Assembly: GCF_947302755.1 (NCBI RefSeq)
Contig: NZ_CAMYWM010000005.1
Span: forward strand, 1-49,931
Origin: an uncultured Anaerovibrio sp.
GTDB taxonomy: Bacteria; Bacillota; Negativicutes; Selenomonadales; Selenomonadaceae
DNA: 49,931 bases
Direction: 5' to 3'
This document shows, in pieces, positions 1-49,931 of the stretch. The notes under the pieces are model-generated. The model was given only the letters and a program-made list of their open reading frames with translations. It was not told the DNA's origin and searched no databases. Numbering within the stretch: the first letter of the stretch is position 1; each line of letters opens with the position of its first letter. The position numbers and the translations under genes were made by a program.

Positions 1-10
1 ATTCAACTAA

Positions 11-40
11 ATTCAGATGGAGTTAAAACTCCACCTGAAT
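11..40. repeat. small hairpin R3 copy 1
   Basis: ATTCAGaTGGAGTTaaAACTCCAcCTGAAT followed by AAGTTATCATTTTA; similar to 5413-5443. Confidence 0.7.
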
Positions 41-209
41 AAGTTATCATTTTATATGCCTGTATATGCTTTGGGATAGGACAAAAAAGCAGCCCCTGTC
101 CACCTTGAGAATATTGTTTAAAATTTTGCCAATTGAACAAAAGTTTATAAAGTTTTTTACATTTTTATGGTATAATATACGCAGATTTAAATTTTAAGGG
201 GGAAATAAA

Positions 210-1352
210 ATGAAATTAAATCGTAAAAAAATTGCTATGGGGATTTTGGCAGCAGTATTGGCCACAGGGGCAGCCGGTATTGCCGATTTGCCACAGGCCG
301 AGGCAAAGGTTGATTTTGCAGGGGTTTTTGACTTTGAGCCTCATCGTGGCGGCCGGGATGCCCGTCCGGAGAATACCTTGTATTCTTATGCTTACGCTAT
401 CGAGAATGGCGCAACCTGCATCGAGTGCGATATGCAGTTCACCGGGGATGGTGATATTGTAATGAGCCACAACCCAATTCTGAATCACGAGATTACCCGT
501 GATGCCAATGGCAATTGGATTGAGAATGGTAAATATGATATCCGCAAGATGACTGTTGCCGAAATTCAGAAGTTTAACGTATCCAAGATTAATCCTAATG
601 TTGATTATTACAAGCTTCATGGTCAGACCAGAGTTGACCCAGAGTTTGCCCAAATTCCTACCCTGGAGCAGCTCTTCCAGCTGGTAAAGGCCTCCGGTAA
701 CGAGAATGTTAAGTTCAACATTGAGACCAAGTCCTATCCTGATCCATTGCAGGTTAAGGAGCATGCAGGCAATGCTGATAAGAAGGCCTTCCTCACCCGC
801 TTCAACGAGCTGGTTAAGAAGTATAACATGGAGGACCGGGTGGTTCTTCAGTCCTTCGACTGGGAAACCCTTATGATGGAAAAGAAGATGAATCCCAATA
901 TCACCCTTTCTGCCCTCATCGAGGAAGAGCCCTCCTGGGGCAAGTTTGCTGAGTCCCTGAGACCATTTGACAAGGAAAAATCTCCTTGGCTGGGTGGCCT
1001 GGATATTAAGGATTTCAAGGGTGACGCAGTAGCTGCCGCCCATTCCTTCGGTGCTGACATTGTTTCCCCATATTATGGTGAAGTCAGCAAGAATATGGTG
1101 GATGAGGCCCACAGCCTTGGTATGAAGGTGGTTCCTTGGACCGTTAACGATGTTAAGGACATGGAAATGATGTACGATATGGGCGTGGATGGCCTTATTT
1201 CCGATAAGCCATGGGTATTGCGTTCCTTCCTGGAAAAGAGGGGAGCCAAGCTCTATCCTAAGCATCCATTCAACTCCAAGTATCATCTGGAGCCGGACCA
1301 TGTAGAGGTACAGACGGCCAAGGTTACCGGCGGTGCCGATGCCTCCTACTGA
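210..1352 (+). CDS. glycerophosphodiester phosphodiesterase (GDPD family), exported
   Basis: N-terminal signal peptide (MKLNRKKIAMGILAAVLATGAAG); GDPD motifs HRGGRDARPENT, ECDMQFTGDGDIVMSHN, FNIETKSYPDP; RBS aaggggg upstream. Confidence 0.93.
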   Translation: MKLNRKKIAMGILAAVLATGAAGIADLPQAEAKVDFAGVFDFEPHRGGRDARPENTLYSYAYAIENGATCIECDMQFTGDGDIVMSHNPILNHEITRDANGNWIENGKYDIRKMTVAEIQKFNVSKINPNVDYYKLHGQTRVDPEFAQIPTLEQLFQLVKASGNENVKFNIETKSYPDPLQVKEHAGNADKKAFLTRFNELVKKYNMEDRVVLQSFDWETLMMEKKMNPNITLSALIEEEPSWGKFAESLRPFDKEKSPWLGGLDIKDFKGDAVAAAHSFGADIVSPYYGEVSKNMVDEAHSLGMKVVPWTVNDVKDMEMMYDMGVDGLISDKPWVLRSFLEKRGAKLYPKHPFNSKYHLEPDHVEVQTAKVTGGADASY

Positions 1353-1389
1353 TATTTTTACCGACAAGCTAATTTATTAGTAAATTGAA

Positions 1390-1436
1390 AACTCACCTAA
1401 TTGCCATTTTAAATGCAGTTAGGTGAGTTATTTTTA
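1390..1436 (+). terminator. Rho-independent terminator after GDPD
   Basis: ACTCACCTAA...TTAGGTGAGT stem followed by TATTTTTATT. Confidence 0.8.
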
Positions 1437-1491
1437 TTATATCTGTACATTATTATTACCTATAAGATGTCAAATGTGATAGAATGTTCCT

Positions 1492-3540
1492 ATGTTTAAA
1501 AGTGGAGTGATTGATTTGACATTGTTTGATGCTTTTTTTATGGGGTGGCAGCAGGATATTAAGATAGCCGTTCTGCCGCCTTTAATGTGTGCAATTTTCA
1601 GGTTGGCTTTTATTTTATATTTTGGTCCCAGGAAATTCAGTGAATGGGAGGGCAAAAGACTGTACCATTGCTTTAGATATGGCTTTTGGTGGGGAATGGA
1701 TTTTAATGCGTATGTTTACTTGATTTCTCTCGTTGTGGTCAGCATTCCGGGGGCGTTTTTCAGCCTGTATTTTGACCTAGGTGATACTGTGAGAGTAATG
1801 CTGGTAGTGTTATATTTGGTAGTGCTATATATCTTGTTCTGGACAAAAATGATTTTTTATTACCACTATCAGGATATTATTAATAAAAATATTTTATTTG
1901 GTAGGAATGCAGATAAAAAAAATTTGGCAGATATTTTCTTTAATCAAAATCATGGAGTCTGGATTTTGTTAAGCTTTATACCATATATTGCTGTATGTAT
2001 TTGGCTGACAAACACTGTGCTTGGTATTCCAAGGTATGGTTTTTTAGTAATGGAAAATGAGTATTGGCAGTATGCCTGCAATACCTTAATGTTTTTATCT
2101 TCAGTTGCAATTTTTTATTGGTTCCGGTTTGGCGGTACGTTCCGCCACAGGTTGAAGCCGGAGTGGGATGAGGTTCCGCAGATCGTCAAGGAGGATGTGT
2201 TTCTGGGTAAAGCAACTGTTGATGATTTGATAGCATTGGAATTGGTTCTTAAACATCCGGTTCCTGAGTTTGTCAAAAAAGATGACGATGAATCTAAAGC
2301 AAGTATAAATAAAATTTGCCCGGAATTTTCAGGTGAGACTGATAATCCGTTGCTGCATTTCAGGCATATCGCCAAGGGTCCGAGGATTAATAAGCCTAAA
2401 TATATTTTTTTCCTGTTAGGCGAAAGTCAGTGTCAGGCTCCCTTTGACAGCATTTATAATAAGCTTCACCTTATGGATGCCAGTAAGAAATTTCAACAGG
2501 AAAAGGGGACAGTTACATTAGCTAATTTTCAGCAGGCAGGTATGATTTCCCAGACAGCACTTGGAAGTATTTTGTTGGGAGTGTATGATTGTGATTTGGA
2601 GCTCAATGAAAATAAAGCCCTTTGGAATTGCGATATATCGAAAATACCAACAGCCATGGCTGTTCAGCTGAAAAAGCTTGGATACCATACAAGCTTTTGG
2701 TATGGTGGCAGTCTTAATTGGGGAAGCTTGATGCACTTTGTTCCCGGAGCAGGCTTCGATGAAGCTTACGGTGGCCCGGAGATATGTCCTGCCGGTTCTC
2801 CCTCCACCTGGCTTGGTGTGTATGATCATATTTTTTTAAAATCAGTGGGCGATATTATAAGGAAGAATGATGGCGATACACCACAATTTCATTTTATATA
2901 CACAACCTCTAATCATGGCCCTTATAATCTGCCTTATGGTGATTATGGTCTGGATATTGATGAGCTTATGCCGGAAATGCCGGATAAGCTTCGCCGTGAC
3001 ACTATGGAGGCCAGAAGGTTTATGGGGGTATGCTACGCTGACCGCTGTCTTATGAATTTTATTGAGGATATGCGAAAGCAATACCCGGATAGCTTATTTA
3101 TTGTTACCGGAGACCATTCGGCTGCTGTGCTTCCGTACGATAAGGGAATACTGCCACGCAATTATCAAACTATCAGGGAGAAAATGTTAACCTCCTTCTA
3201 CATCCATCACCCGGATTTGACCAAGGATATGTTGGCCAATAATGTTTTGGGTGAGCACCAGAATATTTTGCCTACTATAATGGAGCTTATTGCGCCAGAG
3301 GGCTTTGAGTATTATAGTATTAAGCCGTCTCTTACGGAGAAAATAGAGCATGTGGTAACCCCATATAGTTGGATGGATATAAAATTCATAGGTTCCTATT
3401 TGGAAAAAAACCGCCAGCAGCTGGCAGAATCCAGTGATCCGGTGGATACGAAAATCAACGTGGAAGAATACTTGGAGGAACGGGAAGCATTACAGGATAT
3501 CACCGGGTGGTTGGTGCGTCACCCCGAAATGGTGCAGTAG
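1492..3540 (+). CDS. LTA synthase / sulfatase-family membrane phospho-(glycerol/ethanolamine) transferase
   Basis: multi-TM N-terminus; sulfatase-fold motifs YIFFLLGESQ, TTSNHGPY, FIVTGDHSA. Confidence 0.8.
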   Translation: MFKSGVIDLTLFDAFFMGWQQDIKIAVLPPLMCAIFRLAFILYFGPRKFSEWEGKRLYHCFRYGFWWGMDFNAYVYLISLVVVSIPGAFFSLYFDLGDTVRVMLVVLYLVVLYILFWTKMIFYYHYQDIINKNILFGRNADKKNLADIFFNQNHGVWILLSFIPYIAVCIWLTNTVLGIPRYGFLVMENEYWQYACNTLMFLSSVAIFYWFRFGGTFRHRLKPEWDEVPQIVKEDVFLGKATVDDLIALELVLKHPVPEFVKKDDDESKASINKICPEFSGETDNPLLHFRHIAKGPRINKPKYIFFLLGESQCQAPFDSIYNKLHLMDASKKFQQEKGTVTLANFQQAGMISQTALGSILLGVYDCDLELNENKALWNCDISKIPTAMAVQLKKLGYHTSFWYGGSLNWGSLMHFVPGAGFDEAYGGPEICPAGSPSTWLGVYDHIFLKSVGDIIRKNDGDTPQFHFIYTTSNHGPYNLPYGDYGLDIDELMPEMPDKLRRDTMEARRFMGVCYADRCLMNFIEDMRKQYPDSLFIVTGDHSAAVLPYDKGILPRNYQTIREKMLTSFYIHHPDLTKDMLANNVLGEHQNILPTIMELIAPEGFEYYSIKPSLTEKIEHVVTPYSWMDIKFIGSYLEKNRQQLAESSDPVDTKINVEEYLEEREALQDITGWLVRHPEMVQ

Positions 3541-3566
3541 AATTTCGTCAAGGAGTATTGGTTATA

Positions 3567-4445
3567 ATGGCATACTATATCATGAAATTTTTTAGCTGGC
3601 TGGCCTGTCAGTTTTCCATGGAAAGCTGCAACAGCTTTGGTAAATTTTTGGGAAGACTGACCTGGGCAGTGGTACCCCACAGGCGAAAAAGGCTGGCCTA
3701 TGACAATATTGTCCGTTGCCTGAAGGTAGATGACAGGGAGGCGGAGCGTATCGCCAAGTCCTCCTGGGTGCAGTTTGGCCCCATGCTTATGGAGGTTTTG
3801 CGCTATCCGGAGCTGATAAAGGATGATTATATAAAAAAATATGTCACCATTGACGGACTGGAATATTTGCAGGAGGCTATTGATAAGCAGCAGGGGGCTG
3901 TAATTGCCACCTCCCACAGCGATAGCTGGGAATTGATGGGAGCGGCCCTGGCCCAGTATGGCGTGCCCCTGGTGGGGGTGGCCAGAAAGCAGAAGGATGG
4001 TGCCATGGACCGGTTCATTAACGAATACCGTACTCTGGTGGGGATGCATATTACCTATACCAGCGGGGTCAGGGAAATGTTCCAGATGATTAAGGAGGGC
4101 TGGATGATTGGCCTTATTACCGATCAGGATCCAAGCCTGCGGGATGGTATTATTCTGGATTTTTTTGACAGGAAGACAAATTGCTTTACCGGGCCGGCCA
4201 CCATTGCCCGGTCCCAGGGGGCACCGATTTTTCATGGACAGATAACCCATCGGCTTGATGGGGGACATCATATAACCATATATCCGCCTATTTACGTGGA
4301 GCGTTCCAAGGACAAAAAGGGAGATATCAGAAAGGCCACCCAGGAGGTTATGGACTTGCTGGAAGGCCATATAAGAAGCCATCCCGAGGATTGGTTCTGG
4401 CTACATGACCGGTGGAAATCCGTGCGGGAAACCGGTCTGGATTAG
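3567..4445 (+). CDS. lysophospholipid/lipid A acyltransferase (LpxL/HtrB family), copy 1
   Basis: ATSHSDSWELMGAALAQYG, LITDQDPS, EDWFWLHDRWK typical of LpxL/HtrB; RBS AAGGAG before ATG 3567. Confidence 0.88.
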   Translation: MAYYIMKFFSWLACQFSMESCNSFGKFLGRLTWAVVPHRRKRLAYDNIVRCLKVDDREAERIAKSSWVQFGPMLMEVLRYPELIKDDYIKKYVTIDGLEYLQEAIDKQQGAVIATSHSDSWELMGAALAQYGVPLVGVARKQKDGAMDRFINEYRTLVGMHITYTSGVREMFQMIKEGWMIGLITDQDPSLRDGIILDFFDRKTNCFTGPATIARSQGAPIFHGQITHRLDGGHHITIYPPIYVERSKDKKGDIRKATQEVMDLLEGHIRSHPEDWFWLHDRWKSVRETGLD

Positions 4446-4513
4446 CCCTTTTGCACTATGGTTAAAGATTTTGTATAATTAAACTTGAGATGATAAGTCA
4501 AGGAGGGCTGAAT

Positions 4514-5371
4514 TTGAGTAATCAGACTACCCTTAACTCCGAAATAAGCTATGTGGGAGTGGGGCTGCATTCCGGTGTAGAGGTTCATTTGACTCTGCAG
4601 CCGGCTGAGGCGGATACGGGAATTGTGTTTGTGCGGCAGGATTTGCCGGGTACCCCTCAGGTGGAGGCCAGGGCGGAAAATGTTACATCTACTCTTAGGG
4701 CAACTACGATTGAAGCTAATGGCATCAAGCTGTTCACCATTGAGCATATGATGTCTGCGTTTAATGCAATGAAGATAGATAATTGCCGGGTAATTATCGA
4801 TGCTGAGGAACCGCCTGTGGCCGATGGCAGCAGCCAGGTGTTCTGTGAGCTGATTAAAGAGGCCGGTGTCCGGGAGCTGGAGGCTCCGCGGCGGGAAATC
4901 ATTATTGACAGGCTGTATCGGGTGGATGATGGTGACAAATTTATTTTGGCAGTGCCCTATGATGGCTTTCGGGTAAGCTTCACCTCCATTAACCCCCATC
5001 CCCTGATTGGTATTCAGTATGGGGACTATGAAATTTCCCCGGAGGAATATACCAGGGAAGTGGGGAAAGCCCGCACTATTGCCTATGAGGCTGAGGTGGA
5101 AGCCCTGCGGAAGATGGGGCTGGGCCTGGGCGGCACCATGGAAAATGTTATTGTGTACAATGATCAGGGGTGGATGAATGAACTGCGCTATCCTGATGAG
5201 CTGGTGCGCCATAAGATTTTGGATATCGTTGGTGACCTGCGGCTGGCCGGCTTTGTCCGGGGACATTTTATTGCGGTAAAATCCGGTCATGCCCTGAACA
5301 CCACCATGGCCAAGCTGCTGGCCAGGGAATTTGACCCCACGCTGACTGGTGGCAAGTCTCTTCCCTCTTAG
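4514..5371 (+). CDS. lpxC: UDP-3-O-acyl-N-acetylglucosamine deacetylase
   Basis: GVGLHSGVEVHLTLQPA, TIEHMMSAFNAM, RHKILDIVGDLRLAG, GHALN; TTG start after AAGGAGG. Confidence 0.95.
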   Translation: MSNQTTLNSEISYVGVGLHSGVEVHLTLQPAEADTGIVFVRQDLPGTPQVEARAENVTSTLRATTIEANGIKLFTIEHMMSAFNAMKIDNCRVIIDAEEPPVADGSSQVFCELIKEAGVRELEAPRREIIIDRLYRVDDGDKFILAVPYDGFRVSFTSINPHPLIGIQYGDYEISPEEYTREVGKARTIAYEAEVEALRKMGLGLGGTMENVIVYNDQGWMNELRYPDELVRHKILDIVGDLRLAGFVRGHFIAVKSGHALNTTMAKLLAREFDPTLTGGKSLPS

Positions 5372-5412
5372 GCAGGAGACGAGCCCCCATAGCTCTTGAT
5401 TAATTAGGCTGT

Positions 5413-5443
5413 ATTCAGCGGGGGGATAAATCTCCCACTGAAT
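5413..5443. repeat. small hairpin R3 copy 2 between lpxC and fabZ
   Basis: ATTCAGcGGGGGGAtaaaTCTCCCaCTGAAT followed by AAGTCTCATTTTA. Confidence 0.65.
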
Positions 5444-5508
5444 AAGTCTCATTTTACAAGTAAGGTGACAGATAATATACAGTAGTAGAACAGGAAGAAG
5501 GTATTTAA

Positions 5509-5949
5509 ATGGTATTGGAAGTTGATGAGATTAAGAAGATTTTGCCCCACCGTGCCCCATTTTTGCTGGTGGATCGGATTATTGAAATCGATCCCTTTAA
5601 GTCAGCTACAGGCATTAAAAATGTAACCTATAATGAACCACAGTTCCATGGTCATTTTCCCCACCAGGCCATTATGCCCGGTGTGCTGATCCTGGAGGCC
5701 ATGGCCCAGGTTGGTGGCATAGCCATGCTTTATCCTGAGGAAAACCGGGGCAAGATTGCTCTGTTTGGCGGTATGGACAATATCAAGTTCAAGAAGCCGG
5801 TGGTTCCCGGTGATCAGCTTATTATGAAGGCCGAGCTGGTGAAGGTTCATGGGGACTATGGCCGCCTGCACGCGGAATCCTTTGTGGATGGCGTTTTTGC
5901 TGCCCAGGGGGATTTTACCTTTGCTTTACAGCAGCCTGTAAATAAGTAA
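5509..5949 (+). CDS. fabZ: 3-hydroxyacyl-ACP dehydratase FabZ
   Basis: LPHRAPFLLVDRI, GHFPHQAIMPGVLILEAMAQ. Confidence 0.97.
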   Translation: MVLEVDEIKKILPHRAPFLLVDRIIEIDPFKSATGIKNVTYNEPQFHGHFPHQAIMPGVLILEAMAQVGGIAMLYPEENRGKIALFGGMDNIKFKKPVVPGDQLIMKAELVKVHGDYGRLHAESFVDGVFAAQGDFTFALQQPVNK

Positions 5950-6124
5950 TTAGGGCGAAAAGTGGAGGAAAACGAAGGAAAATTTAGTATTTGCCCGCTA
6001 AATGGTCAAAAATGAGGTAAAAAGCCATGTAGTCAATTTGTGATGTTTGATGACTTATAAATTATGGCGTTAGTTATGGATTGTTACAAATCCCTACGGG
6101 CATACTAAAGGAGTGTAAGGTTAT

Positions 6125-6964
6125 ATGACAGATAATAATAATTCTGTTGCTGATATACATAAGTTTTCCGTGGTTCACCCCAATGCCAAATTAGGTAAAA
6201 ACGTACAAATCGGACCATTTACGGTTATTGGGGAGAATGTGGAGATTGGTGACGGCACGGTGGTGGGGCCCAATGTGGTAATTACCGGTTGGACCAGGAT
6301 CGGTCAGGATTGCCATATTTTTCAGGGGGCATCCATTGGTGAGGAGCCTCAGGATCTGAAATTTAAGGGCGAGCGCAGCTTTGTGGAGATTGGCAACCGT
6401 ACCAAAATTCATGAATTTTGTACTATTCATCGGGCCTGTGGCGAGGATGAGGTTACCCGTATAGGTGACGACTGTCTGCTGATGGCCTATGTACATGTGG
6501 CCCATAATTGTATATTGGGCAATAATATCGTCATGGCCAATGCGGCTATGGTGGCCGGTCATGTGGTAGTGGAGGACAGGGCAGTGATTGGCGGTATGGC
6601 CGGCGTTCATCAGTTCGTCCGCATCGGACGCAATGCCATGGTCAGCGGCATGTCCCGCAATATCCACGATATTGTGCCCTTTACCATTGTGGATGGTTCA
6701 CCGGCCCGGGCCTGTGGCCTTAATAGTGTGGGTATGTCCAGGGCGGGTATTACGGCGGAGAACCGCAGCAAAATCAAGCAGGCCTATAAATTTCTGTATC
6801 GGTCCGGTCTCCGGTTGCCTGAGGCAATCGCGGCCATTGAGGAGCAGGTGGATTCCTGCGAGGAAATCGAGCATTTGCTGGGCTTCCTCAGAAATGCCGA
6901 TCGGGGCATTTGTCGGCCAAATATAAAGCACAGCTCCAAAAACGGAGATGGGGCTGAGGAGTAA
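6125..6964 (+). CDS. lpxA: acyl-ACP--UDP-N-acetylglucosamine O-acyltransferase
   Basis: hexapeptide repeats; VHPNAKLGKNVQIGPFTVIG, MAYVHVAHNCILGN, HQFVRIG. Confidence 0.97.
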   Translation: MTDNNNSVADIHKFSVVHPNAKLGKNVQIGPFTVIGENVEIGDGTVVGPNVVITGWTRIGQDCHIFQGASIGEEPQDLKFKGERSFVEIGNRTKIHEFCTIHRACGEDEVTRIGDDCLLMAYVHVAHNCILGNNIVMANAAMVAGHVVVEDRAVIGGMAGVHQFVRIGRNAMVSGMSRNIHDIVPFTIVDGSPARACGLNSVGMSRAGITAENRSKIKQAYKFLYRSGLRLPEAIAAIEEQVDSCEEIEHLLGFLRNADRGICRPNIKHSSKNGDGAEE

Positions 6965-6976
6965 CAGCGGAGGATA

Positions 6977-7789
6977 ATGATGGAAAAAATTGGTCTGTTG
7001 GCTGGTGTGGGCCGCTTGCCGGTGGAATGTGCCATGGCGGCCAAGGCTATGGGCTATGAAGTATATTGTGTGGGCCTGGTTCCGGGAGTGGATGAGGAGC
7101 TTAAGAGCTGCACCGCCGGCTACAAGGACATTAATGTGGCCCAGCTGCAGGCGATAATTGACTACCTTAAGGAAAAGGGTGTACAGAAGGTAACCATGAT
7201 TGGCAAGGTTACCAAGGAAATTCTGTACAGCGGTCAGCATGTTCAGCCGGATTTGCGGATGCTGTCCCTGATATTCACCCTGCCGGACCGCAAGGATGAC
7301 ACCTTGATGCTGGCCTTTATTAAGGAGTTGGCCAAGGATAATCTGGAGGCCTTTGATCAAACTGCCCTGATAAAATCCCTGATACCTCAGGTGGGGGTGC
7401 TTACCAAGCGTCAGCCTACAGAGGAGGAGCTGAAGGATATGCGGTTTGGTATGGAGATGGCCAGGGAAATTGGCCGTCTTGATGTGGGACAGACTGCGGT
7501 GGTGAAGCAGCTGGGGGTTATGGCCCTGGAGGCCATTGAGGGTACTGATGCCTGCATTCGCCGGGGCGGTGAGCTGGCCCGTGGTGGGGCGGTGGTGGCC
7601 AAGGTGGCCAAGCCCAATCAGGATTTGCGGTTTGATGTACCGGCAGTTGGTACCAAAACCATTGAAAGCATGATTGCCGTAGGCGCCAAGGGACTGGTCC
7701 TTGAGGCCGGCCGAACCCTGCTGGTGGATCGGGCAAAGGTTATAGGGTTGGCTGATGCCAATGATATTACCATTGCCGTTATGGAATAA
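6977..7789 (+). CDS. lpxI: UDP-2,3-diacylglucosamine pyrophosphatase, LpxI type (DUF1009)
   Basis: GLLAGVGRLPVECA, MIGKVTKEIL, GTDACIRRGGELA; sits between lpxA and lpxB. Confidence 0.92.
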   Translation: MMEKIGLLAGVGRLPVECAMAAKAMGYEVYCVGLVPGVDEELKSCTAGYKDINVAQLQAIIDYLKEKGVQKVTMIGKVTKEILYSGQHVQPDLRMLSLIFTLPDRKDDTLMLAFIKELAKDNLEAFDQTALIKSLIPQVGVLTKRQPTEEELKDMRFGMEMAREIGRLDVGQTAVVKQLGVMALEAIEGTDACIRRGGELARGGAVVAKVAKPNQDLRFDVPAVGTKTIESMIAVGAKGLVLEAGRTLLVDRAKVIGLADANDITIAVME

Positions 7790-7809
7790 CATATTGTGCA
7801 GAATATTTT

Positions 7810-7836
7810 AGGGACTGGAAGATTTCGGTCCCTTTT
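7810..7836 (+). terminator. possible weak terminator between lpxI and lpxB
   Basis: GGGACTG..CGGTCCC stem followed by TTTTG. Confidence 0.45.
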
Positions 7837-7924
7837 GTGTTGTATGTAAGAATAAAATATGCGATAATATATTGTAATGCTTTTTTAATGGAATTTTATG
7901 CGATTTTTACGGAGGGGGTCTACA

Positions 7925-9085
7925 ATGAAAATAATGTTTTCTGCAGGAGAGCCCTCCGGAGATGTACACGGGGCCAGCCTGGCCCGGGCCGTGCTGGAAC
8001 GCTGCCGGGAGGCTGAACTGATTGGCTTTGGCGGCCCCAAGATGGCCGAGGCCGGGGTGCGTCTCTGCTCTGATATGCGGGAATACAGCATTATGGGGGT
8101 CTGGGAGGTTATTAAGAACCTGCATCGGATATTTGCCCTGCTGAATAAGCTGGAGTCCTTTATGCGGTAGGAGAAGCCGGATATATTGGTGCTCATCGAT
8201 TATCCTGACTTTAATTGGCGATTGGCCAAAAAAGCCAAGGCGATGGGCATACCCGTGTTTTCCTATATTCCCCCCTCTGCCTGGGCCTGGCGCAAGGGGC
8301 GGGCCAAAAAATGTGCGGCCATTGCCGATGAATTTGCGGCCATATTTCCCTTTGAGCTGCCGGTATATAAGGCGGCAGGAGCTAATATTTCCTTCAATGG
8401 CAATCCCCTGGTGGATACGGTGAAGCCTACCATGACGGTGGATGAGGCAAGACGCTATTTTAAGGTGGAGTCTGATAAGCAGCCGGTTATATTGCTGCCG
8501 GGGAGTCGTAAGCAGGAAATAACAATGTTGCTGCCGGCTATGCTGGCGGCGGCGGAGCTGCTGCAGCAGGATAATGGAGCCCTGACATTTTATTTGCCGG
8601 TGGCACCGGGGATTGACAAGGCACTTATTGAAGGGATTGTGGCCCACTATCAGGTAGGGGTCCATTACACCACAGATAACAATTACGATTTAATGAATAT
8701 CGGCACCTTTGCTCTGGCTGCCTCGGGAACGGTGGTTTTGGAGGCGGCCCTGCTGGGACTGCCCTGTGTGTGCCTTTATCGGATGGGCAGACTTAATTAT
8801 GCTATTGGCAAATTGCTGGTGGATATCGAATTTTTTACCCTGCCCAATATTCTGGCTGGCCGTCAGGTGCAGCGGGAGCTGTTGCAGGATGAGGTTACAG
8901 CCCGGAATATATATGAGGAGGCCAGGCGGTTTTATGCTGATGGGGATTACCGGGGAAGGGTAGTCGCCGGCCTTAATGAAGCAACAGCCACCCTGGGGGG
9001 GCCGGGAGCGGCGGGCCGGGTGGCAGAAAAAATTTTGGCGGCGGCGAAGCGGTATGGAAAAGACGGCCGGGAGGTTGGAAATTAA
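7925..9085 (+). pseudogene. lpxB: lipid-A-disaccharide synthase, reading frame interrupted by an in-frame TAG at 8168-8170
   Basis: ORFs 7898-8170 and 8186-9085 are in the same frame; joined product reads GEPSGDVHG...LESFMR*EKPDILVLIDYPDFN...PPSAWAWRKGRA, a continuous LpxB; GGAGGGGG RBS before ATG 7925. Confidence 0.85.
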
Positions 9086-10816
9086 ATGAAAAATTATAAG
9101 CGTTTGCTTATGTATATAAAGCCATACATTAAGCGATTGGTGGCGGCGGTATTTTGTATAATTATGGCGGCTGGGGCCAACCTGTACCTTCCATGGATTA
9201 TCAAGGATATGATTGACAAGGTGCTTATGGACAGGGATATGTATATGCTGAACCTGATTGCCGTAGGTATTTTGGTGGTAATGTTCCTGCGAGGGGTCTT
9301 TTATTACGGTCAGAGCTATTTGGTGTCCTATGTGGGAGAAAAGGTTATAATTGATGTGCGGGGAATTCTTTTCCGCAAATTTCAGCGAATGCCCCTGTCC
9401 TACTATGACAAGCAGCAGACCGGTACGGTAATGAGCTATATTACCAATGATGTGAGTGCCATGCAGAGTGCCATTGTAAATAACCTGATTGAGATGGTTA
9501 CCGAGGCCTCTATTTTGGTGGGTTCCCTGGTGATGATGGTGTATCTTGATTGGCGGCTGAGCCTGCTGACCCTGATGACTATTCCCCTGGTGGGCTATGC
9601 CATGAAGATTTTTGGCCGGAAGCTGAAAAGCTCCGGTACGGTCATTCAGGAGCGGATGGCGGATATTACCTCCATGCTGCAGGAAAGCATTGCGGCTATT
9701 CGGGTGGTAAAGTCCTTTGTGCGGGAGGCTTACGAGATTAAGCGTTTTGACCGGCAAAATGTGCTGAATTTCCAGGCGGCCATGAAAAACGTTAAGCTCA
9801 TGAGCCTACTTACCCCGACGGTGGAGTTTTTGGCGGCTGTGGCCGTAACCTTTATTGTGTGGTTTGGCGGCTACGAGGTGGTCAATGAGACTATTACCGC
9901 CGGTGAGCTGGTGGCCTTTCTTACCTACGCCGTTAATTTGGCCAATCCGGTAAAGCGGTTAAGCCGGGTGTATGGGGCAATCCAGAAGGCCATGGCCGCT
10001 GCCGAGCGCGTGTTTGGTATAATGGATTTGGATGAGCAGATTAAGGATAAGCCTGGTGCCAAGCTTCTTCCTAAGATAGAGGGCAAGGTGGTATTTGATA
10101 ATGTGACCTTCTCCTATTCCGACAGTCAGGCGGCCCTGTCCAATGTAAGCATGACGGCGGAGCCGGGGCAGATGATTGCCCTGGTAGGACCCAGTGGCAG
10201 CGGTAAATCGACAATTGCCAATCTGATACCACGCTTTTACGATATAGATTCCGGTTCTATTTCCATAGATGGCTATGATGTGCGGGAGGTTACCACGGAT
10301 TCCCTCAGGGAGCAGATCGGTCTGGTGCCCCAGGAAACCATGCTGTTCAGCACCAGCGTTATGGAGAACATCCGCTATGGCCGGCTGGATGCCACCGATG
10401 AAGAGATTATTGAGGCCGCCAAGGCCGCCAACGCCGATGAGTTTATTCGGGAGCTGCCGGAGGGCTATGATACCAAAATCGGCGAGCGGGGACTGAATCT
10501 GTCCGGCGGTCAGCGTCAGCGCCTGGCCATTGCCCGAGCTATTTTGAAAAATCCCCGGGTGCTTATTCTGGATGAGGCCACCTCGGCTCTCGATACAGAA
10601 AGTGAAAAAATTGTTCAGGATGCCCTGGACAAGCTGATGGTCGGCCGGACCTCCTTCGTTATTGCCCATCGCCTGTCGACGATTTTTAATGCGGATCAGA
10701 TTTACGTGGTGGAAAATGGCCATGTCATTGAGCATGGTACCCATGAGGAGTTATTAGCCAACAATGGGCTGTATAGCAATCTGTACAATATTCAGTTCCG
10801 CAGCAGTAATCCGTAA
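9086..10816 (+). CDS. msbA: lipid A export ABC transporter, permease-ATPase
   Basis: TM domain plus Walker A GPSGSGKST, signature LSGGQRQRLAIARA; LPS cluster context. Confidence 0.92.
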   Translation: MKNYKRLLMYIKPYIKRLVAAVFCIIMAAGANLYLPWIIKDMIDKVLMDRDMYMLNLIAVGILVVMFLRGVFYYGQSYLVSYVGEKVIIDVRGILFRKFQRMPLSYYDKQQTGTVMSYITNDVSAMQSAIVNNLIEMVTEASILVGSLVMMVYLDWRLSLLTLMTIPLVGYAMKIFGRKLKSSGTVIQERMADITSMLQESIAAIRVVKSFVREAYEIKRFDRQNVLNFQAAMKNVKLMSLLTPTVEFLAAVAVTFIVWFGGYEVVNETITAGELVAFLTYAVNLANPVKRLSRVYGAIQKAMAAAERVFGIMDLDEQIKDKPGAKLLPKIEGKVVFDNVTFSYSDSQAALSNVSMTAEPGQMIALVGPSGSGKSTIANLIPRFYDIDSGSISIDGYDVREVTTDSLREQIGLVPQETMLFSTSVMENIRYGRLDATDEEIIEAAKAANADEFIRELPEGYDTKIGERGLNLSGGQRQRLAIARAILKNPRVLILDEATSALDTESEKIVQDALDKLMVGRTSFVIAHRLSTIFNADQIYVVENGHVIEHGTHEELLANNGLYSNLYNIQFRSSNP

Positions 10817-10847
10817 AATATTGGTTGTTTGAGGAGAAAATAATTCT

Positions 10848-13346
10848 ATGCTCCATTTAGTGTACAATGTTGTAGGTATACTGATTGTCATTTTAATGAT
10901 ACCGGTATTCTGCATTCGGGCAGTCCGGGAAAAGGGCTTCGTGGAACGAATCAAGCAGCAGCTGGGCTTTCTGCCCAAGCATGCCCTGGATAAGGTGGCC
11001 CGCAAAAATTGTATATGGGTTCATGCAGCCTCCGTCGGTGAAATTGTGGCGGCCAGTCCGTTGATTAAGGAATTCCACAAGGAATTTCCCCAGAGCCCCA
11101 TTTTGGTCTCGGTGTTTACCAACAGCGGCTATGAGATGGCTAACCGCATCATAAAGGATGCGGACAGTATAATTCATTTTCCCTTTGATTTGCCCTGGCT
11201 GTCAGCAAATTTGCTGTATCGGGTCCGTCCCCGGGTGTTTATGCCGGTGGAGACGGAGCTTTGGCCCAATTTCCTGCGGGCCTGCAAGAAGCTGGATATT
11301 CCTGTTCTCATGGTAAATGGCCGCATCAGCGACAAAAGTGCCAAAAGCTATCGCTATATGATGGGGCTGTGGGACGAAATCCTCAGCTCCATAAAGGTAT
11401 TTGCCATGCAGTCCAACGTGGATGCAGAAAATATATTGAAGCTGGGGGCGGATCCCGACCTGGTTACCGTAACGGGCAATACCAAGTTTGACCAGACCTA
11501 TACGGATGTAAGTCCGGAGGAAAAGCACAATCTTTTATTGGAGCTGGGGCTGGAGGATAATCAGGGGGTGCTGTTGGCCGGTTCTACCCACAAGGGAGAA
11601 GAGGAGTACGTCATAAGGGCCTTCAATGAAATCCGCCGGATATACCCCAAGGCCAAGCTGGTAATTGCCCCCCGGGCCATTTTGCGCACTAATGCCATAT
11701 TGGAAATTTGTGATCAATACTGCTTTAAGGCTGTTACCAGAACCCAGCTGCAGGAGAAGTTTTCCACGGACCATGATGTGGTTATTCTCAATACCATTGG
11801 CGAATTAGGCAAGATGTACAGCGTGGGTGATGTTATTTTTGTGGGGGGTACCCTTATTCCCCACGGCGGACACAATATATTGGAGCCGGCCGCCCACGGC
11901 AAGGCCATTATCGTGGGCGAAAATATGCAGAATTTTAAGGACACCCACCTGCTGTTTAAAAACCGCAATGCGGTAATAACCGTTAAATCAGGTGAAGAAT
12001 TGGCGGTGGAGGCCCTGCACCTGTTCAGGGATGATGGGGAGCGTCATCGCATGGAGGCCGAAACCCTGGCTATCTGTCAGGAAAACAAGGGAGCCGCCCA
12101 TCGGACAGCAATTATCCTTAATGATCTCCTGACCAAGGTGGAAATGAACAAGGTAAAGGCCACGGATAAATTGGAGAATTTCCAGACCTATTTCATGCAG
12201 ATTATTCATAATAAGGAACCACAGGGCTTTTTTAACCGCTGTGTAATGGCCATTTTGTTTATTCTGTCCAAGGTGTACAGTATGCTGGTAAACCTGAAGC
12301 TGGACAGCTATAAATTCGGTATTTTGCCGACCAACAGGCTGGACTGCTTTGTCATAAGCCTGGGTAATATCACTGTAGGCGGCACAGGCAAAACCCCTAC
12401 AGCGCAACGGCTGGCCAAATATATCCGGGATATGGGCTACAAGGTGGTTATCCTGAACCGGGGCTATAGGGCCAAGTGGCAGGGGGAGGTTGGCCTGGTA
12501 TCTGATGGCAATCATATTTATATGGAAGCGGATCAGGCCGGTGATGAGGCCTATATGTTGGCCAAGCATCTGCGGGAGGTTCCGGTATTGATTGGCCGGG
12601 ACCGGTATAAGACCGGCCAGTATGCCGTGGAGCACTTCGGGGCCGAGGTGGCCATTCTGGATGATGGCTTCCAGCATTGGAAGCTGGCCAGGGATTTGGA
12701 TGTGGTTCTCATTGATTCCGTTAACCTGTTTGGTAATGGCTACGTATTGCCAAGGGGGACCCTGCGGGAGCCCATTACCCATCTGGAGCGGGCTGATGTG
12801 TGTCTTATGACCAAGGTGGACCAGGGCCAGCCGGGCTTTAATAAGTACATCAGGGATCAGATTGCCAAATATGGCAGCAATCCTACGGTGGTGGAAAGCA
12901 TTCATCACCCCCAGTCCTGCATTGAGCTGTGTGATTGGAAACGGAATGTGGCCAGTGAGGGCATGTCAATTTCCGTCATAAAGGGGAAAAAGGTGGTGGC
13001 CCTGTCCGCCATCGGCAACCCCTCCTCCTTTGAGCAGACCGTGGCCAGTGCCGGAGCGGATATTATCGAAAGCTTCCGGTTCCCGGACCATCACGAATAT
13101 ACCCAGGAGGAAATGGTGGATGCCATGGAGCAGGCCGTCCGTCAGGGGGCTGAGGCCATAGTAACCACCGAAAAGGATGCGGTAAAGCTGCCGATGGAAT
13201 TTTTGGCAGCGGTGCCGGATGACAAGGCTATTCCGGTATTGATCCTCACCGTAGAGGTGGTATTGCAGAATGGCAAGGAAGAATTTCAAGCATTGCTGCA
13301 GAAAAAAATTGCTGAAAAGCTGGGGCAGCAACAGGTTAAAGAATAA
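10848..13346 (+). CDS. fused Kdo transferase (WaaA/KdtA) - tetraacyldisaccharide 4'-kinase (LpxK)
   Basis: N-terminal half: WVHAASVGEIVAASPLI, ETELWPNF, HGGHNILEPA; C-terminal half: SLGNITVGGTGKTPTA, ILNRGYRAK, ILDDGFQHWKLARDLD. Confidence 0.94.
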   Translation: MLHLVYNVVGILIVILMIPVFCIRAVREKGFVERIKQQLGFLPKHALDKVARKNCIWVHAASVGEIVAASPLIKEFHKEFPQSPILVSVFTNSGYEMANRIIKDADSIIHFPFDLPWLSANLLYRVRPRVFMPVETELWPNFLRACKKLDIPVLMVNGRISDKSAKSYRYMMGLWDEILSSIKVFAMQSNVDAENILKLGADPDLVTVTGNTKFDQTYTDVSPEEKHNLLLELGLEDNQGVLLAGSTHKGEEEYVIRAFNEIRRIYPKAKLVIAPRAILRTNAILEICDQYCFKAVTRTQLQEKFSTDHDVVILNTIGELGKMYSVGDVIFVGGTLIPHGGHNILEPAAHGKAIIVGENMQNFKDTHLLFKNRNAVITVKSGEELAVEALHLFRDDGERHRMEAETLAICQENKGAAHRTAIILNDLLTKVEMNKVKATDKLENFQTYFMQIIHNKEPQGFFNRCVMAILFILSKVYSMLVNLKLDSYKFGILPTNRLDCFVISLGNITVGGTGKTPTAQRLAKYIRDMGYKVVILNRGYRAKWQGEVGLVSDGNHIYMEADQAGDEAYMLAKHLREVPVLIGRDRYKTGQYAVEHFGAEVAILDDGFQHWKLARDLDVVLIDSVNLFGNGYVLPRGTLREPITHLERADVCLMTKVDQGQPGFNKYIRDQIAKYGSNPTVVESIHHPQSCIELCDWKRNVASEGMSISVIKGKKVVALSAIGNPSSFEQTVASAGADIIESFRFPDHHEYTQEEMVDAMEQAVRQGAEAIVTTEKDAVKLPMEFLAAVPDDKAIPVLILTVEVVLQNGKEEFQALLQKKIAEKLGQQQVKE

Positions 13347-13358
13347 AGAGAGGCTGAT

Positions 13359-14111
13359 ATGTCAATGAATACACTTTGTGTAATTCCGGCGCGGTTTGCA
13401 TCTACCCGCCTGCCAGGGAAGCCCCTGGCAGATATTTGCGGGAAGCCGATGATATCCCGGGTTTATGAGCAGGCAGCCAAGGCAAAACGCCTGACAGGGG
13501 TAATTGCCGCGGTAGATGATGAGCGGGTTTATAAAGCGGTGGTGGACAACGGTGGTCAGGCCATGATGACGGCCAAGGACCATCCCACGGGCACCGACCG
13601 GCTGGCTGAGGTGGCGGCAGCCCACCCGGAGGCAGAGCTGATTATCAATGTACAGGGTGATGAGCCCATGATTGAGCCGGCACTTATTGATGAATTGGCG
13701 GCAGCCTTTGATGATGACCCGGATTTGCAGATGGCCACGGTGAAGTCGCCGATTACTGATCCGGCGGATATGAATAATCCCAATAACGTAAAGGTAGTTA
13801 CTGACCGGCAGGGCTATGCTCTGTATTTTTCCCGCAGCCTTTTACCCTATCCCCGGGAAAATACCGGGGTAACGGTGTATAAGCACATTGGCATTTACGC
13901 CTACAAGCGGGATTTCCTGTTAAATTATGCCAGGATGGAGCCTACGCCTCTGGAGACCACCGAGTCCCTGGAGCAGCTGCGTGCTCTGGAAAATGGTTAT
14001 AAGATAAAGGTTATAACCACTGATTTCCATTTTGTCGGGGTGGATACCCGGGAGGATTTGGAAGCGGTGAATATAGCATATAAACAGCGTTTAAATGGGC
14101 AGAATGCCTAA
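13359..14111 (+). CDS. kdsB: 3-deoxy-manno-octulosonate cytidylyltransferase
   Basis: CVIPARFASTRLPGKPLADICGKPMI, NVQGDEPMIEP. Confidence 0.97.
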   Translation: MSMNTLCVIPARFASTRLPGKPLADICGKPMISRVYEQAAKAKRLTGVIAAVDDERVYKAVVDNGGQAMMTAKDHPTGTDRLAEVAAAHPEAELIINVQGDEPMIEPALIDELAAAFDDDPDLQMATVKSPITDPADMNNPNNVKVVTDRQGYALYFSRSLLPYPRENTGVTVYKHIGIYAYKRDFLLNYARMEPTPLETTESLEQLRALENGYKIKVITTDFHFVGVDTREDLEAVNIAYKQRLNGQNA

Positions 14112-14132
14112 CGAAGAAGGGTGGTACGCATT

Positions 14133-14957
14133 ATGAATACTGTTCAGGTGGGTAATTTTGAAATCGGCAATGGCAAGCCGCTGGCACTGCTGGCTGGTCC
14201 ATGCGTCCTGGAGGAAATGGACCGTTGTCTGCTGATTGGCCGCACGATTAAGGAAATATGCGGCAGGCTGGGCATACCATATATTTTCAAAGCGTCCTTT
14301 GATAAGGCCAACCGTTCTTCCTTTAACGGATTTCGTGGCCCTGGTCTGAAGAAGGGACTGGAAATGCTGCAGCACATCAAGGATGAGCTGCAGGTACCAA
14401 TTGTTACCGATGTTCACACCGAGGAGCAGGTGAAGCCTGTGGCCAAGGTGGCTGATATTGTCCAAATTCCGGCCTTTCTGTGCCGTCAGACGGATCTGTT
14501 GTATGCAGCGGCCAAAAGCGGTGCCGTGGTAAATGTCAAGAAGGGGCAGTTTATGGCACCGGCGGATATGCGTAATGTGGTGGATAAGCTCCATGAGGGG
14601 GGCTGCTCCCAGATTATGCTTACCGAGCGGGGAGCAACCTTTGGCTATAATAATCTGGTGGTGGATATGCGGGCCTTCCCGATAATGCGTTCCTTTGGTT
14701 ATCCGGTGGTATTTGACGGAACCCACAGCGTTCAGCTGCCTGGTGGAGCCGGTACATGTTCCGCAGGCAACCGGGAATATGTTCCAAATCTGGTCCGGGC
14801 CGCAGTAGGAGCCGGTGTGGACGCCCTCTTTATGGAGGTGCATGATAATCCTGAGGAAGCCTTGTGCGATGGACCTAACATGATTTATCTGGATAAGCTG
14901 GAGGATCTGTTGAAGGATGCCATTGCCATTCATGATATTGTGAGAAAACAGTTGTGA
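14133..14957 (+). CDS. kdsA: 3-deoxy-8-phosphooctulonate synthase
   Basis: [43 protein letters not shown]. Confidence 0.97.
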
Positions 14958-14982
14958 TTTGTGTTGTGAGGCATACAGTATA

Positions 14983-15951
14983 ATGATTAAAGATTCTGCA
15001 ATAGAAACGCTGCGAATAGAAGCGGACTCAGTGATGAAGCTGATTGAACATGTGGATGAGGAATTTGTCCGGGCCGTTCAGTGCATTTTGGAATGTAAGG
15101 CCCGGGTTATCGTTACCGGTATGGGCAAGTCCGGCCATGTGGGCCGCAAGATTGCCGCCAGTCTGGCCAGCACCGGAACACCGTCCTTCTTCATGCATCC
15201 CGCCGAGGCCTTTCATGGTGATTTGGGTATGGTAACGGCGGCTGATGTGGTCATAGCCATATCCAACAGCGGTGAAAGCACTGAGGTAGTAAATATTCTG
15301 CCGGTGGTTAAGCGCATCGGAGCGAAAATTATCGCCATGTCCGGCCGCCGGGATTCGGCGTTGGGACGCAATGCTGATTTCTTTATTGATGTGAGTGTGG
15401 AAAAGGAGGCCTGCCCTTTGGGATTGGCTCCTACCGCCAGTACGACAGCCACCTTGGCCATGGGGGATGCCATTACCGTGGCCTTGCTGGAAGCCAGGAA
15501 TTTTACCCGTCAGGATTTTGCCCTGTTTCACCCCGGTGGCTCCTTGGGCCGCCGCCTGCTGCTGACTGTGGAAAATGTTATGCATAGCGGGGAGGACAAT
15601 CCGATTATTCACTATAGCGCCACCGCCAAGGAAGCCCTCTTTATGATGACGGACAAGGGACTGGGAGCCACCTCCGTGGTGGACGATGACGGGAATTTTA
15701 TTGGCCTGGTGACCGATGGCGATATTCGCCGCTGTCTGGCCAAGGGCAGCCAGTTCCTGGACGAGCCGGTGGAGGAGCTGATGACCAGAACTCCACAGAC
15801 CATTACCCAGGAGAAGCTGGCGGCCTCGGCATTGAGTATTATGGAAAAGCACAAGCCACGGCCTATTACCGTATTGCCGGTGGTTAGTGCCGATAATAAG
15901 CCGGTGGGGATTGTGCATTTGACAGATCTTTTGCGTCAAGGAGTTGTATGA
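14983..15951 (+). CDS. kdsD: D-arabinose-5-phosphate isomerase (KpsF/GutQ family; SIS + CBS domains)
   Basis: VTGMGKSGHVGRKIAASLASTGTPSFFMHPAEAFHGDLGM; CBS pair at C-terminus. Confidence 0.95.
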   Translation: MIKDSAIETLRIEADSVMKLIEHVDEEFVRAVQCILECKARVIVTGMGKSGHVGRKIAASLASTGTPSFFMHPAEAFHGDLGMVTAADVVIAISNSGESTEVVNILPVVKRIGAKIIAMSGRRDSALGRNADFFIDVSVEKEACPLGLAPTASTTATLAMGDAITVALLEARNFTRQDFALFHPGGSLGRRLLLTVENVMHSGEDNPIIHYSATAKEALFMMTDKGLGATSVVDDDGNFIGLVTDGDIRRCLAKGSQFLDEPVEELMTRTPQTITQEKLAASALSIMEKHKPRPITVLPVVSADNKPVGIVHLTDLLRQGVV

Positions 15952-16493
15952 TTATGAAAGCTGCTAATGGGGCATCGGATATTGCCAAGAAAATTAAGCT
16001 GATTATTTTTGATGTGGATGGTACCCTGACGGATGGACGGATTTATATGGGGCCGGAGGGGGAGGCCATGAAGGCCTTTTCGGCCAGGGATGGTATGGGA
16101 ATAGCCATGGCCCATAAGGCAGGGCTGAAAAGTGCGGTCATCACCGGCCGCAGCTCCCGGATCATGACCAGGCGGGCCAAGGAGCTGAAGATAGATGCCC
16201 TTTATCAGGGCTTTATTGATAAGCGGGGGGCCTACGAGGAGCTTAAGCTGAAGTACTCCCTGGCGGATGAGGAAATTGCCTATGTGGGGGATGACTTAAA
16301 TGATATTCCCCTTATAATCCAGGCCGGCCTGGGCTGCTGTGTGGGGGACGGGGTACCTGAGGTCAGGGAGCTGGCCCAGGTGACAGCCGAGCTGCCGGGC
16401 GGCGGCGGAGCCGTCCGGGAAATTATTGAATTTATATTAAAGGAGCAGGGGAAGTGGTCTTCCCTTGTGGGAACCTTTACCAGGAAATCTTAG
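15948..16493 (+). CDS. kdsC: 3-deoxy-manno-octulosonate-8-phosphatase (HAD)
   Basis: IIFDVDGTLTDGRIYMGPEGE, VITGRSS, YVGDDLNDIP. Confidence 0.95.
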   Translation: MIMKAANGASDIAKKIKLIIFDVDGTLTDGRIYMGPEGEAMKAFSARDGMGIAMAHKAGLKSAVITGRSSRIMTRRAKELKIDALYQGFIDKRGAYEELKLKYSLADEEIAYVGDDLNDIPLIIQAGLGCCVGDGVPEVRELAQVTAELPGGGGAVREIIEFILKEQGKWSSLVGTFTRKS

Positions 16494-16567
16494 TGAATCG
16501 AATCTGAAGGATGAAGATGAACTTTAGATTTCCTGTAAGGGCTGATGAAAGCCCGTATGCTTTCATC
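16482..16567. repeat. structured element R2 copy 1 (overlaps kdsC stop codon) plus adjacent GATGAAAGC/GCTTTCATC hairpin
   Basis: AGGAAATCT...AGATTTCCT 9-bp stem (16482-16534); about 50 nt similar to 27605 region; second 9-bp perfect stem 16544-16567. Confidence 0.7.
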
Positions 16568-16645
16568 TTGCTTACCGGTAAAAAACCAGTTGACGGTATG
16601 AGTCAATAATTATATTCTTTCTAGGGATAGGAGATTTGGATTTTT

Positions 16646-17560
16646 ATGGTATACAAACTTCTGATGTTTCTGAGCTGGGTGTCATGCAGAACCCCATATA
16701 GCTGGCTGCTGGCCGCCGGTAAGGTCTTGGGTATCCTGTATTACAAATTAATAAAGAAACAGAGAAATCTGGCGATAAAGCAGATGAGGGAATCCTTGAA
16801 AATATCTCAGGAAGAGGCTGAGAAAATGGTTCGGGCGTCCTTTATCAATATGGGCCGGAATTTCTTTGAAGTGCTGTATATGCCTGCCCTGAACAAGGAG
16901 AATTTTAAGAAGCACATTGAAATTGACCATTTGGAGCGTATGGAGGCTGCCCTGGCAGAGAAGCATGGGGTAGTAGTTCTCACCGGTCATGTGGGGAACT
17001 GGGAGTGGCTGTCAGCCGCCTTTACCATGAACGACATGCCGGTCAGTGCCATTGCCAAGCAGCAGCCCAATATGGATTATACCAATGCCTTAAACGATTT
17101 GCGGGCAACGATTAATGTTGAGATTTTCTCCCGGGGGACCAGTGAGCTGCTGTCGGCAGCCAAGGCCCTGAAGAAGGGGAGAATTTTGGGCTTTTTGGCC
17201 GATCAGGATGCTGGTCCTGGTGGTGCCTTTATTGAATTTTTGGGTAAAACGGCCTCTACCCCTATGGGGGCGGCGGTATTTGCCCGAAAATTCAATTCCC
17301 CAATTTTGCCAGCCTTTATACTTCGTCAGCCGGATGGCCATCACAAGGTAGTGATTGGCGAGATCCTCCGCTATGAGGATACCGGTGACAGCGACCGGGA
17401 TCTGTATAATCTTACCTACAAGATGACCAAGATCCTGGAAAAAATTATTATTGAAAATCCGACTCAGTGGCTGTGGTTCCAAAAACGGTGGAACACGGCT
17501 CCTGAGCAACAGGTGCATAAGCACCATATAGTTAAAACAGAGGTAGCTGACAATGAATAA
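16646..17560 (+). CDS. lysophospholipid/lipid A acyltransferase (LpxL/HtrB family), copy 2
   Basis: VVLTGHVGNWEWLSAAF, GFLADQDAG, PTQWLWFQKRW. Confidence 0.9.
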   Translation: MVYKLLMFLSWVSCRTPYSWLLAAGKVLGILYYKLIKKQRNLAIKQMRESLKISQEEAEKMVRASFINMGRNFFEVLYMPALNKENFKKHIEIDHLERMEAALAEKHGVVVLTGHVGNWEWLSAAFTMNDMPVSAIAKQQPNMDYTNALNDLRATINVEIFSRGTSELLSAAKALKKGRILGFLADQDAGPGGAFIEFLGKTASTPMGAAVFARKFNSPILPAFILRQPDGHHKVVIGEILRYEDTGDSDRDLYNLTYKMTKILEKIIIENPTQWLWFQKRWNTAPEQQVHKHHIVKTEVADNE

Positions 17561-18101
17561 AACAGGAAAGGCCCTGGTGGGGGTTACCCTGCTCCTGCTG
17601 GCGGCTCTTATTGTATGGGCGGTAAACAGTATACCGGAACCGCCGGAGGATAGCGGCACCGGTCCGGAGCAGCGTATTGTGGATTTTGACGGCAATACCA
17701 TAAGTGAGGAAAGAAATGGTAAAATTATCTGGACAGTTACTGCCGAAGATATGAAAATGGATATTGATACCAGAGATGTTTCCCTTACCAATGTTAAGGT
17801 TACATACAATTTTGACGATGGCCTGACCTTGGTGCTGAAGGCTCCACAGGCTACCTATACGGACAGTACCCATCACTTGGTGATTGTAAACGGAGTGGAG
17901 GGGGAGTCCAGCGATGGCGGCCGGTTCTCCTGCAAGGAAATGGAATGGCTTTCCGATCAGGATATGTTGGCTATGAAGGGCGACGCCAGGATAGAATATG
18001 ATAAGGAGCAGCTGAAGGTGTATGGTGACCGGATCGAAAGCACCAATGGCTTTACAAAATATAAGGCCGTTGGCAATGCTCATCTGGAAAAGGGCAATTG
18101 A
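17553..18101 (+). CDS. lptC: LPS export ABC transporter periplasmic protein LptC
   Basis: single N-terminal TM; GNTISEERNGKIIWTVTAEDM, ATYTDSTHHLVIVNGVEGES; overlaps lptA ORF. Confidence 0.88.
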   Translation: MNKTGKALVGVTLLLLAALIVWAVNSIPEPPEDSGTGPEQRIVDFDGNTISEERNGKIIWTVTAEDMKMDIDTRDVSLTNVKVTYNFDDGLTLVLKAPQATYTDSTHHLVIVNGVEGESSDGGRFSCKEMEWLSDQDMLAMKGDARIEYDKEQLKVYGDRIESTNGFTKYKAVGNAHLEKGN

Positions 18102-18118
18102 GAATAGGAGATAGGGCT

Positions 18119-18814
18119 ATGAGCATAAAATTAAACATAAAAAAAGCAATTGTAATGGCCGGTATTGCTACAATGGCTGTGTCCGGTACCATTTATGCGG
18201 CTGATAATAATGAACCGGCAACCCTGGATGCCGAAGAGGTTGAATACGATATGAACACCGGATTGGCCAGTGCCAGGGGCAATGTGGTCATGACCAAGGG
18301 CGATGCCACTGTTACGGGAAATTATGCTGAGTATAACGCCAAGACCAAGGAGGGCAAGGTAAGCGGTGACGTGGTGGCCACCAAGGAGGATATGCGGGTA
18401 ACGGCGGATTTGGTAACCACTGACGGGCCTGACCACATGATTGCTGTTGGGTCAGTAAATGGTACAAAGGCAGATAATCACTTTATGGGACCAAGGGTGG
18501 AATATTTCCAGGAGGATGAACACCTGCTGATTCCAAGCGGAGGAAGCATTACATCGCCGGAGGGGACCTTTACTGCTGATTTCATCCATGGCTATTTACG
18601 GGACAAGCATATTGTGGGAAATGGCAATATACACCTGGTAAGTCCTAAAAATAATATGGAGGTCGGCGGCGACCAGATGGATTATTGGGGCGAGGAAAAT
18701 GGTAAGGCGGTTATTACCGGCAATGCCTGGGCTGTTCAGGACAATAATACCCTGAAAAGCAAGAAATTGACCGTGTATTTGGCTGATGACGGTAAGGCAT
18801 CGGTGAAGCAGTAG
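18119..18814 (+). CDS. lptA: LPS transport periplasmic protein LptA/OstA-like
   Basis: signal peptide; [38 protein letters not shown] (OstA repeat). Confidence 0.88.
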
Positions 18815-18827
18815 GAGGTCTGCGGCA

Positions 18828-19547
18828 TTGAATATTGAGGCCAGAAACTTAGTTAAGACATATAAAAAGCGCAATGTGGTGGATGGGATTTCCCTCAGTG
18901 TGAATAAGGGGGAAATCGTGGGCCTGCTGGGGCCCAATGGAGCCGGAAAGACCACCACCTTCTATATGATTGTGGGCCTGGAAAAGCCCACCCGTGGTGA
19001 GGTTTATTTATCTGATATCCCCATTGGGGATATGCCTATGTACAAGCGGTCCCGGCTGGGTATCAGCTACCTGGCCCAGGAGGCATCCATATTCCGCAAT
19101 CTGACCGTCGAGGAAAATATCATGTCCATTTTGGAGGGCACCATAAAGGACAAGGCCACCCGGCGGAAAAAGGTTCAGGAGCTGCTGGAGGAATTCCACG
19201 TATCCCACGTCATAGATCGGTTGGGAACGGAGCTGTCCGGCGGTGAGCGGCGACGGGTGGAAATCGCCCGGTGCCTTGCCCTGGAGCCCCAGTTTATCCT
19301 GTTGGATGAGCCCTTTGCAGGAGTTGACCCCTTGGCTGTAGCTGATATTCAGGGAATTATTAAATACCTTCAGGAGCGGGGGATGGGAATTCTTATAACC
19401 GACCACAATGTCAGGGAGACCCTGCATATAGTTGATCGGGCCTATATCCTCAACAACGGTAAAATCCTCCTGGAGGGGGACAGTAATACAATAGCAAACA
19501 GTGAATTGGCCAAGCGGTTCTATCTTGGTAATGATTTTACTTTATAA
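18828..19547 (+). CDS. lptB: LPS export ABC transporter ATP-binding protein
   Basis: [47 protein letters not shown]. Confidence 0.97.
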
Positions 19548-19560
19548 TAGGGGTAAGAGG

Positions 19561-20652
19561 ATGCAGATTAGAATTTTAGATAAATACATATTTAAAGAGG
19601 TTTTTAAGACCTTTATATTTGGTATATGTGCATTTTCTGCCGTATTCATCGGTTCAGGAACATTGTTCCGTATTGCACAATATATTACGGAGTACGGTGC
19701 ATCCCTGGCGTCTGTGGCCAAGATTTTCGTATTGAGCCTACCAGGGGTTATTATTTGGACCTTTCCCATGTCCATGCTGCTGTCGGGGCTGCTGACCATT
19801 GGCCGCCTGTCCGGTAACAGTGAAATCACCGCCATGAAGTCCTGCGGTATCAGCTTTTATCGGATTGCGGCTCCGGCCGTTATTTTGGGAGCCTTTGTCA
19901 GCGTGTTTGCTGTTTATTTCAGCGAATACATTGTACCCTGGTCCAATGAGGCCTACAGCTACGTTCTTAATTACGAAATAAGGGGGAATTTGGCCCCCCA
20001 GTCCCAGGAGCATATTATTATAAAGGACATAAAAAACGGTAATATTGAAAATCTTATTTATGCCCGTAAGTACGACGCCATCAGCAACAAGATGCTGGGC
20101 ATCACCATGCAGTCCTTTGAAAAAGGGGTGCTGAGCCATGTGGAGAATGCCGAATACGCTGATTGGCAGAATAATCAGTGGACCATGCATCAGGGCATTA
20201 TCTATGATGTATCCAGCGGGGAAGCCAGTCATACCATGCACTTTGAGACCCAGGTGCTGCCGGTCAGCGAAAGTCCAAAGGAAATTATCCGCGAACAGAA
20301 GAAGCCGGAGGAAATGTCCATGACTGAGCTGACGGCCCAGATTGAAATCATGAAAAGCCAGTATGTAAATACGGCCAAGCTGGAAACCGAGCTGTATCAG
20401 CGGATTACCATTCCGATGGCCAGCCTGATTTTCACTTTGGTGGCCGTTCCTCTGGGGATGCAGCCCAACAGAAACAGCTCCTCCCGGGGATTTGTAATAA
20501 GTATTATTATTATCTTCATTTACTACAGCCTGATGACCATGGCCGGGGCCATTGCCCAGGGCGGAACTATTCCACCGATTATTGCGGTATGGCTGCCTAA
20601 TATTGTGGGACTTATTGCCGGCAGCTGGCTTATGTACAGGGCGGCAAAGTAA
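19561..20652 (+). CDS. lptF: LptF/LptG (YjgP/YjgQ) family LPS export permease
   Basis: LDKYIFKEVFKTFIFG, MSMLLSGLLTIGRLS, VPLGMQPNRNSSSRGFVISI. Confidence 0.93.
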   Translation: MQIRILDKYIFKEVFKTFIFGICAFSAVFIGSGTLFRIAQYITEYGASLASVAKIFVLSLPGVIIWTFPMSMLLSGLLTIGRLSGNSEITAMKSCGISFYRIAAPAVILGAFVSVFAVYFSEYIVPWSNEAYSYVLNYEIRGNLAPQSQEHIIIKDIKNGNIENLIYARKYDAISNKMLGITMQSFEKGVLSHVENAEYADWQNNQWTMHQGIIYDVSSGEASHTMHFETQVLPVSESPKEIIREQKKPEEMSMTELTAQIEIMKSQYVNTAKLETELYQRITIPMASLIFTLVAVPLGMQPNRNSSSRGFVISIIIIFIYYSLMTMAGAIAQGGTIPPIIAVWLPNIVGLIAGSWLMYRAAK

Positions 20653-20674
20653 TGGACAGTATTCAGTTTATTTT

Positions 20675-21904
20675 ATGGAAGGAAGTGACTTCGTCGTGTA
20701 TGGCCTGTTTTTAATAGTGGTTCTGGTAATCGTGGGCGGAGCCATAGCCTTCATTGGTGACAGATTGGGGTCCAGGGTAGGTAAGAAGAAGCTGACGATT
20801 TTCGGCCTTAGACCAAGGCATACCTCCATATTGGTGACTATACTTACGGGAATAAGCATTACTACCATGACCCTGGCCGTAATGGCCACTGTGTCGGAAA
20901 ACGTGCGCACGGCCCTGTTTGGCATGGAGCAGCTGCGTCATAATATGGGGGAAATGGAAAACCGTCTGGCCTATGCCTCCCAGGAGTTGGAGAAGGCCAA
21001 GGGGGAGCAGGCCAAGACCGATGAAACTCTGCTGAAGACCCGCAGTGATCTGGAGCAGCTCATGGATCAGCGGCGTGAGCTGGAGCAGCGGGCTGATGAG
21101 CTGCAACGGGGCAATGATGCCCTTGAAGCCGCCAAAGCGGAGCTGATGACGGAAAACAGCAGTCTGACCCTTCTAAATCAGGATTTGGAGGAGGATAATG
21201 CCAAGCTGGCAGGTACCAATCGCCAATTGGAGGAGCGGAATGACAGTCTGACTGCCGGTATTCAAATAATGCGGGAGGGGGATATTGCTTTCCGGGCCGG
21301 TGAGGTCCTGTCCAGCGGGGTGGTACAGTGTGGCCGCACCCAGGAGGAGACCATGAAGGATCTCCGTGCGCTGACGGATATCGCCAGGGAAAATATTGCA
21401 GCCCGGCTGGGGGACAAGGCTTCGGAGCAGGAGAAGCAGATTTGGGTTTTGGAGTCCGACTATGAATATGCCTCCAAGGTTATTTCCGAAAGCAAGGTTG
21501 ATATGGTGGTACGGGTTGCCTCCATTGGCAATCTGGTTCGTGGTGAGGATGTGCGGACGGTGCTGCAGCTATATCGAAACAAACGGGTATTTAATGATGG
21601 AGAGCTGATTGCTACTAAAGCCGTTCATATCAATGTGAATAAGGAAAATGAATTGAATGAGGCAATGACCGGCTTTTTGCGTAATATTAACCTGTTGGCC
21701 ACCCAAAGAGGGGTGTTGGCTGATCCGATTTCCGGCAACGTGGGAACCGTCGAAGGGGAAGAAATATACGATGCCATTGATGCCCTGCGGACAGCCCGTG
21801 GCAATGCCACAATTTACGCCTATGCCAAGGGAACCTGTGACGTATTGGGTCCTTTGCGGATAAAGCTGAAAATTATTGCATCCGGTGTAGTGGGGGCTTT
21901 TTAG
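20675..21904 (+). CDS. DUF3084-type protein: N-terminal TM segments plus long coiled coil
   Basis: GDRLGSRVGKKKLTIFGLRPRHTSILVTILTGISITTMTL; coiled coil from residue ~85; directly downstream of lptF. Confidence 0.8.
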   Translation: MEGSDFVVYGLFLIVVLVIVGGAIAFIGDRLGSRVGKKKLTIFGLRPRHTSILVTILTGISITTMTLAVMATVSENVRTALFGMEQLRHNMGEMENRLAYASQELEKAKGEQAKTDETLLKTRSDLEQLMDQRRELEQRADELQRGNDALEAAKAELMTENSSLTLLNQDLEEDNAKLAGTNRQLEERNDSLTAGIQIMREGDIAFRAGEVLSSGVVQCGRTQEETMKDLRALTDIARENIAARLGDKASEQEKQIWVLESDYEYASKVISESKVDMVVRVASIGNLVRGEDVRTVLQLYRNKRVFNDGELIATKAVHINVNKENELNEAMTGFLRNINLLATQRGVLADPISGNVGTVEGEEIYDAIDALRTARGNATIYAYAKGTCDVLGPLRIKLKIIASGVVGAF

Positions 21905-21926
21905 TATACTGACAGATGTTCAATAA

Positions 21927-21975
21927 GGTAGAGACTGATTGTCTTAACGCTTGGCGAAGGACAGCAGTCTCTACC
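21927..21975. repeat. 11-bp perfect inverted repeat (hairpin) between DUF3084 gene and YqgF-like gene
   Basis: GGTAGAGACTG...CAGTCTCTACC. Confidence 0.75.
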
Positions 21976-22002
21976 TTTGATTGATATACAGGAGTATTTA
22001 TT

Positions 22003-22422
22003 GTGAGTGGGCAGATATTAGTAAATAGTATTTTGGCGGTGGATCCCGGGCGGGATAAATGTGGGGTGGCGGCTGTGTCCGGCAATGGTGAAGTGCTGTA
22101 CCGGCAGGTGACAGAAACGGCCTCATTACCCGCTATAATCCGCAATTTAAAGGGGGAATACGGGGCTGATATACTGGTAATCGGCAACGGAACTACCAGC
22201 GGGGAAGCCCAGAGGCGGATAAAGGCTGAATGTCCGGAGCTGCAGCTGGTGGAGGTGGACGAATACTTTACCACCCAGCTGGCCCGCCGGGAATATTGGC
22301 AGGCAAATCCACCCCGTGGCTGGCGGCGGCTGCTGCCCACCAGTATGCAGGTACCGCCGGAGCCGGTGGATGATTTTGTGGCGGTTATTTTAGCCAGACG
22401 ATATTTGGATAGTATGCATTAG
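22003..22422 (+). CDS. YqgF/RuvX-like RNase H-fold protein
   Basis: ILAVDPGRDKCGVAAVS, LVIGNGTTS, VEVDEYFTTQLARREY; GTG start. Confidence 0.7.
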   Translation: MSGQILVNSILAVDPGRDKCGVAAVSGNGEVLYRQVTETASLPAIIRNLKGEYGADILVIGNGTTSGEAQRRIKAECPELQLVEVDEYFTTQLARREYWQANPPRGWRRLLPTSMQVPPEPVDDFVAVILARRYLDSMH

Positions 22423-22447
22423 AGTAAGGACCAGAGGGGGAGAAAAT

Positions 22448-22906
22448 ATGGCTGATGCAGTAAAACGACCGGAGTGGAATGAATATTTTCTGGATATTTC
22501 CAAGGCTGTGGGGAAGCGGTCTACCTGCCTGAGACGGAAGTATGGGGCAATTATTGTGAAGGACAGGATTATTGTCAGCACCGGCTATAATGGGGCCCCC
22601 AGGGGGGAGGCCAACTGTATTGATACGGGCTTGTGCGAGCGCCAGCGCCTGGGCATTAAGCCAGGGCAGAATTACGAGCTGTGCGTGGCAGTTCATGCCG
22701 AGCAGAATGCCATTATCAACGGTGATCCGGAGAAAATGAAGGGGGCCACAGCCTATATTGTGGGCTACAATGCAGATGGTACCCTGGCCAGCGGCAAGCC
22801 ATGCCTCCTGTGCCGCCGCATGCTCCGCAATGCCATGCTGGACAAGGTGATTTATCTGGAGTCAGACGGGTCAGTGGTGGAGGTAGAACCGAAGGATATC
22901 AAGTGA
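22448..22906 (+). CDS. comEB: dCMP deaminase (ComEB family)
   Basis: HAEQNAI and PCLLCRRML zinc-deaminase motifs; TGYNGAPRG. Confidence 0.93.
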   Translation: MADAVKRPEWNEYFLDISKAVGKRSTCLRRKYGAIIVKDRIIVSTGYNGAPRGEANCIDTGLCERQRLGIKPGQNYELCVAVHAEQNAIINGDPEKMKGATAYIVGYNADGTLASGKPCLLCRRMLRNAMLDKVIYLESDGSVVEVEPKDIK

Positions 22907-22913
22907 TAAACAG

Positions 22914-23090
22914 ATGGTCATACTTAGTGTCACGACGGTCATGAGTCTAAAGCTGTTTGTCCGATTTATATAGTGAAAAAAATCATAACTCGCTTCGCTC
23001 AAACAAATGATTTTTTTCACTAATATTAAGGTGCGGACAAAAGGGCTTCTTAACGACTCATGCCCTAAGTGTTCCACTAAGTATGACCAT
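22914..23090 (+). repeat. long intergenic hairpin R1 copy A with conserved apical loop
   Basis: outer arms ATGGTCATACTTAGTG/CACTAAGTATGACCAT (16 bp); inner TAGTGAAAAAAATCAT/ATGATTTTTTTCACTA; loop AACTCGCTTCGCTCAAAC 22987-23004. Confidence 0.9.
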
Positions 23091-23219
23091 TTAATTTTAC
23101 CTATATACCCGTTAATATCGGACGAAAGCCCCTATACTTTCATCTTGCTTATCTGGTTGACATAGTTTATTTAGTGGAGTAAAATTGGTTTGTTCTAAAG
23201 AAAGCAGGTGACCTTTTGT

Positions 23220-24257
23220 ATGCCAAATTTTATTTGGGCATTGTTGATTGCCCTGGTGGTATCCCTTGTTATTACCCCGGTGGTTATCCTTTTTGCAGAT
23301 AAAACCGGTGCCATGGATGCACCTGATGCCAGAAAAGTTCATAAAAAGCCTATTCCCCGCATCGGCGGCTTGGGCATTTATATTGCCTTTATGACAGGAG
23401 TCTTGGGTACTCTGCAGCTTGATTTGCTGCCGGAGGATGTACAGTCCGGCGTTATCGGCTTATTGGTGGGGGCAACCCTGATTGTTATTCTTGGCTTAAT
23501 CGACGATTACAAAAATCTGCCGCCCAAGGTGAAGCTCCTGGGGCAGATTGTGGCAGCAGGGGTTCTGGTAGCTTTTGGCGTACAGATTGATTTCGTGGCA
23601 GATCCCTTTGGCGATTATTTTTATCTGGAATATTTTGCGGTTCCGGCCACCCTATTTTGGATTGTGGGGCTGACCAATACCGTCAATTTAATAGATGGCC
23701 TGGATGGACTGGCGGCCGGTGTAGCAACCATTGCTTCCATTACTATTCTGCTGGTGGCCATTCAGAACTCCTTTGTGCTGGTGACCATTGTTACTGCAGC
23801 CTTGGCAGGAGCCGCCATTGGCTTCCTGTGGTATAACTTTAATCCGGCAAAGATTTTTATGGGAGATACGGGCAGTATGTTCCTAGGCTTTGTATTGGCC
23901 GGAATTTCTGTAATAGGGGCAGTCAAGAGTGCAGCTACCATTGCCCTTATAGTGCCAATTTTGGCTTTGGGTGTGCCTATCATGGATACCTCCTTTGCCA
24001 TTATTCGCCGTTATCGTGGCGGTGTGCCAATCTTCAAGCCTGACAAGGGCCATCTTCATCATCGCCTGCTGGACATGGGCTTTAATCAGCGTCAGGCCGT
24101 ATTGCTGATGTATGTAATCAGTGCCATGCTGGGCATGAGTGCAGTGCTTCTCAATGAGGTATCCGGCGGTATTGCTGTTGCCATCGTTGTGGCAGTGCTG
24201 CTGGTGGTGTTTGTTGGTGCGAAAAAGCTGGGGATTCTCAGAATGAAGAATCCGTGA
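23220..24257 (+). CDS. undecaprenyl-phosphate GlcNAc-1-phosphate transferase (WecA/TagO/MraY family)
   Basis: [65 protein letters not shown]. Confidence 0.93.
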
Positions 24258-24301
24258 TTGCCAGTAATTTATAATTAGTATATTGTATGTGGAAGGGGAT
24301 T

Positions 24302-25465
24302 ATGATGGGTAAAAAAATTAAAGTTATGACCGTGTTTGGTACCCGCCCAGAAGCAATTAAAATGGCTCCGGTAGTGTTGGAGCTGGCTAAACATCCTGAA
24401 GAAATTCAACCGGTGGTGGCGGTTACTGCCCAGCATCGTGATATGCTGGATCAGGTGTTGAATTTGTTCCATATCAGGCCGGATTATGATTTGGATATTA
24501 TGGCTGCCGGTCAGACCTTATTTGATATTACCTCCCGGGCTATGATGGGCCTGGATAAGGTGTTGCAGAAGGAAAAGCCCGATATTGTGCTGGTACATGG
24601 TGATACTACCACCACCTTTGCCGGTGCACTGGCCGCCTATTATCATCAGACGGCAGTGGGCCATGTGGAGGCTGGGCTGAGAACCCACAATAAATATTCG
24701 CCATTCCCGGAGGAAATGAACCGCAGGCTTACCGGCTCCATTGCGGATATGCATTTTGCCCCTACCAATACCTCCGAGAGCAACCTTTTGGCAGAATCCA
24801 TCAATAAGGAAAGCATTTTTGTTACCGGCAACACGGTTATTGATGCTCTGCATAAAACTGTCCGGGAGGATTTTGTTTTTGAGAACGATACCCTTCAGAG
24901 CATTGACTACAGAAATAAGCGGATAATTCTTGTTACCACCCACCGCCGCGAAAATCTGGGTGAACCCATGCGCAACGTATACAAGGCTCTGCGTCAGCTC
25001 ACTGAGGAATTTGAGGATGTGGAGATTGTCTTCCCGGTTCATAAGAACCCGAAGGTTCGTGAGGTAGTTAAGGAAGAATTGGGGGGCCATGACAAGGTTT
25101 ACCTCATTGATCCCTTGGATTACGAGCCCTTTGCCAATTTGATGCACAGGGCCTATATGATTCTCACTGACTCCGGTGGCGTTCAGGAGGAGGCCCCAGC
25201 CCTTGGCAAGCCGGTGCTGGTGCTGCGTGATACCACAGAGCGGCCTGAGGCCGTGGAGGCTGGTACCGTTAAGCTCATTGGTACTGATGAAGGGGTGGTA
25301 TATGAGGAAGCCAAGAAGCTGCTGACGGATAGGCAGGAATATAACAGCATGGCTGAGGCCTGCAATCCATATGGTGACGGCCAGGCATCCCGTCGTATTG
25401 TGGAGGCTATTCTCCATAAGTATGGAAAGGGTCATGCCAAGCCAGACCGCTTTGTGGCCAAATAA
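24302..25465 (+). CDS. wecB: UDP-N-acetylglucosamine 2-epimerase (non-hydrolysing)
   Basis: KVMTVFGTRPEAIKMAPV, VHGDTTTTFAGALAAYY, TDSGGVQEEAPALGKPVLVLRDTTERPEA. Confidence 0.96.
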   Translation: MMGKKIKVMTVFGTRPEAIKMAPVVLELAKHPEEIQPVVAVTAQHRDMLDQVLNLFHIRPDYDLDIMAAGQTLFDITSRAMMGLDKVLQKEKPDIVLVHGDTTTTFAGALAAYYHQTAVGHVEAGLRTHNKYSPFPEEMNRRLTGSIADMHFAPTNTSESNLLAESINKESIFVTGNTVIDALHKTVREDFVFENDTLQSIDYRNKRIILVTTHRRENLGEPMRNVYKALRQLTEEFEDVEIVFPVHKNPKVREVVKEELGGHDKVYLIDPLDYEPFANLMHRAYMILTDSGGVQEEAPALGKPVLVLRDTTERPEAVEAGTVKLIGTDEGVVYEEAKKLLTDRQEYNSMAEACNPYGDGQASRRIVEAILHKYGKGHAKPDRFVAK

Positions 25466-25477
25466 TTTCATGATGTT

Positions 25478-25508
25478 GAGGACTGCGTTATCCGTGGTCC
25501 TTTTTTTA
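25478..25508 (+). terminator. terminator after wecB
   Basis: AGGAC...GTCCT followed by TTTTTTTATTT. Confidence 0.7.
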
Positions 25509-25519
25509 TTTGTTACAAT

Positions 25520-25707
25520 GTGGGTCCTGTCATGGAATAGGCCATTCATTTGCTTCGCTAGTGCCACATCAATTTATTTATCGGCTTAAAGATGGTATGG
25601 ACGGACTTAGTAACCGTCCGCCACATCACAGTGGCTTCGATGAGTTTATTACAGATGTGTCATTTTTGAGCTTCGCATGCTTCATGTCCTTATTCCATGC
25701 CACCCAC
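25520..25707. repeat. long imperfect intergenic hairpin with strong GGACGG/CCGTCC apical stem
   Basis: outer arms GTGGGTCCTGTCATGGAATA vs TATTCCATGCCACCCAC; apical GGACGGacttagtaaCCGTCC. Confidence 0.7.
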
Positions 25708-25740
25708 AGTTATTGCACATAAGGACAGGGGGGCTTACTG

Positions 25741-25888
25741 GAGCACTTAGGTCATTAATCCCTAAGAAAGGCTTTTTGTCCGTACATCAATTTTAGTGAA
25801 AAATTTCATTTGTCTGAGGGAAGGGTGTTATGATTTTTTCACTATTTAAAGGGGACAAAAAATTAGGGCCATGACCGTCGCGACAGTA
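25741..25888 (-). repeat. long intergenic hairpin R1 copy B (opposite orientation to copy A, diverged loop)
   Basis: TTTAGTGAAAAATTTCAT/ATGATTTTTTCACTA stem; reverse complement shares CGACGGTCATG, TTTGTCC, ATAGTGAAAAAATCATAAC and CAAATGA blocks with copy A. Confidence 0.75.
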
Positions 25889-25977
25889 ACCACCACCTGC
25901 CCCTTTACATGAGAACCATAAATAGAAATTATGAGAATATTAATATGAAATTATTTTCATAAATTTAGTAGAATTGT

Positions 25978-26005
25978 TTCACAAATAAAGGAAATTTGCT
26001 ATAAT
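25978..26005 (+). promoter_or_regulatory. candidate sigma-A-like promoter for the atp operon
   Basis: TTCACA - 16 nt - TATAAT upstream of ATG 26060. Confidence 0.45.
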
Positions 26006-26059
26006 TTCAAGTGTTGCAAATTGTACAGATATTTCAATTGGCAAAGGCAGGTGAAAACC

Positions 26060-26314
26060 ATGAAGACGGCGAATAACCATAGTAGTGAGAATAAGGGTCG
26101 GGAAGCCGGGGGCTTGTCCCAGGCGTTGAAGGCCTTTGGCGTCCTGGGGGGCATAGGTATTTTCTTTGCAGTAGTTATAGGGATTTGTATTTTCATGGGT
26201 TCCCTTGCAGATGACCTTCTGGGATTGGCCTATGGTGGGAAGCTGGTTGGCATTATTCTGGGGGTTCCTGTGGCCTTTTATTTAACCTACAAGCAGCTTA
26301 AAGGCATAATTTAG
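26060..26314 (+). CDS. AtpZ/AtpI-family protein (small 2-TM ATP synthase gene-cluster protein)
   Basis: ALKAFGVLGGIGIFFAVVIGICIFMGSLADDLL; immediately upstream of atpI/atpB. Confidence 0.75.
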   Translation: MKTANNHSSENKGREAGGLSQALKAFGVLGGIGIFFAVVIGICIFMGSLADDLLGLAYGGKLVGIILGVPVAFYLTYKQLKGII

Positions 26315-26464
26315 GCTTTATTTCCTGCTTTTCATCGTATGAAAATTAGGTGAATACGCTAATTACTTATGCTATAATTATAGTTATCTTATGTTGGTTT
26401 TTTGCCGGCATAGAATAATATTATATTCAACGAAGACGGGTAATGTACTTGTCGGAGGAGGAAT

Positions 26465-26842
26465 ATGCGGGAAGTTATATCGACTAACGTCCTAAGGATG
26501 TTAAGAATACTGGGAGTGCTGACGGCCATAATGGCAGTTTATCTTCTGGTATATGGGCAGATAATTTTGCTTTGCGGGGTAGCAGCCGGTTATATTATGG
26601 GTATTGCCTGGTATGGTATTATGCTGGGACGGTTGTGGCGCAGTGCGGATATGACTGCAGCCCAGGCAAAGAGTACCATGGCAATGGGACTTATTTTGCG
26701 TCTGTTACTGCTGGGGGCTGTATTTGCCGTGGCTATCCATATGGGGATGGATCAGTTTGTGGCAGTGGTCACAGGCTTTGCCATCGTTTATCTATTGGGT
26801 ATGGTCCTGTTGATACAGACCAACTACAGCAGATATCTGTAA
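26465..26842 (+). CDS. atpI: ATP synthase subunit I-like protein
   Basis: four predicted TM segments, position before atpB. Confidence 0.72.
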   Translation: MREVISTNVLRMLRILGVLTAIMAVYLLVYGQIILLCGVAAGYIMGIAWYGIMLGRLWRSADMTAAQAKSTMAMGLILRLLLLGAVFAVAIHMGMDQFVAVVTGFAIVYLLGMVLLIQTNYSRYL

Positions 26843-26909
26843 GTGAGTCGATGTAAATTCTCATGTTGTGTCCGGCATGGTCCGGATACATTAGAAGGGG
26901 GTATAGGTT

Positions 26910-27578
26910 ATGCATGAAATCGGTGTTCGCGAAACAGTGCAGTTTGCCGGCCTGACCTTCAATTGGGAGACACTGGTGATGACCTGGATAAGTATGGCCA
27001 TTGTTTTATTAATAGCTATACTTGCCACCAGGAACCTCAAAATGGTACCAACTGGTGCCCAGAACATTGTTGAGGGACTCATCGTGTGGCTTAGGGAGCA
27101 GACGCTTACCAGTCTTGGTCCAAAGGGAGAATTCCTTTGTCCATTGATTGTGACATTGTTCCTTTTCCTGATTGTAGCCAATTGGCTTGGTCTGGTGCCT
27201 ACTATGGCATCGCCGACAAATGATCTGAACACCACCTTGGGCCTGGCACTTTTCATTATCGTTATGGTACACACTTTGGGCGTATACATGAAGGGAATGC
27301 ATTATATTAAGCATTTCTTCCAGCCGTTCCCAATATTTGTTATCATTAACGTTATTGAGGAAATCGCCAAGCCAATCACACTGGCCTTCCGTCTATTTGG
27401 TAACATTCTGGCAGGTGAGATTCTCATCATTATTTTGCTTATGCTGGCTAAATGGGCAATTCTCCCATCTGTAGCATGGCTGGCTTTCAGTTTGTTTATC
27501 GGCGGAGTACAGGCATTTATCTTCACCAGCCTTTCCCTGGCTTATTTGGCCAATGCAGTAAAGGACAGTGAGGAGTAG
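26910..27578 (+). CDS. atpB: F0F1 ATP synthase subunit a
   Basis: PITLAFRLFGNILAGEI; LGLVPTMASPTNDLNTTLGLAL. Confidence 0.97.
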   Translation: MHEIGVRETVQFAGLTFNWETLVMTWISMAIVLLIAILATRNLKMVPTGAQNIVEGLIVWLREQTLTSLGPKGEFLCPLIVTLFLFLIVANWLGLVPTMASPTNDLNTTLGLALFIIVMVHTLGVYMKGMHYIKHFFQPFPIFVIINVIEEIAKPITLAFRLFGNILAGEILIIILLMLAKWAILPSVAWLAFSLFIGGVQAFIFTSLSLAYLANAVKDSEE

Positions 27579-27581
27579 GAA

Positions 27582-27710
27582 CGTTTTCTCGTTATTTTTA
27601 CTATGAAATCTTAGCGAAGCAAATCCGAAGGATGCAGATGAGCTTTAGATTTTGTGTAAGAGCGTAGTGCAAAATATTATTTTGCACGGAGTTTATCACG
27701 ACGAAAACAG
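27582..27710. repeat. structured intergenic element between atpB and atpE, containing R2 copy 2
   Basis: GAAATCTTAGC...GCTTTAGATTT stem; GTGCAAAATA/TATTTTGCAC hairpin; outer GTTTTC/GAAAAC pairing; similar to 16482-16540. Confidence 0.7.
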
Positions 27711-27745
27711 AAAAAATCGTTATTTATTTTAAGGAGGATTATCTA

Positions 27746-27997
27746 ATGGAACATTCAGTTATGGTAGCGGCAGCTATGATCGGTGTAGGTATTATTATGG
27801 GTTTGGCAGCAGTTGGTGCAGCTTTAGGTGATGCACTGGTAACCAGTAAGTTTATTGAGGGCTTGACCCGTCAGCCAGAGGCAAAGAACGCACTCTTCAC
27901 TAACACCCTGATTTCCGTAGGTCTGATCGAGGCAATGTGTATTATCGCCACCGTTATTGCCCTGATTATTCTCTACGCTAATCCGCTCATCAAGTAA
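27746..27997 (+). CDS. atpE: F0F1 ATP synthase subunit c
   Basis: 83 aa two-helix hairpin with RQPEAK loop and helix-2 Glu (GLIEAMCII). Confidence 0.96.
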   Translation: MEHSVMVAAAMIGVGIIMGLAAVGAALGDALVTSKFIEGLTRQPEAKNALFTNTLISVGLIEAMCIIATVIALIILYANPLIK

Positions 27998-28040
27998 TTA
28001 ACGCTGCCGATGAGTCTATTAAGTAGAGGGGGCAATAGAA

Positions 28041-28544
28041 TTGATTGATATTAACGCAACATTAATTGCGCAGATGCTGAACTTCTTGGTTCTTGTTGTT
28101 CTTCTCCGTATTTTTGCGTACAAGCCTATTGTTAAGATGTTAAAAGAGCGTGAGGAAAGAATCGCCGGCAGTATTAAGAAGGCTGACGACGATGCAGCAG
28201 CTGCTGAAGCTACCCTGAAGCAGTATCAGGAACAGCTGGCAGGTGCCCGTGTAAAGGCTCAGGAGATCATTGACAAGGCAGAAAAGCGCACTCGTGAAGA
28301 TCATGAGGCCAGCATGCAGACAACCAAAGCTGAGATCGATCAGATGAAGCATGCTGCCCAGCAGGAGATTCAGAGGGAACGCGCTCTGGCAGTTGAAAAG
28401 CTCAAGGGACAGGTTGCTGCACTTTCCATTGCCGCAGCTGAGAAAATCGTTTCCAAGAATATTGATGCTGCTGAGAATGAAGCACTTATCAAGGAGTTTA
28501 TCGACCAGCTCGATAAGGACAAGATTGGTGATTTGCCATGTTAA
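28041..28544 (+). CDS. atpF: F0F1 ATP synthase subunit b
   Basis: N-terminal TM plus long charged helix; operon position; TTG start. Confidence 0.94.
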   Translation: MIDINATLIAQMLNFLVLVVLLRIFAYKPIVKMLKEREERIAGSIKKADDDAAAAEATLKQYQEQLAGARVKAQEIIDKAEKRTREDHEASMQTTKAEIDQMKHAAQQEIQRERALAVEKLKGQVAALSIAAAEKIVSKNIDAAENEALIKEFIDQLDKDKIGDLPC

Positions 28545-29080
28545 ATATACAGCTTGCCCGTAAATACGGGGTTGCAATCTTTGAGATTGCCAAAGAGGAA
28601 AATCAGCTTGAAAAGTACGGCAAGGAGCTTGCCCAGGTAAGCCATGACCTCTTTTCCCAGGCTGATCTTAAAGGCTTCCTGACCAACCCGCAGGTACAGC
28701 CTCAAGCCAAGAAGGAACTTATTACCAAGCTTTTAAAGGGTGAGGTTTCTGACTTGATGTTCAAGTTTTTGCTGCTTCTGGTGGACAAGCGGCGCATCGT
28801 GCTGCTGGAGGCCATTAACGAGTGTTATCAGGAACTGTCCAATAAAGCACAGGGCATTGTAATCGCTGATGTAACCAGTGCCTTTGATTTAAAGTCAGAG
28901 CTTAAGGCAAGTCTTGGCCGCAAATTGGAAGAAGTGACCGGCAAAAGGGTACAGCTGCGCATGCATGAGGACAAGAAAATCATCGGCGGCGTAGTTGTAA
29001 AAATCGGTGACAGGCGCATCGATGGCAGTGTCACCGGTCGTTTGCAGGCCCTGAAGGCTGAATTAATGGCAAGTAATTGA
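28538..29080 (+). CDS. atpH: F0F1 ATP synthase subunit delta
   Basis: LARKYGVAIFEIAKEE, GGVVVKIGDRRIDGSVTGRLQAL. Confidence 0.95.
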   Translation: MLNIQLARKYGVAIFEIAKEENQLEKYGKELAQVSHDLFSQADLKGFLTNPQVQPQAKKELITKLLKGEVSDLMFKFLLLLVDKRRIVLLEAINECYQELSNKAQGIVIADVTSAFDLKSELKASLGRKLEEVTGKRVQLRMHEDKKIIGGVVVKIGDRRIDGSVTGRLQALKAELMASN

Positions 29081-29102
29081 GAAAATGGGGTGACAGCGAA
29101 GT

Positions 29103-30620
29103 ATGAAAATGAATCCGGAAGAAATAACAGCCATTATCAAGGATCAAATCAAGAATTATAATGTTGATTTGAATGTTGATGATGTAGGCACTGTTATCGA
29201 AATCGGTGATGGTATCGCCCATGTTCACGGCCTCAGCAAGGCTATGGCAGGCGAGCTGCTGGATTTCGGTAACGATATATATGGTCTTGTTCTTAATCTG
29301 GAGCAGGACAACGTTGGTGCAGTTATTCTTGGTGGCGATACTGCCATCAAGGAGGGAGATACGGTAAAGCGTACCGGCACCATCATGCAGGTTCCTGTAG
29401 GTGAAGCCATGGTTGGCCGTGTAGTAGATGCACTGGGCCGCCCGGTAGATGGCAAGGGACCTATCAATACAACCGAATATCGTCCGGTGGAGTATAAGGC
29501 TCCTGGTATCGCTGACAGAAAGTCAGTACATGAGCCGCTCCAGACTGGTCTTAAGGCAATTGATGCCTTGGTACCAATTGGCCGTGGTCAGCGTGAGCTG
29601 ATTATCGGTGACCGCGGTACCGGCAAGACGGCCATTGCCGTAGATACCATTCTGAACCAGAAGGGCCAGAACTGTACCTGCGTTTATGTGGCCATTGGTC
29701 AGAAGGCCTCCACCGTTGCCCGTGTAGTAAAAACCCTGGAGGATGCCGGGGCTATGGAATACACCATCGTAGTTGTTGCTACAGCCTCCGACAGTGCTCC
29801 GCTTCAGTATCTGGCTCCTTATTCCGGCGTTGCCATGGCCGAGTATTTCATGTACAAGGGCGGACACTGCCTCTGCGTATATGATGACCTTACCAAGCAT
29901 GCTGCCGCATATCGTGCCATGTCTCTGCTGCTCCGTCGTCCACCAGGACGTGAGGCATATCCTGGCGATGTATTCTATCTGCATTCCCGTCTGCTGGAGC
30001 GCGCAGCCAAGCTTTCCGATAATTTAGGTGCCGGTTCCATTACCGCCCTGCCAATTATCGAGACCCTGGCCGGCGACGTTTCTGCATATATTCCTACCAA
30101 CGTAATCTCCATCACCGATGGTCAGATAATGCTGGAAACTGATGCCTTTTATTCCGGTATCCGTCCGGCAATCAGCGTGGGTCTTTCCGTATCCCGTGTA
30201 GGCGGCAGTGCCCAGATTAAGGCTATGAAGCAGGTAGCTGGTACCATGCGTCTGGATTTGGCCCAGTATCGTGAGCTGGCAGCCTTTGCCCAGTTCGCCT
30301 CCGATTTGGATAAGGCTACAAAGGCCCAGCTGGATCGCGGTGCCCGCATGGTTGAGACCTTGAAGCAGGCCCAGTATTCTCCGCTGGCCGTAGAGGAGCA
30401 GGTGGTTGTAATCTTCTCCGCCGTTCGTGGCTTCCTGACGGATATTCCTGTGGCCAAGGTGGTTCCTTTCCAGGCCGATTTGTTGAAGTTCATGCACAAT
30501 GAGCACGAGGCTGTTCTTCAGAAGATTGCGGATCAGAAAAAGCTGGATGATGCTTTGGAGACCGAGATTTCCAAGGCTATTGAGGAATTTAAGGAAACTG
30601 TAACCTATAAGATGGCATAA
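29103..30620 (+). CDS. atpA: F0F1 ATP synthase subunit alpha
   Basis: [35 protein letters not shown]. Confidence 0.98.
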
Positions 30621-30639
30621 GGCTGCGAGGTGATTTTAT

Positions 30640-31497
30640 TTGGCTAGTTTACAGGACATACGCCGTCGTATTAAGAGCGTAAAGAGTATACAGCAAATCA
30701 CAAATGCCATGAACATGGTAGCAACCTCCCGGCTTCGTCAGGCCAAGGAGGCGGCTGTTGCCAATAAGCCTTATGCAGAAAAAATGGCTCAGGTCGTATC
30801 TGATGTTGCCGCAAATGTGACTGATTTCAGTCATCCCCTTTTGGAACATTATCCAGGGGGCAAGCGCCTCATTTTGGTAATGGCTTCTGATAAGGGCCTT
30901 GCTGGAGCCTATTCCAGTAATGCCATTAAAGAGGCTGTGGCCCAGGTGGCGGATAAGGGCAATACCCAGCTTATAACTGTAGGCCGTAAAGCGAGGGATT
31001 ATTTTTCCAACCGTAGCTATGATGTTTCCGGCGAGTACATTGGTATCAGCGAACGCCCTAAGTTTGAAAATGCCAAGGAGATAGCTGAGGACATTATTGA
31101 GCGTTTTAAGTCCGGGGAAATTGAAGAGGTGTTCATGGTATATACCAGGTTCGTTTCGGCAATTAACTGTGTACCTGAAACCGTTAAGCTGCTGCCCTTC
31201 GGCAATCTTGCCGCGGAGGAGGGCGAAAAGAAAATTCGTACAGAATACATCTATGAGCCAAATGCAGCGGAGGTGCTGGGGTATCTGCTGCCGCAGTACT
31301 TAGTTACCACTATTTATGCGGCACTGCTTCAGGCTTCGGCCAGCGAGCTCAGTTCCCGTATGAATGCCATGAGTAATGCTACGGATAATGCTCAGGAGCT
31401 TATCGCAAAACTTGATTTGCACTATAATAAAGTTCGTCAGGCCGGCATAACCCGCGAGATCACAGAGATCGTGGGCGGTGCTGAGGCACTTAAATAA
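30640..31497 (+). CDS. atpG: F0F1 ATP synthase subunit gamma
   Basis: DIRRRIKSVKSIQQITNAMNMVATSRLRQA; C-terminal RQAGITREITEIVGGAEAL; TTG start. Confidence 0.98.
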   Translation: MASLQDIRRRIKSVKSIQQITNAMNMVATSRLRQAKEAAVANKPYAEKMAQVVSDVAANVTDFSHPLLEHYPGGKRLILVMASDKGLAGAYSSNAIKEAVAQVADKGNTQLITVGRKARDYFSNRSYDVSGEYIGISERPKFENAKEIAEDIIERFKSGEIEEVFMVYTRFVSAINCVPETVKLLPFGNLAAEEGEKKIRTEYIYEPNAAEVLGYLLPQYLVTTIYAALLQASASELSSRMNAMSNATDNAQELIAKLDLHYNKVRQAGITREITEIVGGAEALK

Positions 31498-32922
<1,425 letters not shown>

Positions 32923-32925
32923 TCC

Positions 32926-33354
32926 ATGGCTACAATAAAGCTAGAGATTGTATCTCCGGATAAGGTGGTTTATTCTGCCGATATTGATATGCTGATTGTC
33001 CGTTCCACTGATGGTGAGCTGGGTATTTTGCCCCACCATGCTCCATTGGTAACCGGTCTGGTGCCCCATGCCATGCGGGTAAAGCTGGAAGGTACCGAGA
33101 AGCTGGTGGCAGTAGGCGGTGGCTTTATGGAGGTTCAGCCGGAAAAAATTTCCGTGTTGGCGTCTGTGGCAGAGCTGCCAGAGGAAATTGATGAAGCCCG
33201 TGCCCGTAAGTCCATGGAGCGTGCCAAGCAGCGTATCCATGATTATAAGGCGGGAGGCGAGGCCAGAGGGGATATTAATCTCCTGCGGGCTGAGGCATCC
33301 CTCCAGCGTGCATTGGCACGGCTTAAGGCTCTTGGAACCAAGGGCGAGGCATAA
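32926..33354 (+). CDS. atpC: F0F1 ATP synthase subunit epsilon
   Basis: KLEIVSPDKVVYSADIDMLIVRSTDGELGILPHHAPLVTGL. Confidence 0.97.
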   Translation: MATIKLEIVSPDKVVYSADIDMLIVRSTDGELGILPHHAPLVTGLVPHAMRVKLEGTEKLVAVGGGFMEVQPEKISVLASVAELPEEIDEARARKSMERAKQRIHDYKAGGEARGDINLLRAEASLQRALARLKALGTKGEA

Positions 33355-33369
33355 AATGATAATACAGTT

Positions 33370-33397
33370 GGACTGGTCTTCTGACCAGTCCTTTTTT
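33370..33397 (+). terminator. Rho-independent terminator of the atp operon
   Basis: GGACTGGTC ttct GACCAGTCC TTTTTT. Confidence 0.95.
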
Positions 33398-33555
33398 ATG
33401 GGTGTGTTCAAAAAATTATAGCCGTCCTAATCTAAATTCTCCCCTGCCCATCTATGGCAGTATCGTAAAATATGGTATAAAGAAACAATATATTTTTGTG
33501 CTATGAGGTGAAGCTGTATGGAACTCACTGTTGATATAATCAGGAAGTAGGCAGA

Positions 33556-35121
33556 TTGCAGAATAATTGTTATGAAGCTGGGGGGCGGCTGGATGCCAAT
33601 ACGGTCAGCTGCTTAAATGAACGGATGGACAGCTTGTCGACGGATTTTGATGAGCTGCATTTTAATTTGTCCAAGCTGAATTATTTGTCATCAGCGGGCC
33701 TGCGTATGGTGCTGGCCGCCCACAAGTGGGCTGATAAGGAAAATATCAAATTTAAGGTGGTCAATCCCAATGCTGATGTCAGCGATGTCTTTGAAATGAC
33801 CGGCTTTAACCGTTTCGTTGATATTATCCATACTGAAGAGGACAGTGAGGATGGCACCATGTCCGACAGTATGGAGGATTTTTACCCGCTGCGGCCAATC
33901 CAGCGGTGGATGCTGGATACTCATTTGCAGAAGGCCAAATCCACCATGATGAATGCCGGAGGTCTGGCTAGATTGGATGATTCCATTGACATGGAGCGAT
34001 TGGCGGATGCCCTTAATGGTACCCTGGCGGCCCATGACATTTTTCGGTGCCGGTTATTGTTTCACCCGGAAACCGGGGATTTGTGCCAACGGTTTGACGG
34101 CAGCCTGTCCAAGGTGCGGCTTGAGACCATGTCCGAGGAGGAATTTCAGCGGCGCAAGCAGGAGCTGAAAAAGCCATATCAGATTATTGACAGGCCCCTG
34201 TTTCGCATTTATTTAATGATTACTCCATCGGGAAAATATCTTTACACTGATTTTTACCATGTGATCATGGATGGTGTGGCGGTGTCCATGCTGTTCTTCC
34301 GGGAGGTGGATCTCCGCTATAGGGGAAAACCGGTTAAGCAGGAGGCCTATAGCTATGCGGAGTATGTTCGTCAGGAGGCGGATAAAGCCAAGGATGAGGC
34401 GGGAATAGCCTACTGGCGCACTATGCTGAAGGATTTTGCGGAGGAAAAGCACCTGCCACCAATTGACAAATCAGATGGAAACTGGAAGTTCGATGCCCAT
34501 TTGGCAACTTTACAAAATATCAGCAAGGATTTTTTCCGGGAAAGCGGGTATGCTGAACAAACCTTTTTAATGGCCGGGGTAATGCTGGCCATGGCCAAGT
34601 CGGCGGGCAGCAGGGAAACTATTATGAGCTATGTGCATAATGGCCGTGCCAACCGAATGGAAATGCGACTTATGGGCCTGATGCTTATCCAAATACCCGT
34701 CCGTTATGACTATAATCGGGATATGACCGTAGATGAGTATATCCATGATTTGGACGCCAAGCTGACTGAGGGCTTCCAATATCGGGACAGCTTAGGGACA
34801 GTCTATAGCGAGGGGCTGGAGGATGATTGCGCCAGCTTTATTTTGCAAAAGGGGAATATCATGGGCAATGCCAGCGGAGAGATTTCATTGTTCGGTACTA
34901 AGGCCGTTATTCAGGATCTGCCGCAAAATAAGGCATCTGCTGTAGAGAATTCTCTGGATATTCATGTTATTATCGAGGATGATGACAGCTATCGCCTGAA
35001 GCTGGAATACGACGCCAGCCGCTATTCTGAGGAGGCTATGGGCAGATTTGCCCAGCTGGTGGATGACATGATGAAGGGCCTGCAGCAAAAGGATAAATCC
35101 GTATTGGAGCTGCTGGCATGA
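33556..35121 (+). CDS. STAS (anti-anti-sigma-like) domain fused to NRPS-type condensation domain; apparent ancestral start ATG 33518 is out of frame and preceded by a TAG
   Basis: GRLDANTVSCLNERM...LSSAGLRMVLAA (STAS); PLRPIQRWMLD, FYHVIMDGVA (HHxxxDG-like), LGTVYSEG...; TTG is only a nominal start. Confidence 0.75.
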   Translation: MQNNCYEAGGRLDANTVSCLNERMDSLSTDFDELHFNLSKLNYLSSAGLRMVLAAHKWADKENIKFKVVNPNADVSDVFEMTGFNRFVDIIHTEEDSEDGTMSDSMEDFYPLRPIQRWMLDTHLQKAKSTMMNAGGLARLDDSIDMERLADALNGTLAAHDIFRCRLLFHPETGDLCQRFDGSLSKVRLETMSEEEFQRRKQELKKPYQIIDRPLFRIYLMITPSGKYLYTDFYHVIMDGVAVSMLFFREVDLRYRGKPVKQEAYSYAEYVRQEADKAKDEAGIAYWRTMLKDFAEEKHLPPIDKSDGNWKFDAHLATLQNISKDFFRESGYAEQTFLMAGVMLAMAKSAGSRETIMSYVHNGRANRMEMRLMGLMLIQIPVRYDYNRDMTVDEYIHDLDAKLTEGFQYRDSLGTVYSEGLEDDCASFILQKGNIMGNASGEISLFGTKAVIQDLPQNKASAVENSLDIHVIIEDDDSYRLKLEYDASRYSEEAMGRFAQLVDDMMKGLQQKDKSVLELLA

Positions 35122-36878
35122 GCTTTTTGTCTGCTTTTCGTCAAAAAACGGTTATATCCAGCCGATTTCGTTCCGTGTTTGTCTCGGCCATGATATCCAT
35201 GACTCTGTCCTACATTCTTATGCTTACGGACAATGTGGTGGCTGGTCAATTTATTGGCGACGAGGCTGTGGCGGCCATGTCCCTGATTTTCCCCTTGGTC
35301 ACCACCCTGTTTTTTATCAGCTATCTTATAGCTGACGGATTAGGTATGATGGCAGCCTACGCCCAGGGCCGGGAGGACCGTCAGGAGGTTAATCGCCTGT
35401 TCAGCCAGGGTATAATTCTGTCTCTGGGCCTGGGTATTGTGCTGGTGGGGCTTTTGCATATATTTCAGGATAGCTTGCTGTCCTATTGGCAGATCTCACC
35501 GGAATATATGGCCCATGCCCGGGGATATTATGATGGGTTGAAATGGCTGCCGCCCATTGTATTTTTCAATATATTTGTGTATACCTTTCTCATACAGGAG
35601 GGGGAGGAGCAGATTTGCCTAAGGGCCTCTGCCATTGCCTTTGTGTCCAATGTGGTGTTGGATATTCTGCTGTGCCAGATATTTGGTACAATGGGTATCG
35701 GCCTGGCTACGGTGCTGGGTACCGGCATATCATGTTTGGTGCAATGCTTTTTCCTGTTTTCCCCCAAAAGCAGGCTGGCTTTTCACTGGTGCCTTAATAT
35801 CAGGCAGATATGCCGAGGGGTGTATCTTAGTTTTTATCATTCCGTGGACACTCTTTTCCTGTCCCTGCTGCCGGTGGTATTGTCCTCCTATGTTATTGCC
35901 CGCTGGGGGGAGAACCATATTATCGTGGTAACGATTATTACCAATATATTGGTGTTGGCCCTGGCCCTGTATACCGGTGTGGTGGATTGCCTGCAGCCTA
36001 TGGTGTGTCAATACCATTCTGAGGGGAGCTTTGGCAGTATTCAAAAGACCATGGATTTGGGGATAGCGCATACGGTGGGCATAAGCCTGGCTGTAGCCTT
36101 GGGGGCCGGTGTTTTTGGGGAGCTTATACCCCTGCTCTTTGGGGTGGAGGATGGCCCCTTGCTTCAGGAGGCGGCGGCCTGTCTGAGAATTTTTTTGTTA
36201 TTTCTGGTATTTTTGGGCACCACCCTCATATACAGCAATTATTATATTTACATTGAGCAGCGCAATTATGGCCTGCTGGTTAAAACCATGCTGCTTATCC
36301 TTTGTCCCGTATTGGGAATGGTTGCAGGAGCCCGCGCCGGTATGGAAGGACTGTGGCTGGGGGTAGGAGCCGGCTATGCCTTGGCGTTTATCCTTAATGC
36401 GTTGGTGGTCAGGCTGTGGTACAGCACCGATAATTTTCTCCTGATCACCCGGGAAATGATGGAGGGCCAGTGCTCCTATGATGTAGATTCCGTCAAGGGG
36501 GAGATCATGGATTTATCCCACCACATTGGAGAATATTTAAGGAAGTGGGAGCTGACATCAGAGCAGCTGCTAAACCTCAGACTGCTGGTGGAGGAAATCG
36601 GTATGCATGCTGTGGAACGGTGCCAGGGGAAGCCCTTTCACATGGAATTCTCCTTTATGCTGAAGCCGGGGAAGCGTAAATCCGTAAAGGTTATTGTGCG
36701 GGATAATGGCAGCCCATATGATATATTAATGGCAGTCAATGGGGGAAAATATACACTGCGGGAATATTTTATTGAGTCAATTACCAATAATTTTCCGGAA
36801 CGCCATTATTTGTCGGCGGGGGATGAAAATAAGCTGGTTTTGGAAGTGAGTCAGCCTATGCCTATTGGGGATATTTAG
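35118..36878 (+). CDS. MATE-family transporter with C-terminal HATPase_c/RsbW-like domain
   Basis: MATE pattern (LTDNVVAGQFIGDEAVAAMSLIFPL, ~12 TM); C-terminal LRLLVEEIGMHAVERCQ ... VKVIVRDNGSPYDI; ATGA overlap with upstream gene. Confidence 0.82.
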   Translation: MSFLSAFRQKTVISSRFRSVFVSAMISMTLSYILMLTDNVVAGQFIGDEAVAAMSLIFPLVTTLFFISYLIADGLGMMAAYAQGREDRQEVNRLFSQGIILSLGLGIVLVGLLHIFQDSLLSYWQISPEYMAHARGYYDGLKWLPPIVFFNIFVYTFLIQEGEEQICLRASAIAFVSNVVLDILLCQIFGTMGIGLATVLGTGISCLVQCFFLFSPKSRLAFHWCLNIRQICRGVYLSFYHSVDTLFLSLLPVVLSSYVIARWGENHIIVVTIITNILVLALALYTGVVDCLQPMVCQYHSEGSFGSIQKTMDLGIAHTVGISLAVALGAGVFGELIPLLFGVEDGPLLQEAAACLRIFLLFLVFLGTTLIYSNYYIYIEQRNYGLLVKTMLLILCPVLGMVAGARAGMEGLWLGVGAGYALAFILNALVVRLWYSTDNFLLITREMMEGQCSYDVDSVKGEIMDLSHHIGEYLRKWELTSEQLLNLRLLVEEIGMHAVERCQGKPFHMEFSFMLKPGKRKSVKVIVRDNGSPYDILMAVNGGKYTLREYFIESITNNFPERHYLSAGDENKLVLEVSQPMPIGDI

Positions 36879-36887
36879 CAACAAAAA

Positions 36888-36918
36888 AACAGGAGCTGAA
36901 GGGCTCCTGTTTTCATTT
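36888..36918. terminator. bidirectional terminator between convergent genes
   Basis: AACAGGAGC tgaag GGCTCCTGTT flanked by A-run (left) and TTTT (right). Confidence 0.85.
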
Positions 36919-36931
36919 TTGTCAATGGGAA

Positions 36932-37270
36932 TTATGCAAAGTATTGCATATATACACTTAGTCCCAACAGTACGATGGAAGAGAAAAGGGTTCCCATGCT
37001 GACCCAGATGAGTATTCTGTGGACCTGGTCAGTGAAGCTGCCATGACGATTAATGTATGTCAATACCATACCGATTGTCAGGCAGGTATACATGGCCACA
37101 CCAAGCTGATCCAGGGTCTGCCAGCCCAAGGCCATGATAAACACGGTTAGGGCAATCATGATAAGCAGCAGCATATCCCTGGAGGCCTTTGGTTTCATAT
37201 TTGATTTTTCCTTATCAATGCCAATGGCGGCAGCATTTTTCTTTTGGATTTTCTTATATTGAGTAGACAT
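36932..37270 (-). CDS. small hypothetical membrane protein (112 aa, about 3 TM)
   Basis: ORF with hydrophobic segments, own terminator; the only convincing minus-strand gene in the window. Confidence 0.65.
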   Translation of the reverse strand: MSTQYKKIQKKNAAAIGIDKEKSNMKPKASRDMLLLIMIALTVFIMALGWQTLDQLGVAMYTCLTIGMVLTYINRHGSFTDQVHRILIWVSMGTLFSSIVLLGLSVYMQYFA

Positions 37271-37524
37271 TTATAAACCACCAATCTATAAAATTTTGCA
37301 CATCTACGTACAGATATAGAGATTATATCATAATCCCAGCTCTTTAAAAAGGAACAAGAAAAAATATTACATTATATAGGGTAAAATGTGGTATCAACTG
37401 TAACTTTTAGGCCAGAAAATTTGCAGAGAAAAATCACTGATGTTACAATTAGAGTATATGCAAAGCTATAGAAACATTTATTTTTTAAATAGCAAAATAA
37501 AATAGATGGGAGCGTGAAGGTTTT

Positions 37525-39441
37525 ATGATCAGAGAACGTCGAAGCAGGGAAAAGCTTGAAGCATATTATCATAGATTTATAGATACCGGGGAAATAGACC
37601 CCAATGTTCACCCCTGGGTAGCCAAATCCTGGGAGAAAAGTGCCAACCTGCAGGTTCCATCGGATAAGATGTCCACGGAGAACCGCTTGTCAGCCTCTGA
37701 ATTGAAGGAGCTCCAGCAGCTCCATGAACCGGCGATTAAATATCTGGAAAACATCAGTGGCAATGTCCGTGAATTTTTTCAGAAATATAATATCAGCCTG
37801 CTTATTTTGGATGCCAACTGCAGGGTATTAAAAAGCTATTCCATGCCCTTTTATCAGATGACTCCCGGTGAGATAGAGGGGGTTCGGGTTGGCATGGAGG
37901 AGGTGGGAACCTCCAGTATCAGCATTGCCTATGAGCATCGGGCACCCTTCTGGCTCTTTGGTCCGGAAATGTGGGCAGAGGAATGCCAGCAAAGTGATGC
38001 CTGCTCAGCACCTATTATTGTGGATAACGAGCTGCAATATGTCATTTCCCTGGTGGCGGTGGAGCAGACTGATATGCCCCAGGATGCGATTATTGCCATG
38101 CTACTGACCATAAAGGAGTCCCTGGAGGTTTACCTTCATCAGTTTACCCGCATTAAGGCCCAGGAGGCCATTTTGGATGCCACGCCCTTTGCGGTATACC
38201 ATGTTATGGCCGGGGATGAGGTGGCCTATGCCAATAAACTGGGCATGAGCCGCCTGATGGGAATTGGGGCCAAGCCACAGGATAACAATGAGGTTAAGAC
38301 CAATCTCAATGAGGTGATAATGAATTATCGCCATACCCCTATTTACCGGGGCTTCAAGGGGGTACCCTCTTACAACAAGGAGGTTACCTGGATTACCCAG
38401 GCCAAGACCTACGAGGATATTACCACAGTAGTTCCCCTGGATTATAACGGGGACGAGACGGTACACAGCGTGGTGGCCGTATCCATGCCCATTGAGGATT
38501 TGCGGACTCTGGTGGCCCATGCAGCCGGCTTTACGGCCAAATATAGCCTGAGCTCCTTGGTAAGCGGCGGCACTAACTTTAGCTCCATTAAGGACAAGGC
38601 ACTGCGCGTTGCCAGAAATAAGCATCATATGCTGATTCAGGGGGAAGCCGGTACGGGAAAACAGCGGATGGCCCACGGTATTCATCAGGCCAGTCCACGG
38701 GCGGCGGGGCCGCTTATTACCATTCATTGTGGTGATACTACCCCGGAAATTTTGGAGCAGGAGATATTTGGCGTGGCCCTTAATGCGGATATCAGTCATC
38801 CGGGGAAGCTGGAGCTGGCCTCCGGCGGCACGCTGTTCATTGATGAAATAGAGAAAATGCCCAAAAATATTGCCGTGGAGCTGGCGGCGGCCCTTAATAC
38901 CAGTCAGTCCAACCGGGTAGGGGAGGACGTGGAACGGTCCATAGACGTGCGGATTGTGGGGGCCTGTGACAGTGATTTGAAACGGCTTACGGAAAGAGGC
39001 TTGTTTGCAAGGGAATTATATGATATTATTTCGAGAAGTGTAATTCGTATACCGTCCCTGCGCAATCGGCGGGAGGATATACGGGATTTGGCCGTTCATA
39101 TTGTCAATGAGCTGGCCAGTCAGCACCAGATGCCACAGAAAACCATTTCGGACGAAACGGTCAAGCTCCTTACCAATTATGATTGGCCGGGGAATATAAA
39201 GCAGCTTCAGGGGGTCCTGGAGGTGGCCTTCTTTAAAACTGCCGATGGGGTTATCCGCCCGGAGGATATAAATCTGATGGGAGATGTGAAGCCGGACAAC
39301 AAGTGGAAGGAAGATAAGGATATTTTTGTGAAGGCCTGGAAGGCGGCGGGAGGCAATGTGTCCCGTATGGCAAATCTCCTTCACGTAAGCCGTGTTACCC
39401 TGTACCGCTATCTAAAAAAGTATGGCTTTGAGAAAAAGTAA
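37525..39441 (+). CDS. NtrC/AcoR/DhaR-like transcriptional regulator (GAF-like N-terminus, AAA+, Fis-type HTH), GAFTGA motif absent
   Basis: GEAGTGKQRMAHGIH, GGTLFIDEIEKMPK, RIPSLRNRREDI, C-terminal GGNVSRMANLLHVSRVTLYRYLKKYGF. Confidence 0.88.
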   Translation: MIRERRSREKLEAYYHRFIDTGEIDPNVHPWVAKSWEKSANLQVPSDKMSTENRLSASELKELQQLHEPAIKYLENISGNVREFFQKYNISLLILDANCRVLKSYSMPFYQMTPGEIEGVRVGMEEVGTSSISIAYEHRAPFWLFGPEMWAEECQQSDACSAPIIVDNELQYVISLVAVEQTDMPQDAIIAMLLTIKESLEVYLHQFTRIKAQEAILDATPFAVYHVMAGDEVAYANKLGMSRLMGIGAKPQDNNEVKTNLNEVIMNYRHTPIYRGFKGVPSYNKEVTWITQAKTYEDITTVVPLDYNGDETVHSVVAVSMPIEDLRTLVAHAAGFTAKYSLSSLVSGGTNFSSIKDKALRVARNKHHMLIQGEAGTGKQRMAHGIHQASPRAAGPLITIHCGDTTPEILEQEIFGVALNADISHPGKLELASGGTLFIDEIEKMPKNIAVELAAALNTSQSNRVGEDVERSIDVRIVGACDSDLKRLTERGLFARELYDIISRSVIRIPSLRNRREDIRDLAVHIVNELASQHQMPQKTISDETVKLLTNYDWPGNIKQLQGVLEVAFFKTADGVIRPEDINLMGDVKPDNKWKEDKDIFVKAWKAAGGNVSRMANLLHVSRVTLYRYLKKYGFEKK

Positions 39442-39450
39442 AATGTTATA

Positions 39451-39626
39451 TAGTGGCATTTGATTTTCGCTCGGTTTCGCTGCTAAAACTATTTTTTATT
39501 TTTAATTAGCATTGGTAAAAATCCAAACTCGCTACGCTCAAACAATGGATATTTTCCCAATGTGCAGGATTAAAAAAATAGTTTATTTACGCATCGAAAT
39601 CTAATGCTCAAATCAATTTGCCACTA
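39451..39626 (+). repeat. long intergenic hairpin R1 copy C with conserved loop
   Basis: TAGTGGCA/TGCCACTA outer; AAACTATTTTTT/AAAAAATAGTTT; ATCCA/TGGAT; loop AACTCGCTACGCTCAAAC 39526-39543. Confidence 0.9.
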
Positions 39627-39656
39627 CAATACTATATTTGAATAGGAGCGATAAGT

Positions 39657-40307
39657 TTGCGTTTACGTAGGAAGCCTTGGGTGGACCAGGCTATTCATAA
39701 CTTTGATGATTTTGTATTCCCAAAGGATAATCCGGCCTCCGATGACCAAAAGGGCCGGTGGGATCAGGTATTTGGCCGCAAGGCCCCTCTCCACGTGGAG
39801 CTGGGTACCGGCAAGGGGGATTTTATTAGCCAGATGGCCCTGGGACATCCTGATATAAATTTCATTGGCATTGAGGCCCAGCAGGATGTGCTGTACATGG
39901 CTGCCAAGAAAATTCGGGAGCTGGAAATTACCAATGTAAGATTATTGGTATTTGATATTAACCATATTGAAGAGATTTTTGACCATGGTGAGGTGGACCA
40001 GTTCTATATAAATTTCTGTGACCCATGGCCCAAGGCCCGGCATGCCAAGCGCCGACTGACCCATGTGGGCTTTCTGCGGCGTTATTCAGTGCTGCTGAAG
40101 CATCCGGGGAAGCTGGAATTTAAGACCGATAATCGTCCCCTCTTTGATTTTTCCCTGGAACAGTTTCAGGAGGCCGGCCTTAAGGTGGAGGATGTGTCCT
40201 ATGACCTACATGCTGAACACCGACCGGACAATATCATGACGGAATATGAGCGCAAGTTTAGTGGATTTGGTGAAAAAATTAATCGTTGCGAGGTAATCTT
40301 TCCTTGA
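39657..40307 (+). CDS. trmB: tRNA (guanine-N7-)-methyltransferase
   Basis: VELGTGKGDFISQMALGHPDINFIGIE, INFCDPWPKARHAKRRLTH, FKTDNRPLFDFSLEQF. Confidence 0.95.
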   Translation: MRLRRKPWVDQAIHNFDDFVFPKDNPASDDQKGRWDQVFGRKAPLHVELGTGKGDFISQMALGHPDINFIGIEAQQDVLYMAAKKIRELEITNVRLLVFDINHIEEIFDHGEVDQFYINFCDPWPKARHAKRRLTHVGFLRRYSVLLKHPGKLEFKTDNRPLFDFSLEQFQEAGLKVEDVSYDLHAEHRPDNIMTEYERKFSGFGEKINRCEVIFP

Positions 40308-41536
40308 ATAAAGTAGAACCACTTGAACGTAAAGTAGAACCACTTGAACGCCGTCGGCGGGTAAAGATATGGAAAAATAATCATGAGGCCATCATAGCCC
40401 TGGTGATAATATTGCTTATTGCCGGAACCTTTAATGTGTTCAGTGCCACCTTTGTTATGGCGGAGCGGGACTATGGGACTCCCTATGCCTTTTTGGCCAA
40501 GCACATGGTCAGCATGGCCTTGGGAATAGCCTGCTGCTTTTTGGGGAGCCGGGTTGACTATCATAAGTGGAGGTCGTTGATTATTCCGGTAACGGCAATA
40601 CTGATAGTTTGTCTTTTGGTGGTATTGCTGTTTACGGATCCGGTCAATGGTGCCCGCCGCTGGATTCCCTTGCCGGGCTTTTCCTTTCAGCCGGCGGAAT
40701 TTGCCAAGCTGGTGACTATCATGCTGGCCGGCTATTACATATCCTACAGAAACGGCAAGGGCAAGGAGCTGAATTTGTTTAACCGCCAGCTGGCGGTAAT
40801 CGGTGTCCTGGCTCTCCTGGTTTATGTGGAGCCGGATATGGGTACTGCCTGTATTGTTATGGGTATTCCGGTTATTATGCTGGCCGTGGGCGGCCTTAAA
40901 TTAAGCAAGCTGAAGTGGCTGGTGCTGGGCGGATGTGCCCTGATTTGCCTTATGATTTACATGCAGCCCTATCGAATGGAGCGTCTGATGGTTACCTATG
41001 ACCCGTGGCCATATGAGAATGACCAGGGGTATCAGACGGTACGATCCCTGATGTCCATTGGTTCCGGCGGTCTGTTTGGTATGGGCATCGGCGAGGGCCT
41101 CAGCAAGTATGATTACCTGCCGGAGGCTCATACGGACTTTGCCTTTGCCGTATTCAGCCAGGAAATGGGCTTTATTATGGTGGTGGCCATTTTAATGGTA
41201 TATATGCTGTTCTGCGGCTATGCGGCCCGCATTGCCAAGCAGGCCCAGGATTCCTATGGACAGATGCTGGCGGTGGGGATCCTGCTGCTGATAGGCGGTC
41301 AGGCTGTGTCCAACGTGATTATGGTAAGCGGTATGATTCCCGTTGTTGGTGTTCCGCTGCCCTTTATCAGCTATGGTGGTACCTCCCTGATTATGTCCCT
41401 GTTTGCTGTGGGGATTTTGGTGAATATCAGCCGGCAGGCCACCAAGGAGAAGGAAAAGAGGCTTATCCAGGAGGCCCTTAGCAGGGATCCAAAGCTCAGG
41501 AAGCGGGTGGCACCGTATCTTAGACGGGTTAAATAA
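40304..41536 (+). CDS. FtsW/RodA/SpoVE family SEDS glycosyltransferase
   Basis: VNGARRWIPLPGFSFQPAEFAKL, LPEAHTDFAFAVFSQEMGFI, GVPLPFISYGGTSLI; TTG start overlapping trmB stop. Confidence 0.92.
   Translation: MNKVEPLERKVEPLERRRRVKIWKNNHEAIIALVIILLIAGTFNVFSATFVMAERDYGTPYAFLAKHMVSMALGIACCFLGSRVDYHKWRSLIIPVTAILIVCLLVVLLFTDPVNGARRWIPLPGFSFQPAEFAKLVTIMLAGYYISYRNGKGKELNLFNRQLAVIGVLALLVYVEPDMGTACIVMGIPVIMLAVGGLKLSKLKWLVLGGCALICLMIYMQPYRMERLMVTYDPWPYENDQGYQTVRSLMSIGSGGLFGMGIGEGLSKYDYLPEAHTDFAFAVFSQEMGFIMVVAILMVYMLFCGYAARIAKQAQDSYGQMLAVGILLLIGGQAVSNVIMVSGMIPVVGVPLPFISYGGTSLIMSLFAVGILVNISRQATKEKEKRLIQEALSRDPKLRKRVAPYLRRVK
40310..40351 (+). repeat. 2 x 21-nt in-frame tandem duplication at the 5' end of the ftsW/rodA gene
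   Basis: AAAGTAGAACCACTTGAACGT / AAAGTAGAACCACTTGAACGC, encoding KVEPLER twice. Confidence 0.95.
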
Positions 41537-41567
41537 TTGTGGGTACAGATGATAGAGGACGATTTTG

Positions 41568-42395
41568 ATGAAACGACAGAAGCGCATAGCGTTGGTTAAT
41601 GATATAACAGGCTTTGGCCGGTGTTCAGTTACGGTGGAGCTGCCATTGATTTCAGCAATGAAAATACAGGCCTGTCCCCTGCCAACGGCCATATTATCCG
41701 TGCATACCGGGTTTGAGCATCCCTTTATAGATGATTATACCCGGCATATGACCCCCTATATGGACAGCTGGGCACAGCACAAAATAGAATTTGATGGAAT
41801 TTGCACAGGCTTTTTGGGCAGCCTGGGTCAGATAACCCTGGTGGAGGAGTTCATTCACCGCTTTAAGGGGGAGAATACCAGGGTAATGGTGGATCCGGTA
41901 ATGGGGGATTATGGGCGGCTGTATTCCTCCTATACCCCGGAAATGTGCCGGGAAATGCGCCGCCTTTTGAAATGGGCGGATTTGGTAACGCCTAATCTCA
42001 CTGAGGCCTGTCAGCTTTTGGATGTGGAATATCCTGAGGGGGGCAGAATCAGGGAGGAGGAATTGGCAAAAATGGCCAAGGGCCTTGGGGAACGGGGCCC
42101 GGAGCAGGTGGTTATTACCGGCCTCAGTGATGATAAGCACATCAAGAATTATGTTTACGAAAAAAACGGAGTTCAGCGGATTATTCAAAGGGACAAGGTG
42201 GGGGACGACCGGTCCGGTACCGGTGATGCCTTTGCAGCCATTGTGGCCGGCAGTCTGGTAAATGGCGAGTCCCTGGAGGCGGCAGTTATCAAGGCGGCGG
42301 ATTTTATTAACAGGGTGCTGGAATATACCTGTGAGCTGGATTTGCCCTGGAATTACGGTCTGGCCTTTGAGGAGTTTTTGACTGAGCTGAGATAA
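41568..42395 (+). CDS. pyridoxamine kinase (PdxY/PdxK-like)
   Basis: RIALVNDITGFGRCSVTVELPLISAM, TAILSVHTGF, VMVDPVMGDYG, DDRSGTGDAFAA. Confidence 0.87.
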   Translation: MKRQKRIALVNDITGFGRCSVTVELPLISAMKIQACPLPTAILSVHTGFEHPFIDDYTRHMTPYMDSWAQHKIEFDGICTGFLGSLGQITLVEEFIHRFKGENTRVMVDPVMGDYGRLYSSYTPEMCREMRRLLKWADLVTPNLTEACQLLDVEYPEGGRIREEELAKMAKGLGERGPEQVVITGLSDDKHIKNYVYEKNGVQRIIQRDKVGDDRSGTGDAFAAIVAGSLVNGESLEAAVIKAADFINRVLEYTCELDLPWNYGLAFEEFLTELR

Positions 42396-42417
42396 GAGTT
42401 ATATATGGGGTGGCAAT

Positions 42418-43080
42418 ATGATAGTTTATGCAACTCATGCCGGCGGCCGGTATTTGCCGGTGGCCGACAGTCTACGGGAGCAGCCGGAGGGCAAACGGAG
42501 TATTTATGTAAATCTTACCAACAGGTGCAACTGTGCCTGTACCTTTTGTCTGCGCAATATGAAGGAAATGGCCGAGGAAAGCAGCCTGTGGCTCAAGGAG
42601 GAGCCTTCGGTGGATGAGGTGAAGTCACTTCTGGATGAGCTTCCCTGGGATAAGGTGTCGGAGATAGTCTTTTGCGGCTTCGGTGAGCCCACCAGCCGTA
42701 TTGATGCAGTGGTGAAGCTTTTAAAATACGTTAAGGACACTCACCCGGAGGTAAAAACCCGCCTTAATACCAACGGCCTGTCTGATCTTATGTACGGACG
42801 CAGTACAGCCAGTGATTTTTCCGGGGGAATTTTGGACACCATTTCCATAAGCCTGAATGCCTCCAATAAGGAACGTTATCTGGAGCTGACCAGGGCCAAA
42901 TACGGTATAGAGTCCTTTGAGGCCATGCTGAAATTTGCTGTGGACTGCAAGGAATATGTTCCTGAGGTGGTCATGACCGTGGTGGAAAAGGTGGAAAATC
43001 AGCAGGAGATAGACCGTTGTCAGAAGCTGTGTGATGAACGGGGATTGCGGCTTCGGGTTCGTATATATGAGGATAGCTAG
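42418..43080 (+). CDS. radical SAM protein, TatD-linked type
   Basis: IYVNLTNRCNCACTFCLRNMKEM (CxxxCxxC), FCGFGEPTSRID, RLNTNG. Confidence 0.85.
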   Translation: MIVYATHAGGRYLPVADSLREQPEGKRSIYVNLTNRCNCACTFCLRNMKEMAEESSLWLKEEPSVDEVKSLLDELPWDKVSEIVFCGFGEPTSRIDAVVKLLKYVKDTHPEVKTRLNTNGLSDLMYGRSTASDFSGGILDTISISLNASNKERYLELTRAKYGIESFEAMLKFAVDCKEYVPEVVMTVVEKVENQQEIDRCQKLCDERGLRLRVRIYEDS

Positions 43081-43082
43081 AA

Positions 43083-43928
43083 ATGAAACAATTTGTAATG
43101 ATAAGGGGCGGTGGCGAGCTGGCCACCGGTATTGCCCATCGGTTGTATAATTGCGGTTACAAGGTTTTGATGCTGGAGAAGCAGTTTCCCTCAGCCATTC
43201 GCCGGAATATTGTTTTTTCTGAGGCAATTTACGACGGGGAGGCCACGGTGGAACGGGTGACCTGCTATAAGGCGGCTGATGCCAAGGAAGCAGCCAAAAT
43301 GCTGAAGGACGGGAAGCTGGTTATTATGGTGGATCCGGACCTGGAAAGCCTGGATATTTTTAAACCGGAAATATTGGTGGATGCGATTTATGCCAAGCGT
43401 AATCTGGGCACCAATAAAAATATGGCCCCCCTCACCATAGGCATCGGGCCGGGCTTTGTGGCAGGCCAGGATGTTACCTGTGTTATTGAGACGGCCCGAG
43501 GCCACAATCTCGGCCGTATATTGCGGGACGGCATTGCCCTGCCGGAACGGGATACAGCAGAGGCCCGGGCCATTATGCGGGAGTCCCATTCCATAAATTC
43601 CCCCTGTGATGGTTATTTGGAGGCGGGGCATCCCACTGCTTATGTAATAGACAAGGATGAGCTCATTGGACGGCTCCACGTGGAAGGCGGCCATGTAATG
43701 GATATAAGGACGCCAATTGCCGGTGTCTTGCGGGGCATGCTGCACGATGATTGTCCGGTACGGACCGGGCTGAAGATTGCGGAGATTGACCCAAGCACCA
43801 AGCCGGCCAACTGCATAAGTATTTCAGCCAAGACCAGGTGCGTGTCCGGCTCCGTGCTGGAGGTTATTGTGGGGTGGGAGCATACTAACGTGAAGAAGTC
43901 ACGGCTGCTGCCATGGAAGAAGAAATGA
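43083..43928 (+). CDS. yqeB: EF2563/YqeB-like selenium-dependent molybdenum hydroxylase system protein
   Basis: MIRGGGELATGIAHRLYNCGYKVLMLE, NMAPLTIGIGPGFVAGQDV, VIETARGHNLGR. Confidence 0.85.
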   Translation: MKQFVMIRGGGELATGIAHRLYNCGYKVLMLEKQFPSAIRRNIVFSEAIYDGEATVERVTCYKAADAKEAAKMLKDGKLVIMVDPDLESLDIFKPEILVDAIYAKRNLGTNKNMAPLTIGIGPGFVAGQDVTCVIETARGHNLGRILRDGIALPERDTAEARAIMRESHSINSPCDGYLEAGHPTAYVIDKDELIGRLHVEGGHVMDIRTPIAGVLRGMLHDDCPVRTGLKIAEIDPSTKPANCISISAKTRCVSGSVLEVIVGWEHTNVKKSRLLPWKKK

Positions 43929-43938
43929 GGAGGAAACA

Positions 43939-44304
43939 TTGGCCTATATAGTGACGAAGCTGCTGACTACGGAAAATAGTACAGATTTCTTTTTGATAGG
44001 CAGCTTTTCTGATATGAAGCAGGCAGCTGCCGCTGCCACAGATGAATACAGGGAGTACAATAAACAGGCCTCCTTTATTAATCTGGAGATGATTAATGAA
44101 TGGCTCAGTACCAGAGGGGAATATTCCTTCCGCAGGGACAGAAATAACCGCATTCAGCTGGATATAAGTATTGCTGAGGAAAATCAGATAATTCCGGCAG
44201 AGCATCAGAAAATTTTTTCCTTTACCCCTGCCGACAGGGAATTTGTTAAGCTAAGTGGCGCATTGGTGTCTGACGGCGAGAAAAAAGCCCAGTTGCCGGG
44301 GTGA
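43939..44304 (+). CDS. hypothetical protein
   Basis: TTG-start ORF after GAGGAGGAAAC; no recognised family. Confidence 0.5.
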   Translation: MAYIVTKLLTTENSTDFFLIGSFSDMKQAAAAATDEYREYNKQASFINLEMINEWLSTRGEYSFRRDRNNRIQLDISIAEENQIIPAEHQKIFSFTPADREFVKLSGALVSDGEKKAQLPG

Positions 44305-44311
44305 AAAAATA

Positions 44312-44340
44312 TTGACAAATATATTTTATTGTGATAACAT
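44312..44340 (+). promoter_or_regulatory. sigma-A-type promoter for tRNA-Arg
   Basis: TTGACA - 17 nt - TAACAT about 30 nt upstream of the tRNA. Confidence 0.8.
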
Positions 44341-44370
44341 ATTTTTGTTGGTTATTTAAGGCCAGCCAAT

Positions 44371-44448
44371 GACTCAGTAGCTCAGCTGGATTAGAGTACT
44401 TGACTACGAATCAAGGGGTCGGGGGTTCGAGTCCCTCCTGGGTCACCA
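44371..44448 (+). tRNA. tRNA-Arg (anticodon ACG), CCA encoded
   Basis: GACTCAG...CTGGGTC acceptor; CTTGA ctACGaa TCAAG anticodon arm; GGTTCGAGTCC T arm; ACCA 3' end. Confidence 0.95.
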
Positions 44449-44457
44449 TTGTATATT

Positions 44458-44487
44458 AAGCGCGAAGCACTTGCTTCGCGCTTTTAT
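44458..44487 (+). terminator. terminator after tRNA-Arg
   Basis: AAGCGCGAAGCA ct TGCTTCGCGCTT TTATTTT. Confidence 0.93.
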
Positions 44488-44579
44488 TTTGTGATATACT
44501 TAGAAAGCTGTTAAAAAGTGAATTGGATTCATTTTACTCATAGCGTGGGTATTAAACATGGATCCGTGGAGGTAGTATC

Positions 44580-45242
44580 ATGGCTGGACATCCAATTACA
44601 TCGGACAGGACAGATATAATGGCAAATAATGAGGAAAATAATGAAGAAAGGCTGGGGCGTCGTGAGCTGAAAAAAATCAAGGCCCGCAATGACATATTAA
44701 ATGCGGCGGTGGAGCAGTTCAGTAAAAAGGGGTTTCAGTCCACCTCCATTGCTGATATTATGAATGCGGCAGATATGGGCCTGGGAACCTTTTATAATTA
44801 TTTTAATTCCAAGGAGGACATTCTCATCAATCTCCTTAACAGGTTCGCCGGGGTGATGTCGGAGGAGCTGCACAGCCTGATGATAAATCAACCGGGCTAC
44901 GGGGTTATCCTGCGGGAAATGGTAATGCTTACCGCCAAGCTGGTGAGCGAAAACAGATATCTGCTGCCATTGCTCTTTACGGGAGCCATGAGCCAGTCCA
45001 ATCCCCGTGGCGGTCACCGGGTGGACATGCCGGCCCCGGAGTTTATGGGAAGGTTTTTGGAGCTGCTGAAGGCCGGCCAGGCCAGTGGGGAATTCAGGGA
45101 TGATATATCGCCGGAGATTATGGCGGAAATGTTTCATTCCATGTTTCAGGCGGCAGCCTTCAGCCATATTCCGGTATCCTTTGAAAGGAATATAGAAATG
45201 AAGCTTACCCTGCTGCTGGCGGGTATTGGCCGCAAGGAATAA
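44580..45242 (+). CDS. TetR/AcrR family transcriptional regulator
   Basis: ILNAAVEQFSKKGFQSTSIADIMNAADMGLGTFYNYFNSKEDIL. Confidence 0.93.
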   Translation: MAGHPITSDRTDIMANNEENNEERLGRRELKKIKARNDILNAAVEQFSKKGFQSTSIADIMNAADMGLGTFYNYFNSKEDILINLLNRFAGVMSEELHSLMINQPGYGVILREMVMLTAKLVSENRYLLPLLFTGAMSQSNPRGGHRVDMPAPEFMGRFLELLKAGQASGEFRDDISPEIMAEMFHSMFQAAAFSHIPVSFERNIEMKLTLLLAGIGRKE

Positions 45243-45279
45243 GTGTGTGAGTAATAGGGGTATATTTAGGTGATGGAAA

Positions 45280-46470
45280 ATGATTAGTGTTACAAAGTTA
45301 TTATTTAAGCGGGAATATTATGGTGATTCCCTGCGTTATACCAAGGGGGCCCATGCCCAGAAAAACGGTGCCGGCGAGGGTATGGGACCGGTGGTGGTGT
45401 GGAATTCCACCAAGACCTGTAATTTAAAATGCCGCCATTGTTACATGAGCTCGGATAATAAAAAATATCAAAATGAGCTTACCACTGAGGAGGCCAAGAG
45501 CTTTATTGATGATTTGGCGGATTTCCGGGTTCCTGTACTGTTATTTTCCGGCGGCGAACCACTTATTCGCCCTGATTTTTTTGAGCTGGCAGAATACGCC
45601 CAGAAGAAGGGGGTTCGCCCCACCCTTTCCACCAACGGTACCCTTATAACCCGTGAGGTGGCCCAGCGTATCAAGGACATCGGGGTGGGCTATGTGGGGA
45701 TTTCCCTGGATGGCTTAAAGGATGTAAATGATAAATTCCGTGGGGTTGACGGGGCCTATGAAAAGGCAATGCAGGGGATTCAGAACTGTGTGGCGGTAGG
45801 CCAGCGTGTAGGCCTTCGCTTTACCATAAATCATCACAATATTCAGGAGCTGGATAATATTTTCGATTTTATTGAGCGTGAAAATATTAACCGGGTATGC
45901 TTCTATCATCTCGTGTATTCCGGCCGGGGCAATGCCATGATGGATGAGGATGTGACTCCGGAGGAATCCCGTGGGGCCATGGATATCATTATCCGCCGCA
46001 CCAGGGATTTTGAGGAACGGGGCTTGGAGAAGGAAATTCTCACTGTGGATAACCACTGTGATGGTGTGTACATGTACCTGAAGGCACTGGCGGCAGGCGA
46101 TGACCAGCTGGCGGCCCAGATAAAGGAATTTATATCCATGAATGGCGGCAACCGCTCCGGCATTGCCTTCGGTGAGGTGGATCCCTTTGGTTACGTTCAC
46201 CCTGACCAGTTTACCCAGCATCATACCTTTGGTAATGTGCGTGATAGGAAATTCAGCGAAATCTGGACCGATACTGGTCATCCGATAATGGCCGGTCTGA
46301 AGGATAGAAAGCCTCTCTTAAAGGGACGCTGCAGCAGGTGCAAATTCCTTGATAATTGCAACGGAAATTTCAGAACCCGTGCAGAGGCCCGTACCGGGGA
46401 TTTCTGGGAATCTGATCCTGCCTGCTACCTTACGGATGAAGAAATTGGCCTTAGCGGAGGTAATAAATAA
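45280..46470 (+). CDS. radical SAM/SPASM protein, NirJ1-like (heme d1/alternative heme biosynthesis family)
   Basis: WNSTKTCNLKCRHCYMSS, FSGGEPLIRPD, C-terminal CSRCKFLDNCNGNFRTRAEARTGDFWESDPACYLTDEE. Confidence 0.82.
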   Translation: MISVTKLLFKREYYGDSLRYTKGAHAQKNGAGEGMGPVVVWNSTKTCNLKCRHCYMSSDNKKYQNELTTEEAKSFIDDLADFRVPVLLFSGGEPLIRPDFFELAEYAQKKGVRPTLSTNGTLITREVAQRIKDIGVGYVGISLDGLKDVNDKFRGVDGAYEKAMQGIQNCVAVGQRVGLRFTINHHNIQELDNIFDFIERENINRVCFYHLVYSGRGNAMMDEDVTPEESRGAMDIIIRRTRDFEERGLEKEILTVDNHCDGVYMYLKALAAGDDQLAAQIKEFISMNGGNRSGIAFGEVDPFGYVHPDQFTQHHTFGNVRDRKFSEIWTDTGHPIMAGLKDRKPLLKGRCSRCKFLDNCNGNFRTRAEARTGDFWESDPACYLTDEEIGLSGGNK

Positions 46471-47462
46471 TGATAGTTTCCTGGAACGTAACAAATGCCT
46501 GTAATATGTTTTGTGACCATTGCTACCGGGAGGCGGGCTGCAAGGCGGAGGAGGAGCTTTCCACCAGTGAGGCCAAGACCCTGCTGGAGCAGATTGCCAA
46601 GGCAGGCTTTAAGATAATGATCTTTTCTGGCGGTGAGCCCCTTACCCGACCGGATATTTTGGAGCTGGTGTCCTATGCCACCTCCCTGGGCCTTCGCAGT
46701 GTATTTGGTACCAACGGTACCCTGATAACCCTGGAAATGGCCCGGAAGCTGAAGGAGGCCGGAGCCATGGGTATGGGAATTTCCCTGGATTCCATGGACA
46801 AGAAAAAGCACAATGAGTTCCGTAAGTTTGAAGGGGCCTGGGAAGGCGCCGTTCAGGGCATGAGAAATTGCCGCGCAGTGGGACTGCCATTTCAGATTCA
46901 TACCACTGTAATGGACTGGAATAACCACGAGCTGGAGGCCATCACGGACTTTGCTGTGGCAGAGGGGGCGGTGGCCCATCATTTCTTCTTCCTTGTGCCA
47001 ACGGGCCGGGCCAAGACCATTGAGGCTGAGTCCCTGCGGGCCGAGCAGTATGAGGAAACCCTTACCCGCATTATGAAGAAGCAGACTGAGGTGGACATTG
47101 AGCTGAAGCCTACCTGTGCTCCCCAGTTTATGCGTATTGCGGCCCAGATGGGGATAAAGACCCGCTTCCGCCGGGGCTGCCTGGCCGGTACGGCCTACTG
47201 TATTATCAGCCCACGGGGTAAGGTTCAGCCATGTGCATACCTTAACATGGAGCTGGGGGATGTGCGGGAGATGCCCTTTGACGAGATTTGGAGGAATAAT
47301 GAGGTGCTGAACACCCTGCGGACCCTGGAATATAAGGATGGCTGCGGAGAATGCGAGTTCAAGCGAGCCTGCGGCGGATGCCGGGCAAGGGCCGCCTTTT
47401 ATAACGACGGGGACTATATGGCCGAGGAGCCATGGTGTCTGTATCATGGACGTAAAGGGTAA
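46470..47462 (+). CDS. radical SAM/SPASM protein, NirJ2-like
   Basis: SWNVTNACNMFCDHCYREAG, FSGGEPLTRPD, GCGECEFKRACGGCRARAAFYNDGDYMAEEPWC; overlaps upstream stop. Confidence 0.82.
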   Translation: MIVSWNVTNACNMFCDHCYREAGCKAEEELSTSEAKTLLEQIAKAGFKIMIFSGGEPLTRPDILELVSYATSLGLRSVFGTNGTLITLEMARKLKEAGAMGMGISLDSMDKKKHNEFRKFEGAWEGAVQGMRNCRAVGLPFQIHTTVMDWNNHELEAITDFAVAEGAVAHHFFFLVPTGRAKTIEAESLRAEQYEETLTRIMKKQTEVDIELKPTCAPQFMRIAAQMGIKTRFRRGCLAGTAYCIISPRGKVQPCAYLNMELGDVREMPFDEIWRNNEVLNTLRTLEYKDGCGECEFKRACGGCRARAAFYNDGDYMAEEPWCLYHGRKG

Positions 47463-47475
47463 TTAAATAATAAAA

Positions 47476-47550
47476 GGCAGGGACTACTGTCTGTAGCGTC
47501 GGTCATGAACCTAAAACATGTCCTAAATGCTACATCCAGTAGTTCCTGCC
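47476..47550. repeat. short hairpin, apparent deletion derivative of R1 (lacks central stem-loop)
   Basis: GGCAGGGACTACTG/CAGTAGTTCCTGCC arms; TGTAGC/GCTACA; internal GTCGGTCATGAACCTAAA resembles copy A GACGGTCATGAGTCTAAA. Confidence 0.75.
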
Positions 47551-47581
47551 ATTCTATTATTGCAATATCTTATAAAAAAAG

Positions 47582-47766
47582 GGGCAGAGGCAGATTGTCT
47601 TTCACACGGTCACGCTGCTAAAACTTTTTCTTGCTCTATTAAATAGCGAAAAAAGTCGAAACTCGCTACGCTCAAACATCGACTTTTTTCACTAAAGCGT
47701 AGTATACCAAGAAAAAGATTTCTTCACGCAGCGATGCCGTACGTTCAAGCCCATCTACCTCTGCCC
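47582..47766 (+). repeat. long intergenic hairpin R1 copy D1 with conserved loop
   Basis: GGGCAGAGG/CCTCTGCCC; CTTTTTCTTG/CAAGAAAAAG; GAAAAAAGTCGA/TCGACTTTTTTC; loop AACTCGCTACGCTCAAAC 47660-47677. Confidence 0.92.
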
Positions 47767-47790
47767 ACTTTTAGATATTTCATTAATAAT

Positions 47791-47991
47791 AGGTCAGTGA
47801 CTGTTGACTGAAGCATTAGGGCGAAGGGCGTTAATGAACTCTTTTTTGCCATACTGGAATTAGCAGGAAAAATCAATTGTTTGAGCGAGTCCTGAAAGGA
47901 CGTAGCGAGTTTTGATTTTTCCTGCTATGTAATTAATAGGCAAAAAAGTTCTAGCCCTGAGACCCGAGCTGAAGTCAACAGTCACTGACCT
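47791..47991 (-). repeat. long intergenic hairpin R1 copy D2 (loop on minus strand) with extra mini-hairpin in the loop; T-run at right end
   Basis: AGGTCAGTGACTGTTGACT/AGTCAACAGTCACTGACCT 19 bp; TAGCAGGAAAAATCA/TGATTTTTCCTGCTA; GTTTGAGCG[AGTCCTGAAAGGACG]TAGCGAGTT. Confidence 0.92.
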
Positions 47992-48069
47992 TTTTTTGTG
48001 TTGAAATAACCTTATTACCTGCTATAATGTAAAGTAATATTGGTAATTTGCTTGTTTACGGGAGATTTT

Positions 48070-48867
48070 ATGATAAGGATTATTTTTTCGGATATGGATG
48101 GTACCCTGCTGGATGACAATGGGGAGCTGCCAGGGGAATTTCCGGAGGTCATGGCAGAGCTTAAAAGGCGCGGCGTTATCTTTGCCCCTACCAGTGGCCG
48201 TCAGTATTTTGCCCTTTTGGAGCAAATGGGGGAGTATAAAGATGATTTTATGTTCCTGGCGGAAAATGGGGCCTTTAATATGTATCGGGGAAGGGAAATT
48301 TGTTCCAGCGTTTTGGACCTGGATCTGGTACATCGGGTAATCGCCGAGGCGGATAAACATGGTATTTATGCCATATTGTGCGGCAAAAAGCACGCCTATG
48401 TGCGTAGAGAGTGGAAGCCATATATCCATGAGGCCCGCCGTTTCTTTACCCACAGCGAATTTGTGGACAGCTTTGATGATGTGGAGGATGAATTCGTCAA
48501 AATGGCCTTTGCGGACTGTGAGGGGCTGGATGCAGAGCGCAATCTTATGCCGGTATTAACACAGTTTGAGCCGGAGCAGCAGGTGTCACTTAGCAGCAAC
48601 TACTGGGTGGATATACTCAATCCCGGTATCAACAAGGGCTGGGCCATCAACCATGTTCAGGAGGAATTTGGCTTCAGGCCGGAGGAATGTGCGGCCTTTG
48701 GGGATTATATGAACGATTATGAAATGATGCAATCGGTGTATTACAGCTACGCCATGGAAAATGCCCATCCGGAGCTGAAGAAGGTGGCGCGGTTTACTGC
48801 CGGGAGCAACGAAGACCACGGCGTTATGCACCAAATCAAGGAATTTATTAAGCAGGGTTTGATTTAG
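48070..48867 (+). CDS. HAD-superfamily hydrolase (Cof type)
   Basis: IIFSDMDGTLLDDNGELP, INKGWAINHVQEEFG, AFGDYMNDYEMM. Confidence 0.92.
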   Translation: MIRIIFSDMDGTLLDDNGELPGEFPEVMAELKRRGVIFAPTSGRQYFALLEQMGEYKDDFMFLAENGAFNMYRGREICSSVLDLDLVHRVIAEADKHGIYAILCGKKHAYVRREWKPYIHEARRFFTHSEFVDSFDDVEDEFVKMAFADCEGLDAERNLMPVLTQFEPEQQVSLSSNYWVDILNPGINKGWAINHVQEEFGFRPEECAAFGDYMNDYEMMQSVYYSYAMENAHPELKKVARFTAGSNEDHGVMHQIKEFIKQGLI

Positions 48868-48911
48868 GCAATTTTTACCATAGGTTATTTTGGGGTAGAG
48901 GAGATCAGTAT

Positions 48912-49763
48912 ATGAAATTTGACTATCATATGCATTTTGAAAAAGGCGACTATGATGTGGACTGGGCCAAGGGCTTCTTTGAGGCTGCTGCCATGCGGGG
49001 CCTGGATGAAATCGGTATTTCGGAACACAGCCACACCTTTCCGGAGTTTAAGCAGCTTTATTATGATGATTTGATTTTGGATGAGTCCTTTGTGGGAAAA
49101 TTCCAGCAGCAGTGGCTGAAATCCAACAAGTTCAAGCACACTCTGGATGATTATTTTGAATTTATGGAAAAACTGAAATCGGCGGGCTACAAGGCCAAAA
49201 CCGGCATAGAGGTGTGCAATTTCCAAAATCAGGAGCAGGTAGCGGAAATATTGAAGGAATACGATTTTGATTATATTATTGGCTCCATTCACTTTATTCG
49301 GGGCTGGGCCTATGATTCCGAGGAAATAATGTCCGAGTGGAACCATCATACCCTGGATGATATTTATGATGCCTATACCCGGGAAATAGAGCATATGGTG
49401 GCCAGCGGACTTTATGATGTGCTGGGTCATCCTTACAATATCCGCCTCTACAGGATTATTCCATCCTTTGATGCCACGCCATATTTGGAGCGGGCCATAG
49501 CTGCCCTGAAAAAGGCCAATATGTGCGTTGATGTGAATACGGGTACGGTTTACCGTTATCCAATTGCGGAAATAACCCCATATTATAAGTTCATGAAGCT
49601 GGCCGCCAAGGCTGATTTGCCAATAATAACCAGCTCCGATGCCCACAAGCCGGAGGATTGCGGCAGCTATATCGACGAAGCCATTGATTATGTGGGGCGC
49701 TATGGCTACACCCAGGGTGTCATGTTTGACAAGCGCAAACGGACACTGGTAGACCTGGGATAA
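48912..49763 (+). CDS. PHP-domain phosphatase (histidinol-phosphatase-like)
   Basis: DYHMHFEKG, ISEHSHTFPEF, IIGSIHFIRGWAYD, DVLGHPYNIRLYR, ITSSDAHKPEDCG. Confidence 0.85.
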   Translation: MKFDYHMHFEKGDYDVDWAKGFFEAAAMRGLDEIGISEHSHTFPEFKQLYYDDLILDESFVGKFQQQWLKSNKFKHTLDDYFEFMEKLKSAGYKAKTGIEVCNFQNQEQVAEILKEYDFDYIIGSIHFIRGWAYDSEEIMSEWNHHTLDDIYDAYTREIEHMVASGLYDVLGHPYNIRLYRIIPSFDATPYLERAIAALKKANMCVDVNTGTVYRYPIAEITPYYKFMKLAAKADLPIITSSDAHKPEDCGSYIDEAIDYVGRYGYTQGVMFDKRKRTLVDLG

Positions 49764-49788
49764 GAACAAGTATTTTTTACAACAAACA

Positions 49789-49840
49789 AAAAAGCTGTTG
49801 CACCTGGATAGCATATGGCTTCCTTGTGCAGCAGCTTTTT
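49789..49840 (+). terminator. Rho-independent terminator after PHP gene
   Basis: AAAAGCTGTTGCAC...GTGCAGCAGCTTTTT. Confidence 0.88.
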
Positions 49841-49876
49841 GCGTGTGATAGTAATATAACGAGCTTTAAGATGTCT

Positions 49877-49894
49877 CCCACCTCTTTAGGTGGG
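49877..49894. repeat. hairpin at window edge, possibly end of a small mobile element
   Basis: CCCACCTctttAGGTGGG; context truncated by window end. Confidence 0.4.
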
Positions 49895-49931
49895 GGAAAA
49901 CAAACTACAACAGCTGGCGAGCATATCTCCC

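Follow-up and report, generated by a model that had tools for sequence, protein, structure and literature searches.

The intergenic hairpins that recur in the 49,931-nucleotide stretch of DNA analysed here (the window) are probably REP-like, but non-REP, extragenic DNA hairpins of the rumen bacterium Anaerovibrio and of Selenomonas, and their relevant form would be one DNA strand, always of the same polarity, folded on itself. They point to a new kind of single-stranded DNA repeat rather than to an RNA gene or a terminator. Several roles had been put forward for them in a preliminary description of this DNA, and apart from a REP-type DNA behaviour of the copies these roles were not supported. 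If our reading is true, extragenic palindromes can be under long-term selection as fixed-polarity single-stranded DNA with no resident Y1 transposase, and dozens of elements of ~200 bp that flip in place between close strains constitute a natural system in which to measure hairpin repair, correction and inversion in bacteria.

The window comes from an Anaerovibrio draft genome of 2.66 Mb in 214 contigs (G000), and its relatives were taken as A. lipolyticus DSM 3074 (G007), A. lipolyticus LB2005 (G015), Anaerovibrio sp. JC8 (G012), Anaerovibrio sp. RM50 (G013), UBA3726 (G002) and Selenomonas ruminantium ATCC 12561 (G031). All five hairpins previously described in the window are present, and shuffled sequences fold far worse. 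Element H2 (47582..47766, plus strand) is a hairpin of ~185 bp with the apex AACTCGCTACGCTCAAAC on the plus strand at 47660-47677; its minus strand is the better-folding one, and orthologs are found in G007 and G012. Element H3 (47791..47997, minus strand) is a hairpin of opposite orientation with a mini-hairpin inserted in its apex at 47879-47911, and in G002 it is inverted with its inner stem deleted. The predicted folding energy is -71.7 kcal/mol (z -8.7) for 47575-47775 and -99.4 kcal/mol (z -10.6) for 47785-48000, with 0 of 200 shuffles folding as well in either case. The remaining elements lie at 22913..23090 (plus strand, exact apex at 22987-23004), 39446..39632 (plus strand, exact apex at 39526-39543) and 25730..25905 (minus strand, degenerate apex at 25812-25829 that is better preserved in sister species). 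The claim that four copies carry the same terminal loop therefore stands for three, where the loop is exact (22987, 39526 and 47660); it is interrupted by a small hairpin insert (GAGCGAGTCCTGAAAGGACGTAGCGAG) in 47791-47991 and degenerate in 25741-25888. A covariance model search of the window retrieved exactly these five hairpins, all of them in the training set, with E values from 4e-18 to 3e-12. We also recognized a reduced sixth member, H1 (47476..47550, plus strand, GGCAGGGACTACTG...CGGTCATGAACCTAAAACATG...), which retains the outer stems and CGGTCATG...CTAAA and has had its inner stems and apex deleted; the element at this locus is full length in G013 and inverted in G015. Directly beside the 25730 element, a second dispersed repeat of about 185 bp occupies 25522-25708, with 83% matches elsewhere in G007 (C7, C19) and G015 (C4). 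The sole Rfam match in the window is a tRNA gene at 44371-44445.

Trained on 29 family copies, the covariance model puts the copy number in G000 at about 60. Under stricter filters, the four sister Anaerovibrio genomes G002, G007, G012 and G015 contain 33-42 copies apiece, G013 contains 6 and Selenomonas ruminantium 23, and several other Anaerovibrio species contain none. The search for further copies that had been suggested was thus borne out, as were the proposed homology of the copies, their conserved apex and their covarying stems. The apex AACTCGCTNCGCTCAAAC alone occurs 16 times in G000, versus one match per strand for a reversed control. The hairpins have a median length of 209.5 nt and a common architecture, in which an outer stem encloses a 5' CTAAA opposite a 3' TTCTTAACG, then the inner stem (about 12-16 bp) and the apex; every copy has stem sequences of its own, arranged as two or three stems between which lie asymmetric internal loops of shared sequence. 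The outer stem has no shared sequence, its terminal columns holding 0.02-0.25 bits. Comparison with Rfam at gathering and lax thresholds returned no family, with weak sub-threshold hairpin matches only, and none of the papers covered by a literature search carried the motif. A plasmid search yielded one weak place, in Ilyobacter, and a search of viral contigs yielded three stretches only, whose short-stem pattern is related. Within G000, 12 of 61 copies have a nearest paralog of at least 95% identity; tandem copies or contig overlaps account for some of these. Around 1440-1720 of L065/L066, a hairpin element is 99.5% identical in two different contexts. A different repeat (GCCTTCCCCTTGCGACGCGAATGAAATGAGCTAGTCCC...) flanks it, with a GCTAGTCC...GGG core similar to the sequence inserted in the enlarged apices.

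The diverged stems remain paired within each copy, as had been noted, and their covariation is strong. Because stem lengths differ, RNAalifold on a MAFFT alignment of all copies resolved the inner stem alone, and each copy was subsequently examined arm against arm. Of the inner-stem cells, 97.2% pair; two-sided changes number 35 cells versus 8.0 in shuffles, and the covariation score is 0.382 versus 0.116 for shuffled sequences, a value reached by 0 of 500 shuffles; sliding the partner arm abolishes the signal. Cores of orthologous copies in the same orientation are 95.4% identical versus 87.8% for their mostly coding flanks between G012 and G015, and 91.0% versus 85.2% between G000 and G012. 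In such orthologs we counted 14 double changes at paired positions versus 1.2 expected, of which 11 are compensatory (from one standard pair to another), and on the folding strand the single changes comprise 31 G·T and 15 A·C. The count of compensatory changes was confined to same-orientation orthologs because inversion shifts the arms, and the P values are optimistic since neither the copies nor the ortholog pairs, drawn from overlapping genome pairs, are independent. As far as sequence comparison can show it, the fold of one strand has been maintained at fixed loci over times that separate species.

If our reading is true, covariation among dispersed hairpins, however strong, does not by itself imply an RNA, and it is the asymmetry of mismatches that reveals which strand folds. 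When one arm was aligned with the other, strand-blind, in each of 103 copies and single mismatches with three matches on either side were counted, the strand bearing AACTCGCT showed 77 C·A versus 12 G·T mismatches (60 versus 12 by distinct contexts) and 55 C·T versus 11 G·A; on the opposite strand, the prevailing mismatches are therefore seen as G·T and G·A. Random transitions in a stem would give C·A and G·T equally, so the asymmetry means that the fold of the opposite strand is the one kept. The C·A to G·T ratio is 31:5 where the flanking genes run with the element and 18:1 where they run against it, and 53:8 in Anaerovibrio and 24:4 in Selenomonas; an equal bias in both gene orientations and both genera argues against an origin in read-through transcription or in strand-biased mutation. 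With DNA parameters, 140 of 142 copies also fold more stably from the strand opposite AACTCGCT. On this evidence the folding molecule appears to be the strand opposite AACTCGCT, with the apex GTTTGAGCGNAGCGAGT.

Stem covariation, a G·U-type tolerance on one strand and a conserved apex with internal loops would likewise be expected if every copy were transcribed, from its GTTTGAGCG strand, into a dispersed structured non-coding RNA; indeed, the GNA-type apex described below and the G·T tolerance fit RNA as well, which counts against the single-stranded DNA explanation. However, upstream promoters on the GTTTGAGCG strand are not enriched (mean best score 8.22 versus 8.06 for shuffled sequences), the mismatch bias is the same in both gene orientations, copies flip in place, and Rfam holds no match, and we consider such an RNA distinctly unlikely. 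The earlier suggestion of selection on a folded DNA or RNA can thus be narrowed. Maintenance of a fold holds for one strand, and single-stranded DNA is favoured over RNA as the folded form because both gene orientations show the same asymmetry and there is no promoter signal.

The positions of the copies do not agree with the statement that all lie between transcription units. Every copy in the window lies between same-strand genes, and among the 46 copies in G000 with both neighbours called, 37 lie between co-directional genes (26 with the genes running with the element and 11 against it), 6 between convergent genes and 3 between divergent genes. A copy usually lies a few tens of bases past a stop codon, and copies frequently occur in convergent pairs. 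A bidirectional transcription terminator or insulator, as had also been proposed, would be compatible with the A/T runs at the ends of H2 and H3. In contrast, a GC-rich stem followed by a T-run, as in an intrinsic terminator, is not the pattern of the family: runs of at least four T after the stem are found in 18 of 106 and 11 of 110 copies, that is in just 10-17%, with 6% in the control. With most copies also lying between co-directional genes, we regard this role as extremely improbable.

The last of the proposed roles, in which a Y1/RAYT (HUH) single-strand transposase would move the hairpin as a non-autonomous element in the manner of a REP/IS200-type miniature element, is suggested by the single-strand polarity that TnpA-REP uses (PMC8266576), by the convergent pairs, which look like REP doublets, and by the near-identical copies in two contexts (L065/L066, 99.5%). 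However, the Y1 transposase family PF01797 is absent from G012, G013 and G015, all of which are 99-100% complete and bear elements (two of them being element-rich), the RAYT model NF047646 finds nothing over its cut-off in seven genomes, and the Y1 genes examined have no apex motif within 1.5 kb. The length of ~210 nt versus 20-40 and the lack of a constant terminal tag also speak against it, and we judge mobilisation of this kind very unlikely.

The family behaves somewhat as REP sequences do. REPs of the GTAG and CGTC superfamilies are palindromes of 20-40 bp with GTAG or CGTC at one end, and the CGTC repeats are likewise without a dedicated enzyme (PMC3733652). The Anaerovibrio hairpins share with REP/BIME sequences and their RAYT (TnpA-REP) an intergenic location, many copies, imperfect hairpins with required mismatches, strand-specific recognition of a single strand and inverted doublets (PMC8266576, PMC3733652). 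We thus find an intergenic, high-copy, strand-specific hairpin, as expected of a REP, and find neither a tagged palindrome of 20-40 bp nor a cognate RAYT flanked by repeats. Unlike a REP with its GTAG or CGTC tag, the Anaerovibrio repeat is a nested hairpin of ~210 nt with no such tag, its stems differ in nearly every copy, and its genomes are without RAYT. The two missing REP features make the hairpins a new variant of extragenic palindromic repeats, REP-like but non-REP. The constant terminal inverted repeats and target duplication of classical MITEs (DDE transposase) were not found either, the family having no conserved outer ends and the one locus compared in empty and filled state no evident duplication. 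In integron attC sites, a long hairpin combines variable stems with conserved unpaired features, and one strand is active. The Anaerovibrio copies resemble them in all of these respects, but the integron integrase TIGR02249 is below cut-off in all seven genomes and the copies have no cassette-array arrangement.

From the comparison of orthologous loci it emerges that copies turn around where they stand, that inner hairpins are lost from them or added to them, and that whole copies come and go. Orientation differs in 6 of 14 orthologous copies between G007 and G015, whose flanks are about 97% identical, in 10 of 17 between G000 and G007, in 4 of 15 between G000 and G012, in 2 of 10 between G012 and G015 and in 1 of 15 between G000 and G015, and base-level comparison reveals clean inversions of 189 and 160 bp within nearly identical flanks. 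The rate is uneven, with the excess concentrated in the one lineage of G007, and since these are draft assemblies, inter-arm segments might be mis-oriented. The G007 genome (loci L314-L333) has far more inverted copies than its relatives, which may reflect a lineage-specific change in hairpin processing. Within the window, the 22913..23090 element has flipped in place in G007 and G012, is present in reduced form in G002 and G013, and has been lost from G015. A reading of the G015 locus as a pre-insertion site, with flank copied into the arm, was rejected, as the state in other species shows this loss to be a deletion. The 39446..39632 site is empty in five species (G007, G015, G013, G012 and G009), with its flanking genes nearly abutting, and in G002 its element is inverted and stands next to a second element; comparison of the empty and filled site (39442-39637) showed no evident target duplication at this one locus. 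At the locus 47462-48040, several of 13 other species are without any element. The orthologous locus in G010 and G004 (L156, L157) holds a different insert with AACGGGTGCTAAG...TCCTTCCTC in the same intergenic place.

Inversions of sequence between arms are known from other hairpins. Template switching homogenises arms and inverts spacers (PMC8604942, PMC8794818), and the hairpin-associated minute inversions of chloroplasts and template-switch spacer inversions resemble the Anaerovibrio flips in that inter-arm sequence flips in place, recurrently (PMC6342102, PMC8604942), but those reported are 2-9 bp long and the flips seen here involve structured elements of 160-189 bp. The hairpins might be functionless ancient palindromes, in which template switching alone keeps the arms complementary and produces the flips, and the conserved blocks are relics. 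The arm homogenisation and spacer inversion that template switching yields, the report that short inverted repeats of proteobacteria are more conserved than their surroundings (PMC8604942), and the flips, inner deletions and tandem copies that we observe all lend themselves to this account. Template switching alone would, however, explain neither the strand asymmetry nor an apex common to other phyla, and we consider it unlikely as a full explanation.

In the single-stranded DNA reading that we prefer, the folding strand would read ...CGTTAAGAAA-stem-GTTTGAGCGNAGCGAGTT-stem-TTTTAG... and would be exposed as a single strand of fixed polarity in replication or repair. A polymerase that switches template from one arm to the other could then restore complementarity and also invert the element, so that the pairing of the arms would be kept through selection, template switching or both. 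The conserved apex and internal loops may nucleate the fold or be read by a putative protein, and the copies presumably spread as non-autonomous DNA in the manner of REPs.

The apex of the folding strand, GTTTGAGCGNAGCGAGT, contains GCGNAGC, in which N is a variable, free base. GCGNAGC is a GNA DNA mini-hairpin of exceptional stability, the rule being that the loop is closed by at least two G-C pairs (PMC4686876). Most simple apices follow this rule with GCGNAGC, as do 30 of the 38 copies with an enlarged apex; the minority variants outside GNA are AAA, AAC and GAC, which weigh against the explanation that we prefer. Sheared G·A pairs could extend the GNA apex. The likeness to d(GCGNAGC) mini-hairpins thus lies in the same heptamer with N free. 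The mini-hairpin itself is a structural motif and not a genomic repeat family, whereas the Anaerovibrio instance lies within a natural dispersed repeat.

The apex AACTCGCTNCGCTCAAACA with a 5' CTAAAA, often with a 3' TTCTTAACG, was also found in other Negativicutes, Bacteroidetes, Iodobacter, Cocleimonas and Saccharibacteria, and the apex with CTAAAA in Anaerococcus and others. In 56 of 64 such stretches from other taxa, the same strand is the more stable. These hairpins have different stems and outer parts from those of Anaerovibrio, and common descent is a candidate explanation only. One may speculate, with low confidence, that they belong to one class of DNA hairpins, mobile or domesticated, that extends across phyla and is defined by a GNA apex and CTAAA/TTCTTAACG internal loops; a conserved protein would read these hairpins as single-stranded DNA of one polarity, and they would flip in place at a high rate. 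In other Negativicutes (L018-L022, L032, L033, L041 and L042) there is a further type of large hairpin, CTTTTGGCATTGCC...CTAAAATCCGT-apex-ACGGATTTCTTAACG, which has the apex and internal loop in common with the Anaerovibrio family.
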